Below, piece after piece: positions 1 through 64,000 of a stretch of DNA of 64,000 nt. Source of the DNA: Pancytospora philotis (Eukaryota > Microsporidia); the NCBI GenBank assembly GCA_023647555.1, contig JALRLY010000261.1:1-64000 (forward strand). The letters run 5' to 3'. A program made the translations under genes and the position numbers. Numbering within the stretch: the first letter of the stretch is position 1; every line of letters starts with the position of its first letter. The notes under the pieces are model-generated. The model was not told where the DNA came from and searched no databases. It worked only from the letters and a program-made list of their open reading frames with translations.

Positions 1-1055
1 TATTGGAAAAATTTGTTGTTGTAAATATGTCCGTCTAGCGCATCATACAAAATAAGAGATTCAAAAATAGTTTTCTTACCTACTAAAAGTATATAGTGAG
101 TAATATATACTTACGATATGCATTGTGCAGTAGTTTATGCATGCTATTTTTCTCCCCTCTTCATTGGAACAGTTTTGTTACGCACTGTAGATACACAAAG
201 GACCCAAGAGCGAGCGTGAATAGCCAGAATGATTAAACTATCATGTCGTTTTGAGAACTGAAATTTAATAGTTCATTTGGGAGATTGGTGTACGAATGCA
301 TAGGTAAAATTTGCATTTGTTATTTATATCGCGACATATTATACTCTTTAAGTAAATCATTACTGCAAATAGTATTCTGTGACACTTTTTTAGTATTGCT
401 AGTTTAGATGCGCACGGCCGTGAACCGGTTTTTGATATGTCAAGCCAGAGGTGCAAGTTTATCGACCAGAGAGTGGCAGAAATAATATCACTATAAAGTG
501 AATCGTACTCTCCTCAACTGCATTATGGCCATCTCTATGGCTGGAGATGCAACAGGCGGCTAGCTGTTATCCGTGGCAATTTCAGCCTGGGTGGAGCCGG
601 TCTCGATGAGCATAGATGTCTTACCCAGCATGGCACCATTAGTAGCCATATGCGTAGGGCATTGTACGCATGGCTCCTTTATATTTTGTGGCAACAAATG
701 CATACTCGAATACTTCCAAAAGTTGCGCAAGATGTTTGCAAAAACCGCGTCTAAGCATAATATGTCTGAAGAAAAAGGTCCACCGTAGATATTCAGCTAC
801 CTGTAAGCCTTATCCCTATTGGGGCCAGAGGCCGGCGACCCACCGAACTAGAGAAAGAGTATTCGGTCGTAAGAGAGGTTATTTATTGAATGAGTTCTTC
901 AGAGAAGGAGGCTCCAACAATCCCATCCACCAAGCGACCAGAAGAGCTCACATAGCATTTTAACTTGATACAATCATTGCATCATGATTTGCTAAGGATC
1001 AAAGTGATTATAAATATCATATGTAGCTTATTTAAGTGCTGAAAAATGCTCACAC
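1..1055. other. gene-free AT-rich region
   Basis: No open frame here looks like a gene: the short frames on both strands lack a promoter-like element and are compositionally random. An AAAAATTTG element at 7-15 resembles the start-proximal promoter element of this genome, but the only nearby ATG stops after three codons. No tRNA-like A/B boxes were seen. A TTTAAG at about 1030 probably belongs to the next gene. Confidence 0.6.
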
Positions 1056-2300
1056 ATGTTTTTGATGCACTTCTTGACATGCATCTTAGTGTCCCTCGCT
1101 ATTACATTTTATTCCGATGGGCACGCAGCTATCAAAGAGCAAAACTTCATACAGGCAGAACCACTGTTCATGTCGCGCGAGTATGCACTGGAACGAGCTT
1201 ATCGCAAGCTTAAACTCGAGACGTCCGTCGACGATAGCAAGATCATTGAGGATATGCTCTACCACTGTTATTACAAGGGCCAGCCGGTGATTGCAGAGCA
1301 TGCTCGGACTAACAGCACGCATGCGATACTGCGGCAAGCTTGCAAACTCGATTCCTTCGAGCATACGACGGTGCGTAAAACGCGTTCCAGGCGCCATAAG
1401 AAGGCATACGAGCATGCAACGCGCGAGGCACGGCTTGAAGCTCTTGAAAAAGACAGAACGCTGTATAGGGTGATCGCCGAGGCCGTCATCGGCGCGGACG
1501 ATCCGCATAACACCGATGCATCTAATGATATCGATGCGCCCCCGCTCAGCACGAGGAACGAGCTGTATTTGCACATTAATCTTGTAAGAATATATCACGG
1601 GATCACAGGCCCTCGCGGTAAGACACTGGACCAGGAAACACCGCTCTACCACTACTACCTCGACTGCCCGCGCTTCAAACACTTCCTCGAAACGAACGAG
1701 CGAAGCACGGCGAACGCGGGCTTCTATGTCTCTGCGGCTGATGTCGATACAATACGGGATGTGGTCGAGCGCCGAGTGTCATATATCGACTTGGACGAGA
1801 GCGTGCGGCTCCTTTTCGCGAAGGTAATCATCACCCGAAACCTGCTGGAGACATACGCACTGATGCGGGCGATCGGGGACACATTGCATTTCAACTTCGA
1901 CGAATACAAGACCGCCGACAATTTCATGTGCGCAATGTACGCGTACTTCATGGCGGTAGCCGCAAACGGCAGCGGGAGAAACGCGGCGCCCCCAGCGACT
2001 CTGCTGGCGCTGAGGGCCGAGCTGTTCAGTCTTGCCTATGTCCACTGCGGATCTAAGAAGGTGTATCTGTACAGGCAGCGCGGCGACAAAATGAAACTCA
2101 TAACGCTCGGTGAGTACATCGCCGACACCACGTCAATATACATTCGGAGCATAGCTGTGCTATTCCAGGCCTGGGCAAACTCCCCGCATGACAGCATTGA
2201 TCCTGCGACAATGAATGAGGCCGATGCAAGGCTCAGGAGCTTCTTCGTGAAGCACAGGCATGACTACAAGCAGGGCTGCAGAAGCAATGGTGATGAATAA
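1056..2300 (+). CDS. secreted protein of unknown function, 414 aa
   Basis: I do not recognise this protein. It opens with a hydrophobic segment (about residues 4-20) followed by a small-residue region, a typical signal peptide, so the product is probably secreted or held in the endomembrane system. The mature part is mostly helical and rich in charged residues, with a basic patch (KTRSRRHKKAYEHATREAR) near residue 110. No transmembrane segment follows the signal peptide. The ATG at 1065 would also give a signal peptide; 1056 is the first in frame. A TTTAAG element lies about 25 nt upstream, the TATA-like class seen at many secreted genes here. The stop codon lies inside an AATAAAG polyadenylation-like signal. 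Confidence 0.8.
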   Translation: MFLMHFLTCILVSLAITFYSDGHAAIKEQNFIQAEPLFMSREYALERAYRKLKLETSVDDSKIIEDMLYHCYYKGQPVIAEHARTNSTHAILRQACKLDSFEHTTVRKTRSRRHKKAYEHATREARLEALEKDRTLYRVIAEAVIGADDPHNTDASNDIDAPPLSTRNELYLHINLVRIYHGITGPRGKTLDQETPLYHYYLDCPRFKHFLETNERSTANAGFYVSAADVDTIRDVVERRVSYIDLDESVRLLFAKVIITRNLLETYALMRAIGDTLHFNFDEYKTADNFMCAMYAYFMAVAANGSGRNAAPPATLLALRAELFSLAYVHCGSKKVYLYRQRGDKMKLITLGEYIADTTSIYIRSIAVLFQAWANSPHDSIDPATMNEADARLRSFFVKHRHDYKQGCRSNGDE

Positions 2301-2694
2301 AGCCCATTATTTTAGTAGAGTGTAATTGTGCTACAACCTGCTTAAGCGGGTATACGCGGCTCAGAAGTTTACTTTGCTCGGGCACTGAAGCTATAGCCAG
2401 TGGCAGGGGTAGATTGAGGGGTGCACGATCGCATGTACTATCGGATGCGTATGCGATGCTGTATGGGTGACGCGTGCAAACGTAATATAACTGGATGATT
2501 ACACAGGCATCACGATGAACGTGAGCAACAGTCATAGAGCTTTAATAAGAGCTCTTATGGGTGCACTATTATGCTGCAATCGCATCGGCTATCTACACTG
2601 CACTGCATACCTTCAAACCATGCGGCGATACGGCGTTCTGGACTCGCAAAATTTTATGGGCATGGTACCTGCCGGACAATGCACCCCTACGAAG

Positions 2695-3963
2695 ATGTTT
2701 ATGGGCCTTGTGGTAGGGCTTTTACTTGCGAACGTGCTCTGCGAGGGGACTGACTCTCCAGGCCTCAAGGCCGTGCGCCCTCGCCCCAATGCCAAGCCAG
2801 CGCGAGCCGGGGTAGCTGCCGTCAGGTGCAAGAGTTGCAGGCTGAGCAAGTGCCAGGATGCTACCGTTCTGGACATTGAGCGGGCTCTGACTGCGATCTG
2901 CCACTGCAAGTTCCACCAGCAGCATTACGACTTGCTGCACAGCATAGAACCCGGCACGTGCAGGGAATCGAGCGCACACAGGGAAGATTGGATACAACTC
3001 GCAACGCTTCGCAGTGCCAGCGGCAGGATGCTGATCGAGTCGTTTAATGCACCAAGCCCGTGCTTCTGGGTCTACCTCCACCAGCTAGTTGAGATGCATT
3101 TACCGATAGATCCATCAGCACCTACTGTAGATCGCGCGATGCTGCAGTCATGCAAAAGGCTCCTCAGATACACCAGGGAGATGGTGCTTACCTACCACGC
3201 GGATGAGATCGTATGCAAAGCACTGGCTGAGGAGCACCCGGCGGTCGCAGTTAAAGCTCTGCTTACGCTCGCAGGCCCGACAGATGCTTTCAAAACAACC
3301 GGCTTGTGCAAAAGGATCGTGGCACACGCCGTTAAATGCACAAGCTGTCATAAAAAGCTTGCGAATGCTGATATGGCTCTGATAATCGAGGCGATAATGG
3401 AATCGACTGACCGGGTTTATGTGGGGAATTTCGTGCTAAGCATGTTCATCACGATGGTTTGCCACGAGTACGAAAAAATCGACGCTCTTCCCGGGGCAGT
3501 CACAGAATTCTTTGTGCAGCATCCAAGATGCGTTCTGTATGTCATTTCTAAGCTGGTTACGCTGACCAACGTATCCGAGAAGCTTGCCCGGCGCTACTTC
3601 GCCTTCTTCTGCGATAGAGACCTTCTCGACGACGCTGACCTGTACAAATCAGCGCTTGCGCAGTTTTTCACGGTACATGGGTCGGACGCGCTGTGCGGCT
3701 TTCGCGCTTCCATCCGGGCCCGGATCAGCCCGCTTCTGCCGGCGTTCCTGGAGGCGACTAGGTTCCCCGCCGAACACTTTGACCAGTTCTGCGAGCAGAT
3801 CGACGAGATGTGCTGCGCGAGCGGGAGATTCCTCAAGGACAACAGGGAGCTGATGCGCGCAATTGTGCAGACGCTTGACGGGGAGCAGCGGAACAGTTTC
3901 AGGAAGAATCTGGCGGACAGCAGCAGCGGAAAGCACATCGATGCGCTCTTTGAGAGAAACTAG
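2695..3963 (+). CDS. secreted protein of unknown function, about 422 aa
   Basis: I do not recognise this protein. The frame is open further upstream, but the start at 2695 puts a clean signal peptide (MFMGLVVGLLLANVLCEG) at the N-terminus and lies 39 nt after an AAAATTTT element at 2648-2655. An ATG at 2656 directly abuts that element and is the alternative start. The mature protein is cysteine-rich near its N-terminus (CKSCRLSKCQ, then CHCKFH) and then long, helical and repeat-like, suggesting a HEAT-like solenoid, though I cannot name the family. Paired cysteines suggest disulfides, in keeping with export. Confidence 0.78.
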   Translation: MFMGLVVGLLLANVLCEGTDSPGLKAVRPRPNAKPARAGVAAVRCKSCRLSKCQDATVLDIERALTAICHCKFHQQHYDLLHSIEPGTCRESSAHREDWIQLATLRSASGRMLIESFNAPSPCFWVYLHQLVEMHLPIDPSAPTVDRAMLQSCKRLLRYTREMVLTYHADEIVCKALAEEHPAVAVKALLTLAGPTDAFKTTGLCKRIVAHAVKCTSCHKKLANADMALIIEAIMESTDRVYVGNFVLSMFITMVCHEYEKIDALPGAVTEFFVQHPRCVLYVISKLVTLTNVSEKLARRYFAFFCDRDLLDDADLYKSALAQFFTVHGSDALCGFRASIRARISPLLPAFLEATRFPAEHFDQFCEQIDEMCCASGRFLKDNRELMRAIVQTLDGEQRNSFRKNLADSSSGKHIDALFERN

Positions 3964-4299
3964 TATGCTGTGTGCGTTGTTTATCCTATTGGGTGCGAAA
4001 CTACCAACTCATTAAACACGGTTCGATTTTTTATTTTTCTTAGTCCAGTCGGCGTAATGAGTGGCTGTGTGCCGCTTGAAAAGCACTTTCCTGAAGCTGC
4101 ATGGTAAAGAGCCTTGCAACAGCTATAATCAATACAAGGCAGTACGAAGAGAAGCAGCAGTTGCAAAGGGCTGCTTGACCATCTGGCCACCAAAGTAGTG
4201 GCCGGGATTGTAAATATGAGCCAGATAACGATAACTCAATTTTTTAATATACAGCAGCTTATTAAAGATACAAATGCAGCACTATCCTCAGAACATCTG
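3964..4299. other. intergenic, no feature seen
   Basis: About 336 bases between the 3' ends of two convergent genes. No convincing open frame, tRNA or repeat was seen. Confidence 0.5.
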
Positions 4300-4674
4300 C
4301 TACCTGCGTATGAGCTCAAAATACTTGATGATGAGGAACTTGAGCTTCTCGAAGTGCAGGGCGTTTCGGAGCGTGGCGACGCGCGGACGGCGCTCCAGAT
4401 GAAAGCGCTGCAGAAACTCCGTGTACTTGGCCTGGATGGTGGACTTGTTGAAGCCGAGGCTCGACGCCATGAAGGTGGACGAGTACGTGCGCTTCTCCGG
4501 CACGATTTTCTGGTACTTCGTCTCGCCGTCCTCGAACTCGTCGACGTTGAGGCCGCGTAGCTCCCAGAACATCCTGCTCAGCGAGCCGTTCCTCTCCTTC
4601 CGGAGCGACTCCACGTTGGCCAGTATTTCGATGTACTCCTCGACCGTCTTGCTCGTGCGCTCCTCGCTGCCCAT
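4300..4674 (-). CDS. small conserved-looking protein of unknown function, 124 aa
   Basis: I do not recognise this protein. The frame stays open well upstream, but that part overlaps the oppositely oriented secreted gene and has shadow-like composition. The ATG at 4674 gives a compact, hydrophilic, helical protein beginning MGSEERTSKTVEEYIEIL and ending in a basic helical tail (KLKFLIIKYFELIRR). GC-rich third codon positions match the housekeeping genes of the window. A TTTTTATTT stretch lies about 20 nt upstream and may be the promoter. It has no signal peptide or membrane segment. It could be a small subunit of a nuclear complex, but that is a guess. Confidence 0.6.
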   Translation of the reverse strand: MGSEERTSKTVEEYIEILANVESLRKERNGSLSRMFWELRGLNVDEFEDGETKYQKIVPEKRTYSSTFMASSLGFNKSTIQAKYTEFLQRFHLERRPRVATLRNALHFEKLKFLIIKYFELIRR

Positions 4675-4981
4675 GGGCTGCGCGCCGGAGGAAATAAAAA
4701 GCGTGCCTGCGCTGCACCGAGTCTGTGCCTGCCATGGAGAGTGAACAATTGCTACAGCTGCGCCGGACAACATGGCAGTGGCTATGCAATGCGCAGCCAC
4801 TATCGCATGTAGCCAGCCGCTTTTTATTGCAATGCAACATACAGGATTTGGCTGACACAGCACCACACAGCAGCAATAGTAAAACCCGCGCATGCCTCTA
4901 ACAAGGCCTATTGCATATTGCTTGGAATATTGCGCGCACGTATTTAAATTAAAAGATAAAATTTGAGGAAAATGCGGGCCC

Positions 4982-5521
4982 ATGCTCGGAGTGCTTGCAA
5001 TGATGGGTTCCGCGTATCTAGGGATGTGCAGCAGCGCCGGCATAGTGCAGAATACCATGTACACGGACCCAGTTATTTTGAAGGTCACGCAGATGCCGGA
5101 CGGCAACGGCTGCTGGATCAGCATGGGCCTGACCAGGGGCCACAGGGTGCAGGGCTCGCCGTTCCTAGTGGACGTGAAATCAGATGCGGCATCCCCTCCT
5201 AGCAATACGCAGTTGGAGGAGTGCGACGGCCAGCAGAGAAAAAGGCTGGAAGCGAATGTTACGGCGGAACACTCGTGGGTTCACTATGCATTCAAGCTGA
5301 GGAAGCAAGGCGAGAGCAAGTGGCCGATTTATCTATTCATCGATAAAGGTGCCCTGAGCTCTGCAGCCTGTTTAGGCGGAATGCTCTCAAAGCCTCCGAT
5401 CTGCGGTATCAGCCAATCGAGCATTCTTTTGCTAGTCTTTGAACTCGCATATGATGAAAAAGAGGGAGTTTACTCAGCGGTCGTGAAGGATAATAGCAAC
5501 ATAAAGGTTGAAAGCAGCTAG
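4982..5521 (+). CDS. small secreted protein of unknown function, 179 aa
   Basis: The N-terminus (MLGVLAMMGSAYLGMCSSAG) is a signal peptide. The mature part is about 160 residues with several cysteines, and alternates short beta-like stretches with a charged loop. That build faintly recalls the beta-trefoil-like secreted proteins at 38-41 kb, but the resemblance is too weak for a family call. An AAAATTTG element at 4958-4965 and the context GCCCATG support the start at 4982. The gene is divergent from the 124-aa gene at 4300. Confidence 0.75.
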   Translation: MLGVLAMMGSAYLGMCSSAGIVQNTMYTDPVILKVTQMPDGNGCWISMGLTRGHRVQGSPFLVDVKSDAASPPSNTQLEECDGQQRKRLEANVTAEHSWVHYAFKLRKQGESKWPIYLFIDKGALSSAACLGGMLSKPPICGISQSSILLLVFELAYDEKEGVYSAVVKDNSNIKVESS

Positions 5522-5565
5522 AAATTATTATAGGAGCTTCTACATATTGCATCAATAAATTGCTT

Positions 5566-5655
5566 CATTCCACTGCTGTCTGTTCCATTGCTGCCTGTTC
5601 CACTGCTGCCTGTTCCATTGCTGCCTGTTCCACTGCTGTCTGTTCTGCTGCTGTA
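5566..5655. repeat. 15-bp minisatellite
   Basis: About six tandem copies of a 15-base unit close to TGTTCCACTGCTGCC, alternating CATTG and CACTG versions. The array also gives an open frame (5560-5799) of repeated Cys-Ser-Ala residues, but nothing else supports that frame as a gene. The rest of the gap from 5522 to 5851 carries only a TATATAAT-type element before the next gene. Confidence 0.9.
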
Positions 5656-5851
5656 TACCGAATGATTGGCCAGGCCCTATGTCTAGCGCTAGAACGCATT
5701 AAGCCCTCTTTCACTAGTGCAAAGCATTCCAAATCCCTCGATGCCCAGGCAATCAGCACAGCTGAATTGGATCAGATCTTAGATATCAATACGCTCTGAG
5801 CTGTACTGATAATCACAAACTAAGTATATAATCAGCACGTAAAATAGGTAC

Positions 5852-8161
5852 ATGAACGTGTGCGCATCGCTGCTGCTTCTGCTGTGCTCTGTACGCAGCA
5901 TCACCGAGATGAATGCCACGCAGTATCTCCAGAAGCTGCCCAAGAACAGCACACAGTCCAGGTTCTCCAATAAATGCACGCTCTGCAAAAAGACCCTCCT
6001 TAATTCGGCGGAGCTGGGCGACGCCACCCGCCGCGCCGACTTCTACAGCGTGCTGAAGTGCCCGTTTACGCCCGAGCATCTCTACCACACCAAGTGCTTT
6101 GTGGATGGTAACACGATCCCGGTGACCTGTCCGCTGGACTCCCTCCCCTGCGGCAACTACTGGAACTTCAGGCTCTGGGACTTCGTAAGCACCTACAACG
6201 CCAAGACAAGCCCGTATTACAACACAGAGGGCGCCAATACGCTGCTTAACTGCGTGCTCGCAACCGACTACCCGGGGCGGTTCAACAAGGTGTTCCCGCG
6301 GTACGTTACGTTCGACGAGGTGACCACCGCGGTGGAGGAGATCCGCACCGTGGATGGCAAGCAGGAGCTGAAGAGTCTGCTGGGGCCCTTGCAGTATGCG
6401 AGCGAGCGGGAGATAGTCTGGCGCAGCTACGGCGATGATTTCCTGCGCAACTTCCTCGTATTAAACCTGGACCAGTTTTCCACGACTAGTCTGGACACCA
6501 AATGCACGCACAGCTTCATCGCCGGCCTCACCACCGGCGGTTTCATCGATCTGCTGAACCACGTGATCACATCGCTAGAGAAGCGCACCGCCGTTAAATC
6601 GCCGGCCGGTGCGCCCACGCTGAAGCCGGCCAGCGCTGTGCCGCAGAAGCCCAAGGACGAAGGACTGGCGATCACCCCGGCCGCGCTGATCTACCGATTC
6701 GTCGTGTCGCATAAGGACAGCCTTACGCCAGCGGATCTTGTAAATTTAATCAAGGCTGTGATCTCCAACCAGCATCTGGAGTACGTATACACGATCTTCA
6801 ACTACTACAACCGCGATGTGGCCTTTACCGTAGAGCAGATCGTAGACATCTCGCAGACCTACACCAAATACTACACGTACAAGGATTCGTGCACGGACTT
6901 CTGCTTCCTGTACGCCCAGCTGACCAGGGGCAAGCTCTTCCAGGACTCCGAGCTCAATACGCTGAAGGTCGCCTTTCTGCTGCCCACCACGGACAAGACA
7001 TCCAAAAATAAACAGGAGTACAACGAGGCCGTGGAGACGGTGATCGTGTACAAGCGGGTGAGCCAGTACGGCCGCAGCAAAAAGGTGGGCCGTGTCCAGC
7101 GCTATCTGAAAAAGAACAAGATCTCGTATCTTTTCTACCTGAAATTTTCTGCAGCGCTGAGCGGCATTTCCAAGAAGGACCTGGATAGCCAGATGAAGCT
7201 CTTCTGGTCCAAGCACTGGCCCGAGCGCTCGCTCAACATCTACCGCCTCTTCCCGAGCGAGCATCTGGTGCCCGGCTACGACCAGACGCTGCTCGGGCTG
7301 ATGCTGAAGTACCAGGAGTTCGCCGATGCGTCGCTGCTGCTCGGTGTGATTGCGGGGCGGAAGAACTACACCTACCTGGTGCTCAACGATATCGTGAACA
7401 TGCTCATCGGCAGCACCAGGCGGAATCTGGTGGACAACATCATGGTGATGAGCCCGAAGAGCATCTTTGAGGCGATGGACAACGTAATGCGGCTCAAGCT
7501 GCTCAATAGGATCGGCGATCTGGGGATGCTGCATCTCGTGCCGCTCATCGACGAATACGTGGGAGGACTCGCCGAGTACAGGAGCTTCATGGAGACCAAT
7601 CTGTCGGTCGTGATGAGCGTTGTCGTGGAGAAGCAGGCCCGGAACAGTAACAACATCATCGACACGGTGCAGCCCAAGCCAACGCTGGACTTCTACTACA
7701 AAAACATCGTAAGCTATCTGTCGGAGGTACTGAGCGGCGCGAACGGTAACTTTACCAAGCGGCAGGTCCAGCAGATCATCCTGGATCTGGGGCGGAGCAG
7801 CGGGTTCCAGAAATTCATCAACGGCGACACGCTCGGCAAGATCCACCAGCTCTTCAAGGGCAACGAGCTGTTCGTGTTTCTGTCTGACGCGCTTTTCTGC
7901 GCCATGCAGGCGCCTGCGCAGATCGCGGCGCTGAAGTGCAAATTCAGCGACGATCTGCCCGGGGACGATCCGTGCTCGCCGCCGACGAACGTGCTGGACC
8001 AGCTCGTGGAGCTCTTCAGCATCGATGCCGACCAGTTCAACTTCATAGAGGTGCGCGGCCCGTGCTTCTACAACTACCTGAAGAACACCAGAACAAACGT
8101 GTTCCTGGACTATCTGAACAGCAAATCACCGGCCATGTTCATTCAGGAGTTGCGCAAGTAA
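5852..8161 (+). CDS. large secreted protein with an N-terminal RING-H2-like zinc motif, 769 aa
   Basis: A signal peptide (MNVCASLLLLLCSVRS) is followed directly by a zinc-finger-like cluster: C42-x2-C45, C70-x5-H76-x2-H79-x2-C82, C93-x6-C100. This resembles RING-H2 ubiquitin ligase domains, although the last pair is wider than the usual C-x2-C. The remaining 660 residues are helical with a proline/alanine-rich linker near 250-275 and no membrane segment. The family is unknown to me. A RING-type ligase would normally act in the cytosol or nucleus, so a secreted one might act inside the host cell; that is inference. The alternative is an ER-lumen or secreted zinc-binding structural module. A TATATAAT element about 29 nt upstream supports the start; the stop codon is read within TAAATT. 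Confidence 0.82.
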   Translation: MNVCASLLLLLCSVRSITEMNATQYLQKLPKNSTQSRFSNKCTLCKKTLLNSAELGDATRRADFYSVLKCPFTPEHLYHTKCFVDGNTIPVTCPLDSLPCGNYWNFRLWDFVSTYNAKTSPYYNTEGANTLLNCVLATDYPGRFNKVFPRYVTFDEVTTAVEEIRTVDGKQELKSLLGPLQYASEREIVWRSYGDDFLRNFLVLNLDQFSTTSLDTKCTHSFIAGLTTGGFIDLLNHVITSLEKRTAVKSPAGAPTLKPASAVPQKPKDEGLAITPAALIYRFVVSHKDSLTPADLVNLIKAVISNQHLEYVYTIFNYYNRDVAFTVEQIVDISQTYTKYYTYKDSCTDFCFLYAQLTRGKLFQDSELNTLKVAFLLPTTDKTSKNKQEYNEAVETVIVYKRVSQYGRSKKVGRVQRYLKKNKISYLFYLKFSAALSGISKKDLDSQMKLFWSKHWPERSLNIYRLFPSEHLVPGYDQTLLGLMLKYQEFADASLLLGVIAGRKNYTYLVLNDIVNMLIGSTRRNLVDNIMVMSPKSIFEAMDNVMRLKLLNRIGDLGMLHLVPLIDEYVGGLAEYRSFMETNLSVVMSVVVEKQARNSNNIIDTVQPKPTLDFYYKNIVSYLSEVLSGANGNFTKRQVQQIILDLGRSSGFQKFINGDTLGKIHQLFKGNELFVFLSDALFCAMQAPAQIAALKCKFSDDLPGDDPCSPPTNVLDQLVELFSIDADQFNFIEVRGPCFYNYLKNTRTNVFLDYLNSKSPAMFIQELRK

Positions 8162-8388
8162 ATTCAGTATTAGGGAGAGTTTGTATAAAAATAAGTGAGT
8201 GGAGCAGCGCATTTAGAATTGGATGATCATTATTGGACAATCAGCTGAAATATCTTTAAATTATTCACATGGCCACCGATAAGCAATGCATTCACTGATC
8301 CTATTACCCGTATACACACAGTGCATAAACAGAAACGATGAAACGCGCGCCGATCAGACAGCCCAAATAATCCGGCACGCGTAAATAA

Positions 8389-8748
8389 ATGGACGTGCAG
8401 CCGGTCCTGGAGGTGTCCATCCCGTCGGCGGTGCAGCAGGGCAGCCACACCGCGTACCTCGTAAGCCTGATCACCAACAACGAGCACTTCGACCGGTGCT
8501 ACGTGAAGACGTACAGGCGCTACTCCGAGTTCCGCTGCCTGCACCAGAGCATCAAGCCGCACATACCGGGCCTGCCGAGCTTCCCGCCCAAGTCCTTCTT
8601 CTTCCGCTTCAGCCAGCGGCGGATCGAGGAGCGGCGCGCCGCGCTGGAGGAGTACATACGCTACGCGACCGCGTTCATCACGCGGAACCGGTTCGAGAAC
8701 GAGGAGTTCGGGCGGGCGCTGCTGCGTTTCTTTGTGCGCGACAAGTAG
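8389..8748 (+). CDS. PX-domain phosphoinositide-binding protein, Snx3-like
   Basis: The whole 119-residue protein is a PX (Phox homology) domain, which binds phosphatidylinositol 3-phosphate on endosomes. Diagnostic parts are the RRYSEF motif with its phosphate-contacting arginine, the proline-rich loop LPSFPPKSFFF, and the basic helix RFSQRRIEERRAALEEYI. A PX-only architecture of this size is typical of Snx3/Grd19, the retromer-associated sorting nexin, and of a trimmed Vam7. The start is the only upstream ATG. The 3' end carries GTAAATT 4 nt after the stop. Third positions are very GC-rich. Confidence 0.88.
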   Translation: MDVQPVLEVSIPSAVQQGSHTAYLVSLITNNEHFDRCYVKTYRRYSEFRCLHQSIKPHIPGLPSFPPKSFFFRFSQRRIEERRAALEEYIRYATAFITRNRFENEEFGRALLRFFVRDK

Positions 8749-8944
8749 AAGTAAATTATTGAAGGAGTTATTGCTGATATTTGCAAATGGTAAATGATGC
8801 GGGTGTGTAAACTATTAGGCATCTATGAGCAAATGATTCAAAATTTATGCATGCGGTGTGTGTTTGTTTATTGCCAGAAGTGTGTGACACAGCCATGGCC
8901 CATGTCCACTCTTTGCGACCCGCTCGCGCTGCTGTTTAATTGGC

Positions 8945-8969
8945 AAAATTTTGCTCATAGAAAAATTTG
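8945..8969 (+). promoter_or_regulatory. double AAAATTTTG promoter element of eS30
   Basis: Two copies (8945-8953 and 8961-8969) precede the eS30 ATG at 8975, which has the context GCCCCAATGGC. A double copy is also seen before eS24. Confidence 0.7.
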
Positions 8970-8974
8970 CCCCA

Positions 8975-9166
8975 ATGGCAGCAACCATCTCAATCAACAG
9001 AGCGGGTAAGGTGAGAGCACAGACTCCGGTGGTCGAGAAGGCCGACAAGCCGCGCGCCAAGACCGGCCGCGCAGCCATCCGCAGGAAGTACAACAGGCGG
9101 CTCGAGATGGGCTACTTTGAGCTGCGTGGGAAGGTGAAGATGAACTCCAACAACAAGGACAAGTAA
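8975..9166 (+). CDS. RPS30: small ribosomal subunit protein eS30
   Basis: The 63-residue product matches eS30: the conserved segment [15 protein letters not shown] is followed by [14 protein letters not shown] and a lysine/asparagine-rich tail, as in eS30 of other eukaryotes. It is a component of the small subunit near the decoding centre. There is no ubiquitin-like fusion as found in animals. The ATG at 8975, not the in-frame 8951 codon, follows a double AAAATTTTG element. The stop overlaps TAAATG. Confidence 0.93.
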
Positions 9167-9317
9167 ATGCTGATGGATAGACCGACTCGTTTTTAAATTT
9201 GTCATTGATGCTGTTTTCTGTGGCTGCGTTGTTTATTGTGCGTGAATTGTGTATTGTTGTTCGCCTTTGTAGGAAAATCCAGTGGCGGTTTTTCGCTGCG
9301 CTCTTTCCGCGCCACCC

Positions 9318-10007
9318 ATGCCGGTGCTCGAGCTCAAGGACAAGAAATACGTGGTGCAGCTTCTGTCGGTGCTGGACAGGAAGGGGCAGGTGACCTTCGA
9401 CATCACCGACAGGATGATGCGGGTCTCGACGCTGCGACCGCCCTTCTTCTACCTGTGCATCCCCGGGAGCCTCTACAGCATCGACGGGCCCGCCTCCTTC
9501 ACGATCGCCATCGAGCACGTGCTGGAGAACATCAACCGGCTCGCGAGCAGCACCATCGAGCTGGAGCAGTCTTTCCGAATTGTGGAGCGCGACCCCAGCG
9601 CACCAGGGGGCAGCGGCGTGCTCTCCTACATCGACATCCCGTTCACGCTCCCCATCGAGGCGTTCTACCAGCACACCGAAAATTTTTCAACGCGGCTGTT
9701 CATCAGGAAAGGCATTCTGAAGCATCTGATCAGAGGGTCTGTGACGTACATGTGCGAGGACCGGCTGGTGCTGAAGCGCTACGGCGACGGCTGCCACGAG
9801 GTGATGCGCATCGATGCGGAGTTCCTCGAGGAGGGCGAGCTGCACTTCAGCTGCTCGAACGACTGGGTCGACGGGCTGCTCGGGGCGGCCGAGCTGCTCT
9901 CCACGGTGCAGCTGTGCTTCGCCGAGGGGCGCATGCATGTCAAGGCGCTGTTTACCAAGCACGACAAGGCGTATTTGGAGATCGTGGTGCTCGAAAAGCT
10001 TCAGTAG
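9318..10007 (+). CDS. PCNA-fold sliding clamp, possibly a 9-1-1 subunit (Rad1/Hus1-like)
   Basis: The 229-residue protein has the size and alternating strand pattern of a two-domain sliding clamp. Each half ends in an extended strand segment, with a linker near SYIDIPFTLPIEAFYQ and a second domain ending YLEIVVLEKLQ. I cannot find the conserved signatures of replicative PCNA, such as its N-terminal MFEA strand or the C-terminal YLAPK. A DNA-damage checkpoint clamp subunit (Hus1 or Rad1) therefore seems more likely. Upstream in-frame codons lack an ATG, so translation should start at 9318 in the context CCACCCATG. The identification rests on pattern, not on an unambiguous motif. Confidence 0.5.
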   Translation: MPVLELKDKKYVVQLLSVLDRKGQVTFDITDRMMRVSTLRPPFFYLCIPGSLYSIDGPASFTIAIEHVLENINRLASSTIELEQSFRIVERDPSAPGGSGVLSYIDIPFTLPIEAFYQHTENFSTRLFIRKGILKHLIRGSVTYMCEDRLVLKRYGDGCHEVMRIDAEFLEEGELHFSCSNDWVDGLLGAAELLSTVQLCFAEGRMHVKALFTKHDKAYLEIVVLEKLQ

Positions 10008-10035
10008 GGGTGTGGTTTGGATTGCCATAGTGTTA

Positions 10036-10135
10036 GCATAAGCAACGACGCATCTGCATAAGCAACGACGCATCTGCATAAGCAAAGACGCATCTGCATA
10101 AGCAACGACGCATCTGCATAAGCAACGATGCATCA
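10036..10135. repeat. 20-bp tandem repeat, five copies
   Basis: Five head-to-tail copies of GCATAAGCAACGACGCATCT, with single-base changes in copies 3 and 5. The rest of the 10008-10346 gap holds a further direct repeat, ACCATGTTTGTTGCA at 10230-10244 and 10255-10269. No gene is seen in the gap. Confidence 0.95.
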
Positions 10136-10331
10136 GCATGCGCTCCTAACAATACAATACCACAGTATTAAAAGCGAGTTTTTTTGTTATGCGCTAGCGT
10201 AATGGTGTAAATTATGTTTAAGCTTTAGAACCATGTTTGTTGCACTACCAGCAAACCATGTTTGTTGCAGCAGAATTCACACTACCACCGGCCCACGCCC
10301 CAAAGACCGCCCGCCGAGCGATTAAAGTTAT

Positions 10332-10339
10332 AAAATTTT
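10332..10339 (+). promoter_or_regulatory. AAAATTTT promoter element of MND1
   Basis: Lies 8 nt before the MND1 ATG and overlaps a TATAAA-like run. Confidence 0.65.
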
Positions 10340-10346
10340 ACACTCC

Positions 10347-10961
10347 ATGGCCAAGAGGGGCGTTTCGGCCGAGGAGAAGCTGCGGCGGCTGGTGAACTTC
10401 TTCACGTCAAAGCCGGACGTGTACAATATAAAGGAGCTCGAGAGCAAGATCCCGAAGGCGTGCGAGGTCTCCTCGATGATCGTGCCGGACCTCGTCAAGG
10501 AGGCCGTGGACGAGAATCTGATACGGAGCGACAAGCTCGGGAACGCGCGCGTGTACTGGCTGTTCGAGAAGGAGGCGGAGCACTTCTACACCTGCGAGAT
10601 CGAGAAGCTGGAGATGGCGATCCAGGGCTACGGCGAGGAGATCGCGAAGAAGGAGGCGCATCTCGCGCGGCTCGAGAAGATGGTGGAGAAGAGCGAGGGG
10701 CGCGACGAGCTGATGGCGGTCTACGACGAGCTGAGGCAGCGCGCGGAGGCGGCCGAGCGCAACCGCTGGCTGTCCGAGAACTGCTCGTACGCGCAGTACG
10801 AGCAGATGGGCCAGGAGAGCAGCGCGGCCAAGGCCACGATCAACAAGGCCACCGATGATATTTTCACGCTCAAGGCCTACGTGTGCGGGAAGTTCGGGCT
10901 GGACAAGAAGGACTTTGACCGGAGCTTCGACCTGAAGGAATCGATGGACTACGTAGAGTGA
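10347..10961 (+). CDS. MND1: meiotic nuclear division protein 1 (Mnd1)
   Basis: The 204-residue product aligns along its whole length with Mnd1, which pairs with Hop2 to stimulate Dmc1/Rad51 strand exchange in meiotic recombination. The N-terminal winged-helix region reads RGVSAEEKLRRLVNFF, followed by a Tyr-Trp motif (ARVYWLFEKEAEHF), a long coiled coil (about 75-150) and the C-terminal cap with DDIFTLKAYVCGKFGLDKKD ahead of the final DYVE. Length equals the family norm. Its intactness implies a retained meiotic programme. Hop2 and Dmc1 are not in this window. Confidence 0.95.
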   Translation: MAKRGVSAEEKLRRLVNFFTSKPDVYNIKELESKIPKACEVSSMIVPDLVKEAVDENLIRSDKLGNARVYWLFEKEAEHFYTCEIEKLEMAIQGYGEEIAKKEAHLARLEKMVEKSEGRDELMAVYDELRQRAEAAERNRWLSENCSYAQYEQMGQESSAAKATINKATDDIFTLKAYVCGKFGLDKKDFDRSFDLKESMDYVE

Positions 10962-11241
10962 TGGATGCGTCAGAATAAAATTGTGGCTGTGCCTATGTGA
11001 TATCGGCTTATGCCAGCTCGTGATACAACTATTTGCCCTCAACACTCAGCACATAAAATTAAAATACTATAAAAGTAACCATTTAGATCTGCGTTGCTGC
11101 GACGCTGTATCGTTATTGCAGACTCAATATTACAGTGGTGCATTGATTTATACGATACGTGACATCATTGATTTTAGACGTGGAATGATATAATTAATCA
11201 GTTGCTAACATTTATTATGTAAGACAGGCTTCGTCCCATCG

Positions 11242-11859
11242 ATGAGGGCAAATATTACAATAGCAGCATGCATTGCTCTCTGCAGTGCAACGAACAAGGC
11301 AGAAAATGGTCCAGAGGAGACTGTGCTGGCGCGTCCAAGCTATATTTCTGATGGTAACTTCGAGTATGATAGCGCCGGGTGTGCCGAGTTCTTCGAGATC
11401 CCGCGTGACAGGCCCGTGCGGATCTACTGCGACGGCGTCTATGACCTGTTCCATTACGGCCACATGCGGCAGCTGCACCAGGCGAAGAAGCTGTTTGAGA
11501 AAGTGTATCTTATTGTCGGTGTGCATGCGGATGATATAGTCCAAATGTATAAGCGACTGCCCATTCTTACGATGGAAGAGCGCTGCGAGAGCGTTGGATA
11601 CTTTAAGTACGTCGATAAGGTCGTGAAGGATGCTCCATGGTTTATAACGGAGGATTTTTTGATGAAGCATAAGATTGATTTTGTGGCCCATGATGAGGAG
11701 CCGTACCCCGCTGGTGATGGTGTTGATGATTTATACGGATGGTTAAAAAAGAGCGCTCGGTTTATACCCACACGAAGGACCAGCCGCATTTCCACTACCG
11801 AATTGATCAAAAGAGTGGTGGATAGAAGCAAGAAGGGAATTAAAGAAGGTACTAGCTGA
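11242..11859 (+). CDS. divergent phosphocholine cytidylyltransferase with signal-like N-terminus (tandem copy 1)
   Basis: The nucleotidyltransferase core is clear: PVRIYCDGVYDLFHYGH carries the HxGH motif, and DFVAHDEEPY and RTSRIST follow. Cytidylyltransferases of the Kennedy pathway make CDP-choline for phosphatidylcholine. This copy differs from its downstream neighbour in three ways. Its first 20 residues (MRANITIAACIALCSATNKA) look like a signal peptide. It lacks the C-terminal membrane-binding helix. It also departs from family consensus at catalytic-site positions: the RTxGIS glycine is arginine and the VRHC segment reads VGYF. It may be an enzyme moved to the secretory path or a pseudoenzyme. 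No AAAATTTT element precedes it, unlike copy 2. Confidence 0.85.
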   Translation: MRANITIAACIALCSATNKAENGPEETVLARPSYISDGNFEYDSAGCAEFFEIPRDRPVRIYCDGVYDLFHYGHMRQLHQAKKLFEKVYLIVGVHADDIVQMYKRLPILTMEERCESVGYFKYVDKVVKDAPWFITEDFLMKHKIDFVAHDEEPYPAGDGVDDLYGWLKKSARFIPTRRTSRISTTELIKRVVDRSKKGIKEGTS

Positions 11860-12097
11860 TGGGATCGCTCTATAATTCTAGCCAGTAAATTTCTCGTTAA
11901 TGTCTCTGTGACTGCTTCTTCGTTAAAAGCCTAGCAATATCAGCAATACCAGGCCATACTGTCACAGCAGCGATAAGTTATATGCATTTGCTGCATACGG
12001 GCCTATGTGTCAAATGAATCCGCTTTCTTATTTATTCTTTTTCCCGGTGCCTGCAAATGGGCCCGGCAGTTCTTTGCACAGACTAAAATTAGATCCT

Positions 12098-13009
12098 ATG
12101 ACGAGGAAAGGATCGGAAAGAAGAAAATCAATCAATTACAAACACAAAGTAGCCAAAAAATCCAAGGGAGCCAAGGCAAGAGAAGCGGCGCGGCGCAGCT
12201 CAGCAGCACGAGAAGGTTCTGCAGAGAGCGACTATGTGATGCTCGCCCCGTCCTACAGCGCCGCGGAGGGGTTCGAGCAGGAGGGGATGCGGAACGAGCA
12301 GCTCTACAGGATCCCGAAGCACCGGCCCGTGCGCATATACTGCGACGGTGTGTATGACCTCTTCCACTACGGCCATGCCAGACAGCTGGAGCAGGCCAAG
12401 CATCTCTTTCCCAGTGTGTATCTGCTCGTGGGCGTCACTTCTGATGAGATCACCGTTGCGCTCAAGGGGACAACGGTGATGTCGGGGCACGAGCGCTACG
12501 AGAGCGTGCGCCACTGCAAACACGTCGACGAGGTCGTGGAGGACGCACCGTGGATAATCACAGAGGACTTCCTTGCGGAGCACCAGATAGACCTCGTGGC
12601 CCACGACGACATCCCGTATTCTGGCGGCGGGCAGGACGACATCTATGCGCCGCTGAAGAGCGCGCACCGCTTCGTGGCCACGCAGCGGACCTCCGGGATC
12701 TCCACCTCGTCACTCATCACGCGGTTATTGCGCGACTACGACCTCTTTCTGCGGCGGCAGATTCTCCGCGGGATCTCGCACGAGGAGCTGAACATCTCCA
12801 GCTTCAAGGAGCGCCAGGTGAAGATTTCTGAGAAGCTGAACGTGGAGATCGACGGGCTCAAGAGCGAAATCAAGGAGATTGTGCGGTTCTGGGAGGAGCG
12901 CTCGAACAACTGGCTGTGCAGTTTTGTGAAAAAGTTCGAGAGCACGAAGATCGGGTGGATCGGGCGGCTCGTAGAATTCGTGAAGAAGCGCAAGCTTTTC
13001 AAGAACTGA
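12098..13009 (+). CDS. PCT1: CTP:phosphocholine cytidylyltransferase (tandem copy 2)
   Basis: Converts phosphocholine and CTP to CDP-choline, the regulated step of phosphatidylcholine synthesis. The basic N-terminal stretch (KHKVAKKSKGAKAREAARR) resembles the nuclear-localisation region of the family. The catalytic core has HYGH, the conserved lysine in VALKG, VAHDDIPY and an intact RTSGISTSS signature. The C-terminal 70 residues form an amphipathic helix (KIGWIGRLVEFVKKRK) like the lipid-sensing M domain. The ATG at 12098 follows AAAATTAG by a few bases; the longer upstream frame is hydrophobic and unlikely to be coding. It lies in tandem with the divergent copy 1. Confidence 0.93.
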   Translation: MTRKGSERRKSINYKHKVAKKSKGAKAREAARRSSAAREGSAESDYVMLAPSYSAAEGFEQEGMRNEQLYRIPKHRPVRIYCDGVYDLFHYGHARQLEQAKHLFPSVYLLVGVTSDEITVALKGTTVMSGHERYESVRHCKHVDEVVEDAPWIITEDFLAEHQIDLVAHDDIPYSGGGQDDIYAPLKSAHRFVATQRTSGISTSSLITRLLRDYDLFLRRQILRGISHEELNISSFKERQVKISEKLNVEIDGLKSEIKEIVRFWEERSNNWLCSFVKKFESTKIGWIGRLVEFVKKRKLFKN

Positions 13010-13194
13010 AGCAGGGATGTAGACGTATGGCATTAAATTGGTTATTGCGAGGGATTAAATGTTTATAATAATAATTTAGTATTTTTAATGCTATTTTTAG
13101 TTTGATTATAATATGATTGCATCCGATGATTGCATATCTGCATATAAAAGATGATCGCATGCCTGCATAAAGCAACGCAAACAAAAACAAGATT

Positions 13195-13845
13195 TTATTT
13201 ATTAGACGGCCATATGATGTCCCACAGCGTAGAGCTCTCCTCCGCCTGTATCTCTCTGCTGAAATCGATGAGCATGTTCTGCTCGAGCGACTCATCGTCG
13301 TTGTAGAGCCGCGCAAAGTCGCCCTTGGAGAGGTAGCCCTTCCCGCCCCTGTCGTATAGCTCGAGCACGCGGTCCACCTCCTCGTCCAGCATACGCGTGT
13401 GCTGCTCGCGCGCGTCCTCGGTGTCGATCTGGCTGTCCTGGCCGAGGCCATCGCCCCGCAGCATCTTTAGAATTTCTGTAAGGGCGTGCCGCGTGATGCG
13501 CCCCTTGTCCTCGATGTCGAAGAGCCCGAAGAGAAAGGCTATGCGCTTGAGCTTGCAGGTCTTGGACGAGAAGAGCGAGAGGAAGTCAAGGAAGCAGGAG
13601 AAGTTGAACTTGGTCTTCCGGTAGATGCTCTCGATGTGGTTGAAGATCAGCGTGCTGAGCGGGTTCCCATCGAACTCCGGCAGCATCTGCAGGTCGGTGT
13701 ACGCGAGCACGCCCGTACCCGTCCTGTCCAGATACGTGAAGCGGGCGTAGAGCAGCTCGACCTCCTGCTCGGTGAAAACCGTGCTGCCGGCGAGGTCCTC
13801 GAGCTCCTCGCCGGTGATGAGTGGGGACTTGAAAAACTCGGGCAT
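13195..13845 (-). CDS. calcineurin-B-like EF-hand protein
   Basis: The 216-residue product follows the calcineurin B / CHP layout of four EF-hand units: FTEQEVELLYARFTYLDRTG at the first, NPLSTLIFNHIE and a central region at the second, LFGLFDIEDKGRITRHAL at the third, and VLELYDRGGKGYLSKGDF at the fourth. Calcineurin B is the regulatory subunit of the calcium/calmodulin-dependent phosphatase. Most calcium loops are degenerate: loop 3 (DIEDKGRITRHA) lacks the final glutamate and loop 4 (DRGGKGYLSKGD) has glycine at ligand position 3. Calcium dependence may therefore be weak. About 30 residues longer than yeast calcineurin B. The catalytic subunit is not in the window. Confidence 0.75.
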   Translation of the reverse strand: MPEFFKSPLITGEELEDLAGSTVFTEQEVELLYARFTYLDRTGTGVLAYTDLQMLPEFDGNPLSTLIFNHIESIYRKTKFNFSCFLDFLSLFSSKTCKLKRIAFLFGLFDIEDKGRITRHALTEILKMLRGDGLGQDSQIDTEDAREQHTRMLDEEVDRVLELYDRGGKGYLSKGDFARLYNDDESLEQNMLIDFSREIQAEESSTLWDIIWPSNK

Positions 13846-13959
13846 GGGTGGCGAAAGCGGCGGGCCAATAACTCTTCTGAATAAATATGCATTTTATATG
13901 CATGAAATATATGCATATCAGTTGCATCGAATGATTTACACACAGCATTTCAACTAAAT

Positions 13960-14277
13960 TTACTTGCCATTGCGTATCTCGCACTCGCTGTAGTGGTTAA
14001 GCGCCCTCTCGAAAACGGCCTGTGTGAAGGCGGTCCCGCGCTCGTACCAGATCTCGGCATCGGCGATGGAGAACGGATGCTCGAGCTGCATGCGGAAGCA
14101 CAGGTCCACGTACACAACAAGGTCGTATCTGCAGTCCTGCGCCTGGTAGTCTATTCTGGCGTCCATCTTAGGCTCGTAGCGGACATCGCTTGCGCACACG
14201 AGGATGCTCTGCGGAAGCTTTTTGTAAGCCCTGGGCGCAGACATCCGGGCATGGCTGGCGGCCTCTTTATGCTGCAT
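13960..14277 (-). CDS. small protein of unknown function, 105 aa
   Basis: I do not recognise this protein. It is soluble, with no signal peptide or membrane segment, and has a mixed strand/helix pattern. The first ATG (14277) directly abuts a strong AAAATTTTTC element at 14278-14287; a second in-frame ATG 11 codons later could also serve. The stop is read within TAAATTTAG, one of the clearest cases of the stop-overlapping 3' signal. Element and compact spacing suggest a housekeeping gene. Confidence 0.7.
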   Translation of the reverse strand: MQHKEAASHARMSAPRAYKKLPQSILVCASDVRYEPKMDARIDYQAQDCRYDLVVYVDLCFRMQLEHPFSIADAEIWYERGTAFTQAVFERALNHYSECEIRNGK

Positions 14278-14287
14278 GAAAAATTTT
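14278..14287 (-). promoter_or_regulatory. AAAATTTTTC promoter element
   Basis: Abuts the ATG of the 105-aa gene, the shortest spacing of this element seen in the window apart from 2648-2655. Confidence 0.6.
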
Positions 14288-14399
14288 GGATCAAGCGCCA
14301 GCAGTGATTACGCTGCGACGGTCCGGAGAGCCTCGGTCGATCCGGTGTTAAGATACAAAACAAGCCCAAGCAGATTTATTCTTATTAGATGATAGTTCA

Positions 14400-14462
14400 T
14401 CAGAGTTTTCGCAGCCGACGCTTCTTATTTCTACGGCTGCGCGCTGGCCTCATTTTTTGCAT
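14400..14462 (-). CDS. possible 20-residue basic peptide, weakly eL41-like
   Basis: A short frame reads MQKMRPARSRRNKKRRLRKL, extremely basic and patterned like the 25-residue ribosomal protein eL41 (MR, then RR, then RRL). It is shorter than eL41, no AAAATTTT element precedes it, and eL41 is thought to be missing from some microsporidian ribosomes. It may be chance. Confidence 0.2.
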   Translation of the reverse strand: MQKMRPARSRRNKKRRLRKL

Positions 14463-14543
14463 TTTAATGAAGCCATTACCACTGCATCCCATCACTCTTG
14501 CTATACAATTGACTGCTTTAGGTTCCTTACTGTGCTAGCCACC

Positions 14544-14867
14544 TTAAAGCCGATGGTAGTGATCACCCGGAGGGCAATTCTCGGTATTGGCATTATCATC
14601 GTACTGTTCCTTGCCAATCCACTTATTATCGGTGTGCATGTGAGATCCCCCAGATTTAGAATGATGCCTGTGATGGCATTTTTCGGCGGTTCCACGCGAC
14701 GAGGAGCATGTCGTGTGCCCTCCCGCCGGGGCCTCAGGCGCTGAATCGAAAGACCCCACCGTATCTAACTCCACCCCTGGTCTGCTGCACTCCACGCCAT
14801 TAGCGCCGAAAAGCAGGAAGAGCGACACAGCAGAGACAATCCAACTCGTCTTGTGCGACATAGCCAT
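14544..14867 (-). CDS. small secreted protein sharing the VELDTVG motif, about 107 aa
   Basis: The signal peptide (TSWIVSAVSLFLLFGANGVEC) and the segment RPGVELDTVGSFDSAPEAP match the start of the 614-aa secreted protein at 16204-18048, so the two are paralogues at their N-termini. The rest is short, low-complexity and histidine-rich (EKCHHRHHSK). Start chosen at 14867 (context CCCCAATGG); an ATG two codons later is nearly equivalent. A TATA-like TTTATA lies about 25 nt upstream. Function unknown; histidines could bind metal. Confidence 0.68.
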   Translation of the reverse strand: MAMSHKTSWIVSAVSLFLLFGANGVECSRPGVELDTVGSFDSAPEAPAGGHTTCSSSRGTAEKCHHRHHSKSGGSHMHTDNKWIGKEQYDDNANTENCPPGDHYHRL

Positions 14868-15427
14868 TGGGGTGCGCGCGTTCGCTTCATTTATACGCCA
14901 AAGGAGATCCCCTATACTAGAAAGGAGTTTACTGCCGCGCATCTATTGGTCTGTTTCTGAGTGATTGGTGTGGGGGCTGTTGGCTTCCAGGAGTTGTGCG
15001 AGTGGCGAATGTTATCGTAGTCAACGTGATGCTTCAGTGGTTATGCTTAATGAGGATGGGTTTGCAGTCAAGTAGATAGTGATTGTATAAGCGGGAATGA
15101 ACTGATACGCTGCTCTTGCTATGATATTGCCATTATTCGGCAAGCATGTAAAATATTACAGCTTCAAATAAAAAATAGGCACAGACTTTTATTGAACGAT
15201 AATTTACTAGGGCATTCTAAAGGATGATCAGGTCGGTGGAGCTGTCTTTGATAGCATAGTTTGTGCCTGGCAAGACGAATGGCTAAAATCTACACCGCTC
15301 GAGCTGATCATAGCTGTGCAGCTTCCATTGTTTTAGCAAAACTGAAATCTCAGTGAAGCGCACGAATGATTTCACCAGGATAAGCCATGCATGTAAAAGA
15401 GTGGCTGCGCAGTACGCTTGTGCCCTA
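14868..15427. other. intergenic, no feature seen
   Basis: About 560 bases with no convincing open frame, RNA gene or repeat. A polyadenylation-like AATAAA occurs near 15168. Confidence 0.5.
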
Positions 15428-15613
15428 CTAGCATTTAGATATGGAGATGATGCTGTCGCCTCTGATGTACAGCTCGCGCCCGCCATCCAGCTCCAGCACG
15501 ATGCTGCAGTGCTTGTCGTACATCCTAAGCTTGCCCGTGCGTGCCTTTCCGTTCCTGCACAGCACTCGCACGGCCTTGCAGCTGCATAGAAAAGCAGCGG
15601 GCGATTTTGTCAT
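15428..15613 (-). CDS. SMD2: minimal Sm protein, SmD2-like
   Basis: Only 61 residues, covering one Sm fold. The Sm1 motif reads VLCRNGKARTGKLRMYDKHC and the Sm2 motif reads ELYIRGDSIISI. The CRN plus D-K/R-HC plus RGDS combination is closest to SmD2, a core protein of spliceosomal U snRNPs. SmD2 elsewhere is about 110 residues; the N-terminal helix and the long inter-motif insertion are missing. An LSm protein is the alternative. It is preceded by TTTAAATTTG (15631-15640) and the context GCCCATG. Presence of an Sm core implies residual splicing, though no intron was found here. Confidence 0.72.
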   Translation of the reverse strand: MTKSPAAFLCSCKAVRVLCRNGKARTGKLRMYDKHCSIVLELDGGRELYIRGDSIISISKC

Positions 15614-15789
15614 GGGCGTGCAGCCTTAGGCAAATTTAAACAAAGGGCCATTGCAGTTTTCTCAAAGATTAGGAAAAATAAAAGTACATGTTTATGCAAG
15701 TAAGAAATGCTTTTCTATTATTTGATGCACCACTAGCCCTTGTTTATAGCTGTTATTCGTTCAGCAACAGTGCAACACAAGCAGCTACT

Positions 15790-15798
15790 AAATTTTTC
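15790..15798 (+). promoter_or_regulatory. AAATTTTTC promoter element
   Basis: Lies 15 nt before the ATG at 15814 and decides that start over the upstream in-frame ATG at 15688. Confidence 0.6.
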
Positions 15799-15813
15799 AA
15801 GGCGCCCGCGCCC

Positions 15814-16035
15814 ATGGACGCGCTGTTCGATCTGCTCGGGCGGATCGAGGCATCGATCCACGAGCAGCCCGAGCTGCTCAAGGAGCGGGCTCTTCTGGAG
15901 GCCGAGATGATGTACACGCACTACGCCATGAAGATATCGCTCGGGAAGCTGAACAACAAGCTGGACGGGGATGCGAAGGAGGGCGTGATGCGCTCGAAGC
16001 AGTTCATAGAGAAGATCTCGCAGATTAACTTCTGA
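15814..16035 (+). CDS. small helical protein of unknown function, 73 aa
   Basis: I do not recognise this protein. It is a single long amphipathic, probably coiled-coil helix (LGRIEASIHEQPELLKERA, then YTHYAMKISLGKLNNKL). The size and form would suit a small subunit of a kinetochore, prefoldin or Mediator-type complex, but no signature decides among them. The upstream extension of the frame is hydrophobic and precedes the promoter element, so the start at 15814 (context GCCCATGG) is preferred. Confidence 0.65.
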   Translation: MDALFDLLGRIEASIHEQPELLKERALLEAEMMYTHYAMKISLGKLNNKLDGDAKEGVMRSKQFIEKISQINF

Positions 16036-16203
16036 GATTTATTATTGGTTAGAATTGTAGTAATACTCTGCATAATTAAAATATTCTTGATACTTTATAG
16101 AACTAGATCTGCACTGGATGCTGCGAATACACTTTGTTTTGGTAAACACGGCCCAGAAGTCTAAGATGGTTCAGTAAAATAAAATAGTTAGCTTATGATA
16201 GAT

Positions 16204-18048
16204 TTAATTCTTTTTCCTCTTTTGTACCTTGCCACTCCTTATGCGAGAGTTGGTTTCGCTCTCTTCTGCATCAACAGTTTTGACATACAGGTCCAGTTTT
16301 CGCCTCTTTAGCTTTTGAGCTTTCGGTGACTTAGTGGCCTGAGCGGATGTTTTACTCCGCGGCTGCCGAATATTTTCAGCGGTTAGGGTCGCCGTAGAGT
16401 CGTCAGATAGCGATGATAACCCATCCTGGTCGCTCAGACACAGTCTATCAGCCAAATCGAGGTCCAAATGATTGGGAGCTTCACCGTGCACAGGCTCTTC
16501 TTCTTCACGCTTATCCAGCGACCGCTCGTCAGCAGTGTGCCACGAGACGCTGGGAGTGCTGCGAGCAGAAAAGAACTCAAGATCATCATCCGACTTCACC
16601 GAGGCGGCGTCAGCCAAACTAGCAGAAGGATCGGCATTCACCGTAGGATCATCCAACCTCTCTGGTGCAGCAGATTCATCGTTCGATAGCTCCTCACTCT
16701 TCACAGCCACCGGCGGTACATTCTCGTAGCCAGGCTGTACATTCCCAGCGACTACAGGCTCCTGCACTGTAGTTTCAGTGTGCGTGTCCATCACATGCTC
16801 TCCGCACTCTTCGCTTGAGAGTGACTGGGGGACGGGACTAAAGGACCGGACCTCTTCGCTTGAGAGTGACTGGGGAACGGGACTAAAGGGCCGAATATCC
16901 TCATCGCTTGAGAATGAGAATGAGTGGGGGACGGGGCTAAAGGACCGAACATCCTCATCGCTATCTTCATCGTATATGAAAGAAGGCCGTCTGCGTGGCG
17001 CACTTAACTCTTGAGCTGCGCGCTGTGGTGGTACAACGGGTGTAGTGCTAGGATTCTCCACATGGGCATCGGATACACCAGATAGAGGATCAGCACTTCC
17101 AGCTTGATTGCTCATTTCCAAACTCTTCTCCCCCGGATTATCACTTTCGGTGGCTTTATGCGCGCCACCAGAAACACCATAGCCCAATGGATGAACCCAG
17201 TCCGCATCATCGTCCAACCGCACAGGGCTTGCGATCGGCTCCCTATGGTGCGTCGACACAGGGCTATGCCTGTGTGGAGAGGCACCACGTCCAATAACAG
17301 TAGCATCGGTGTTATTACCATACAAATTCTCATGGTCTACCGAATGATGATTGTTCCTATAAGTGTGCAACATACTACGATCATTACGCTCCGAATGCTC
17401 CTGGGTAGGGAAGCTCTTAAAGGACCGATCATCACGCTGCGCGTTACGACCAATGTTCGCGAAAGGTCTATTCCTATCATCATGCTGTGCGTTGCGACCG
17501 AAACCCGTAAAAGGCCTATTCCAATTGTCGGGTGACATGCCACGACTGTTACGCTCCGAATGCTCCTGAGTAGGAGAAGCATCCAAAGACTCCAAATCAT
17601 GCAATGCCTCAGGGCTTTTATAATCCAATGACTCCCTACTAGCAAAAGAGCTGGCAGAGGAACTGCCTGACAAGGGCCTCCTAGGACCGTTATCCCTCGA
17701 AGGCTCCCTAGCAGTGGGGGAGCCCCAATCAGACCAATCTCTAAATGATGTGTCATGATCGTTGCCTTTTGAACCCGTCTCGGGATGCGCCTGAGGAATC
17801 TCCACCTGGGAAGGGCCACCAGCGGGTTTCTCATGCTGTATGACTTCCTCTGTCTGGGGCTTTTCCTTCGGCTGCTCCTTCGGCCGTTCATACGCCGGTT
17901 CAATCGCCCCGACTGTGTCCAGCTCTACCCTCGGCCGCGGTATCTCCTCATCCTTCTTCCCCTGGGCAGTCGTGCAGCCCACGCGGTCAGCACCAAAAAG
18001 CAGCACCAATGTAATCGCCATAGTAATCCAGCTCTTGCTGCTTGACAT
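16204..18048 (-). CDS. large secreted, intrinsically disordered repeat protein, 614 aa
   Basis: The signal peptide (SKSWITMAITLVLLFGADRVGC) is followed by RPRVELDTVGAIEPAYERP, shared with the small secreted gene at 14544. The rest is low-complexity and acidic with internal repeats: PTQEHSERN twice, NRPF-x4-GRNAQ-x-DDR twice, and SFSPVP or PFSPVP four times between about residues 365 and 410. The C-terminus turns strongly basic (SGKVQKRKKN). There are no membrane segments. The build suits a spore-wall, polar-tube-associated or host-directed secreted protein, but nothing decides. The DNA repeats underlying the SFSPVP motif may vary in number between strains. Confidence 0.8.
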   Translation of the reverse strand: MSSSKSWITMAITLVLLFGADRVGCTTAQGKKDEEIPRPRVELDTVGAIEPAYERPKEQPKEKPQTEEVIQHEKPAGGPSQVEIPQAHPETGSKGNDHDTSFRDWSDWGSPTAREPSRDNGPRRPLSGSSSASSFASRESLDYKSPEALHDLESLDASPTQEHSERNSRGMSPDNWNRPFTGFGRNAQHDDRNRPFANIGRNAQRDDRSFKSFPTQEHSERNDRSMLHTYRNNHHSVDHENLYGNNTDATVIGRGASPHRHSPVSTHHREPIASPVRLDDDADWVHPLGYGVSGGAHKATESDNPGEKSLEMSNQAGSADPLSGVSDAHVENPSTTPVVPPQRAAQELSAPRRRPSFIYDEDSDEDVRSFSPVPHSFSFSSDEDIRPFSPVPQSLSSEEVRSFSPVPQSLSSEECGEHVMDTHTETTVQEPVVAGNVQPGYENVPPVAVKSEELSNDESAAPERLDDPTVNADPSASLADAASVKSDDDLEFFSARSTPSVSWHTADERSLDKREEEEPVHGEAPNHLDLDLADRLCLSDQDGLSSLSDDSTATLTAENIRQPRSKTSAQATKSPKAQKLKRRKLDLYVKTVDAEESETNSRIRSGKVQKRKKN

Positions 18049-18652
18049 GGGGTCTGGGGCGAAGCATTCCTTATAGGTCAGTAAAAGGGGCGTAAATGCA
18101 ATAAGGGGGAAAATTACTAAAAGGGGATCGGCTGCTCTGATAAACAGCTGCAGATGGTATTTTTAAGCGAAAATGTCTGAAAGTAGGAACTTTTTGGTTA
18201 TTGGCTCAATTTATTGGAAGTTCACTTTGCAACTTTGCTGTTTTGACACTCTTTGTAAGCAAGAAGCAGAAAATCATTACTATACAGGCAGGATACACCA
18301 GCAATTTTGTAGTAGACTTTCAACTTTATACCCATTGAAATGGCTGGTGTTTATCCCTGTTCTAATACATTCAAGCATTCATTGCTTATCCATTGCTTCT
18401 GCTTAGTAAAAGGCCGAGTCGTCTTTCCGTCTTGATGCATGCACACAGTTATTAGCAGGTAGGTGGCTCACCTAACAATAGTGTATGCAAGCAATAACGA
18501 CTGTCTGCGTCAGTTATTGAGTTACTTAGCTCTCATTACCATACTAAATATTTTCAGCAGTGTGTCCTCGGTACTATTGTGATTGAAGATAGCAGTAACA
18601 CACGCACCGCCCAGCAGCAACGACACAACAAAGCAGCTCGAAAACAAATTTA
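18049..18652. other. intergenic, no gene seen
   Basis: About 600 bases upstream of the 614-aa secreted gene. Short open frames exist but lack promoter elements or recognisable composition. Contains two GGGG-rich stretches near 18085-18125. Confidence 0.5.
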
Positions 18653-19051
18653 TTAGTCCTTGATTCTCCGCTTGGCCTTCTCCATGTTCCTCTTCTCGGT
18701 ACCGAAGATGTTGCGCCGCTTGACGCGCTCCTGCTTCTTGGTGATACGCTTCACCTTGAACGGCGCCTCGCCGGTCAGGCGCGTGGTGACAAACGCACGC
18801 TCGATCTTCTTCAGATCATCGGTGGAGTTGTACATGTGGGCGCGCGCGACGGACTCGTGGATGCCGAAGCCGGTCTTGACGCTGTGCACGTAGATCTGGC
18901 CCGCGGGGACTGCGTAGTTCGAGCTGAGCTCGGAGGTGATCACCTCCTTGTTCGGCGTGGACTGGTTCCTGTGTGTGATGGAGAGCTCGAGCTCCCTCCT
19001 GCTGAGGAGCGCGTTCGTGTTGAACTTCGTCACCTTTATGGAGATAGCCAT
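18653..19051 (-). CDS. RPS24: small ribosomal subunit protein eS24
   Basis: The 132-residue product matches eS24: an N-terminal beta sheet with IKVTKFNTNALLSRREL, ITHRN and PNKEVITSEL, then VHSVKTGFGIHESVARAHMYNS, and a basic tail with KKQERVKRRN. The upstream in-frame ATG (19129) is disfavoured because a double promoter element (19061-19080) sits between it and the ATG at 19051. The stop is followed at once by TAAATTTG. Confidence 0.94.
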   Translation of the reverse strand: MAISIKVTKFNTNALLSRRELELSITHRNQSTPNKEVITSELSSNYAVPAGQIYVHSVKTGFGIHESVARAHMYNSTDDLKKIERAFVTTRLTGEAPFKVKRITKKQERVKRRNIFGTEKRNMEKAKRRIKD

Positions 19052-19061
19052 TACGGGGACC

Positions 19062-19080
19062 AAAATTTTACAAAATTTTA
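19062..19080 (-). promoter_or_regulatory. double AAAATTTTG promoter element of eS24
   Basis: Two exact ten-base tandem copies, 10 nt before the ATG. Double copies are seen at both ribosomal protein genes of the window. Confidence 0.75.
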
Positions 19081-19258
19081 CCACGGGCGACTCGGAAAAG
19101 TTTTGCCTGCGCGGCGGCTTGCATGGCACCCGTCGTTGGATATAACCGCCGAAGCTGTCTGCAGCATCGGTTTAGTAGAGTCTACCAACTGCTGCTACCT
19201 TTAGATTTCTAGCTTAGGCCAGAAAAGCAAAATTCTGCATGTGCAAATCCGGGCACTG

Positions 19259-20203
19259 TCATTCGCTCCCCGGCGCTTCCAGCCCGCAGAATTTTGGGAC
19301 CGCGTACTCCTCGATGAGGCTCGAACTGTAGGACACATGCAGCGTGTCGCCGTGCAGGCAGATATCGGTTATGGGGAACTTCCCGAAGAAGCGGCCGAGC
19401 AGCCGGAGCTCGTGGTCGTAGAAGAGGACGCTGCTTCCTGAGATGGCGACCACCGCCTGTCCGCATAGAATGATCTTCTTGACGGGCTCGGCGGTCTCGC
19501 AGAATATGAATGCGTCCTCCCCGTCCGCCGCCCTTGCAATCTTGGCGGACACGAGCGCCATGAATATGTGCCTGCCGCAGACTGCCACGGAGAGCGGCGT
19601 TTCTTTGAAGTCCGGGAGGGCGAGCAGACTGGCGCCGTGAATGGCTGGTTCACTTTGGTGGCTTGTATCAGCATCTTCCTGGTGCGGTATCTGGTCCTGC
19701 GTCTCGTCGCCGATCCAGCCCACAAAGTCGCTGATGCGGAGCACCCTGCCGCCCTCGAAGGCCAGGTAGACCGCCTGCCCGGCGACTGCGCATGCCGAGC
19801 AGCCGTACTTGCGGACCGCGCTGGGCAGCAGGCGCTCGAGGGCGAGCCTGTGGGTGATCCGCTTCTCCTCGGCAGAGAATACTATGAGGCAGGTCTCGCT
19901 GAGCGTGCAGAGCCGCTGCCCCACCTTGAACGAGATGCTCAGCAGCGGCACGGGGCCGAGCGTGTGCAGCGCGCCGTCGAAGAATAGGACCTCGCTGCGG
20001 AGCGCCAGGTACAGCAGGTCGCCGCTCACGAGCGTGCTGAGGGCCCTGGAGGAGAGCGGATGTGTGTAGCGGACGGCGGAGCGTCTGTTGATCTGCACGA
20101 TGGCCGTGTCTGTCATCGCGTAGACGTACTGCGCAGAGACGCCGAAGCACGCGAGCCCCGGGCAGCAGCGGTACGTGAAGATCTTTTCCAGTGCCACCTC
20201 CAT
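19259..20203 (-). CDS. beta-propeller-like protein of unknown function, 314 aa
   Basis: The sequence is almost wholly short beta strands separated by turns, with repeating units such as SSVLFYDHELRLLGRFFG and ITDICLHGDTLHVSYSSS near the end. This is the pattern of a WD40-type or related propeller of about seven blades, though canonical GH and WD dipeptides are missing. Such proteins are scaffolds in ribosome assembly, vesicle coats or transcription complexes. No signal peptide. An AATATTTTTC element lies about 22 nt before the ATG. Confidence 0.65.
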   Translation of the reverse strand: MEVALEKIFTYRCCPGLACFGVSAQYVYAMTDTAIVQINRRSAVRYTHPLSSRALSTLVSGDLLYLALRSEVLFFDGALHTLGPVPLLSISFKVGQRLCTLSETCLIVFSAEEKRITHRLALERLLPSAVRKYGCSACAVAGQAVYLAFEGGRVLRISDFVGWIGDETQDQIPHQEDADTSHQSEPAIHGASLLALPDFKETPLSVAVCGRHIFMALVSAKIARAADGEDAFIFCETAEPVKKIILCGQAVVAISGSSVLFYDHELRLLGRFFGKFPITDICLHGDTLHVSYSSSLIEEYAVPKFCGLEAPGSE

Positions 20204-20496
20204 GGCACGGCGTGCGCGCTGAAAAATATTCGCTGCTTGGCGGCGGCAGGAAATGCCGCAAGAGAGAACAGGGCCGTGGCTCGCTACAAATGCTGCAGTA
20301 AGCTAATCACAAGTAAGTTTGCATTGGAATAGCCATGCCATCGCGACAACCCGTGATAAAAATTAACTATGCATACAGTAAAATTAGAAAATAATGCATA
20401 TAGCATAGAGTTTACATTCTATTCGAGTATGCGCATACTCTATTTGTATTTTTAATATGCATATTTTGAACTATTTTACTGATATTAAATTTTGTT
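20204..20496. other. AT-rich divergent intergenic region
   Basis: About 290 bases between divergent genes, strongly AT-rich with ATGCATA-type repeats (20375-20465). No gene seen. The final bases carry the promoter element of the next gene. Confidence 0.5.
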
Positions 20497-20507
20497 AAAA
20501 TTTTTGC
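20497..20507 (+). promoter_or_regulatory. AAAATTTTTGC promoter element
   Basis: Precedes the ATG at 20522 by 14 nt, with CCC just before the ATG; an exception to the usual TATA-type promoter of secreted genes. Confidence 0.6.
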
Positions 20508-20521
20508 GCAGAGAGCGTCCC

Positions 20522-22219
20522 ATGATCGTATCAGTATTATTTGCGCTGATGCAGTTAGCCGCTAGCATCAAAAAAGTGGGCAAGAAAGCGATTCCCGATA
20601 AGATTGCCCCGCTGCATCCGCGCGCAGCCAAGCCAGCGCCCACCAATCCCCAGACCGTCCCGCTCTTTAAACCGGAGACAGCAGCGGCTGCCCCCGTTGT
20701 GCCAGCCGGTGCGCTCGTGCCCGCTTGCAATAGCCAGAGCCAGCGATTCATGGGTAGCGGCGCCCTCGTTACCAAACAGATATCCACGCTTAAATCTGTG
20801 TGGTTCACCAATGACCCGAAAGTCCTGCCGTATAAGGAACATGGGCGATGCTGCGACTTCATGGATATGAAGGATAAGATTGAGTGGTTCACAAACTACA
20901 GATACGATGGCAAGAATCCCATCATCGAAGTGAGTGCGGATGTCCATTTGCCCCACTACGCCAGCGCTCACAATGACCTGGTACCGCTGCGTTTCTGCGA
21001 TGCGTGCACCTGGACATTTGGCAGTATCTACAACTTCCTGATGTCCCTACTCGAGAACGGGGTGATGGCGTCCAACGGCCTGCTGACGCCGGGCGCCGAA
21101 CAGGACGCCTCTGCGGAGATATTTGAGGGGTATCTGTACAACGAGAAGACCGACCAAATGTTCATAGCGCATGATGGCGTGAAGTACTATCTGCCTTACC
21201 TTTTCCGTAGCACCGATGCAAACAGCGCTGTCGAGACCGCCACCGGGATTTATGACTATATGCGATTGATGGAGCTGGAAGTTTCAACCGATAAGAGCGG
21301 CCGCACGGTCTATTTGCCGCGGGGACCATGGATATCTCTGCTGGTCACAGAGAAGCTGCTGACGTTCGTTCCGATAAACGAATCTGATATTTGTATGGAG
21401 ATGAAAAACGGAAATAGCTGCACGCTAAGTGAATTAGCCCAGGGCAGATACAGTCGTCACAAGTCCAACGTGCTACGGCAGGCATCCGCGGCCCATGCGC
21501 TCAGTCCGTACCAGAGTTTGGTGCAGGTTACTGAGATCTCCAGCACGCCGTTCATCAAGGGAGCTCATTGTATTAAGTTCTGGAAGGAAAACCCGGCATT
21601 GCTGAATAAGGTCGCGGAAGAGCGCAGGAGGGAGGAAGAACGCAAGCGGAAAGAGGCGGAGCGCGAAGAAAAGCGTAGGAGAGAGGAGGCGGAGCGCGAG
21701 GAAGCACGCAGGAGGGAGGAAGCCGAGCGCGAAGAAGCACGCAGGAGGGAGGAAGCGGAGCGCGAGGAAAGGCGCAAGAGAGAAAAAGCCGAGCTCGAGG
21801 AAAAGCGCAGGATGAACGAAGAGCGCAAGAAGAGAGATGCAGCTAAGAAAAATAAAGGTGTTAATAGCATTGCGCCCGACACCTCTGCTGGCACTAACGG
21901 TTCTGGCTCCGCTGGTAATTCTGGCTCATCGGGGAAGCCTAAGCCGTCTGGCAGTCCCGGACAATCAGGGAACACTAAGCCGTCGGGTGGCTCGGGCTCT
22001 TCGGGAAGTTCTGGCTCTTCGGGAAGCTACAGCTCGTCGAGCGGCTCCGGATCATCCATATCCCCGAGTCTGTCCGTTCCGGAAGCCCAGGAAGCGAAGG
22101 CAGCAGTTTCCAAGAAACCCAGCTCACCGTCGCGCAGCACCATCATTATCATCGTGGTCATAGCCGTTGTTGTTCCCGTCGGCTTTGGAGCGGTTTTCTA
22201 CTTCATGAAGTACAAATGA
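20522..22219 (+). CDS. type I membrane protein with ER/K helix and Gly/Ser stalk, 565 aa
   Basis: Domains in order: signal peptide (MIVSVLFALMQLAAS), an unrecognised globular ectodomain with several cysteines (about 60-350), a charged arginine/glutamate repeat with period 11 (about 360-440, units such as REEAEREEARR), a Gly/Ser/Pro-rich stalk (about 445-530), and one C-terminal transmembrane helix (about 538-561) followed by the short tail MKYK. The charged repeat fits a stable single alpha-helix rather than a dimeric coil. The protein should sit on a membrane with its head held away from it by helix plus stalk, for example at the spore or cell surface. I do not recognise the head domain. The stop is followed by GTAAATC. 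Confidence 0.82.
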   Translation: MIVSVLFALMQLAASIKKVGKKAIPDKIAPLHPRAAKPAPTNPQTVPLFKPETAAAAPVVPAGALVPACNSQSQRFMGSGALVTKQISTLKSVWFTNDPKVLPYKEHGRCCDFMDMKDKIEWFTNYRYDGKNPIIEVSADVHLPHYASAHNDLVPLRFCDACTWTFGSIYNFLMSLLENGVMASNGLLTPGAEQDASAEIFEGYLYNEKTDQMFIAHDGVKYYLPYLFRSTDANSAVETATGIYDYMRLMELEVSTDKSGRTVYLPRGPWISLLVTEKLLTFVPINESDICMEMKNGNSCTLSELAQGRYSRHKSNVLRQASAAHALSPYQSLVQVTEISSTPFIKGAHCIKFWKENPALLNKVAEERRREEERKRKEAEREEKRRREEAEREEARRREEAEREEARRREEAEREERRKREKAELEEKRRMNEERKKRDAAKKNKGVNSIAPDTSAGTNGSGSAGNSGSSGKPKPSGSPGQSGNTKPSGGSGSSGSSGSSGSYSSSSGSGSSISPSLSVPEAQEAKAAVSKKPSSPSRSTIIIIVVIAVVVPVGFGAVFYFMKYK

Positions 22220-22382
22220 GTAAATCGTTAAGTTCCCGGGTATCCACCTGCTCAGCGGTTCGCTTGAAGCCCAGAGCTGATCGAACAATGCACACTTTTC
22301 AAACAAAGGCGGTTTATTGGACAATGATGCTAGCGCCAGCCAGTTTGCGCAGCATGGCAGGCTCCAGTGCACAGAAGCTATT

Positions 22383-22976
22383 TTACTGGCCGAAGAATTT
22401 TATGAGCTTGCCGATGAAGAGAACATCCTCAGTGAAGCGCAGCGTATTCAGGTAGCCGGCATATCCCTGTATCTTCTCGTATTCTTGGGCTGCAGCCTCA
22501 TTTAATCTCTGCTCTTTTGCATGGGCTGCAGCGTCTTCCGTATCAAGCTCCATCACTCTGCTAACCAGGGCGTTCTTTTCGCTCTCGGACATGCCGATGT
22601 ATTCATAGCACCTGAGGAGGTCGCGCACAGAAGAACGCACAGTATGCCTATCCTTCTGGGTGTACGCCTTAATGTACCGCCTGAACAGCCTGATCCTGCG
22701 GTACAGCTCTGCCAGCTCATTCCGCTTGCACCTGCCCGGGCCCTTATGGCTCGTCAGCGCCGCATCGAAAAAGTCGCCCCTCGAGCGCATATCCTCGCTG
22801 CACAGCGCGCGATCAGGGAAGTACTTGCGGCAGTTCTTAATTATGGACCTTGCAAGCGCGTAACAGAGCTCTACGCCGCATTCCTCGGCCATGCCCGTGC
22901 TGCTCGCGTCGAAAGACTCCTCGTCGAGCTTCCTTCGCGTTAGTTTCTTGGGGCGTGTCGCACCGTTGCGGGTCAT
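22383..22976 (-). CDS. helical protein of unknown function, 197 aa
   Basis: I do not recognise this protein. It begins with a basic stretch (TRPKKLTRRKL), has no signal peptide, and is otherwise helical with scattered cysteines and a basic segment GPGRCKRNELAELYRRIR. The start is the first ATG after an upstream stop. Composition of third positions is GC-rich but mixed. A nuclear or cytosolic role is likely, but nothing more can be said. Confidence 0.6.
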   Translation of the reverse strand: MTRNGATRPKKLTRRKLDEESFDASSTGMAEECGVELCYALARSIIKNCRKYFPDRALCSEDMRSRGDFFDAALTSHKGPGRCKRNELAELYRRIRLFRRYIKAYTQKDRHTVRSSVRDLLRCYEYIGMSESEKNALVSRVMELDTEDAAAHAKEQRLNEAAAQEYEKIQGYAGYLNTLRFTEDVLFIGKLIKFFGQ

Positions 22977-23419
22977 AGGGCTGCCTGGCCGTCAGGATAT
23001 TGTTAATATTAGTGCAATCAAGCACTAACCGGTGATTTAACCAGTTTTTAAGCAAGTGAATAGTGAATCATAGAAGTAAGCGGCTCATTACATGACTAAA
23101 CTAGTCCAGAGTTGATTGCGATGCGGGCTTATAAGAAGCTGTGCATTGCTTTACGCGCATGGGCTCTATACTCTGTCGAGTCCAGACGAAAATCAATATT
23201 TGATTATTCTAAATTCCAAGAACTTTTGCGAGCTCAGAAAGAGATGGTGCCAATCATCTCAACTTATAGCTGATTAAATACTAGTAATGGAATCATAATA
23301 GCATATAGCTACAGCGCATGAGCTTTTATCCAACCCTGATGCTCAGCAAAATAAAACGATAACCATAAGGCACACACAGCAACGTGATATGAATTTACTG
23401 AAGCCCGATTCTATGCTGC
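22977..23419. other. intergenic, no feature seen
   Basis: About 440 bases, AT-rich; no open frame, RNA gene or clear repeat supported. Confidence 0.5.
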
Positions 23420-24253
23420 CTAGTTGCAGCCGAACTTGTGATCCATTGCCGACAGCGCCACGCAGAACGCGTTCAGCGGCGTCCACGGATGCGAGAAGTC
23501 CAGGATGTACGCGTCGTCGCGCTCCTTGCCGAACGTCAGCGTGATGTAGTTCGGGTCCAGCGGGTGGATGATCTGCATGTTGCGCACGCTCGGCTGCGTG
23601 ATGCGCCCATTGAAGTTGAGGCTGTAGCTCATCGTGTCGTGGTTGAAGTACGGCTTCTTGTTGCACAGCTCCAGGTTGTCCAGCTTCACCACGAACGTGC
23701 GCGGGCTGCTGCGCTGCAGGAAGGTGGTCTCGTACTTGATGCACAGGCTGCCGTCCAGGCTGTAGCGCGTGCCGAAGATGTTCGCGCGCAGCTGCGCAAT
23801 TAGCTTGTCGTTCTCGAGCGACGAGTAGATGTTGAAGCCGTACAGCGTGCGCCGCGAGTGCAGCATCTTGGTGCCGTCGCTGTGCTTGTAGACGTAGGTA
23901 TTATTGAACAGCACGCTCTCTATGATGACGGTGCCCCGGGAGATCATCCCCAGCGGCAGCTTCGCGTTCACCACGTCGTTCAGGCAGCTGTCTACGGTCT
24001 GCCCGAGCGCAGGCGCGCCCACGAATCTGTTCGGCTGCAGCTCCTCGAGGTCCTCGCTGCGCAGCCCGTCGCGCAGGATCTGTCTGAAACGGTCGATCGG
24101 CGCGTCATCCTGGGCCTCGTCGACTATGACGGCGTGCTCGATCTCCTCCGCCTCGTCGATGGTGAGCGCAACGGGCCTGTCTGCCGCGCGCTCGCGCCGT
24201 TCGGTGTCCAGCGCCATCGCATCCGCCATTTCTTCATCACGCATAGGCCTCAT
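23420..24253 (-). CDS. tubby-like protein
   Basis: The C-terminal two thirds is a tubby domain, a beta barrel around a central helix that binds phosphatidylinositol 4,5-bisphosphate. Diagnostic features are the segment PSVRNMQIIHPLDPNYITLTF and the C-terminal helix reading PLNAFCVALSAMDHKFGCN, matching the family ending in which the last residues are K-x-A/G-C-x. The N-terminal 70 residues are acidic and unstructured. The start at 24253 (context GTCCCCATG) follows a TTTATT element; ATGs at 24301 and 24244 are alternatives. Tubby proteins tie phosphoinositide signals to transcription or trafficking in other eukaryotes; the role here is unknown. Confidence 0.88.
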   Translation of the reverse strand: MRPMRDEEMADAMALDTERRERAADRPVALTIDEAEEIEHAVIVDEAQDDAPIDRFRQILRDGLRSEDLEELQPNRFVGAPALGQTVDSCLNDVVNAKLPLGMISRGTVIIESVLFNNTYVYKHSDGTKMLHSRRTLYGFNIYSSLENDKLIAQLRANIFGTRYSLDGSLCIKYETTFLQRSSPRTFVVKLDNLELCNKKPYFNHDTMSYSLNFNGRITQPSVRNMQIIHPLDPNYITLTFGKERDDAYILDFSHPWTPLNAFCVALSAMDHKFGCN

Positions 24254-25038
24254 GGGGACAAAGGGATAGAATAAATAACCGCCAGCTGTTTCAAATATCA
24301 TTTATCCGTCGGTGCGCAGCCCCTCGTTCGTGCTGCTCTCATTGGGCTTTTGTGCGCGGCGCCTGCGTACTGGTCCCGCCCCGGCGCCGAGACCAATAAT
24401 TTTTCAAACAGATTGGCGAACCGCCCAATGAGGCATCGGGGAGAAAGTGCCGAGGGCGGGACGGCATGGGGCTCATTTGCCTGCTTTTTGAACACCAGAA
24501 TACTGTATGATGATCAATGATGAAACCGCCTCGGCGGATTGGCTCAGGAGGTCATCGCAGTAATGCAGCGGTATTCACATCTATTATTGCTGCCAGAGTT
24601 AGCTTAACTGCCTAGGCTAGCCTAGCGCCGTTTTATAGGCCTATTCCCACTAGCGCATGTCTACTCGTAGAAAGACAAAGAAACGCGTGTTTCCCTGGAC
24701 CGTTGATTTTTCGTTGTTCGTTGTCGCTGCTATGCCGGCTAGCTGGTGCATACAAAAATTGCCCAGTCAGCACGGGCCCCTGTAATGTTTCTTATCAACT
24801 GCTAACTGTCATAATATTGGCAGCATCAGAAACATTTCAGCCCGATGCATCACCGGAGGAGCGCGATCACGCCCTGCTCGGACACACTGGCTCGACAGGC
24901 GCTTCCTACTGGTGGCCCGTGCGCCAGCAGAGTTTTGATATTCCCGAGGCAATATTAAAAACGCGCCTATCATGCATTTGATGAGTAATATTGCGCAATG
25001 GCAGTTTAATAAAATATACAGCCGCGGCAGGAGAAGGG
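24254..25038. other. intergenic, no established gene
   Basis: Almost 800 bases. A longer plus-strand frame (24703-24981) has no ATG. An AATTTTTC element near 24409 is followed by CCCAATG at 24428, opening a 30-codon frame to 24520; this may be a tiny gene or chance. A minus-strand frame (24298-24495) has no supporting features. Confidence 0.4.
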
Positions 25039-25404
25039 ATGAGCACAGACCAGGGAGGCGAGCACAGCGAGTTGGACTACGATGCGCTGCTGGGCCTGCT
25101 CAAGCTCCGCCGCTACCACAACGAAAGCGCGTACATCGGGCACAGCTACCGCTACAAGAGCATGCACCAGCTGCGCGTGCTCTACGGCATCCTCAAGCTT
25201 ACGGCGTACCCGAACTGGCAGACGCGCGACACGCTCGGGATTCTGCTCAACTTGAATCCGCGGTCCATCCAGATCTGGTTCCAGAACATGCGGCAGATGC
25301 GCGAGAAGACGCTGGGACACGACCTGGAGAGCTACAAGCGGACCAAGAGCGTGACCACGTCGGTGATCGTGGATATCTTCATGCGCTGCTGGAGCGGCGA
25401 CTAG
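25039..25404 (+). CDS. homeodomain transcription factor
   Basis: The 121-residue protein has a homeodomain in its second half: a helix 1/2 region (SMHQLRVLYGILKLTAYPNW, then TRDTLGILLNL) and a recognition helix NPRSIQIWFQNMRQMREK containing the invariant W-F-x-N with Asn51 and Arg53. This marks a DNA-binding regulator. Homeodomain proteins of this small size are known in microsporidia. ATG at 25039 is the first true ATG of the frame; AATAAAATATA lies about 30 nt upstream. Target genes unknown. Confidence 0.9.
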   Translation: MSTDQGGEHSELDYDALLGLLKLRRYHNESAYIGHSYRYKSMHQLRVLYGILKLTAYPNWQTRDTLGILLNLNPRSIQIWFQNMRQMREKTLGHDLESYKRTKSVTTSVIVDIFMRCWSGD

Positions 25405-25725
25405 AATAAATGTTTTAGAATTCTATAACCGATGTCGTGATTTTATTAGTATTCTAGGCATTTGATCCGTATTCTTTGAAATGGCTGTCGCCTTTGCCTG
25501 AATAGTCCAGGTAACTAAAATGTATTGAAATAGCGCTGAGTCCAATGCGTTGCAGCGCTATCATTGAGTCGGTCGCCGCCAAAACAGCCAGATAATCAAA
25601 TATTCATTCAATTATCCGAATGCGCTCTAATGAAAATTCAAATTGATACAGAATGACAAATGAAACGAACACCGAATACACAAATAAGATACAAATAACG
25701 CCGCAATAACATTCAATTTTAATAT
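25405..25725. other. intergenic, no feature seen
   Basis: About 320 bases between convergent genes, AT-rich; nothing supported. Confidence 0.5.
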
Positions 25726-26742
25726 TTAGAAGTCCTCGTTGATGACAAAGTCATTCGTCGAGTTGTCGATCCCAACAAAGGCCCGCTGGTAGTTCGCCTC
25801 CTTCTTGTCGAAGAAGTTGGTCTTAGAGGTCAGCGAGATGTTGTCCATGAAGTCGAACGGGTTCTCTGTGTTGAAGAACTTCGGCTCGCCGAGGCTAAAC
25901 AGCAGCCTGTCCGCGACGTATTCTATGTACTGGCACATCGACTTGCAGTTCATCCCGATGAGGTTGACGGGGAGGCTCTCCGACAGGAAGCGCTTCTCTA
26001 TCTCCACGGCCTCGCGCACAATCTCCTGGATGTTCCTGCATTTGTTGCGCAGGTGCTTATGGAGGAGACAAGCGAAGTCCGTGTGCAGGCCCTCGTCTCT
26101 GGAGATGAGCTCGTTGGAGAAGGTCAGGCCCGGCATCAGACCGCGCTTCTTGAGCCAGAAGATGGCAGCGAAGGAGCCGGAGAAGAAAATGCCCTCCACA
26201 CAAGCGAAGGCGACCATGCGCGTCGCGAAAGACTCCGTGCTGCCGATCCACTTCTGCGCCCAGTTGGCCTTCTCAGCGATGCACGGAATCGTGCGGATCG
26301 CGTCGAACAGATGCGCCTGCTCGCTCCGGTCCGCGATGTACGTCTCGATGAGCTTGGAGTACATTTCGGAGTGCACGTTCTCTATGGCGATCTGGAAGCC
26401 GTAGAAGCACTTGGCCTCGAGGATCTTCACATCGTTCATGAAGCGCTCCACAAGGTTCTCGTTCACGATCCCGTCGGAGGCCGCGAAGAAGGCGAGCACG
26501 TGCTTGATGAAGAACTGCTCGTCCTTCGTAAGGCCGTTGAAGTCCTTGCAGTCCGAGTTGAGGTTGACCTCCTCGACGGTCCAGAAGGAGCTCTCGGCCT
26601 TCTTGTAAAAGTGCCAGATATCGTGGTAGCGGATGGGGAAGATCACGTACCGCTTGTTCTCCTCGCTGAGCAGCGGCTCGTCGCACTCTATCTCGCTGAT
26701 CTCCTTTGCCGGAGCCTCCCTGGCCGAGCCCTCGCCTTCCAT
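25726..26742 (-). CDS. RNR2: ribonucleoside-diphosphate reductase small subunit
   Basis: Makes deoxyribonucleotides with the large subunit by housing the diiron-tyrosyl radical. The iron-ligand segment [20 protein letters not shown] and the later [16 protein letters not shown] are intact, and the radical tyrosine follows ENVHSE. The C-terminal tail NDFVINEDF keeps the family's acidic F-x-x-x-E/D-D-F end that docks on the large subunit. The 338-residue length is normal for the family. Promoter element at 26749-26760. The stop is read within TAAATATT. Confidence 0.97.
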
Positions 26743-26748
26743 TGTCCT

Positions 26749-26760
26749 GCAAAAATTTGT
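26749..26760 (-). promoter_or_regulatory. AAATTTTTGC promoter element of RNR2
   Basis: Reads ACAAATTTTTGC on the coding strand, 6 nt before the ATG. Confidence 0.65.
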
Positions 26761-27070
26761 GCGTTTAAATACATTTTGGCGGGAATTTGATCATCGGCAA
26801 ATTCTGCGGCGGCTGGCTGCTTTAAAAGTTGTACGGGGTGATACCAGAAAATAAGGGGCTGTTATGGGATAGATTGCAGTATTTAAGTGCAGAATGGGTA
26901 CGTGCCAGAACGCGTATGGTATTTCAATATCTATAGTGTTACTGCTGCAATATTAATAAATTGACTACCATACTATCTGATTGTAAAATACACCGCAGTT
27001 ACGCAGCTTCCATTACCTGTTTACAACGCTTTTAACGCCACCGGCCCGTGCAAATTTCCCATTTAATCCC
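26761..27070. other. divergent intergenic region
   Basis: About 310 bases between RNR2 and HisRS. Promoter elements sit at both ends. Nothing else is seen except AT-rich stretches near 26930-26990. Confidence 0.5.
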
Positions 27071-27080
27071 GAAAATTTTG
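27071..27080 (+). promoter_or_regulatory. GAAAATTTTG promoter element of HisRS
   Basis: Lies 10 nt before the ATG at 27091. Confidence 0.65.
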
Positions 27081-27090
27081 TTCTCTTCCA

Positions 27091-28443
27091 ATGAGCAGCA
27101 AAAAGGAACAGAAGATGGAGCTGCGCACGCCGAAGGGCACGGTGGACCGCCCGCCCACCGAGGCGCTGACGCACAAAAAGATGGTGGCTGGTGTAGTGGA
27201 GATTTTCGAGCGGCACGGCGGCCTCCCGCTCGACACGCCCACCTTCGAGCTCCGGCCGATCCTCACCAACAAGTACGGGGAGGACTCCAAGCTGATATAC
27301 GACCTGGCGGACCAGGGCGGGGACATCTGCTCGCTGCGCTACGATCTCACGGTGCCATTCGCGCGCTACGTGGCTGCGAACCGCGTCTCGCGGATGCGGC
27401 GGTACGCCGTGGGGCCCGTTTACCGCAGGGACAACCCGTCGTTCAAGACGGGCCGCCTCAGGGAGTTCACGCAGGCCGACTTTGATATCTGCGGCGAGAC
27501 GCTGCCGATGATGGCCGAGGCCGAGATCCTCTCCATGATTGATGCGATTCTCAGCGGGATGCGGCTCTGCACCGGGGCTGCCCCTACGCGCTTCGTGACG
27601 CGGATCAACGACCGCCGGATCATCGCCGGTATGCTCTTTCTGTGCGGCGTTGCGGCGGGCCTCTTCGGAACGATCTGCTCCACGATCGACAAGGCAGACA
27701 AGCTTTCGTGGGCGGAGCTGAGCAATGAGTTCAGCGAGAAGGGACTCGAGGCGGCCCAGATCGATGGGATCCACGAGTACCTGGAGATGCAGGGGCGCAC
27801 CAACGAGGAGGTAATCGCCTTTTTGGATGGCCGTCTGGCCGGAGTGAGCGACGAGTCCGCGCCCGCCGTGCAGGGCTTCAGAAAGGCCGTGGAGGAGCTC
27901 AAGCTGCTGATGAATTACACCAAGACAATGCGGGTTGAATCTGTCAGGATCGATCTGAGTCTCGCGCGCGGCCTCGACTACTACACCGGGCTGATCATCG
28001 AGGCATCGCTGGTCGGCTCAGAGATCGGCTCGGTGGTCGGCGGTGGCAGGTACGACAACCTGTGCAGCTCCATCTCCAAGCACTCTGTGCCGTGCATCGG
28101 CTTCTCCGTGGGGATCTCCCGCCTGATGGCCGTTGCTGCGAAAGCTGCTGTGTCAAGCGGCGTGTTCGTTGGCTCGGCGTACGGACTGATGGCCGAGGAG
28201 CGCCTTGCGCTCTTGGGCGACCTCTGGGCCGCGTGCATGCAGGCACAGACGTTCCCTGGCAAGCGTGTCAACTTCAAGGAGCAGCTTGAGTATGCGACGA
28301 AGAACGGTTTTAGAGTTGCTGTCTTTACCGGCGAGAACGAGTCGAGGCAGGGTCTGCTGTTGGTTGTTGATGTGCAGAGCGGGGAGAAGGTGGAGATACC
28401 GCGCGGAGAGCTCATAGAGAAGCTATCAGCTTATTTCAACTAA
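27091..28443 (+). CDS. HTS1: histidyl-tRNA synthetase, cytosolic
   Basis: A class II synthetase charging tRNA-His. Visible motifs: RYDLTVPFARYVA at about 90, motif 2 with YAVGPVYRRDNPSF from about 104 and GRLREFTQADFDICG, the histidine-specific ARGLDYYTG at about 292 and GGGRYD at about 317, and motif 3 FSVGISRL at about 338. A C-terminal anticodon-binding domain follows (residues 360-450). At 450 residues it lacks the WHEP-type N-terminal extension of animals. It probably serves the only translation system of the cell. Confidence 0.97.
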   Translation: MSSKKEQKMELRTPKGTVDRPPTEALTHKKMVAGVVEIFERHGGLPLDTPTFELRPILTNKYGEDSKLIYDLADQGGDICSLRYDLTVPFARYVAANRVSRMRRYAVGPVYRRDNPSFKTGRLREFTQADFDICGETLPMMAEAEILSMIDAILSGMRLCTGAAPTRFVTRINDRRIIAGMLFLCGVAAGLFGTICSTIDKADKLSWAELSNEFSEKGLEAAQIDGIHEYLEMQGRTNEEVIAFLDGRLAGVSDESAPAVQGFRKAVEELKLLMNYTKTMRVESVRIDLSLARGLDYYTGLIIEASLVGSEIGSVVGGGRYDNLCSSISKHSVPCIGFSVGISRLMAVAAKAAVSSGVFVGSAYGLMAEERLALLGDLWAACMQAQTFPGKRVNFKEQLEYATKNGFRVAVFTGENESRQGLLLVVDVQSGEKVEIPRGELIEKLSAYFN

Positions 28444-28838
28444 AGTTTTTGCGTATTATGGACAAGAGCTTGTATGTTTCAGCCCTAAAGCAGCAGTTTG
28501 CTGTGAAGAAGCTTAGAAGGTAGACTGCTTATTCAATAAACGTATTGGCTTATTTGGGTGTTTTATTGTATTTTTTAAAAAGCAGGGAAGAGTAAGAGAT
28601 TGTTGGCTTTGTTAGCGGTACTTTAGCCGACAGTAGTCTTGACATTTTGTACAATCTCAAAACTCATCTTTCACTACCTTGTCATATGTTGTGCTACCAA
28701 ACAGTTTCTGACATCTAAACTAACTAGCACCAGCATCAATCATCTTGGCCTATAGCCTTGAATCGCCAGTCTTTTTACAAAGAACGCCCGTGGTCCGGCT
28801 GCTTCGAAATCCTTTCGAAATGACGAAAAATTGATCCC
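28444..28838. other. intergenic with one tiny open frame
   Basis: About 395 bases. From 28458 to 28523 a 21-codon frame reads MDKSLYVSALKQQFAVKKLRR; it follows AAGTTTTTGC and is followed by AATAAA, so it has the outline of a mini-gene, but no homologue comes to mind. The rest is AT-rich without features. GAAAAATTG (28825-28833) belongs to the next gene. Confidence 0.4.
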
Positions 28839-29630
28839 ATGAGAAGCACGACTGATGCGTTCTCGGAGGGAGCCAGGAAGCAGGGAGCGGAGGAGCGCAG
28901 AGACTTCACCAAGACCGCGGCGTACGCTCTGATTACCGAATTCATATTCAAGATAGACAATTCGATCAAGACAGAGGCGCAGCAGCAGCCGCACGATCCG
29001 TTTATTAAGCGGCTCGGGGAAATCGTGGAGGGCACGCCGCTGTCGGAGAAGCCGTCGCGCTTCGCCAACGAGGCCATGCGGAGCGTCATCGAGCAGGTCC
29101 AGGAGCTTGCCAGGAATACTGATGGCACGAGCAGCCGCGATGAGGCCCGCTACCTCAGCGAGTCCTTCGGCAACAGCATAAGAATGGACTACGGCACCGG
29201 CCACGAGCTGAACTTCCTGTGCTACTTGTACGTGCGGCACCGGCGCGGGCTGCTCGCCATCAACGAGGTGTTCGCGGTGCTCACCGAGTACTTCCGCACC
29301 ATCAGGGCGTATATCAAGAAGTTCAACATCGAGGCCGCCGGCGCGCGCGGCTGCTGGTCCGTCGACGACTACCAGCTGCTGCCCTTCCTCTTCGGGTCCT
29401 CTGAGAACTTCGACACGCCGCTCAGGATCGAAGACTGCGGCCACGGGGTCTTCTACGAGGCGTGGGCCGGGAAGGACGGCCGCGGGATGCTGGCGAAGGT
29501 GTGCGAGCTCGGCTGGCCGGAGATCAACGTGGGCATGCTCAGGATGTACGACAAGGAGGTGCTGGGCAAGTTTGTTGTGACGCAGCACTTCATATACAGC
29601 GAATACCTGCCCAGCGATTCTGCGCAGTAA
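28839..29630 (+). CDS. RRD1: PP2A phosphatase activator, PTPA/Rrd family
   Basis: Phosphotyrosyl phosphatase activator is a peptidyl-prolyl isomerase-like chaperone that activates protein phosphatase 2A. The ATP/peptide-binding signature DYGTGHELNF (about 117-126) and CWSVDDYQLLPFLFGSS (about 172-188) are intact, and the C-terminal segment NVGMLRMYDKEVLGKFVVTQH matches the family. At 263 residues it is close to the PTPA core without extensions. The start follows GAAAAATTG by 5 nt with CCC adjacent. Confidence 0.94.
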   Translation: MRSTTDAFSEGARKQGAEERRDFTKTAAYALITEFIFKIDNSIKTEAQQQPHDPFIKRLGEIVEGTPLSEKPSRFANEAMRSVIEQVQELARNTDGTSSRDEARYLSESFGNSIRMDYGTGHELNFLCYLYVRHRRGLLAINEVFAVLTEYFRTIRAYIKKFNIEAAGARGCWSVDDYQLLPFLFGSSENFDTPLRIEDCGHGVFYEAWAGKDGRGMLAKVCELGWPEINVGMLRMYDKEVLGKFVVTQHFIYSEYLPSDSAQ

Positions 29631-29855
29631 TCATGTGCTGTGGTTTTATTAAATTATATTTTGGGCTATAGTTGTGTGTGTAGATGTTATAAGTGGCGAT
29701 GCTCCTGTTATTTAAAATACAATAAAAACTGTCTGCACTTGTTAAAATATCACGAACTCTGCAAAAGCTCGTGTTTTGGTAATACAAAAGTATTTATTTA
29801 CAGGACGTTGAAGCATTTAACTATACAATGATATTGAAATGAATATAGCAAGTCC

Positions 29856-31166
29856 CTATCCCACGATATCCTCGTAGATCAGCTCCAATAGAGCGCGCCT
29901 ATCTGTGACAGCCTCCAGGATTCCCTGAAACTTGGAATAGAAAGTCTTCTTGTCCACCTTGTACAAGAAGTAGTATATTCTGGGATCGTCTAGCTTATTA
30001 TCGATGATAGCGCCAAGCAGGGGGAATGAGTAGATCCGGTGCTTCTCTGCCCCGCACTGCTTTATAAAGCCACAGACTGTAGGCATGGCAGCAAATGCAA
30101 CTGGGCCTGCTGGTATTGCGTCGGGAGCACAAATAGGCGGGCAGTTGTCTACTACCATACCAAAAGGCTCCGCAAACACAACCTGATTGGATGCTTCCGC
30201 AGCAGCAGTACTGTTATCCTCATCACCCTCGCATTTCCCCGCTAGAATGCCAGCATCTTTGAGTTCAGCATAAACACCGGCAGCGCTCCAGTTTGACCGC
30301 TCGATGCGTTCGGAAAGCAGCCCAGCCATGGTGGCCGGATCGCACACAATGCAGGCTGCAATGAAATCCCCGTAGCCTGGACAGATGGCAAACGCAACGG
30401 AGCTCTTTATCAGCAGCAGCCTGAACTTGAGGGCCTTCACATTCTTGAAAAGACCCAGCATGAATGCAAGCTGTGCGCGGGTGCCTTCTACCCTGTCACT
30501 TGTCTGGCTCTCTCTAACGGGCATGAGCTCAAGGTAGTCCAAGAGGCCCTCTCTGGCGGGATCCTCGTAGAAGCAGAGGAGATTCACCATGTCGGGCGCG
30601 GCCGGATCCATAAGCTTAATCAGGCGATTTGCGGCCTTCACTATTATCGGTCCGAAGCCCAGCTCCCTGAACTCGGTGCGGTAGACCTCCAATTCGAGGA
30701 GTCTGACGAGCCCGGCAGCCAGGCTGGAGAAGTCCACGTCCGCGTTCTCTGCGCAGAGCATCAGACACACGTACCTGCTGATGGACGAGTTGTACACCCT
30801 GTGCGCCGCGCACTGCTCGCACACCACGCGCATCAGCCGGGCGAAGGACCCGTGCTTCCACACCGCGTGGGCGAACTCTGAGTCGAGGTAGGCGGGCCCC
30901 GCGCCCTCGAAGATCAGCACCAGCGCCTCCTCCACGTCCGCCGTGCCGTGCAGTCTGAGGAGCGCGCGGTCGATCCCGTGCGCCTGCACGTAGAGCATGC
31001 AGCGGTTCTGGCCCATCAGCCGCTCTTCGCGCAGACAGGCCGCAAGGACGCCCAGGTTGTGCTGCACGTCGGACAGCTGCTTGAGGCGGCCGTACGCATC
31101 GAGGAAGTCGCCGTACACGTTGGTGTTGCGGCGCCCGAGGTTGGAGATCAGATCCAGCAGGCCCAT
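29856..31166 (-). CDS. large helical protein of unknown function, 436 aa
   Basis: I do not recognise this protein. It lacks a signal peptide and starts MGLLDLISNLGRR; glycine 2 might be modified, but position 6 lacks the serine or threonine favoured for myristoylation. The rest is leucine- and alanine-rich helices in pairs, consistent with an armadillo/HEAT-type solenoid as in vesicle-tethering or transport adaptors. A serine/acid-rich linker near residue 310 separates two halves. GC-rich third positions in the first half give way to mixed codons in the second. Divergent from the 645-aa gene. Confidence 0.72.
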   Translation of the reverse strand: MGLLDLISNLGRRNTNVYGDFLDAYGRLKQLSDVQHNLGVLAACLREERLMGQNRCMLYVQAHGIDRALLRLHGTADVEEALVLIFEGAGPAYLDSEFAHAVWKHGSFARLMRVVCEQCAAHRVYNSSISRYVCLMLCAENADVDFSSLAAGLVRLLELEVYRTEFRELGFGPIIVKAANRLIKLMDPAAPDMVNLLCFYEDPAREGLLDYLELMPVRESQTSDRVEGTRAQLAFMLGLFKNVKALKFRLLLIKSSVAFAICPGYGDFIAACIVCDPATMAGLLSERIERSNWSAAGVYAELKDAGILAGKCEGDEDNSTAAAEASNQVVFAEPFGMVVDNCPPICAPDAIPAGPVAFAAMPTVCGFIKQCGAEKHRIYSFPLLGAIIDNKLDDPRIYYFLYKVDKKTFYSKFQGILEAVTDRRALLELIYEDIVG

Positions 31167-31561
31167 GGGCGGTGGCCCGAGCTGTGTTTTGTTGTTTGTA
31201 AATCAAAAAATGCCATGCCATAGTGCTAGGAAAAAGAATGAGAAAGGATGGCATATTAAAGCAGATGAGCTGCTTATAAAAATAGTTTGTTGTTATTTGA
31301 TTATAATAGGCATAGGCTAAAATACCACTCTATGCCAAAATCTGCCATCTCTAGAAAAAGAATGCAAAAATCTATCGTTTCGTTCATAATGATGAAAAAT
31401 TTTACGTAATTTTGCCGCGATTGCAAAGCACTGCACACGTGTGGTATTGCAAGCAAGGCAATCTATCGCATTGCCACTATCAGTAACCGACCAATGGTTA
31501 CTTCCACAATCTATTTTACTACCACTTGCGCCTCCTGGCTGATTGGCCCTCAGCCCCTTTC
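31167..31561. other. divergent intergenic region with orphan promoter element
   Basis: About 400 bases. A strong AAAAATTTTAC element (near 31394) is present in both orientations with no recognised gene behind it. On the minus strand it precedes an ATG (31387) opening a 28-codon frame to 31301. A tiny gene or a non-coding RNA promoter is possible. Confidence 0.4.
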
Positions 31562-31569
31562 TTTTATAA
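31562..31569 (+). promoter_or_regulatory. TATA-like element
   Basis: TTTTATAA, 24 nt before the ATG at 31594; example of the TATA class of promoter. Confidence 0.5.
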
Positions 31570-31593
31570 GGCAGGACGGTAACCCTTTGAGGA

Positions 31594-33531
31594 ATGGGAT
31601 CGGTGGAGGCATTCCTGAAGCACATGAAAACCTACACAAGGCCGGAGATGGGCGTGCCACCCAGTCCGGTGTGCGAGGTTGCTAGAAAGAAGGCCGGGCC
31701 GCATGTAATCAGCGGGTACTTTGACAGGAGCATGGCTATTTTTATGAGCGACAGGCACAGAATGCTAGGGAGCGGCAAGGGCGCCGTGGATGGGCAGGCA
31801 GCGGATGTACAGCCATCCGTGCCCGAGGCAAAGGAGAATAAATCAAATGAGGCAGATAAGGAACTGCCGGATCCATTCTTCTCCGCGATAGAGCAGGACG
31901 ACGAGTTAGGGCCTTGCGAGGCAGAAAGGGAACGCCGCTGCATGGACGACTCGTACGTAGCGAACGGCATGTACAACTACGTGGATGACCCGACGGCCAG
32001 GGCGAGGCGCACCATCGCAGAGTACAACCTAGCCGCCGAGCTGTCCCTCCACAGGGCAATGCCCAGGAAATCCAAGTTCATCGATGGGATTCTGTCGTTC
32101 AACGACCAGGTGGCACGGGTCATCAGGGGCGACCCGTCGGTGGCCGTGAACGTGCTGTCCAGCAAGTACAGATACTGCAAGAACAAGGTGGTGGACACCG
32201 TCAAGATAGACCTGGTGCGGGACGGCTGCACGAATCTGCCGGGGAGCAGCACCAGCGATGTGGACATAGCCTCGAACTACAACATCAAGTACGCGCGGCG
32301 GTTCAACTATACCATCAAATTCTACCGCATATTCAATCCATACGACTTCTGCAACGATAACCGCTTTGTTTCCCTGCGCGCGTGCCTCTACCACCTTCTG
32401 GTGCTGGACATCGATCCGCGGCTGTTCATGAAGGCGCGGATCATCGGCTTCTACAACCAGGACGTGGCCGCGGTGCAGCTCGCCGACGACATCCTCTTCT
32501 TCTCGCTGTGCTACGACATAAAGACGCTGCCGCTCGCGCAGCTCACCGGCTTCCTGAAGGACTGCATGGCCACGCAGTCCGGCGACCCGGCGAGCGCGCT
32601 GCTCTTCGCGCACATCGCGTTCCAGGCGCTGGTGAACGGGCGGCGGGAGCCCGCGGAGAGCGCAGAGCGCAGCATCGGCAGGGTGAGCGCGGGCATCAGG
32701 TCCGTGGTGCGGAGCCTCGGCAATCTCGTGGTGAGCAGGAAGCACGCCGAGGCCGTGCCCTGCGCCGCAGCGGATCTGTTCGATCTCGGCGTGCACATCC
32801 ACAGCGACAGAATATCCGTGAACGGCTGCGACTTCGACTCTACGCTGCCTGCGCAGATGCGGTCGGGCATACGCGAGTCGGTGCACAGGAAAATGCAGGG
32901 CTTCAGCGTGGTCAGCACCGTGTACGGGCTTGCAGTGGTCTGCAGACGGCGCGGCATACACCTGGAGCCGTCCTTCATCGCGCCGTTCTGCGCCTCCCTG
33001 GCCGTGGCCGGAAACGACAGCATCGCGGCCGTCGCGCTGCTCGACACGATGGGCGTGCGCATAGGCCACGAGCTGACGCACACGTACCGGCAGACGATCG
33101 CGCGGATCGCCGACAAGTTCTGCGTCGCGCTGAACGCGGTCCTCAAGGAGAGCGTGAGCAGCGTCCGCCTGTGGAGCAGCTACTGCGACAGCGGCGTGCT
33201 GTTCAACAGCATCGCGTGGATCCTGGAGCGCGCGCCCGTGCCGGCCGGCGGCGCGCACGGCGGCGAGCCCGCCACGACCGGCGAACACGTGCAGTCCTGC
33301 TTCATGGCCGGCATCTCCAAGGTCTACATAAAGCGGATCCGCAAGACCAAGACGATCCTGGACCTGGAGCCGATCTACCTGTCGATCCTGCACAGCAACA
33401 GGCTATTCGGCGTGTGCTGGCCGGTGGAGGCGGAGCTCAAGCGCATGGTGCGGCTGCATGCGGTGCGCGAGGCGCGCGGCTGGCCGACCGGAGGGTTCGG
33501 CGAGAAGATCAGGAGCATCCTCAACGAGTGA
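31594..33531 (+). CDS. large protein of unknown function, 645 aa
   Basis: I do not recognise this protein. No signal peptide or membrane segment. The first 130 residues are polar and proline/acid-rich; the remainder is a long helical body with conserved-looking blocks (ARRFNYTIKFYRIFNPYDF and HLLVLDIDPRLFMKARIIGF). The C-terminal 60 residues are basic. Very GC-rich third positions and a TATA-like element before the ATG. The architecture would suit a nucleoporin, tether or Mediator-like subunit, but there is no deciding motif. Confidence 0.75.
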   Translation: MGSVEAFLKHMKTYTRPEMGVPPSPVCEVARKKAGPHVISGYFDRSMAIFMSDRHRMLGSGKGAVDGQAADVQPSVPEAKENKSNEADKELPDPFFSAIEQDDELGPCEAERERRCMDDSYVANGMYNYVDDPTARARRTIAEYNLAAELSLHRAMPRKSKFIDGILSFNDQVARVIRGDPSVAVNVLSSKYRYCKNKVVDTVKIDLVRDGCTNLPGSSTSDVDIASNYNIKYARRFNYTIKFYRIFNPYDFCNDNRFVSLRACLYHLLVLDIDPRLFMKARIIGFYNQDVAAVQLADDILFFSLCYDIKTLPLAQLTGFLKDCMATQSGDPASALLFAHIAFQALVNGRREPAESAERSIGRVSAGIRSVVRSLGNLVVSRKHAEAVPCAAADLFDLGVHIHSDRISVNGCDFDSTLPAQMRSGIRESVHRKMQGFSVVSTVYGLAVVCRRRGIHLEPSFIAPFCASLAVAGNDSIAAVALLDTMGVRIGHELTHTYRQTIARIADKFCVALNAVLKESVSSVRLWSSYCDSGVLFNSIAWILERAPVPAGGAHGGEPATTGEHVQSCFMAGISKVYIKRIRKTKTILDLEPIYLSILHSNRLFGVCWPVEAELKRMVRLHAVREARGWPTGGFGEKIRSILNE

Positions 33532-33813
33532 GGGGATTTGTGTAGAATGTGAGAAGTTAATAAATTTTAAAATGGATGTGAGTAGTTCTATATTTAAGGA
33601 CTGTAAGTCTACCACTTAAATGAATTGCATTTAGTTTAACAGCAACTGCCATGTAATATCGCCATTCAATGATCTGGGCTGATGCTTTTGCAGCAGCCTG
33701 TACGATTCGCAGCATCCAATGGCTGTGCAGTGCGCAGCGCATGCCACGCTAAAAGGAGAGCGCGGTCCAATGGGAGCCAAGCACCTTTAAAAGCTGTTTC
33801 AGCGCGGCAGGGC

Positions 33814-35163
33814 ATGTCTTCCAACGACAAGAACGGGCGAAGAAGCTCTTTCTTCATCATCAACAAGAAGGATCAGAAGAAGAAAGACCAGAAGAAAGAG
33901 AAGAAGGAGAGCGCGCCCGCGTCGGACTCGTACAGCTCGCTCTACAACATCATCAACGACTACAAGTCGAGCAGCTTTGCGTCGAGCGATCTGGCGAATA
34001 GCCATAAGGGCGACAAAAAGGACGGCGCGGCGCACTCCAGCCACCCGAGCGACAGTGAGAGCAGGGGCAGCACAGAGAGATCTACGGATGCAAGCGCTGG
34101 ATCGTCTTCCGCGAGCTCCCTGCCGTCGAGCGCTTCAGAGTCTACTGACGATGCGGTAGCTAAGAAAGCTGCTGGCGGCGCGGCCGCCGGTGGCGCTGTT
34201 GCGGCTGGAGCCGCTGCGGCCCGTGGCCATAGTAGCAGCGGGGAGGCCGCAGCGACCGAGGAGAAGGTCGACGAGTTCGAGGACAAGGCCTTTACGGGCA
34301 CGGGCGGCGCGTTCTTCAACAACGACAAGATAACGGAGGAGGTCAAGTCGGACTCCTTTAGCGCGTCGACGGTGGAGGACCTCAAGGACGATGCGTACAC
34401 GGGGACCGGCGGTGCGTTCTTCAAGAACGAGAAGATCGCCGAGACCACGAAGGAGGAGAAGAGCAACGCGGAGCAGAAGGACCAGGCCTATACTGGCACC
34501 GGCGGTGCGTTCTTTAAGAACAATACGATCGACGAGGTAGAGGACAAGAAGACCGAGCACGAGCGCAAGAGCGACGCGTACGCCGGGGTCGGCGGCGCGT
34601 TCTTTAACAACGATCAGATTCCCACGGTGCACAAGGATAGCGAGGAAGCGGCTGCCTCAGAGGCTAAGAATGCTGAAGACGCCGCGGCCGCTTCGCACGA
34701 TGACAGGGAGGAGGAGAGCAAGCACGTGAAGATCGACGAGGACGAGAACGAGAACATCGACATCCCCGACGACAAGACCAAGAACGAGTTCACGCCGTAC
34801 ATCCTGGCCACGCCGTGCGCGGGGAGCAAGATCCACGAGTACCGCGACAACGACGAGGTGCTGGCCGAAAGCGCGTTCTTCAAGCGGCGCATCGTCTTCT
34901 CGTGCTTCTGGCACAAGAAGTACTTCGTGCTGCTCAAGAGCGGCAAGATGGTGTACCACAAGTGCAGCGGCGCGCGGTACGCGAAGGGCAACTGGGACAT
35001 CACCAGCAGCTCCGGCTACCAGAAGATCGACAAGCCGAACGCGTGGTGCCATCCGTACCGCTTCGTGTGCGATCTGGACGACACGCAGCTTTACTTTGCG
35101 TACGACTCTGAGGAGGAGCGCGATTTCTGGTACGAGAAGCTGAAGAGCGTCTCGCGTTATTAA
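33814..35163 (+). CDS. PH-domain protein with four GTGGAFF repeats, 449 aa
   Basis: Domain order: lysine-rich N-terminus (KKDQKKKDQKKEKKE), a long serine/alanine-rich disordered stretch, four copies of a short motif close to DAYTGTGGAFFNND with their aromatic residues at about 160, 195, 226 and 256, an acidic linker, and a C-terminal PH domain (about 350-447; FFKRRIVFSCFWHKKYFVLL to EERDFWYEKLKSV). The PH domain should bind phosphoinositides or a protein at a membrane. The repeats sit in disordered sequence at 30-35 residue spacing, as expected of multivalent docking motifs. The start at 33814 lies about 20 nt after TTTAAAAG; an upstream ATG (33682) gives a basic non-conserved extension and is unlikely. 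Confidence 0.85.
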   Translation: MSSNDKNGRRSSFFIINKKDQKKKDQKKEKKESAPASDSYSSLYNIINDYKSSSFASSDLANSHKGDKKDGAAHSSHPSDSESRGSTERSTDASAGSSSASSLPSSASESTDDAVAKKAAGGAAAGGAVAAGAAAARGHSSSGEAAATEEKVDEFEDKAFTGTGGAFFNNDKITEEVKSDSFSASTVEDLKDDAYTGTGGAFFKNEKIAETTKEEKSNAEQKDQAYTGTGGAFFKNNTIDEVEDKKTEHERKSDAYAGVGGAFFNNDQIPTVHKDSEEAAASEAKNAEDAAAASHDDREEESKHVKIDEDENENIDIPDDKTKNEFTPYILATPCAGSKIHEYRDNDEVLAESAFFKRRIVFSCFWHKKYFVLLKSGKMVYHKCSGARYAKGNWDITSSSGYQKIDKPNAWCHPYRFVCDLDDTQLYFAYDSEEERDFWYEKLKSVSRY

Positions 35164-35274
35164 ATAGCTTAAATTTATAGCTTTTAAAAGTGTGTGCATA
35201 TACATAAGTGTGTACATATGCATAGCTACAATATTAATTAAATACAGCGTGATAATTAAATTTACTACATCGAA

Positions 35275-35733
35275 CTACTCATTCACCCGCGCCTCGTACA
35301 CGGACTGCATCGCCTTGTAGAAGAAAAGCGGCAGCGCCTTCTTGTCGAACTCGATGATGTCATAGAAATAGTCCGGCACGCTGCAGTTCTGCGAGTCGTC
35401 CAGCCGGAACACGTATATGTTGTCCTTCTCCTCCAGGTGGAACTGCAGCCGCTTGTGCCCCGTCGTAGAATCGCGCTCTATGGTGAAGCACAGCTGGTCC
35501 TCGCCCTCGGTGATCGCGATCCCGAGCAGCTTGCTGTAGAGCAGCGCGTCCTGCTTGAGGCTGCGCAGCAGCGCGTTCTCGCAGCGGTAGGACGCCACCA
35601 GCTTGTTCTCCAGCGTCTCCTGCTCGGCATGCGCCTCGTGCGCGGCGGGCGGCTCGGGCCTCCGGGGCTGGCGCAGCGGCGTCGCGGTCTTTTTGCGGGG
35701 TGTTTGGAATGTCAGTGCCCTGCGCTTGGCCAT
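35275..35733 (-). CDS. monopolin-like kinetochore protein Csm1/Pcs1
   Basis: The 152-residue protein has a basic, proline-rich N-terminus (KRRALTFQTPRKKTATP), a short coiled coil (about 38-65), and a globular C-terminal domain matching the Csm1/Pcs1 RWD-like fold: SKLLGIAITEGEDQLCFTIE, then LQFHLEEKDN, then VPDYFYDIIEFDKKALPLFF. Csm1/Pcs1 clamps kinetochore microtubule sites together and works in rDNA cohesion and meiosis I mono-orientation. The coiled coil is much shorter than in yeast. Spc24/Spc25, which share the fold, are the alternative. Promoter element AAAAATTTG-type lies at 35743-35753; the ATG at 35733 is preferred over 35781 because it follows that element. Confidence 0.75.
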   Translation of the reverse strand: MAKRRALTFQTPRKKTATPLRQPRRPEPPAAHEAHAEQETLENKLVASYRCENALLRSLKQDALLYSKLLGIAITEGEDQLCFTIERDSTTGHKRLQFHLEEKDNIYVFRLDDSQNCSVPDYFYDIIEFDKKALPLFFYKAMQSVYEARVNE

Positions 35734-35742
35734 TACACCCCT

Positions 35743-35753
35743 CAAATTTTTGC
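35743..35753 (-). promoter_or_regulatory. AAAATTTG promoter element of Csm1-like gene
   Basis: Reads GCAAAAATTTG on the coding strand, 9 nt before the ATG at 35733. Confidence 0.65.
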
Positions 35754-35945
35754 GCTTTAAAGTGCGCGGAAAGAAACACACACTCTATGGGGTTGTGGCG
35801 AAAGTTGGGTGTATAGACACAGGCTTAGAGTACGCTAAATTGGTGTGATAACGTGTTATGATAACTGCATTCTATCAATTTAGTTTTTGAATACATAGTT
35901 ATATAACTTCTACTATCTACATACAATTTAATCCATTCTATTTGT

Positions 35946-38255
35946 TTAGCACTCCAGCACCTGTGCTGCCTGGCGGTGCGCAACGATATTCCTGCACTCC
36001 ACCGCTACCTTCCCGTTGAGCATGAAGGGCTGTGCGCTGTTCATCAGCAGACCGTGCCGCTGCTTGTACTTGAGCAGGCGCTGCAGCGGCGATACGTTGC
36101 TTCTGTAGTACTCGACGTCGCTCTTGCACTCGCTGAACTTAAAAGGCGCGTTGCTCTGGTAGTACACAAAGTTGGACAGCCAGCCGCTGAACTGCTCGTC
36201 GATCTTTATCTCCTCGATGCGTCCGAGTGCAGTGGTGTGCTCGTGGCCGTTGATCGCTATGCTGATTGCCTTGCCGTTGTACACACACTTGACGTTGAGG
36301 TAGAGGCGCTCGGTGCTCTTCGGTGTTTCTGCCACTGTGCTGGCGCCCGGTGCCGCGGCAGCATCCGCTTGGGCAGCAGTTTCCGCGTGGTCCGGCTTGC
36401 TGCGGATAGCGAGGATCGGCACGGCGCCGAGCGTGTCTTTCTGGAAGTAGACCGCGCCGGCCTTTACGAACACGAAGGCTTCTCTGCTGAACCTGAACAG
36501 GATGTTCGTGCTCTTCGTATATGCGATGGTGAAGTGCCCGCGCATGGTGAAGCGGTGGTTGTCGTTGTGCACCCGCAGACAGCCATTGTGGAACAGTAGA
36601 CCATCCTCGAGCTCCGCATCGGCCAGCGCTGCAGGGCTTCTGGTCTGGTCGGTGGACACTGACTCATCTCCCGCTAGCACAGATGCCGCGCGGCCCCGTC
36701 TGATGCTCTTTCTGAGCGCTGCGCCGTACACCGAGTTGTCGCTATTTATGGACAGCTGCGCGGTGCTGTCGCCCATTTTTACCAGGTGGTTGACGCACTT
36801 GATGTAGAACAGGGAATACTCGGTTATGCCTGCCAGCCGCTCCAGGAAGAGCTGCTTGTCGAAGGCATAGACCGCCTTTATCAGGCCAGGATCTTTGAGC
36901 AGGAAGAAGATATCTACCGTAGTTCCTCTGTCGTCATTGTCCATGCTGGATAGGAATACGGCTCGCGGGATGCCGATGCCTTTGCTCGCGAGGAATTCGA
37001 GCTTTTTGATATCCGTGCATTTCTCGTTCCGCAGGGACCCTGTGAGCCCATCTGGCTGCTTTTGCTTGTTCTCCCTCTCATCCTTAGCACGCGCGCCTTT
37101 CTGTCTCTTCCGGCGCTGCGGGCCTTTGTCCCGGAAGAGCCGCTCCACTAGGAACGGCGTTCCGCGCCTGGCCAGCTCAGCGACAATTGCCTTGAAGTCT
37201 TTCGTGCGCTGTGTGGCGTAGTAAAGAAACGGCGAGCTGGCGAACGCGGCCAGATCCTCGTCATTTATCTGGTCGAAAAAGTCCAGCGAGCAGGTAAGCG
37301 CCTCTGCGTAGTCCTCATCGATCCGGTGGCAAATCCGGTAGAAAAGCGCCGTCTGGTAGCCCGTTTGTTTGATGAACGATTTTGTAAGGCCTTCGTGCTG
37401 CAGATGGCTGAGAATAGCCTCGGTGTGGCTGGTGTTGTCTCTGCGGTAGCTGGCCACGAGCAGATCCAAAAGCTGCTTTGCTGCATCACCGTTCAAGTCG
37501 GTATGCCACTGGAAATGCTTCTGCAGCAGCCTCAGCCTGCAGAGCAGCAGTCGGTGCGACTTTCGCAGCACAATCACCTCTCTGAGCAGCGCTACGTCGC
37601 GGTTGTACCGCAGCTCGTTGAAGAAGAAGGCGGAGCATTCGACGTAGAGCAGAAGGCTCTTCATTGGCTGCGCATGGCGGGCCCACGCCAGGATATTCTC
37701 GGCGGTGGTGCTATTTCTGTAGGTGCTGAATATGTGAGTAATCACGTAGTAGATTTCGATGGGCCCTGAATAGGCGGTGGCTTGCTCTCCGTAGGTGGCC
37801 GCGATCACAAAGGCCAGGATATCCACAATGCTATCGGTAAGCGCACCTTTGCTGGTCCTGGCCACCGCCATCTGGACAATGGCGTTCTTTTTGTTGGGCG
37901 CATCGTCGTGTTCGCCGGTCCCAGACATTCGGCTGATGACCTCGTGGGCGTCGTTGAAGCCGTGGCCGTGCAGGATACCCCGCAGATGGTCCTCGAAGCC
38001 CGCCACCTTGAGCAGTGCCTCGTACACCAGCTGCTCCACGTACGGCTTGATCTTCTTCCTGGAGAAAATGGAGCCGCCGCTGCACGCCGCAACGGCATCC
38101 GTGAGCTTTGTTAGGCTGCCTTTGCTGTAGGAGTCCAGTGAAATGATCGCCGTGAGCGCCTCCTCCGGCGCCGTCTTCACCGTGCCCACGATCTCATCGA
38201 ACGGTCTGGTGTCGGGCTGCCGCGCGTACGGAACAATAAATGTGCGGTTCAGCAT
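35946..38255 (-). CDS. very large protein of unknown function, about 769 aa
   Basis: I do not recognise the family. There is no signal peptide. A long helical N-terminal body (to about 460) has a basic low-complexity break (PQRRKRQKGARAKDERENKQ, near 390). The C-terminal third is beta-rich and begins with RFTMRGHFTIAYTKSTN; it contains a jelly-roll-like segment (LYLNVKCVYNGKAISIAING to FSGWLSNFVYYQSN) that recalls the concanavalin-like module of BEACH-type trafficking proteins, but no BEACH domain follows. Start: ATG at 38255 follows AATTTAGC; the ATG at 38297 adds a cysteine/arginine-rich stretch of doubtful coding value. Confidence 0.75.
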   Translation of the reverse strand: MLNRTFIVPYARQPDTRPFDEIVGTVKTAPEEALTAIISLDSYSKGSLTKLTDAVAACSGGSIFSRKKIKPYVEQLVYEALLKVAGFEDHLRGILHGHGFNDAHEVISRMSGTGEHDDAPNKKNAIVQMAVARTSKGALTDSIVDILAFVIAATYGEQATAYSGPIEIYYVITHIFSTYRNSTTAENILAWARHAQPMKSLLLYVECSAFFFNELRYNRDVALLREVIVLRKSHRLLLCRLRLLQKHFQWHTDLNGDAAKQLLDLLVASYRRDNTSHTEAILSHLQHEGLTKSFIKQTGYQTALFYRICHRIDEDYAEALTCSLDFFDQINDEDLAAFASSPFLYYATQRTKDFKAIVAELARRGTPFLVERLFRDKGPQRRKRQKGARAKDERENKQKQPDGLTGSLRNEKCTDIKKLEFLASKGIGIPRAVFLSSMDNDDRGTTVDIFFLLKDPGLIKAVYAFDKQLFLERLAGITEYSLFYIKCVNHLVKMGDSTAQLSINSDNSVYGAALRKSIRRGRAASVLAGDESVSTDQTRSPAALADAELEDGLLFHNGCLRVHNDNHRFTMRGHFTIAYTKSTNILFRFSREAFVFVKAGAVYFQKDTLGAVPILAIRSKPDHAETAAQADAAAAPGASTVAETPKSTERLYLNVKCVYNGKAISIAINGHEHTTALGRIEEIKIDEQFSGWLSNFVYYQSNAPFKFSECKSDVEYYRSNVSPLQRLLKYKQRHGLLMNSAQPFMLNGKVAVECRNIVAHRQAAQVLEC

Positions 38256-38615
38256 GTGCCGGCGTCTGCACCTTGCTAAATTGCTTTCGTTACACATTCT
38301 GCAGCGTGATTGGAGCGGTTTCAGTTACAGCTGGTGTTACCTGGCATTTGCATGGCGGTGGGGTTGTGCGTATATTGTTAATGGCGTGTGAGCATGTGTA
38401 AAGGCTGTCCAATACCGCTGCATGTCTACATCTGCACGTTTGAATTCGCTTTCACAACAAGTATTTGAAACACGCGCAGAGACAGGCAGCTCTGGAGTGG
38501 TAAGAGCATTACAACGTGGAGCCATAGCAAACGCCATCAGTAGAGACCATATAAACTAGCTTAAAGCAATTGTACTCAATAATGACATGTTTTTATTGTA
38601 CATAAATAGCGCCCG
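38256..38615. other. intergenic, no feature seen
   Basis: About 360 bases with no supported gene. The upstream ATG alternative for the preceding gene lies at 38297. Confidence 0.5.
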
Positions 38616-39515
38616 CTAGCAGGCGTACGAGCGGCGCTTTGAGCCGCGCCGCAGCTTCATCCCGCGCTTTGCGTTGTAATTCGACAGGCAGTCCCTAAGC
38701 GCGCTGTTCGTCTCGGAGTTGTCGAGGTCCGAGAAAGACGAGAGATCGGCGAAATCGCTGCTGGAACGCTTGCGGTATTTACGGCCTCGGAGTTGGCGCG
38801 AAAGAACGGTCAGTCCTGCGAGCGTATCGCTGACATCGGTCTCTGAGGGCTCGCACGGGTCGCTGCACTGCATATCAGACTCATTGCTGCTCTGCCGTCT
38901 GCGCTTCTTTTTATGGTGCTGCTGCTCGCGTCTCTGCGCTGATACGGGCTGGCCCAAGGGCGGCAGAGCGCTCGCGCGGCTGTTACGGTCGAGGTCCTGG
39001 TACATGCTGTGTGCGAGAGCGCACTGGATGAACTTGAGCTTTCTGTTCAGCTTGTCTTCGGTCGGGTTGCACTTCTTGGTCGCGCACATCCTGAACTTAT
39101 TGACCGCCTTGTTGGTGCAGTCCTCCTTGCGGAAGATCCCCGACTCGGCCGAGAGGCACGAGTCGTCGCGCATCAGAATGTACACGTCGGGCGCAGAGTA
39201 CACGAGCCGGATGCCCTGCCTGTCGGCCTCGCCCTTGGGGTTCAGCTCGTACCACTTCCTGAATATCCACCAGCCGCGCTCTGAGAAGGCGCTCTTGTCG
39301 TCCTCTGTTTTGAGTCTCTTCTCTGCCTGGTTCTCCAGATCCTCGAGCACGAACCGAATGGCATTGTCGGCCTCGACGACCGTCAGCTCGTCGGAGCCGC
39401 TGGCCTTCCCGATGAAGCGCTCGCTGTTAACGTCTTTGAAGTACACGCCCTTGCGCTCCTGGCAGCAGATAAATGCCGTGCAGGCTAGCGCAGCCAGCCA
39501 GCTTTTCCATCCCAT
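38616..39515 (-). CDS. secreted protein, beta-trefoil-like head and basic Ser-rich tail, 299 aa
   Basis: Signal peptide (MGWKSWLAALACTAFICC) followed by about 150 residues with repeating strand-turn-strand units and paired cysteines (VYFKDVNSERFIGKASGSDE; IRLVYSAPDVYILMRDDSCL; IFRKEDCTNKAVNKF), resembling ricin-B/beta-trefoil lectin folds. A long tail is polar, basic and serine-rich (HHKKKRRRQSSNESD, then RGRKYRKRSSSDFAD). It heads a run of three such genes. Ricin-B-like secreted proteins are known in microsporidia and are thought to bind host or spore glycans. The start at 39515 is the first true ATG; TTTAACG lies about 25 nt upstream. Confidence 0.68.
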   Translation of the reverse strand: MGWKSWLAALACTAFICCQERKGVYFKDVNSERFIGKASGSDELTVVEADNAIRFVLEDLENQAEKRLKTEDDKSAFSERGWWIFRKWYELNPKGEADRQGIRLVYSAPDVYILMRDDSCLSAESGIFRKEDCTNKAVNKFRMCATKKCNPTEDKLNRKLKFIQCALAHSMYQDLDRNSRASALPPLGQPVSAQRREQQHHKKKRRRQSSNESDMQCSDPCEPSETDVSDTLAGLTVLSRQLRGRKYRKRSSSDFADLSSFSDLDNSETNSALRDCLSNYNAKRGMKLRRGSKRRSYAC

Positions 39516-39818
39516 GCTGCTGTGTGGCACTCGCGTTAAATCCGGTGCATGTTTTAGGTGCTATTGGTCATGCGAATTATAATGCGCCAATGGTACTGTG
39601 TTTTAGCCTATAAAGTTGTTAGCCTTTTAAATTATTCGCGCCCGGGAATTGCAATAGATTATGCTATTGTGCAGATCATAATATAAAGCTCATTGCTGTG
39701 AGTAGCCAGCTAATAGGAGTAGCATTTGCCTTTACCCGCATACATGGTTTTATAGACGTTAAAAAGTCGAGCTCAATATGGTGGAAAATAGGCTAGTTAG
39801 ATGCAAATTAATAATTTA
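39516..39818. other. intergenic, no feature seen
   Basis: About 300 bases separating two secreted genes; AT-rich, nothing supported. Confidence 0.5.
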
Positions 39819-40469
39819 TTAGATAGATCTTCTGCGCCCGGATTCGTAAGGACTGTAGAGCGGCCTGCCATAAGGGCTCGAGCGAAGATCCACATATGGA
39901 TTCGAACGGAGATCTACTGCAAATGGATCGTAACGAGGATCGATAAATGGATTCAGAACATAGCCCGATTGGGTCACCGGCCAAGCCGCTTTGCGCTCCA
40001 TTTCTCTAAGTCTCCTCTGGTTTTCCTCAGAATGGCCGACGAAGCTATCGCTCGTCTTCGGCTCCTCGTACGAAATCTCAATCAGCGGCAGGAACGTGGT
40101 CGGCTGGGCGGTGCAGCTGCCGCGCACGAACGTCTTGGACGATTCGTTGAATTTCAGGCACTTCTCGCTGCTCACAAGGACCAGGAGATTGTCAGCCGTC
40201 AGAATGAGCCTGAAGTTCTGGTTGGACGCGCCGTGCATGCCGTATGAGATGAGATTGTCGCCGCCGCCCGACTGGTCGAGCACGAGGCCGCTCACCGGGT
40301 TCTGTATTATGAGAGACTGCAGGGGGTTGGTGCCGTCCAGTAGGGTGATGTCGGTCGCAGCGTCGAACGTGCCCAGCGTGACTTGCTGGCCGCCGTTGAT
40401 CACGAGATACTCCGCGCTCGCTGTGTCCTGCAAAAATAACGCGGACACGGTTGACAGGAACAGCAGCAT
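39819..40469 (-). CDS. secreted ricin-B-like (beta-trefoil) protein with Pro-Tyr-rich tail, 216 aa
   Basis: Signal peptide (MLLFLSTVSALFLQDTASA) followed by beta-trefoil-type units: GLVLDQSGGGDNLISYGMHG, NQNFRLILTADNLLVLVSSE, KCLKFNESSKTFVRGSC. The DQ and N-Q-F-R-L pattern matches ricin-B lectin repeats. The last 50 residues carry imperfect repeats around R-S-x-PY (RSNPYVDLRSSPYGRPLYSP) ending in arginines, probably disordered. Third of a run of related secreted genes. ATAAAAAG lies about 25 nt before the ATG. The stop is followed by TAAATTAT. Confidence 0.78.
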   Translation of the reverse strand: MLLFLSTVSALFLQDTASAEYLVINGGQQVTLGTFDAATDITLLDGTNPLQSLIIQNPVSGLVLDQSGGGDNLISYGMHGASNQNFRLILTADNLLVLVSSEKCLKFNESSKTFVRGSCTAQPTTFLPLIEISYEEPKTSDSFVGHSEENQRRLREMERKAAWPVTQSGYVLNPFIDPRYDPFAVDLRSNPYVDLRSSPYGRPLYSPYESGRRRSI

Positions 40470-40865
40470 GGCGCATCCTTGAGGGACTTTTTATCAGCTG
40501 ATGGTGCGTTTCATCTGCCTTGCCCCTATTGGACCGGCGCTGATGCGGCGGCTAAAACACGCATGTCGCGCATTCAGCGTGCTGTTTGAGACATGACTGG
40601 CTCTCTACGAGTGGCAGTTTGTGCTGGCAGTGTGTAGTTACCGAGGCAAGTACATGCGTTTTCAGGTGTTCTGTAAGTATATAAATTATAATCTGATGCT
40701 AGCTTATTTATACAAGTAGCTAAAGGTTAAACCATAATCTCTACTGGTAATTTAGAGATGCCTTTAGCCACGCAAATAAAAAAATTAGTCAAATTTACGA
40801 TCGTGCCAACTTCGAAATATGCATTATTCCTAATACTTTATACACTTCAAGCAACTAGATTTAAT
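40470..40865. other. intergenic, no gene seen
   Basis: About 395 bases between secreted genes. A GTAAGTATA lies at 40672 but no matching exon pair was found. Otherwise nothing supported. Confidence 0.5.
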
Positions 40866-41501
40866 TTATAAGACACCGATCGGGCGCAGAATTCTCAGCG
40901 TCTGCGCCAGATCTCCAGTGTTCTGCGTCTTATCCTGCCCCTTGAGCCGCACCAGATAGGGCTGCGTGATGTTCAGCCTGTCCGCCTCATCGACCTCGCG
41001 CAGATCCTTAGTGCCGATCGGGTCCACGTAGTTGACCATGCTCCCGCGCGGCGTCGTCTTGATGAGGTGCTGGGCCGTGTGGTAGTTCCTGCGCTCGTAG
41101 ATGGTCAGGTGGACCGTATCGGGACCGCTCGAACCCTCGCAGGGCGAAAGCTGCAGCTTGTGGTCAACGAGCAGCAGGCAGTTGTTTCCGTCCGTCACCG
41201 CCGCGTATCTCCCGTCCTTTTCCAAAGAAATCGCGAACGCGACGGGCTTGTCGGTGTTGGGCTGTCCGATTGTCAGCTGGTTGTTGTTGTTGCTGGTCAC
41301 AACCGGCTTGCCATCGCAGTAGATTCCGGTCTTGTGCGGCAGATTCGGATCGGCTACGCGTTTGCAAGAGCTAGCTTCAGCGATACTGTTCACCAGCTTA
41401 AAGCTGTTATTTCTGCCGAGCGCTAGGAAGCCGCCCTCCACGTTCTTGGTTTGGAACTTCAGATAGTCTCCCAGTACAGCGCCCAGTAGCAGCAGAAGCA
41501 T
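40866..41501 (-). CDS. secreted beta-trefoil-like protein, 211 aa
   Basis: Signal peptide (MLLLLLGAVLGDYL) followed by about 150 residues with trefoil-like units, for example EGGFLALGRNNSFKLVNSI, KDGRYAAVTDGNNCLLLVDH and KLQLSPCEGSSG, and paired cysteines near 40-60 and 105-120. The tail is basic and less ordered. It resembles the neighbouring gene at 39819 and is probably an old duplicate. ATG 41501 preferred over 41555 because the latter places 18 polar residues before the signal peptide. TTTAAAAATGG lies upstream. The stop is read within TAAATTAA. Confidence 0.72.
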   Translation of the reverse strand: MLLLLLGAVLGDYLKFQTKNVEGGFLALGRNNSFKLVNSIAEASSCKRVADPNLPHKTGIYCDGKPVVTSNNNNQLTIGQPNTDKPVAFAISLEKDGRYAAVTDGNNCLLLVDHKLQLSPCEGSSGPDTVHLTIYERRNYHTAQHLIKTTPRGSMVNYVDPIGTKDLREVDEADRLNITQPYLVRLKGQDKTQNTGDLAQTLRILRPIGVL

Positions 41502-42222
41502 GGCGCCTTGCCTGTCGCCATTTTTAAATCCGCGATATAAAACAGGGCCGACCAATGAAACGCCCGGCTTGCAAACCTCTGGCGCCGGCTGTCCTGCTGA
41601 AAAGCAAGCGTTTCACAATCAGCCCTGGTGCCTCAGGCACACAAGTGCATAAACTATTGCAGACAGCGCTGCAGAGCCACCGCCGCATTTATAATTGTCG
41701 GACTGCTGCACTCATCCCAACACCGTATTTGAAAGTGAAATGAGCTCGTTCACCATGCACGAATGTTTGCGCCCTGTGTGCAATTTTTTAGCGATCAATT
41801 TTGCATCAATGCGTGGCAGTGGTGACGTAACAAATCGCCCAGAACAAATGCGCGCTAAAAGAGGGTGGCACAAAAGCTGATGCAGTACTTACGATGAGGT
41901 CCCACCTCATGCAGGCAATATGAGGCAAGAATAGTTATTAAATACGCATTAAATACATATTGTGATAGCTCAAATGATCATCCAATTGCTTAAACACTAT
42001 CCTTTATCTCTTCTCACAACTAAGCTATCGCACCAGCTTTTTAAAATCCGGTTCAAACAGCGAGTTTTCTGCTCGCTGGCTCATTGCTCAGCCTTTGCGC
42101 CGTCTTAAGAATCTGCACATGAACCGATTATTTAACAAGCATGCAGAGCTTTTTCACCGTGGTTATTCACCCGCTGCGTTATAGCCGGTAGCTGCTCGTG
42201 CGTGTTCCCGCCTGAAATATTT
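41502..42222. other. long divergent intergenic region
   Basis: About 720 bases between the lectin-like cluster and Argonaute. A perfect 7-bp inverted repeat with a 3-base loop (ATGAGGT-CCC-ACCTCAT) lies at 41894-41910. No gene supported; the short frame at 41555-41743 lacks supporting features. Confidence 0.45.
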
Positions 42223-42232
42223 AAAAAATTTT
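42223..42232 (+). promoter_or_regulatory. AAAAAATTTT promoter element of Argonaute
   Basis: Lies 15 nt before the ATG at 42248, which has CCCC adjacent. Confidence 0.65.
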
Positions 42233-42247
42233 AAGATCAGAGGCCCC

Positions 42248-44683
42248 ATGGGAGACTACAATCGTGGAAGACCTAGAGATGGAGGAAGAGATGGCGGACG
42301 AGACGGCGGCCGCGGGCCCCCACCGAGACGGCCGCCTGTGCCGTCGGTGACCGCGCCCACGCCGTGCGATGTGACGGTGAATCTGTACAGGTACACCGGC
42401 CAGAGTCTGCTGCTGCATGCCTACGCCGTGACCTTTGAGCCGGAGGTGCACCGCAACGGCACGTTCAGCGTTTTTATGCGCATGGTGCGCGAGAAGGGCT
42501 TCAACGAGCAGTTTGCGTATGACGGCGTTGCTACGCTCGTGTCGCGCAACAAGTTCCCTGATACGGCGCTTGAGGTTGAGTTTGGCACCCGTGCGCAGCG
42601 CGTGCGTATCGAGTACAAGAACAGCTACGATATGGCGGACAACCACGTTGATGTTGCGCGCTTTGTGAATGCTGCTGAGGTGGTCACGCAGTTTTCGCAG
42701 CGCCAGGACTGCTATGTGGAGAAGGGCCGGATGGTGTCGCCCGTTGCGCGCCCTACGCCGCTGGATGGTGGACTGGATGTAATGGCTGGATTGACTGGTG
42801 TTCTTAAGATGACCAGCGAGTACGGGCTGTGCATGAATCTGGATCTGTGCTTTGGTGTGTTCCTGCGGCCTGTTGGGCTCATTGAGCTTGCTGAGGAGAT
42901 GCTTGAGAAGCGCAACCGCGGCTCTCGTTACGGCTCCAGCCAGGCGCGCCTGCCCGATGCTGGTGATTCTTTCTACGATACGATGGACCGCTGCCTGAAG
43001 AATGCGCGGCTCGAGACTACGCACCGCGACAAGCCGATGAGCTTCAAGGCCTCTGGGATTCTCAACAAGCCGGCCACTTCTGTGGAGTTTGAGATCGAGG
43101 GTGTTAAGATGACCGTTGCCGAGTACTTTGGTAAGACGTACAAGCCGCTGCGCTACCCGCAGCTGCCGCTCGTGGTGGTGAAGAAGCGCCAGATGGTGAT
43201 CTACATGCCTATGGAGGTGTGCCGTGTGGTGCCTATGCAGAAGTACGCGCACAAGCTCGACGAGGCTGGCACTGCGCAGATGATCCGCATCGCTGCGCAG
43301 CGCCCCGCCGAGCGCTTCGATCACATCGCTGAGAAGGCCAAGGAGCTCGCCGCGCTGAACAGCCCTGCGATGCAGCAGTTTGGAATGGCGTTCGATGGGC
43401 GGATGGTCAATTGCCGCGGTGTGATGCTGCCGCCGCCTGCCATTACCTTCAGCGATAACCGGACCGTGTCTGTCAACAACGGATCGTGGAATCTGGCTGG
43501 TGTGCGTGCTGTGCAGGGCGTTTCTATCGATGCCTGGAAGATTTTTGTGTTCCGCTCCTGTGCGCGCATTGGCAGCGATGCGATCCGTGCATTCTGCGAC
43601 GGCGCGAAGCGCTACGGCATTGAAATCCCGGCCAATCCTGAGATTGTAACGGTAAACACTGTGGGTGATTTCTACAGCGCACAGAAGGCGCGGTTCAACC
43701 TGGTTGTGCTGCCCGACAAGAGCGCGCAGCGCTACGAGGAGGTCAAGCGTATCGCTGAAACGTACAATGCATGCTACACGCAGTGCATCGTAGCATCCAA
43801 CGTGCCCAAGCTCACCAATCTTTCGTTCATGAGCAATATGTTCCTCAAGATTAACAGCAAGCTGGGCGGCCGGAACTGGTCCATCGATTCTAAGCTGTTC
43901 GCTGATAAGCCGACGATCCTCTTTGGTATCGATGTGTCCCATCCTGGCGTTGGTGATCTCGATAGCCCATCCATCGTTTCCGTTGTTGCTTCTCTCGACT
44001 ACTCCTTCATTACCTACAAGACCGTGATTGCTCAGCAGGAGCGCAGGCAGGAGATCACCGAGGATCTGCGCTCCATTGCCAAGGCGATGCTCAAGGCGCA
44101 CTACGGGTCCACGAAGATCAAGCCGGCGCGTATCATCGTGTTCAGGGACGGCGTGGGCGACTCTATGTTCGACGCTGTCTTCAGCACGGAGGTGGACGCC
44201 ATCAGACAGGCCTGCACGGACCTTTCTCCGTCCTACACGCCCGAGATCAACTTCATCGTTGCGCAGAAGCGCCATTCGATCCGCTTTGCCCACAAGAACA
44301 ACAACCTCGTTCCGGGCACGGTCGTGGACAGCCTGCGCGTGCCGACGGGCAACGCCACCGCGGGCGGGTCCGTTTCCTTCGCGAACTGCTCCTGCGACTT
44401 CTACATGGTCTCGCACCATGCGCTCCAGGGCACCGCACATCCGGTCCGCTATCTCCTGCTGCTCAACGAGTCCAACATGCCGAGCCAGTACCTGTACGAA
44501 GCCGTGTACGGGCTGTGCCACCTCTACATGCGTGCGACCAAGTCGGTCAGCGTGGTGCCGCCTATCTACTACGCGCATCTCGCGGCCGCCAGGGGCAAGT
44601 GCTATCTCGAGCGTAACGATGAGGGTGCGCTGAACATGCGCAGCTGCGATCAGAATATCAGCAAGAGCTTATACTACTTATAA
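42248..44683 (+). CDS. AGO1: Argonaute, slicer-competent
   Basis: Core protein of RNA interference. Order of regions in 811 residues: RGG-type N-terminus (GRPRDGGRDGGRDGGRG, 7-23), N domain, PAZ (about 230-345; YKPLRYPQLPLVVVKKRQM and MEVCRVVPMQKY near its end), MID (about 430-530; the 5'-phosphate pocket motif NACYTQCI), and PIWI (about 555-811). Catalytic residues of the DEDH tetrad are visible: Asp562 in GIDVSHPG, a glutamate of EITEDL (602-605), Asp634 in FRDGV, His777 in YAHL, so cleavage activity is likely. Only some microsporidia keep RNAi. Codons favour GGT, GCT and CGT more than neighbouring genes do, consistent with strong expression. The stop is followed by GTAAATC. Dicer is not in the window. 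Confidence 0.97.
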   Translation: MGDYNRGRPRDGGRDGGRDGGRGPPPRRPPVPSVTAPTPCDVTVNLYRYTGQSLLLHAYAVTFEPEVHRNGTFSVFMRMVREKGFNEQFAYDGVATLVSRNKFPDTALEVEFGTRAQRVRIEYKNSYDMADNHVDVARFVNAAEVVTQFSQRQDCYVEKGRMVSPVARPTPLDGGLDVMAGLTGVLKMTSEYGLCMNLDLCFGVFLRPVGLIELAEEMLEKRNRGSRYGSSQARLPDAGDSFYDTMDRCLKNARLETTHRDKPMSFKASGILNKPATSVEFEIEGVKMTVAEYFGKTYKPLRYPQLPLVVVKKRQMVIYMPMEVCRVVPMQKYAHKLDEAGTAQMIRIAAQRPAERFDHIAEKAKELAALNSPAMQQFGMAFDGRMVNCRGVMLPPPAITFSDNRTVSVNNGSWNLAGVRAVQGVSIDAWKIFVFRSCARIGSDAIRAFCDGAKRYGIEIPANPEIVTVNTVGDFYSAQKARFNLVVLPDKSAQRYEEVKRIAETYNACYTQCIVASNVPKLTNLSFMSNMFLKINSKLGGRNWSIDSKLFADKPTILFGIDVSHPGVGDLDSPSIVSVVASLDYSFITYKTVIAQQERRQEITEDLRSIAKAMLKAHYGSTKIKPARIIVFRDGVGDSMFDAVFSTEVDAIRQACTDLSPSYTPEINFIVAQKRHSIRFAHKNNNLVPGTVVDSLRVPTGNATAGGSVSFANCSCDFYMVSHHALQGTAHPVRYLLLLNESNMPSQYLYEAVYGLCHLYMRATKSVSVVPPIYYAHLAAARGKCYLERNDEGALNMRSCDQNISKSLYYL

Positions 44684-44914
44684 GTAAATCGGTATTCGAA
44701 AATAATATTCATATTCATGGGTGTATGTCTGGGAGGCGTTTAGGCTTGCATGTTGTAGATCGATACCTATTTAGTAGAGCAATGAGCTAATCATGGTTTT
44801 TAAGTAGGACATAAAGCCTTATGATTTGTAGGCATATGGAACGGTGGTGGCAGGCGAGGCGCCAGCGCATGTGTGATGCTTGAAAAATATTTTATAATTA
44901 CTCCCTAAATAAAT

Positions 44915-46216
44915 TTATTTGTATTCTGTGGCCTCGTCTGCCGCTCTCCTTCTATTTCCTTGCGTCAATATGGGGCTAGTCTCAGATAAATGCCAGGGCA
45001 TCTCCGCGGTTTCGCGATACGCTTCAAGGCCCTTCATCAAATAGTCAGCTTCTTCAGGATACTTTGTACGCAGCCTCTTGCAATCTTCAAGTAGGCGAGG
45101 AACAAGCCCATTTGGTAGCCGGCTCATCAGATCACTATCATCAACGATCTTTCTCAGACGAGTTCGCCCATCAGCCTCCGATACATCCAAATAGTAAGCA
45201 CTGAGCCCACGGAGCGCAGCCTCACTAGTCTTGATAATATGAGGCTTGCAGCGATAGTAATCAATGATGCGCCTGGTCACAGTAAGCGGATCAATCTCCA
45301 TTTCAGCAGCTACCTCGACAAACTTAGCCACGTTATGCACCAAGAGACAATGCAACAGTCGTTTATAATTGCACGCCTCCTTGGCTCGTGCCATATCGAC
45401 GCTTTTAATGCTGTCATACGCAGTCAGCAGACAGCGATACTCGTGATCTCTCTTCTCCTTATATAGATTTATAACGCGTACTATCAGCGGGATGATGAAC
45501 TCGTTACATATCTTCCCGCAGTCTCCGCTTTTCGCTGCACTGGCCAGGAGGTCAGACAGATCATCGTAGAAAGTATCATCATTGAACAAACTGCTTCTAC
45601 GGAGCAGATGTAAATACGCGTCCACCACCGTATCAGCAGTAAACACGCCCTTCATTTGTTCTCCGGGACGCACTGACACAGCCGCCGCGATTTTTTCGCG
45701 CAGCTGCTCTAAGACAGACGGCATCAACTCCTGCCACCTCTTTTGACTCTCCTCCTTACCAGCTTCAGAAATTTTGATAGGAAACATAAGGAATACTAGG
45801 TCTGTGCTCGCATTGTCAATAAGATCATAAAGCAACTCGTATCGCTTGTATGTCGGGTCTGCGGATATAAGCCTGTCAACTACCTCGTTGGGATTCTCGC
45901 AAGAAAGCATGTAGAGTATTAGATAATTTTGCTTCCGATTAGAATCTGCATCAACATCCAATCCTGGCATCATTCTGAAATTGGGATCGAATTTGTCACC
46001 TGCATTACCCTTCAAACAATCGTTAAGTAGCTTGCCGTACAAGACTTTAACAATACTGGTGAAAGCGGTAAACGGCTCGAAAATGCTCTTTTGGATGCTG
46101 TCCCGAGCAATAGCCGTGCTTGTCGGTTCTTTCGCACAGTCTTGGGCGGCTGCATTTACGGAAAGTAAAAGCGATAGAGCCGTTGCAGCTTTCAGTGTTA
46201 CGGCAGCGAGCAGCAT
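44915..46216 (-). CDS. secreted helical protein of unknown family, 433 aa (intact paralogue of 56514-58038)
   Basis: Signal peptide (MLLAAVTLKAATALSLLLSV) followed by a long helical protein of repeated short helices, without membrane segments. The whole length aligns with the broken gene at 56514-58038: shared blocks include DPTYKRYELLYDLID, VDAYLHLLRRSSLF, and LVPRLLEDCKRLRTKYPEE. The family is unknown to me; a HEAT-like solenoid is likely. GAAAAATTTTAC lies at 46236-46247 and CCCCC precedes the ATG. The stop is read within TAAATTTATTTA. Third positions are less GC-rich than in the housekeeping genes nearby. Confidence 0.82.
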   Translation of the reverse strand: MLLAAVTLKAATALSLLLSVNAAAQDCAKEPTSTAIARDSIQKSIFEPFTAFTSIVKVLYGKLLNDCLKGNAGDKFDPNFRMMPGLDVDADSNRKQNYLILYMLSCENPNEVVDRLISADPTYKRYELLYDLIDNASTDLVFLMFPIKISEAGKEESQKRWQELMPSVLEQLREKIAAAVSVRPGEQMKGVFTADTVVDAYLHLLRRSSLFNDDTFYDDLSDLLASAAKSGDCGKICNEFIIPLIVRVINLYKEKRDHEYRCLLTAYDSIKSVDMARAKEACNYKRLLHCLLVHNVAKFVEVAAEMEIDPLTVTRRIIDYYRCKPHIIKTSEAALRGLSAYYLDVSEADGRTRLRKIVDDSDLMSRLPNGLVPRLLEDCKRLRTKYPEEADYLMKGLEAYRETAEMPWHLSETSPILTQGNRRRAADEATEYK

Positions 46217-46235
46217 TTTGGGGGATGCAGATTTG

Positions 46236-46247
46236 TAAAATTTTTCA
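46236..46247 (-). promoter_or_regulatory. AAAAATTTTAC promoter element
   Basis: Reads TGAAAAATTTTA on the coding strand, 19 nt before the ATG of the 433-aa gene. A close copy of its surroundings occurs at about 46390-46410 with no gene attached. Confidence 0.55.
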
Positions 46248-46800
46248 ACATTTGTGCTGAGATGCTGTCCTTTTTAAACCAGTATTGATTGGTCACTCTG
46301 GGATATTTACTATATGGAATATCCCCTTCATTAAATAATGCTGAATAAGAACTTTATTGGATCTACTGAGAAGCCAGAGTCTTCTCTTAACAATTTGTAA
46401 AATTTTCTAACGTCTATCAGAAAATTCACACGACCAGCAAAAATTGATCTCGCAAAACAACTAGCCCCCTTTGCATGGTACGCTGATTTTTTTAAATTAT
46501 AAAGCTGGTTTCTTGGGATGCGCCCGGTGACAGGCCGTCATCTACCCTAACAGCATCTTTATATACGTTAATGGCCTTAGTAAAATGATTATAGCTCACC
46601 CTAGCAGCCGCAACATACTATCTAGGCTCAAACTGCACATGGAGCGGCGCTTAGAATTATCGAATATAACGATAATGATGATATTGAAGATGCACCAGTA
46701 GCCCGGCATGGTGGCTGTGCCATGCTCAACAGCATTCTGCAGCCTCCGCTGAGGCGCCGCTCGCCCAGCGGCCCAGCCCGTTCTCGCTGAAAGCGCGTAA
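46248..46800. other. divergent intergenic region, no gene seen
   Basis: About 550 bases. An orphan GTAAAATTTTCTAAC element near 46400 resembles the promoter of the adjacent 433-aa gene. No open frame or RNA gene is supported. Confidence 0.45.
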
Positions 46801-46814
46801 GATTTTTCTCTCCC

Positions 46815-47522
46815 ATGAAAATGGAGATCGAGGAGTGCACGGACCTCTCGATCAGGCTGGTGCTGCACTCGCAGGTTTCCTTCGCGAACACGCTGCGCCG
46901 GATCCTGCTCAGCGAGGTCTCGGTGCCGGCCATCGATCTTGTGGAGATCAAAGAGAACCGGACGGTGCTCGCCGACGAGATGCTGGCGCACCGCCTGGGC
47001 CTCGTGCCGCTGCGCATCGGCCGCAGGCTGCTGCCGGCCGCAGAGTGCGACTGCGACAGCTACTGCGTGAACTGCTCCGTCAAGTTCGTGCTCCGCGAGA
47101 AGAACACGCTCTCGCGCGTCATGCCGCTGACTGGTCTGCACCTCGTCCCCGAGAACCCGGCGGACGCGGTGTGCCACCCGTCGCTGCTGGTCAAGCTCGC
47201 GCCGGGCCAGGAGGTGGACATGGTGTGCATCGCGCGGCGCGGCAAGCCCGTCTCGCACGTGAAGTACTGCCCGGTGTCCGTCGTCAGCTTCAACTACGAT
47301 CGGCGGAACCGGCTGCGCGACACCAACCTGTGGGTGGAGGAGGACGTGCAGAAGGAGTGGCCGGGGATCAACCAGAGCGCCGCGCCGGAGTGGGAGGATG
47401 CGCAGCTCGTGGATCTTGAGATTGAGGTCGTGGAGGGCTCAGCGAAGCCGCGGGAGGCTCTGCTCGCTGCGCTGCATGTGTTCAGGGACAAGATGAGCGG
47501 GATACTGGAGCAATTGGGATAG
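46815..47522 (+). CDS. RPB3: RNA polymerase II subunit RPB3
   Basis: An alpha-like subunit that pairs with RPB11 to start polymerase II assembly. The N-terminal dimerisation motif VSFANTLRRILLSEVSVPAIDLV is intact. The zinc-binding cluster C78-x-C80-x3-C84-x2-C87 (ECDCDSYCVNCS) distinguishes RPB3 from AC40 of polymerases I and III. The C-terminal helix (PREALLAALHVFRDKM) completes the dimer interface. At 235 residues it is shorter than yeast RPB3 (318), missing the C-terminal extension. GATTTTTC at 46801-46808 and TCCCATG precede the start. TAG is followed directly by TAAATTC. Confidence 0.93.
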   Translation: MKMEIEECTDLSIRLVLHSQVSFANTLRRILLSEVSVPAIDLVEIKENRTVLADEMLAHRLGLVPLRIGRRLLPAAECDCDSYCVNCSVKFVLREKNTLSRVMPLTGLHLVPENPADAVCHPSLLVKLAPGQEVDMVCIARRGKPVSHVKYCPVSVVSFNYDRRNRLRDTNLWVEEDVQKEWPGINQSAAPEWEDAQLVDLEIEVVEGSAKPREALLAALHVFRDKMSGILEQLG

Positions 47523-47777
47523 TAAATTCGCTGTTTGTGGCTTGTATATGAAGTTTTTTGAAGTGTTTTGAAGCGTTTCATCTTAATTGGGAATGCACTC
47601 GCTCATTTCTTTCAGTGTGTCTCTGTAAACAGGAGGAGCTGTCTTTCAGTCTAACAACGATGCTGCCACGCACGGGGACATCGCAATCCCATCCATCTCA
47701 TCTGTTCATCTTCTCTATTCCGCGGCAGCTTTATACGGCGCACATGCGCACATGTGAAACGCCGAAAAAGAGCCCCA

Positions 47778-50525
47778 ATGGCAAGCGAGCTTTTGTCGGC
47801 ACCCAGCGAGGACCCCGCGGTCATCCCGTGCCCGCTCGGCGTTTTGAAGGCGCAGCTGCTGCAGGGCGAGGCGGTCGTGAAGGGCGCTGCCGATGCCAAC
47901 GAGTACAGGACGATCGTGCTCAGCAACGGAATCGCTGTGATGCTGGTGCGCAACCCGCGCTTCACCAAGGCGTGCGTCGCGCTGTCCGTAGGCGTGGGCA
48001 GCTACGACGATCCCGCCGACTTCCCCGGGCTCGCCCACTTCCTCGAGCACATGCTCTTCATGGGCACCGAGAAGTACCCGGGCGAGAACGAGTTCCAGGA
48101 CTTCCTCAACCGCCACAACGGCTCCACGAACGCGTACACCGCCGATGATTTCACCGTGTACTACGCCGACATAGACGCTGCGCAGCTGCGGGAGATGGCC
48201 GACATGTTTGCCAGCTTCTTCACCTGCCCGCTCTTCATCGAAGACTCCGTGACGCGCGAGATCAGCGCCGTGAACTCCGAGTTCCTCAACTCGATGAACG
48301 AGCCGTACTGGCGGCAGCACGCGGTCCTGAGCGAGTTCGTGCGGGCCGGCGACCAGCGCGGGCGCTTCAGCATGGGCAACACGGAGACGCTCAGCCACGA
48401 CAGCGTTTGGGAGCGCGTGAAGCAGTTCTGGCAGGACACGTACGCGGCCGGTCTAATGAAGGTGGTCGTTTGCGGCGACGGCGACTTCGACCAGCTCGCG
48501 GGCGTTGCGCAGATCTTCGAAGGTATCGAGAGTAAGCCCAAGCTGGATGGGGCCGCGGCTGAAAGGGCATTCTGCAACTTCGAGCCGCAGAGCCTCGGCA
48601 AGATCGTAAAGATGGAGCCGCTCGACGACGCGAAGGAGGTAACGATCGTGGTGAACCTGCCGCCGCTGCACAGCAGATGGCGCGAGAGCCCGCTCGAGCT
48701 GATACGCAATCTGCTGACGCTGGAGGAGGACGTCGGGCTGCCGGCGCAGCTCAAGAATGCGGGGCTTGCCTTCGGCCTCGACATGGCGTTCGAGCAGCAC
48801 TTCGATGCGACCAAGGTGCTTATCAGTGTGCAGCTGAGCAACGCCGGCTGTGCGGACTGCCGCAGCGTGCTCGATATGGTCCGCCAGTACATTGCAACGG
48901 CGATGCTCGAGGAGCCGGAGTACGAGCGGCTGAGGCGGATCTACGCCGAGGACTTCGATATGCGGCAGCAGGGCGACCCCATCGATTTTGCGCCCGAGCT
49001 GGCCGAGCGGATGCAGCTCTTCCCCGCCGCCCAGGTGCTGAGGCAGCCGTACACGTTCGATGCGTTCGACGGGGCGCTGGTTACGGAGCTGCTGGAGATG
49101 CTCGGCGACACGCGCAGGTGGCTGGTGGTGCTGGCGGACAACCGCGGCGACTTCACGCACGAGGAGCGGTTCTACGGCGTGCGGTACTGCCACCACGGCG
49201 AGTACCTTGTGCAGAGCGAGGCACTCCCGCGGGTAAATAGCGGGCAGGCCGAGAAGTGGGCGACCGACCGCTTTGTCGACAGTTTCAGCCCGCTGCCGAC
49301 GCCCGGGCGCTTTGTGCTCTCCGGGAGCCGCGGGAGCGGTGCGGTCGGCCTTGTGTTCGACGGGAAGCTCGGCGTGCCGCAGGCTGTCATCTACGTGCTC
49401 TTGGAGGCGCCGGAGTCCGCCGCGGCGGCCGTGGAGGTTGATCTCTACCTGCGCCTGACCGTGGACAGCTTTGTGGAGCGGCACGCGCGCAAGCTGGCCA
49501 ATTTGCACGTCACCGTTGGCGCCTCGCTCGGGCCCAACGGCGCGCAGGTCAAGTTCAGCGGCGTGCGCACGCACCTCGCTGAGCTGTGCTGCCTGTTCTG
49601 CAGCGAGCTCGGCAGCTCCGACATGCGCCGGCTGCAGCTCTTTAAGAAGCAGCTCGCGGACGAGTACAACTACGCCATCATGCAGGCGCCGTGGGACCGC
49701 CTCAGAAGCACGTTCACTACTGCGCGCCTGGGGCTGCCCAGCTACGAGGAGACGTTGGAGGCGCTCTCTGCCATGCAGGAGGGCGCACTGCCCAGCCCCA
49801 AGACTGCGCGGCTCCGCGTGCTGGCGGTCGGGAATATCGAGTTCAGCGATGTGGAGCGCGTGTACGATGCCGTGGAGGCCGCGATCGCTCTTGGCCAGCC
49901 GCTGGAGACCAGCGCCGAGGAGGGGCGGAGCAGCAGCGCGTTTGAGACGAAGGACCAGAACAACAACGGCGTGGCACTGTACTACGAGATTGCCAATATG
50001 CGCGGCTACAGCCCAGACGGGCAGAGCGGCGCCCCGGTGCTCAGGAGCCTCGCCATCGGCCATCTGTGGCTGCAGATCTGCCGCGACGAGTTCTTCAACC
50101 AGCTGCGGACGCTGGAGGAGCTCGGCTACTGCGTTTCCTCCAGCGTAGTCGCGGTCAGGAAGCAGCACTTCCTGGGCTTCTTTGTGCAGAGCGAGAAGTC
50201 TGTCGAGTTCCTCGAGGAGCGCATCGTGAGGTTCGTGGAGGACATGCGCGAGGAGCTGGAGGAGATGGACGACGAGACGTTCGAGGAGCATCGAAGCAGC
50301 GTCATCAGCTCCTTCAGGGAGCCCATTCTGAATCTACCTGACCTGAGCAGCACGGTCATGTGGCAGAGCAGACACCTGCAGATCGACCTTGAGCACGGCG
50401 AAAAGATGGCGGCGGTGGTCTCGCAGCTAACCAGGGAGGATCTGCTCGGTAGCAGCATTTTTGAGCACTACAGTAAGGTTTGCTCGAGCCGTGGTACCTC
50501 AGATGATACAAACATCGCTCAGTGA
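47778..50525 (+). CDS. insulinase-type (M16) metallopeptidase
   Basis: A zinc peptidase of the inverzincin class, with the inverted zinc motif H87-F-L-E90-H91 inside PGLAHFLEHMLFMGTEKYP and the distant ligand glutamate E168 in AVNSEF. The four-domain M16A layout is complete: a catalytic N-half, then an inactive C-half ending near LRTLEELGYCVSSSVVAV, at 915 residues close to the length of insulysin or Ste23/Axl1 (about 1000). It degrades short peptides or trims precursors. No signal peptide, so cytosolic. ATG at 47778 (context CCCCAATGG) is the first true ATG. Gene very GC-rich at third positions. Related peptidases are found in other microsporidia. Confidence 0.95.
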   Translation: MASELLSAPSEDPAVIPCPLGVLKAQLLQGEAVVKGAADANEYRTIVLSNGIAVMLVRNPRFTKACVALSVGVGSYDDPADFPGLAHFLEHMLFMGTEKYPGENEFQDFLNRHNGSTNAYTADDFTVYYADIDAAQLREMADMFASFFTCPLFIEDSVTREISAVNSEFLNSMNEPYWRQHAVLSEFVRAGDQRGRFSMGNTETLSHDSVWERVKQFWQDTYAAGLMKVVVCGDGDFDQLAGVAQIFEGIESKPKLDGAAAERAFCNFEPQSLGKIVKMEPLDDAKEVTIVVNLPPLHSRWRESPLELIRNLLTLEEDVGLPAQLKNAGLAFGLDMAFEQHFDATKVLISVQLSNAGCADCRSVLDMVRQYIATAMLEEPEYERLRRIYAEDFDMRQQGDPIDFAPELAERMQLFPAAQVLRQPYTFDAFDGALVTELLEMLGDTRRWLVVLADNRGDFTHEERFYGVRYCHHGEYLVQSEALPRVNSGQAEKWATDRFVDSFSPLPTPGRFVLSGSRGSGAVGLVFDGKLGVPQAVIYVLLEAPESAAAAVEVDLYLRLTVDSFVERHARKLANLHVTVGASLGPNGAQVKFSGVRTHLAELCCLFCSELGSSDMRRLQLFKKQLADEYNYAIMQAPWDRLRSTFTTARLGLPSYEETLEALSAMQEGALPSPKTARLRVLAVGNIEFSDVERVYDAVEAAIALGQPLETSAEEGRSSSAFETKDQNNNGVALYYEIANMRGYSPDGQSGAPVLRSLAIGHLWLQICRDEFFNQLRTLEELGYCVSSSVVAVRKQHFLGFFVQSEKSVEFLEERIVRFVEDMREELEEMDDETFEEHRSSVISSFREPILNLPDLSSTVMWQSRHLQIDLEHGEKMAAVVSQLTREDLLGSSIFEHYSKVCSSRGTSDDTNIAQ

Positions 50526-50626
50526 ATAATATAGAGTCTTACTACTACATATTAAACTTCTTTTCTACATAATCTGTGGATTAAAAAGATAGAAACGCGC
50601 ATATTATATTATTAAAGATGGCAAAT

Positions 50627-52183
50627 TTACTCATTCTTCTTGCTTGCAACGTACTCCCTCGCGAGCTTCTTGACCGCCTCCACGTCGCCGCCGGCAGACT
50701 CCTCGAACTCGAGCCACATCTTGAACAGCGCCTTCATCTCCTCCTTGGTGAAATCGTTCGCAACGGCCCTCTCGAACAGCCCGCGCTTGGTATCGCCGCT
50801 CTCGCAGCGCAGCCATGCGGCCCAGGCGCCGATCGACCTGCCGACGAAGGCCTCCACAAATTTGTAGGGCTCGGGCTCGTGCTTGTACGCATACTCGACG
50901 GCAGCATCGAGGTACCGCGGGTGGGCCTTGATGAACTTGGGCTTGTTGCTGGACAGGGCGAGCAGCTTCGCGTAGCACGTCTTGGAGCCGCGCTTCGTGA
51001 GCAGGAACTCGAGCGCCGCGGGGTCGCTGGTCTCCTTGACGGCCGCCTTGCAGAAGTCCGGGCCGGTCTGCCGGAGCACCCAGGCGAGCTCGCTGGTCGT
51101 GAGCAGCTTCTTCTCGTCGAGGTACTTGACGTAGAGGCGGCACATCTCGTCCTTCTCCTCCAGACACATGATGTGCTTCTTGAACAGCGGAATGGCGTTC
51201 CCGCCCGCTGCGATCTTGGCCTGGGTCTCTTCGACCGCCTGGCGCAGCGCATCGCTGTCCGAATTGGCCTTCATCTTCTTGGGCTTATCGTCGGCGGTGG
51301 GCGCTGCGGCCGCCTCAGACTGGCCCGCTGCAGCGTCGTCGTCCTTGCGGAACTTGAACGAGCTGCCCCTGATGTCGTATATCACGCCGCGCATGGTGCG
51401 GCTCACGCCGGAGCTCACGCACTCGCCAACGAAGCCGCGGTAGCCCACCTTGTACTTGCCGTCCTCCTTGTGCAGCAGGGTGACCGTCGCGGGGCCCTCG
51501 GCGATGTCCTCCACGAAGACGTAGCTGCCGAGGCACACGCGGCGCGCGTAGACCGCGATGTCGGTCTGCGTGCTCTTGCTCTCGACCAGAATGCCCCTGA
51601 CGTTCCCGCTCGACACGATCTTCACCGGCTTCTGGTCCTTCTCCACCGTCACGGTGCAGCGCTCGACCGGGTTGTCGATCTCGACGAACGAGTGCTCGCC
51701 GTTCTCGATCTGGAAGAGCAGGCAGCTCGTGACCGGCGCCTGCGTGTTGTTCTGCAGCACGATCGGGCCCTTGAGCCGCCGCTCGGTGTGCACGAGGTGG
51801 CGGCCGCCCAGCAGCTCGAGCGTGCCGGTCGTGCGCAGCCCGGGGAACACGTCGTTGAACTTGTACAGCTCGACCTCGCGTGCCTTCGCGTCCTCGCGGA
51901 GGATCTTCACGGTGAGCAGCTGGTGCATCGGCTGCCGCGACTTGATGATCGTGAGCTTGCCGTCGTAGCTCCGGAGCACCGAGACGCGGTCCTCGACGGA
52001 CTCGACGTACGTGTTGAAGATCGGGCCGGCGAAGAAGAGCTGCGCCTTCCCGTCCACGACCTTGGCCGGGCACGCCGTGCAGCTCACCGGCGGCGCGTCG
52101 ACCGGGTACGCGCGCAGCGGCGTCGAGAACTTGTCCCTGTAGAGCTCGCCGTAAATATACGTTGGATTCTTACCGAAGATCAT
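50627..52183 (-). CDS. RRP5: Rrp5-like rRNA-processing protein, shortened
   Basis: The C-terminal half (about residues 320-518) is a run of HAT/TPR-type helices ending FKMWLEFEESAGGDVEAVKKLAREYV, the characteristic end of Rrp5, the S1-repeat protein needed for both ribosomal subunits. The N-terminal half is beta-rich and could hold two or more S1-like barrels (for example GSYVFVEDIAEGPATVTLL). At 518 residues it is less than a third of yeast Rrp5 (1729), so most of the twelve S1 repeats are missing. ATG 52183 follows AAAAATTTACC; an ATG at 52207 follows a second element. The stop is read within TAAATTTGC. Confidence 0.7.
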   Translation of the reverse strand: MIFGKNPTYIYGELYRDKFSTPLRAYPVDAPPVSCTACPAKVVDGKAQLFFAGPIFNTYVESVEDRVSVLRSYDGKLTIIKSRQPMHQLLTVKILREDAKAREVELYKFNDVFPGLRTTGTLELLGGRHLVHTERRLKGPIVLQNNTQAPVTSCLLFQIENGEHSFVEIDNPVERCTVTVEKDQKPVKIVSSGNVRGILVESKSTQTDIAVYARRVCLGSYVFVEDIAEGPATVTLLHKEDGKYKVGYRGFVGECVSSGVSRTMRGVIYDIRGSSFKFRKDDDAAAGQSEAAAAPTADDKPKKMKANSDSDALRQAVEETQAKIAAGGNAIPLFKKHIMCLEEKDEMCRLYVKYLDEKKLLTTSELAWVLRQTGPDFCKAAVKETSDPAALEFLLTKRGSKTCYAKLLALSSNKPKFIKAHPRYLDAAVEYAYKHEPEPYKFVEAFVGRSIGAWAAWLRCESGDTKRGLFERAVANDFTKEEMKALFKMWLEFEESAGGDVEAVKKLAREYVASKKNE

Positions 52184-52217
52184 GGTAAATTTTTGGGCAC
52201 GCGTCATTAAAATTTTG
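52184..52217 (-). promoter_or_regulatory. two AAAATTTT promoter elements of the Rrp5-like gene
   Basis: CCCAAAAATTTACC directly before the ATG at 52183, and AAAATTTT before the ATG at 52207. Confidence 0.55.
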
Positions 52218-52310
52218 AGCGTTGTCAGTGCGGCGCAGCGCCGCGCCATGAGCGGGCGGATGGCATGCGCTGGCGTATGCGAAAAGCCGCGAGCATCTAC
52301 AAGCATTTAT

Positions 52311-53114
52311 TTACACATCTTCGAGGCTGTCCTCCTCCTGCGCGTCCGCCAGCTCGTGCACCTTCTCCTGGATCTGCTTCTGGAAGAACACGACGCCGAA
52401 GCAGAAGACGATCGCGAGCAGCAGGCCCAGGCGGCACGGCCAGGCGACGATCCTGAACACGTCCATCGAGTGGAGCGACAGGAAGATCCCGAAGATGAGG
52501 CCGTTGATCGCGAGGTAGAGGCAGAGCGGGATGACCGCGGCCTTCACGATGCAGTTGAACATGAAGTCCGAGACCTTGCTGACGATGAAGAGGCAGATCA
52601 TCGCCGATATCATCGCGATCGTGAACGTGGGGCCGTTCGTGACGCCGAAGATCAGCACGAACTCGTACGCGGCGACGTAGCCGACGCCGACCGCACCGAA
52701 GATGTGCCTGAAGCTGACGTTGACCCCGAGGCAGAGCAGCGCAACGGCCTCGAGGCCGAGCAGCACCCACCTGATGAGGTCGGTGCCCGGGAGCCAGCCC
52801 AGGAAGCCCAGGATGTAGCCCATCACGATGTGGTCCGTAAAGAGCACGCAGGCCGTCGCGGCGAGCGCGTCGATCTGGTACATGTAGAAGCGCGGCAGGT
52901 GCAGCGAGGCGCCGACCGCCATTAAGAGCCAGAAGATGCCGCGGAGCACGCGCTGGAAGAAGGTGAGCGTGAGGTTGTCTGCGTAGTTCGGCAGGCTCAC
53001 GGCCAGCGTGTTCAGGGCCAGTGTGCTCGCGAGCTGTGGGTCGCTGGCCTCTGCACTTTCGATGCCGCCCCTGACCAGGGATGCAACGAGGAGAACGGAC
53101 AGGAGTGACCGCAT
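52311..53114 (-). CDS. multi-pass membrane protein of unknown function, 267 aa
   Basis: A signal peptide (MRSLLSVLLVASLVRGG) is followed by about seven hydrophobic segments (for example FWLLMAVGASLHLP, WVLLGLEAVALLCLGV, FTIAMISAMICLFIVS, RLGLLLAIVFCFGVVFF) and a short acidic cytoplasmic tail (QIQEKVHELADAQEEDSLED). I cannot assign a family; layout could suit an ER or vesicle membrane protein. Third positions are very GC-rich. GGATTTAAGAAAAAC lies about 25 nt upstream. The stop is read within TAAATAAATG. Confidence 0.78.
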   Translation of the reverse strand: MRSLLSVLLVASLVRGGIESAEASDPQLASTLALNTLAVSLPNYADNLTLTFFQRVLRGIFWLLMAVGASLHLPRFYMYQIDALAATACVLFTDHIVMGYILGFLGWLPGTDLIRWVLLGLEAVALLCLGVNVSFRHIFGAVGVGYVAAYEFVLIFGVTNGPTFTIAMISAMICLFIVSKVSDFMFNCIVKAAVIPLCLYLAINGLIFGIFLSLHSMDVFRIVAWPCRLGLLLAIVFCFGVVFFQKQIQEKVHELADAQEEDSLEDV

Positions 53115-53414
53115 GCAGAGCGCCAGCAGTTTTTCTTAAATCCATGGGAGAGCACTAATGGACGCGAGCCATAAAGGGGCGGCATGCGATTGGTGGCGCT
53201 CCCGCGTTCATTGGAGCCTTTCTAGATGTATTCGCAATCTACTGGCGGGTGGCGCACTTCCGCATGCGGCCAATGAGCGTCTTTGGGGCACGATGCGCAG
53301 GCATGGCCTTTAGAATCCCAGATCTGCGCCTGAACGTTGCACATCCGCAGGGGATCTATGGGTATAGACCCAGGTGTAGCATCCGGTGTGGCGCGCCTGC
53401 CGCCTTTAAAACGG
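53115..53414. other. divergent intergenic region
   Basis: About 300 bases. The frame of the next gene is open through part of it, but its composition is not protein-like and the promoter element lies at its end. Nothing else is seen. Confidence 0.5.
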
Positions 53415-53422
53415 CAAAATTT
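53415..53422 (+). promoter_or_regulatory. AAAATTT promoter element
   Basis: CAAAATTT, 9 nt before the ATG at 53432; decides that start over ATGs at 53249 and 53264. Confidence 0.6.
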
Positions 53423-53431
53423 CCCACCGCA

Positions 53432-53659
53432 ATGGAACAAGCCGGGCCGAAAATTGTCGCGCGCGGAAGCGGCGTGGGCGCGCTGCTGGTCGGCGGCTTC
53501 CTCGTTGGTGCGGGTTTGGAGGCGCTCAGCAACACTAAGGCGTCCTACAGCTCGTACTTCGGTCTGCGCGGGGCACTGCTTGGCGGGATATTCGCCGTGG
53601 GCAGGCGCCTATGGAGGGCCGGGCGGGCGCCGTCAGATAGGGCTATTGCTCCTCTGTAG
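53432..53659 (+). CDS. small membrane protein of unknown function, 75 aa
   Basis: The protein has one or two glycine-rich hydrophobic segments (VGALLVGGFLVGAGLEAL and LRGALLGGIFAVGRRLW) and a basic C-terminus. Glycine-zipper helices like these are typical of small mitochondrial inner- or outer-membrane proteins, which makes a mitosomal role conceivable, but no family can be named. The promoter element and context CCGCAATGG support the start. Confidence 0.6.
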   Translation: MEQAGPKIVARGSGVGALLVGGFLVGAGLEALSNTKASYSSYFGLRGALLGGIFAVGRRLWRAGRAPSDRAIAPL

Positions 53660-53918
53660 GTACGGTTCGGCATAAAGTGTGTCGCTGTGGTATTCCAGTG
53701 TAACTTAAATCAAGTTCAAGATTTGAATTGCTCGCGTCTTTTACACAGATTTTTAAGGCGCTAAGCCGAACACGCAGCAGCGGCGGGCAATGCATCAGAC
53801 TAGTGCCAATGACTGCTTAAATGCTGGTGTCTTAGCGGAAAACTGATAGTCTCAGCTCTCAAAGTACGCACGCCGGTTCCTTACCGATTCTGATAATTTT
53901 TTATTTCAGTGGACGCTG

Positions 53919-54242
53919 ATGCTCACGTTGGCGGAGAAGAGGCAGGCGTGCAGGGAGCACCTGCTCAGAGCCGGGTTCTACGTGAACGACGGCATCAAAT
54001 ACGGGCTTGACTTCCTCGTCTACACAGACAGCCCCGACAGGGTGCACTCGAAGTACGGCGTCGTCGTGTTCTGCGGCATGACGTACCAGCAGCTCGTGAT
54101 GCACCAGCGGCTGTGCTGCTCGGTCAACAAATCGCTGATCGTGGCGGTGGTCGACGGGCCCGACTCCATCCGCCTCGTCCAGTGTGACCGCTTCACCACT
54201 GCGCCGGGCGACGGCCAGACCGCTAGGCAGCCGCCCGGCTAG
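53919..54242 (+). CDS. tRNA-splicing endonuclease catalytic subunit, minimal (Sen2/Sen34-type)
   Basis: The 107-residue protein is a bare catalytic domain of the tRNA-intron endonuclease. Signature: GIKYGLDFLVYTDSPDRVHS, then LIVAVVDG. Probable catalytic triad Tyr35, His43 and Lys71, with the Tyr-His spacing of 8 seen in eukaryotic Sen2 and Sen34. The N-terminal part is nearly absent; even archaeal subunits are larger (about 180). It removes introns from pre-tRNA, so at least one tRNA gene should be split. AATTTTTTATTTCAG precedes the ATG and could be a promoter element or, less likely, a 3' splice site of an unseen upstream exon. Confidence 0.85.
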   Translation: MLTLAEKRQACREHLLRAGFYVNDGIKYGLDFLVYTDSPDRVHSKYGVVVFCGMTYQQLVMHQRLCCSVNKSLIVAVVDGPDSIRLVQCDRFTTAPGDGQTARQPPG

Positions 54243-54363
54243 TGCAATCGCGATGGGCCGAGGGTGTATCGCTCGAATAACATTGCTTCCCGACAACGCG
54301 GTGTTTGAAATGCCGTTTCGACATTCGCCCCTCTCTATTGGCTGCAAAACGCCGCGTTTTGCC

Positions 54364-54372
54364 TTATAAAAC
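54364..54372 (+). promoter_or_regulatory. TATA-like element
   Basis: TTATAAAAC, 19 nt before the ATG of the 88-aa secreted gene. Confidence 0.55.
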
Positions 54373-54391
54373 TAAACTGCCAGGCCTCGCG

Positions 54392-54658
54392 ATGCGCGGG
54401 CTGCACTTCTGTAAACTGTTCACGCTCGTCGCCTCTGTGCTGGCGGTCCAGAAGATAGTTCCGGAGAGGGAATTCAAGCGACTGCACACCCTAGGCGGCG
54501 TTATGGAGACGTTGGAGACGGATCCCCACTCGTACAATCTGGATAACAAGTCCATGCGCGAGCAGAATGAGGACAGAGCGCTGCGCGAGCAGTCCGACAA
54601 GGAGTTCGACAGGGCTGCGGCGCTAGCGAAGAAGGACAATGCTGACAATTCTGTCTAA
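54392..54658 (+). CDS. small secreted charged protein, 88 aa
   Basis: Signal peptide (MRGLHFCKLFTLVASVLAVQ) followed by about 65 polar residues with many charges (NKSMREQNEDRALREQSDKE), predicted helical and possibly disordered. Function unknown. The true start is 54392: the upstream frame lacks promoter support and TTATAAAAC lies 19 nt before this ATG. It may share a distant origin with the 58-residue secreted gene downstream (both contain SY-x-LD). Confidence 0.7.
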   Translation: MRGLHFCKLFTLVASVLAVQKIVPEREFKRLHTLGGVMETLETDPHSYNLDNKSMREQNEDRALREQSDKEFDRAAALAKKDNADNSV

Positions 54659-54987
54659 ATAGAGCTTGCATACCTGCATTGCTCGCACAATAGAATGGCA
54701 GGATCGGCAGCTGCAGAGTTTGGATAAGGATGGACAGCCAAGACAATAATAAATCGAAGCTTAAATGCGATTCAAACTGGGGTAGTTTATTTATGAAGCT
54801 TGTAGGGATGTATTAACAGATGGTTTGCTGTTCTGCATTTACAAAACTGAGTTGCAAGTGGCTGCCTTCCACGTACCCGGTGCTAGCGTGCGGGGTTGAA
54901 ACACACCGGCCTACCATTGGCCGAATGCGAGCGTGGTTTCAATTCCCGAGCGCAGGCGCAGTTATAACTGCGGTAAACAAATAAAGC
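54659..54987. repeat. intergenic with an 18-bp imperfect inverted repeat
   Basis: About 330 bases. Arms at 54885-54902 and 54936-54953 (AGCGTGCGGGGTTGAAAC pairing with GTTTCAATTCCCGAGCGC, a few mismatches) flank a GGCC/GGCC palindrome. It sits just before the next gene's TATA (GTTATAAC) and may bind a regulator or form a cruciform. Confidence 0.6.
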
Positions 54988-55164
54988 ATGCAGCTGTGGA
55001 CATCAGCGTTTGCTGCGTCGCTCGTAGCAGCACTGATCAGCACCCGACGCAGGAGCACTGGCGGCAACACAGTGGGCCAGACGAGGGGTCTGCGCGTTAT
55101 CGAAGAGGACGAGCGTATGTGGCGCGCCCGATCGGGATACAACGAGAGCTACCACCTAGACTAA
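54988..55164 (+). CDS. very small secreted protein, 58 aa
   Basis: A frame of 59 codons with all marks of a gene: a GTTATAAC element about 27 nt upstream, an ATG, a signal peptide (MQLWTSAFAASLVAALIS) and a mature part of about 40 polar residues (RRRSTGGNTVGQ, VIEEDERMWRARSGY, ending NESYHLD). A stop and AT-rich trailer follow. Short enough to be missed by length cut-offs. Function unknown; possibly a host-directed or spore-wall peptide. Confidence 0.6.
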   Translation: MQLWTSAFAASLVAALISTRRRSTGGNTVGQTRGLRVIEEDERMWRARSGYNESYHLD

Positions 55165-55588
55165 ATTATTAAATGAGATGCCCGGGATTTTTTAGTGTGT
55201 ATGATTTTTATCATGAACTCGTGGGTTACGGTGTGCATACCAAGTGCAGTAACCAGCAAAATACGCTGTATCACACCCTCAGGTGGTGAACATGCGCGGA
55301 TTACAGCTGACCTGTATCAGCGTCCAGGATACAAAAACTTTTGTTGGCGCGAAAAAATAGTCGCCACCGCCACAGCTTCTGCGCAGTACGCTAGAACGGT
55401 CTGATCAGTAGCAGGAATGCGACGCTTTAAAATTTTTTGATTCTCCGGATATGATCGGAGAGCGTTTCAGCACCGCCGATCCGGCCGCGGCAGACCACGA
55501 CGCGGCGTGTGTGTGCGGGAGCCCGCCGCGGTAAAAATTTGCCTGCAATTCCCGCGCATTTGCTAAATAAAACAAAAACGGGGGCCCC
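55165..55588. other. intergenic with two promoter elements
   Basis: About 420 bases. AAAATTTTTTG near 55430 precedes an ATG (55451) opening a 27-codon frame that stops at 55534, with a 6-bp hairpin (TCTCCG/CGGAGA) at its start. AAAAATTTGCC at 55533-55543 is the likely promoter of the histone gene. A tiny gene or ncRNA between them is possible. Confidence 0.4.
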
Positions 55589-56050
55589 ATGGCCCGTACT
55601 GCACACAGCGCACGAAAGAGCACCGCGCCGCAACCCAAGGCCCGGATCGAGGCCGGCAGCGAGAGCGTCGCGAGCAAGAAGCCCACCAAGAGCCTCTCGG
55701 TGCGCACGCCCGTTATCAGCCAGCTGGAGAAGCCCAAGAAGATCGCGTCGTCGCAGGGCAAGCTGGTGCTCAAGGAGATCAAATACTACCAGAGCCACAT
55801 CGGCTTCCTGATTCCGAAGGCGCGGATCCTGGCGATGATCCGCAGCATCGTCAAGGAGGTGAACAAGAGCATGCCGCGCGACGACTTCCGCTTCACGTCC
55901 GCCTCGCTGAGCATCCTGCACGAGTGCATCGAGAACCACCTCGTGTGCCTGCTCGAGTACTCGTACATGGCGGCGCAGCACGCGAAGCGCGTCACGCTGT
56001 TCGCGTCCGACATACGGCTGGTGCAGAGAATAAAGAGCTTCGGTAAATAA
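55589..56050 (+). CDS. divergent histone H3, candidate centromeric CenH3
   Basis: The histone fold is clear: LVLKEIKYYQSHIGFLIPKA (alpha N), LAMIRSIVKEVN (alpha 1), TSASLSILHECIENHLVCLL (alpha 2) and KRVTLFASDIRLVQRIK (alpha 3). Compared with canonical H3, loop 1 carries about five extra residues (NKSMPRDDFRF), the RPGT segment before alpha N is missing, and most core residues differ. A longer loop 1 is a hallmark of CENP-A. Yet the tail begins ARTAHSARKST, a near copy of the canonical H3 tail with lysine 4 lost and lysine 9 with serine 10 kept. Total length 153 exceeds H3 (135). A highly diverged ordinary H3 is the alternative. Confidence 0.8.
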   Translation: MARTAHSARKSTAPQPKARIEAGSESVASKKPTKSLSVRTPVISQLEKPKKIASSQGKLVLKEIKYYQSHIGFLIPKARILAMIRSIVKEVNKSMPRDDFRFTSASLSILHECIENHLVCLLEYSYMAAQHAKRVTLFASDIRLVQRIKSFGK

Positions 56051-56513
56051 AGTAAATTGATGTTGAGCGTTGCTGGCGCAGTTTGCATGGCATGGATAAC
56101 AAGGGCGGCCTCAATGCAGTCTCATATTTGTGTTCTCAATTCGGAGAGTTTGCGCTGGCCCGCTTGCACCCTGCGCAGTAGATACTGAGCAGCAGGAACA
56201 TCACACGCGGAGACTGGCGCCAAGAATGCGTATGTATGCCCTGGCAGGTGAGCTGGGGATAACATCCAAGTAGGATAAAATGGTGTCGCAGACTTTGATT
56301 TGGGGCAGCATGGCACAGTGGCCAAGTACTATCGGGATAGGTAAGCGAGCTCAGTATTTTTTTAAACGTGAATGCTACACTTAATCGAGAGGCTGCGGGA
56401 GCGGCATGCGGTCTAGACTGGTCTTGGTGATTTGGTGTGCGAATGCGCAAAAGGGAAGCAGGAGCGGGCGCGAAAAATTTGAATGATCATAAAATCAAGC
56501 TTTTTATAGAAAT
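56051..56513. other. intergenic, no gene seen
   Basis: About 460 bases between the histone gene and the broken gene. AAAAATTTG at 56473-56480 has no gene downstream beyond eight codons. Nothing else is supported. Confidence 0.45.
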
Positions 56514-57012
56514 TTATTGAGTAGACTTGTTATTTTTTGACTTTAGTGCCGCAGTAAGACGTTCAGTTAGATATTTAGCATCATTAGGATGCTTTAAACC
56601 TCGTTTGGTGCAATCTTCTAGGAGGCGAACAGTAAGCTCGCGCGGTAGCTTGTTTATCAGACTGTCATCATTAGCGATCACTTTTAAACGGGTTTGTCCA
56701 TTAATATCTAATCCTTCCAAAAAATAATCACTGAGCAGACTGAGTCTAGCCTCCCCGGGCCCATTTTCAAATCCTCCAAGGAAAAAAATGATGCCCTCGG
56801 TCACTTTATACAGATCGACCTGCATTTCGGTTATTATTTCGATAAACTTAACCATATCCTCATGTACGAGGATGTACGACAGCCGTTCCCAATTAAAAAT
56901 CTTCATCGCTATTTCGCTATCGATATTTTTGATGCTGTCACGCATAATCTGCGTGCAGCGGAGCGCGTGGTGAGGGTTATCCTCAATCCAAAGTTCTATC
57001 AAATCAGCCATT

Positions 57013-57019
57013 AAGGGCT
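57013..57019. repeat. target-site duplication, copy 1
   Basis: AAGGGCT, identical to 57275-57281 across the insertion. Confidence 0.75.
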
Positions 57020-57274
57020 GTCGTACTCCGGCTCGCCCTCGACGACCTGTGATCTAAATACAGTGATCTAATTACATTATCATATATCACCATCAGAATG
57101 ATATATTAGCTTTACATTAAGTTTGAAAGTGCAATTCAAACTATAAATATAGTCGAAGAGAGGACAACAAGGATGATGAGGAGAGAGAGTGCCCAAGAGA
57201 GGGGCAGAACAGGACATGACAATAAATCGTTTACTAAGGGGTTTGTGCGGTCGGGGCCCCGAGAGGGGTACGTC
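57020..57274. mobile_element. 255-bp MITE-like insertion
   Basis: Flanked by 7-bp direct repeats (AAGGGCT at 57013-57019 and 57275-57281). The ends are imperfect inverted repeats: GTCGTACTCCGGCTCG at one end against GACGTACCCCTCTCGG at the other. Ends are GC-rich, the centre AT-rich with a GTTTGAA/TTCAAAC hairpin (57120-57140). No transposase frame, so it is non-autonomous. A 7-8 bp duplication would suit P, hAT or Merlin-type families; Merlin elements are known from microsporidia. It might alternatively be an unusual intron, but no consensus splice sites are seen. Confidence 0.75.
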
Positions 57275-57281
57275 AAGGGCT
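57275..57281. repeat. target-site duplication, copy 2
   Basis: AAGGGCT, identical to 57013-57019. Confidence 0.75.
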
Positions 57282-58038
57282 TTATAAACTGATCAATTGT
57301 CTCTTCAAGGTTTCTACTGCTCAATGCGTCAGCCATAAGGTCTGAAAAATCATCGTAGAAATATTCACTGTGCAAATCGTATCTACGGAGTAAATGTAAA
57401 TATGCGTCCACTCTCGCATTAGCATTAAATCTCTTATTGGCGGTGTATAAGCTTTTCAAATATTCGCCGGTACGCACTGACACAGCCTCTGTGATTTTCC
57501 CGCGCAGCAGCTCTAGCATCCGCGGTTTAAACTCTCTCCAATCACGTACGCCTCTTTTTAGTCCAACCAAAGTAAAGTTGAATGAGAACTTGCCGGATAA
57601 TTCTTTTAAGTACATTGCATCTAAGTCCACTCCGTTGACGAGATCGAGAAGCACCTCGTATCTCTTATGTGTCGGGTTTGCCAATATAAGCCTGTCAACT
57701 GCTCCATCGGGATCTTCACATGAAAGCAGATAGAGCGTTACGAACATTTTCTTTGAATCTATGTCATCCTTAATCTTAAATCCAGGCATTAAAACGGTCC
57801 CTGAATGGAATCTGTCGCGAGCACAGCCGTTAATACAATCTTCAAGTAGCTCACTATAAAGCGTATTAATATTCCCAATGAAAACACGAGAGCACAATCC
57901 CAAAATACTCTCTTTGACACTGTCACGAGTGATAGCCGCATCTTCTGATTCTGTACTGTTGTCTAGTGCGGCGGCGCGTATAGCAAGCAACATCGATAAA
58001 GTTGTTGCAGCTCTCGGTATAACGGCAGCGAGCAGCAT

Positions 58039-58696
58039 TACAGGGGGTACGATTTTGGATAATTTTATTGAGTGATAGAGACTTCAGCGACAATAAAATT
58101 TTACACCGTAGCGCTTCTCATATTGAAAACAAACGTTTTCCTTTATATGCTGGCCGCTCCTGCGTATTTCACAGTGCATTTCATGGCTGTGGCACTCTAG
58201 TCCTACGCGCATGTACTCATGGCCCGCCCCGGCCTTTTGTGCTCATCGCGACTTTTCCAAAGCATGACGAGCCTTCCGGTACGTGGCTGTTCATGATGCT
58301 TTTGTGCAGGCTCTTCTTCCTGGAAGACGGATGCATGGTGTGGAACTGGCAAAAGCATCCAAATAGTCTCTGTGCGTTGTTAGAGGGAATCTTCTCTACA
58401 TCGCTGAACAGATTGGATGGATAGGAGACCTCCATGAACTAGTTTAAGTCAAGCTGGGGGTGGCTGCAGTCGATCTAGGCATGTAGATATCAATATTAAG
58501 ATCTGGCGATGCTCTTTTCTGTAACTTTGTCCAGGTTAACATGTTTAATTGCAAGGGGACTGGGTTTATTGCTAAATTGAAGCCTACTTCGCCTAGTGTC
58601 CCATGTAGCTCTTTTTCAAAAAACGATGCGCATCTAAGGCATTTCTGTAAAAGGCTGCTCGTGGATGTCCGCTTGGATCATTGTTTGCCTGACTAG
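58039..58696. other. divergent intergenic region, no gene seen
   Basis: About 660 bases. A plus-strand frame (58068-58424) has no ATG at its head and no promoter element, and is not annotated. An AAAATTATCC stretch near 58060 is a weak form of the promoter element of the broken gene. Confidence 0.45.
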
Positions 58697-58706
58697 TAAA
58701 TTTTGC
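58697..58706 (+). promoter_or_regulatory. TAAATTTTGC promoter element
   Basis: Lies 27 nt before the ATG at 58734, which fixes that start over the in-frame ATG at 58665. Confidence 0.6.
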
Positions 58707-58733
58707 GCGAAGCCGGGTTTTAATGAATACCCT

Positions 58734-60140
58734 ATGCAGTCCGGTGCGTTCTCGTTGCTGGTATTGGTGTATTACAGGCGTGTGCGCTGTATATCTACCG
58801 CACAAGCGCCCATACTCGCAAGCGGCGATTATGCTAATTTCGGCGATTCTGGCAAAATGGAGCACGGTGTTCTCGAGGGTCAGGTGCTATCCCTGCTTTA
58901 CAAAGGGTGCTCGGAGTACAACTGCCCGGAGATTAAGCGTGACATATTCGATGAGAGACTACAGGGCACCAATTTTGAAGACAAAGCGCGCCACGTCATT
59001 CTTTCAGTGTTTGGCAGAGCCAAGCAGTCTAAGCTTAACGAGCAACTGCTTGCCGAGTTTGGCTATGCGGGCCGTCTACTGCTACGGCGGCTGTTCGCTG
59101 ACCCCTCTGTTGAGAAGCTCGCTAAGAAGTTGACAGCAAGCGATAGTACCGGAACGCGCCGAGAGTTCTGCCACGTAGCGAGGTACCACCGCGCCGGACT
59201 AAAGAGAATCCACCAGGCTTTGGAGGAAAGAGCGGCGGGCGAGAGCGAGAAAGACCTGCTGCGCCTCGCCGAGAATGGCGGTGGGCAGGACCTGGCGATA
59301 CACACATTCAAAGCAATGGCCAGCTCAGAAGCAGTGACACTCAGCTCTGTGTTTACGGAGCTGGTGGACTCGTGGTCCGATGATCCCGGCAGGCGCGGCA
59401 AGCTGCTGCCTGTTGTCATTGACTTTTTACAGATTGTGCTGGAGCTGCATCCGCAGTGCAGTGACGGACAAGTGAAGCTACGAGAGTCGATCGTCGAGCA
59501 TGTGTACGCGTCTTGCGATACCAAGCGCGAGTGCTTTGAGCTATTCCGCGGATTCCGCCAGCACCGATTTCTGCTTCCAACAGTTAGGGGATACATAAAC
59601 AAGGAGCTTAAGGGAGACGCCAGCCCGGGCTTCGTGCGCAAGTACATAGCGTATGTGCAGCAATATTACGCAGATCCCAAATTATCAGCTTACGCCTTCT
59701 TTAGGGGCTTGTGGCCGTCGATGGCTGCGTTTCACGTCGCTGACATCGAATGGAGGAGCGATCCGGGGCGCTTCAACCTGATATCAGCGAAATGGCTGCG
59801 CGATATGTTCACGGATCTTTATAGGCGGTCGTCGAAGGATCGTGCTATGGTCGAGCTCGTCGGCGCGTACATGGATGTATTGGATTACGATGTATTCATC
59901 GACATTGTGAAGTGGATGAAAGTAGAGGAATGCAGGAAGCTCGGTACTTTTATGTTGGAGCACCAGAGGCCGACCGCTAGGGATGTGTACCAGCAGCGGT
60001 ACCGCGAGAATAGCAAATACTCGCGGATAGAAGGCCGGCACAGACACGCATTGGATGTGCTCGGGGATGTATTTCGGCGTTTGGCGGCTGGCCAACCCGT
60101 TTCTGATAGAGGAAGTCGAGGGATGTGCAGTGCCGGCTAG
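58734..60140 (+). CDS. secreted helical protein of unknown function, 468 aa
   Basis: With the start at 58734 the N-terminus MQSGAFSLLVLVYYRRVRCIST is a plausible signal peptide. The mature part is helical, rich in arginine, leucine and glutamate, with repeated tandem helices (LNEQLLAEFGYAGRLLLRRL, then VVIDFLQIVLELHPQ, then VYQQRYRENSKYSR), suggesting a HEAT-like solenoid. No membrane segment. Family unknown; not alignable by eye with the other secreted genes. GC-rich third positions, unlike most secreted genes here. Confidence 0.72.
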   Translation: MQSGAFSLLVLVYYRRVRCISTAQAPILASGDYANFGDSGKMEHGVLEGQVLSLLYKGCSEYNCPEIKRDIFDERLQGTNFEDKARHVILSVFGRAKQSKLNEQLLAEFGYAGRLLLRRLFADPSVEKLAKKLTASDSTGTRREFCHVARYHRAGLKRIHQALEERAAGESEKDLLRLAENGGGQDLAIHTFKAMASSEAVTLSSVFTELVDSWSDDPGRRGKLLPVVIDFLQIVLELHPQCSDGQVKLRESIVEHVYASCDTKRECFELFRGFRQHRFLLPTVRGYINKELKGDASPGFVRKYIAYVQQYYADPKLSAYAFFRGLWPSMAAFHVADIEWRSDPGRFNLISAKWLRDMFTDLYRRSSKDRAMVELVGAYMDVLDYDVFIDIVKWMKVEECRKLGTFMLEHQRPTARDVYQQRYRENSKYSRIEGRHRHALDVLGDVFRRLAAGQPVSDRGSRGMCSAG

Positions 60141-60926
60141 TAGCAGGGCTACTGGTGGCAGTGCTATGCGTTTGCACGGGTACGACGATATAAAGCTGCA
60201 AAAGGCAGCAGAGTGCGCCGTCCTATAATAAATCGGCTGGCCGTTGTGTGTGGTGCGTTGTGTGGATACAGCCGTTTACCTCGCAGGCCTTGGGCTTTGC
60301 TGCCAGAACACGCCAGGTCGACGAGAGGCTGCACTGGCCCGACAGCCGAGATCCGCATCCGGACACACATTCCGGTGTTGCGCAAGATCCTGTGCGCGTT
60401 TTCAAGGCAGTGAAGGAGATCATCTGCGCGCTAGATGCATCCCCGGTGGCTTTGGTCAGAGCCCATAGGGCGTCTTTTGCGGTGCTCTGGGGCGAGAGTG
60501 ACACCAGCAGTCGATATCCACAGGAAGCCACGCGGATTGGACCGTGCCAGTACACTGCTGCGACTCTTGGGCTGCATTTGCTTCGGCCCTTGTTCTGCGC
60601 ACCAGCGCCCGCGAATGAAGGCCCAGACGGTCTGGCTCTTAGAGCTGGTATCTGTGGCACCGTGAAAGAGCTTTTATCCCGCTGCAATACAGTGCAGGAG
60701 TCGATAGCATGGCGGCACCGCACCAGGCGTAAAGCACCTGGCACTTATAATACCGCACTGCCGCATAGGCTGAATAACAACAATGAGCAAATTTATTCCA
60801 GACGGGGCGGGGCTCCAGCCCCGGTACCATCAGCTCTGAGCGACTTGAGCAGCACCATATTGAGCTTGCGTATGATTGCTGCTTTGTACTTCATATCCAT
60901 TAATGGAACGTCGAAGCAGTCAGAAA
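60141..60926. other. intergenic with long open frames lacking gene support
   Basis: About 785 bases. Frames stay open on both strands (245 codons plus, from 60248; 173 codons minus, from 60744), but the plus frame has no ATG at its head and neither has promoter elements, signal peptide or recognisable composition. It may be a decayed gene or GC-driven chance. Confidence 0.35.
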
Positions 60927-61742
60927 CTAGCGTTTTTGATTCTTCAGATCCGAGCGCCACTCGTCAATATCGGCCATGTCGTTAGCAAGCGCGGCTTTCA
61001 GGTTTCTGCGATATCTCTTCGCGCAGTACACATTCAACAAATCAGCAAAGCGCTGGGCGAACTTCGCATTCACGCTGCAGCAGCGCGCCATGGGAATTGA
61101 GTTGCACTCATCGTCAATGGGTTCCTCGGCATCCTTATAAATGCTAAAGATCCCCAAAAGCCTTTCCAATAGTGGCTGCAAACTGCTGGCAGACTCAATA
61201 AACAAAAACTTGGCGGACACAACTAAAATCCTCAGGTTGTAGCGCGAGGCGAGCGCGTCGCCGAAAGAATCGAAGGCCTCCTGTAGATCGGGACTGCCCG
61301 CGGGATACAGGACGTCGGAAACCGTCTTCCTGTAGTGCCTGATCGGATCATACGGCGATTTACCCAATAACTGGTCAAATGTAGTCAGGATTCGATGAGT
61401 CACAAGCCCGTTCTCGTGCGACTGCAGCGAATCTTCGATCTCGGCATATATTTGTTCCATCACCGGCTCCTTGATGCCGGCGATGTGGCTGTACGCGGCC
61501 ATGCATTTCTCGTGCAGCAGCCTGAGAAAGCTGTGGCACCAATCAGCCTCGTGCGCAGTGCCCGTGCTGGACGGGCTGCTGCTGCCGAGAATATCGGATT
61601 CTGTGAAGTCGATTTCCAGCTCTTTGATGATGTTCTCATTGTTCTTTAAATATGCAGCCGCGTCCGCCAGAACAGCCTCCACTAGACCCTCGTGCGTATT
61701 TCCGAGGCACGCACGCGGGAGCAAGCTCAGCAACAACAGCAT
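60927..61742 (-). CDS. secreted protein of unknown function, 271 aa
   Basis: Signal peptide (MLLLLSLLPRACLG) followed by a soluble helical protein with scattered cysteines (ADWCHSFLRLLHEKCMAAY; PMARCCSVNAKF). I do not recognise the family. The upstream part of the frame begins with a non-ATG codon, so 61742 is the start. A weak CTTTAATTG element lies about 60 nt upstream. The C-terminus is charged (DEWRSDLKNQKR). Confidence 0.72.
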   Translation of the reverse strand: MLLLLSLLPRACLGNTHEGLVEAVLADAAAYLKNNENIIKELEIDFTESDILGSSSPSSTGTAHEADWCHSFLRLLHEKCMAAYSHIAGIKEPVMEQIYAEIEDSLQSHENGLVTHRILTTFDQLLGKSPYDPIRHYRKTVSDVLYPAGSPDLQEAFDSFGDALASRYNLRILVVSAKFLFIESASSLQPLLERLLGIFSIYKDAEEPIDDECNSIPMARCCSVNAKFAQRFADLLNVYCAKRYRRNLKAALANDMADIDEWRSDLKNQKR

Positions 61743-62536
61743 GGTGTGGGCTTTGGGCAAATGTTCGCACCGTTGCCGGCGCTCCCTTTACAATTAAAGG
61801 GCCGGCAGCATGTGAATGGCGCGATCCGCGCTCTCCTATGGGGACCGGTCTGACTCGAAAGGAGTGGCGCACCGTTGAGCGGTAGCAGGGGTCCGTCGCG
61901 GATAAACCGGGGTCGCATTGGAAGCGGCAGTAGGCGCACCTCTTTCAAGCTGTAAACAGGCATGCGCAACGGTATAATAGCACGGCCCACGATAGCGAGG
62001 CTGCCGGATGATACGATGAGAAGCTGTAAAGAGCTGTGGTTGGCTGTGCTGCAGATAGTCCATTTGAAGCTGGCAGCGCAGTGGTACTAGCTGTTATAGT
62101 GAATAGCATGCGGCGCACGGCTTCAGTGTGGCCTGATGCTATTCTGAAGCTAATTTCAGTGCACCGTGGCAGTACGTCGGTTGAGCACGTCATCTCCACA
62201 CAGCGGCATGGCCAGCATCGTTGCAACCGCAGCAACAAAATCGTCGTACGGTGTCTGGTGGCTGGATCTTCTTAGCCTGCAAACGCCCTTGCTCACGGAT
62301 GGTGGCTTGTGCGTCCAGCGCCTCCAATTTGTTAAAATTTTGTGGAAGTGGGCGTGGACTCAGAGATCATCCGAGCGGGTCAGTGCCCGTTTGACGCGGC
62401 ACACGCCGGCGTGGAATATTCTATGGTAGCTTGGCATGTGCGAGTCTACCATAGCCCTAGAACTACGCTTTAGAGCGCCGGTAGCACGCAACGGCGGCTC
62501 GCTCGCCAGATCTAGTTGGACGGCGCAGTCTACGGT
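61743..62536. other. intergenic with orphan promoter element and hairpin
   Basis: About 800 bases. AAAATTTT at 62334-62341 has no long frame behind it. About 80 nt further on lies a perfect 9-bp inverted repeat (CTATGGTAG/CTACCATAG, 62421-62454, 16-base loop). Together they could mark a small non-coding RNA gene. No tRNA boxes were recognised. Confidence 0.4.
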
Positions 62537-62546
62537 TTTATAAAAA
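62537..62546 (+). promoter_or_regulatory. TATA-like element
   Basis: TTTATAAAAA, 21 nt before the ATG at 62568. Confidence 0.55.
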
Positions 62547-62567
62547 TTGCAACGGGTCCCTTTGCAA

Positions 62568-64000
62568 ATGCGCTATTCTTTGGAGGCGCTAGTTCTCACT
62601 GTGGTCACTGTGCGCGCGCGACTGACTGTGCGTAATATTGCAAGTGCGCTGGAGGAGGAGTACGGAAATGGCGAGTATGTGAATCCCGAGGGCCCGTTAA
62701 ACATCATGCGCGGGCACTCTTGCGTCAACAACGGCATGATCGCGAAGCAGCGCATGTACGCCGCGCCGATGCGTCTCAGCTACAGCTGTACGGGCGGTGC
62801 GAGTGGTGGGGACTGCGCGTATGCGAGAAATGCGTGCGAGGACAGTGTCCGGGAGCTCACCGCTGACAGTGATGCGATGGCGTATCTATCCGAGCATTAC
62901 GCAGTCCTGAAATCCATGTTCACGGTCGAGAACGATGTGGTGGTCGTCGATAGGAGCCCCGTGGCGCCTTTCTACAGCCTGTTCAAAAGCGCGCGCGAGA
63001 GATGTGCGGAGCTGTTCGCGGCGCTGCTGGTGCTTGCTGGCGGGGCGGACATCCGACTGGGCTCCGATGGCAGCGAACAGGCAGTCCTGCTCTTTTTTAA
63101 CGGTGCTGCTGCGCCTTTGCACGCGCACGTGCTAGAACTGGGGCCTGTGGATGATGCTACCCTGGCCGCTGTGGAGTTCTTTGCCAAGTACGGCGGCAAC
63201 AATGCAAAGCATATTTTTGGCTACGGGCTCCACTACACCGACAGCCCGGGCTTCCTGATTCAGGCGTACATCTGCGAGCTCATCAAAGAGAAGGATGATG
63301 TTATACGCATCTTCGCGGCCGCTAAGAGGATCGTCGCAGAGCTCTCCGCGGGCAACCCCCGCGCGCGGCAGGAGCTGCGCTTCTTCACGACGGACAGAGA
63401 CGGGGACTATGTGGGGACGTATCCAGCGAGATACAGCGCGCTCGCTGCAGCTGAGACAGCCTTCAACGGCGCGCAGCATGCGGTGCTCACGCACTGGCGG
63501 AATCTCAGTCGTTGCAGTTATAGCGGCAGGGATGACCCCAAGGACATAGTTGCAGCACTGCTCAAAGTGTGCTGCTGCTTGTGCTCTAACCCGGTTGCTG
63601 ATCGCTCCAACGTCGCTTGTCTGGACAATCCGGCGCACGAGCTGCGGTGCGCATTCGGGAAATTTGTACACCAAGTCTTTTTAGCATCAGTCTTTTTCAA
63701 CACCACGGGTTCTTTCCCCAAGGGCAGGTGGGATTCGGTTGGAAAAGTCTACGAGGGTTTTCTGGCAGTAGCCAGGGTCAAGGCGTCCGCGAGCGAGACC
63801 ATCACAGCGTGCTGCGGCGAGAACGTCTCCGCTGGGCTGGCGACCGACCCGAAGAACTTCCTGGTGGTGCTCGCATGGGTCCTCGGGGAGCCCGAGGAGG
63901 AGCTCCGGTGTCTGCGGCAGCTGCTGGATGACGCGCTGGGTGCTGCCGGCAGCGCTTCACACCGCCGGCAGATCAGCGACCGCGTGACCGAGCTGCTCAA
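62568..64000 (+). CDS. large secreted protein of unknown function, 3' end beyond window
   Basis: The frame opens at 62568 and is uninterrupted for 477 codons to the edge of the window. The N-terminus (MRYSLEALVLTVVTVRARL) is signal-peptide-like though weak. The rest is a mixed helical body with clustered cysteines (KVCCCLCSNPVAD; ITACCGENVS) and the conserved-looking segments FFNTTGSFPKGRWDSVGKVYEGF and DPKNFLVVLAWVLGEPEEE. The segment style resembles large secreted or membrane families of microsporidia, but I cannot name one. The length and C-terminus, including any membrane anchor, cannot be judged from here. Confidence 0.75.
   Translation, partial: MRYSLEALVLTVVTVRARLTVRNIASALEEEYGNGEYVNPEGPLNIMRGHSCVNNGMIAKQRMYAAPMRLSYSCTGGASGGDCAYARNACEDSVRELTADSDAMAYLSEHYAVLKSMFTVENDVVVVDRSPVAPFYSLFKSARERCAELFAALLVLAGGADIRLGSDGSEQAVLLFFNGAAAPLHAHVLELGPVDDATLAAVEFFAKYGGNNAKHIFGYGLHYTDSPGFLIQAYICELIKEKDDVIRIFAAAKRIVAELSAGNPRARQELRFFTTDRDGDYVGTYPARYSALAAAETAFNGAQHAVLTHWRNLSRCSYSGRDDPKDIVAALLKVCCCLCSNPVADRSNVACLDNPAHELRCAFGKFVHQVFLASVFFNTTGSFPKGRWDSVGKVYEGFLAVARVKASASETITACCGENVSAGLATDPKNFLVVLAWVLGEPEEELRCLRQLLDDALGAAGSASHRRQISDRVTELL

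What the first reader, a model, noticed from the sequence alone, without database searches (positions are those of the whole stretch)
57013..57281. MITE-like element with target-site duplication splits a secreted-family gene
A 255-bp segment with imperfect terminal inverted repeats and a perfect 7-bp flanking duplication sits inside a gene whose intact paralogue lies 12 kb away (44915-46216). Discounting element plus one duplication (262 bp) puts the two halves in one frame exactly, which is hard to get by chance. It appears to be a non-autonomous DNA transposon in a compact genome, and the host gene has no other lesions.
Basis: partly seen in the sequence, partly recalled or inferred. Interest (0 to 1): 0.8.

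Follow-up and report, generated by a model that had tools for sequence, protein, structure and literature searches.

The report
Lone insertion splitting a parasite gene
A 255-base piece of DNA was inserted into one gene of a protein family of a nematode-infecting microsporidian and left a 7-base footprint; it looks like a small transposon, but neither a second copy nor a matching transposase turned up, so it is a fairly ordinary broken gene copy.

Summary
The genome matches Pancytospora philotis. A 255-bp insert (57020-57274) lies between perfect copies of AAGGGCT inside one member of a paralogous family. The empty site is real: 14 of 14 aligned paralogues, of 31 family matches, run uninterrupted through the junction. 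The ends match as inverted repeats over 10 bp only (8 of 10; 0.07-0.25% by chance). Against a MITE: no other copy in the 3.68-Mb assembly, no other facing pair of the end motif within 6 kb, and the two Merlin elements with clear ends have different ends. P and Dada transposases were not searched, and the hAT search had no working control. No GT-AG pair near the edges fits the frame. Best reading: one insertion of a solitary non-autonomous element of unknown superfamily; captured filler DNA is the main rival. Unexpectedly, the insert read in frame gives the upstream half a strongly hydrophobic C-terminus (reached by 78 of 30,000 random entry points and 0 of 3000 shuffles); a membrane-anchored product is possible but untested.

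The parts
57020..57274 (.). 255-bp inserted segment, single copy; two 8-bp hairpins, a 2 x 14-bp imperfect tandem, and a stretch 74% purine on the + strand (57146-57240)
57013..57019 (.). target-site duplication copy 1, AAGGGCT
57275..57281 (.). target-site duplication copy 2, AAGGGCT
57020..57029 (+). left terminal inverted repeat GTCGTACTCC (8 of 10 with the right one)
57265..57274 (-). right terminal inverted repeat GACGTACCCC
57136..58038 (-). upstream half of the split family gene: 255 codons homologous to paralogues, then 45 codons read out of the insert ending in a hydrophobic stretch
56514..57011 (-). downstream half of the split gene, 165-aa ORF with its own ATG
44915..46216 (-). intact paralogue, 433 aa
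56397..56518 (+). truncated 3' end of a dispersed repeat (retroelement-like), overlapping the stop codon of the split gene

Best explanation
A short non-autonomous DNA element of unclassified superfamily, solitary in this assembly, inserted once into a member of a largely tandem gene family of Pancytospora philotis whose N-termini look like signal peptides (by eye). A transposase-type cut staggered by 7 bp gave the flanking duplication. Shown: the insert, the 7-bp duplication, the empty site in paralogues, the 8-of-10 inverted ends, the two open halves. Inferred: that a transposase made the cut, that the event is recent, and that the gene no longer makes its full-length product.
For: Perfect 7-bp duplication at a junction that homology fixes independently; inverted ends beyond chance at that junction (0.07-0.25%); both halves still open; IS1595/Merlin-type transposase matches (6) and reverse-transcriptase matches (23, of them 21 over the curated cut-off) in the genome, one Merlin element with complete-looking ends and an 8-bp duplication; Nosema MITEs of unassigned superfamily are reported with TSDs of 4-7 bp and TIRs of 5-28 bp (PMC4405373, passages).
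Against: Single copy; no partner with matching ends found; inverted repeat only 10 bp and imperfect, with part of it also present upstream of family genes; duplication plus such ends occurs at 3 other places in the window; no long inverted-repeat fold: 49 of 200 DNA shuffles and 11 of 200 RNA shuffles fold at least as well.
Confidence: 0.6

Rival explanations
1. Non-transposon insertion: a DNA fragment (own, host or viral) captured while a staggered double-strand break was filled in and joined, which also leaves a short flanking duplication.
For: Single copy with no relative; uneven composition along the insert; the short inverted ends could be chance.
Against: No donor in the own genome at E<=10, and only chance-level hits (best E 0.76) with word size 7 in the loci held, at most 336 kb with overlaps; inverted ends at a fixed junction are unlikely by chance. 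Host and viral DNA were not searched.
Confidence: 0.22
2. Truncated retroelement or SINE: target-primed insertion, giving a duplication of variable length.
For: The genome has 23 reverse-transcriptase matches and dispersed 3' ends, one of them at 56397-56518.
Against: The insert matches no other place in the assembly, so no retroelement 3' end there; no A-tail at either end; no Rfam match up to E 5, no tRNA in the window. Pol III promoter boxes were not scanned.
Confidence: 0.07
3. Intron or intron-like (introner) element removed from the mRNA.
For: The 262-b unit, if spliced, would leave a continuous frame; some introners derive from transposons with duplications (recalled).
Against: Of 2 GT sites (57250-57310) and 7 AG sites (56985-57060) on the minus strand no pair has a length congruent with 262 modulo 3; none of the 8 possible exact excisions begins with GT and ends with AG (read by eye); 14 of 14 aligned paralogues lack it.
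Confidence: 0.03
4. Assembly artefact or minor haplotype.
For: Only one assembly, no reads at hand; the protein database lists the window's own proteins on a contig of 73,167 b, while C31 here has 67,318 b, which I did not resolve.
Against: A clean 7-bp duplication and homology-exact edges are not typical of misjoins; the insert is not a repeat.
Confidence: 0.05

Closest known systems
MITEs of Nosema bombycis, N. antheraeae and N. ceranae, class 'Others' (PMC4405373, passages)
   Same: Microsporidian host, short insert, TSD of 7 bp within the reported 4-7 bp, TIR of 10 bp within the reported 5-28 bp.
   Different: That study discarded families with fewer than three members and allowed fewer than 2 TIR mismatches; here one copy and 2 mismatches. 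Sequence similarity was not tested: their sequences were not at hand.
Merlin / IS1595-type elements of the same genome (L067, L068)
   Same: DNA transposons in the same genome; L068 has facing repeats starting GGTAAGACTTC, span 1020 b, flanked by AAATTTTG on both sides (8 bp).
   Different: Terminal repeats unrelated in sequence and 42-51 bp long; duplication of 8 bp (L068), not 7.
P-superfamily element Galileo and Dada (PMC2775673, PMC3706591, passages; P membership of Galileo recalled)
   Same: Duplication length: Galileo 7 bp, Dada 6-7 bp.
   Different: Galileo has the consensus target GTAGTAC and long TIRs; Dada lies in small-RNA genes, and its U1 and U6 families have sub-terminal instead of terminal inverted repeats. 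P and Dada transposases were not searched for here.

Membership tests
MITE | Short non-coding segment with target-site duplication | tested here: met
   255 bp, AAGGGCT duplicated; empty site in 14 of 14 aligned paralogues
MITE | Terminal inverted repeats | tested here: inconclusive
   10 bp, 8 of 10; 0.07-0.25% by chance at a fixed junction, but 3 other cases of duplication plus such ends in the window
MITE | Multiple similar copies in the genome | tested here: not met
   Only itself at E<=10; ends with up to 3 mismatches: itself plus one 3-mismatch hit. Unassembled repeats cannot be seen
MITE | Autonomous partner whose transposase recognises the same ends | tested here: inconclusive
   Of 6 Merlin-type loci 2 have clear ends, both different; MULE none; hAT none but control silent. 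P, Dada, piggyBac and mariner not tested
Merlin-derived element | Terminal repeats like those of the genome's Merlin elements and 8-bp duplication | tested here: not met
   (2 of 6 loci could be compared)
Spliceosomal intron | GT-AG edges that preserve the frame | tested here: not met
   RNA data not available
5'-truncated non-LTR retroelement / SINE | Match to a retroelement 3' end, or to a known Pol III RNA | tested here: not met

The most novel reading that the evidence does not exclude
The insertion did not simply kill the gene but re-made it: read in frame, it gives the upstream half a 45-residue tail ending in a strongly hydrophobic stretch directly before the stop (19-residue window at 2.64 on the Kyte-Doolittle scale), so that a secreted family member would become membrane- or GPI-anchored, while the downstream half restarts at its own ATG. 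A transposon-like insert would then have supplied an anchor exon in one step.
Probability: 0.06. Interest if true: 0.55.

Novelty: new member of a known kind. Interest (0 to 1): 0.22.

Why it matters
It is an example of how inserted DNA edits the amplified gene families of microsporidia: this insertion and a truncated retroelement-like copy at the 3' end sit in one family member. If the element has relatives in other strains or in P. epiphaga it would define a small transposon family with 7-bp duplications; if not, it is an isolated event of little general weight.

Tried and rejected
Other copies: BLAST of the 269-b segment at E<=0.001 and of 57021-57275 (one base off the exact edges) at E<=10 in the own genome; both ends as patterns with up to 3 mismatches; the 10-b end motif; word-7 blastn and tblastx on the loci held (at most 336 kb, overlaps counted, six loci holding the insert or its flanks left out). 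Nothing above chance; best blastn hits E 0.76 (one is 14 identical bases at window 48912-48925), best tblastx E 0.49. RNA structure, Rfam, tRNA: nothing. An origin of the hydrophobic tail from another gene: the 45-aa piece matches only itself in the own genome at E<=10. Pfam for the family: no model over its cut-off for 3 of 3 proteins. Family relatives in the protein database: 4, 4 and 1 proteins found, all own or named P. philotis; only the 7996 best candidates were scored. The first TIR test used edges one base off and was not significant (44% of random windows as good for local matches); one search replaced it with the exact edges. Paper searches without use: (0 papers).

Full report
What the window is. 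The window is bases 1-64000 of contig C31 (67,318 b) of a 3.68-Mb genome in 83 contigs. Relatives of the finding's paralogue are named as Pancytospora philotis proteins on contigs of 51,387 and 51,650 b, the lengths of C79 and C80 here. The database puts the window's own proteins on a contig of 73,167 b; I did not resolve that difference. P. philotis is a microsporidian of the gut of the nematode Oscheius tipulae (PMC5179134, passages). Its genome was reported in PMC10393165 (abstract, outline and 12 passages), which describes large gene families rich in signal peptides or transmembrane segments in these species; whether this family is one of those listed there was not checked. In the main text of that paper the word starts 'transpos' and 'intron' occur 0 times. 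A search for papers holding 'Pancytospora' and 'transpos' listed one, on another microsporidian (listing only).

The split gene. On the minus strand an ORF of 300 codons (57136-58038) and one of 165 codons (56514-57011) match consecutive parts of the 433-aa paralogue at 44915-46216: 43% identity to residues 1-244 and 37% to residues 258-399. The own-genome search with the paralogue gives 31 matches at E<=1, 18 of them on C79 and C80, the paralogue itself and the two halves included in the 31. Fourteen members, the paralogue among them, were aligned with the two halves as separate rows. Left out were 15 matches: L043 and L050 (start not parsed), a C-terminal fragment (C41) and 12 remote ones. 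All 14 run without interruption through the junction, where 13 of 14 have F and 9 of 14 have M in a short motif of the form F-x-x-P-L-M. The aligner placed the first two residues of the downstream half at the far end of the alignment; I read that place by eye. The downstream half has one residue more than most members shortly after the junction, as has C81_4672. By arithmetic codon 256 of the upstream frame begins at 57273 and the downstream ATG at 57011, 262 b lower, so the frames agree.

The insert. Its edges are exact: AAGGGCT at 57013-57019 and 57275-57281, 255 b between. The first 10 b and the reverse complement of the last 10 b agree at 8 positions, and not beyond. Among 100,000 random 255-b segments of the window 0.248% reach that score, among 100,000 shuffles of the ends 0.245%, and 8 of 10 occurs at 0.072% of positions. 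This is suggestive at a junction fixed by homology. By itself it would not be: of 3461 pairs of 7-b direct repeats 100-600 b apart in the window, 4 have such ends, this one included; the control with direct instead of inverted ends gave 0. Also, the CGTACCCC of the right end recurs just upstream of the start codon of this same gene and of the C79 paralogue. The DNA strand does not fold better than shuffles (z -0.71; 49 of 200 as good), the minus-strand RNA slightly (z -1.71; 11 of 200). GC is 0.44, like the two halves of the gene (0.41 and 0.43), against 0.54 for the window.

Copies and partners. The insert matches only itself in the assembly at E<=10. The right end (18 b, up to 3 mismatches) has itself and one 3-mismatch hit, reversed control 0; the left end (25 b, up to 3 mismatches) only itself, control 0. 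The degenerate 10-b motif has 47 matches against 56 for the control; the insert is the only place where two of them face each other within 6 kb, the next such pair being 6.05 kb apart on C10 and not examined. Transposases: IS1595/Merlin family 6 matches, MULE none with a working control, hAT none with a silent control, so uninformative. Of the six Merlin loci, L067 and L068 have clear facing repeats (aligned over 51 and 42 b), L069 to L071 none longer than 11 b, and L072 could not be judged because of masked bases. L068's repeats start GGTAAGACTTC, span 1020 b and are flanked by AAATTTTG on both sides. Those of L067 start CTAATAGGTGGTC. Neither resembles the insert's ends. Repeats often break assemblies, so copies in unassembled parts remain possible.

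Alternatives. A canonical intron is unlikely: of 2 GT and 7 AG sites near the edges no pair has a length congruent with 262 modulo 3. No retroelement or known RNA origin was found. Captured filler DNA is the main rival because little but the short inverted ends separates it from a transposon.

An unexpected reading. The upstream ORF continues 45 codons into the insert and ends in WALSLLIILVVLSSTIFIV before the stop, mean hydropathy 2.64. Of 30,000 random entry points in the window, coding or not, 78 (0.26%) reach 2.6 before a stop or within 85 codons; 40 of 10,193 do among tails of 19-70 aa; and 0 of 3000 dinucleotide shuffles of the insert read in the same frame. The test and its threshold were chosen after seeing the sequence, so I treat it as a lead. 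The tail matches nothing else in the genome at E<=10. No signal-peptide, membrane or GPI predictor was at hand.

The 3' end. Bases 56397-56518 are the 3' end of a dispersed repeat, found also 40 to 463 b from the ends of contigs C61, C64, C53, C17 and C81, and 1.9 kb from an end of C9. Six of the 7 copies, the window's included, have AAATTTATT and then diverge, except that C9 and the window share GAGTA; the C17 copy stops matching at AAATTTA. The ORF ending there in L007 reads like the C-terminus of a non-LTR retroelement with a restriction-like endonuclease (recalled resemblance; Pfam gave nothing). The stop codon of the split gene lies in this repeat.

Verdict. Observation confirmed. A transposon-like insertion is the best reading (0.6). 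MITE membership is not established: the copy-number criterion was tested and not met. The finding is of modest interest.

Noticed in passing
56397-56518: Truncated copy of the 3' end of a dispersed retroelement-like repeat that overlaps the stop codon of the split gene; five other copies lie within 0.5 kb of contig ends, so the repeat probably breaks the assembly.
   Followed up: partly
58044-58051 (minus strand) and C79:13203-13212: CGTACCCC, the core of the insert's right end, also lies a few bases upstream of the start codon of the split gene and of a C79 paralogue; perhaps a common upstream motif of the family.
   Followed up: no
L068 1024-2043: Complete-looking Merlin/IS1595-type element: facing repeats aligned over 42 b and an 8-bp flanking duplication AAATTTTG.
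   Followed up: partly
L051 1507-2313 (C80): Another family member: homology ends about 18 residues after the same junction and the ORF about 38 after it, with an unrelated tail; no trace of the missing half in the 3.8-kb locus.
   Followed up: partly
L053 (C41:204302-204478): A lone fragment 68% identical to residues 378-433 of the intact paralogue, with a stop inside.
   Followed up: no
11242-11859 and 12005-13009: Two adjacent cytidylyltransferase-like genes (CTP_transf_like).
   Followed up: no
42248-44683: Argonaute gene with PAZ and Piwi domains, in line with the RNAi proteins reported for Pancytospora (PMC10393165, passage).
   Followed up: no
55589-56050: Core histone gene (Pfam Histone); looks like a divergent H3 by eye.
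   Followed up: no
38616-41555: Run of three small ORFs with signal-peptide-like starts by eye; the one tested has a ricin-B lectin match below the Pfam cut-off.
   Followed up: no
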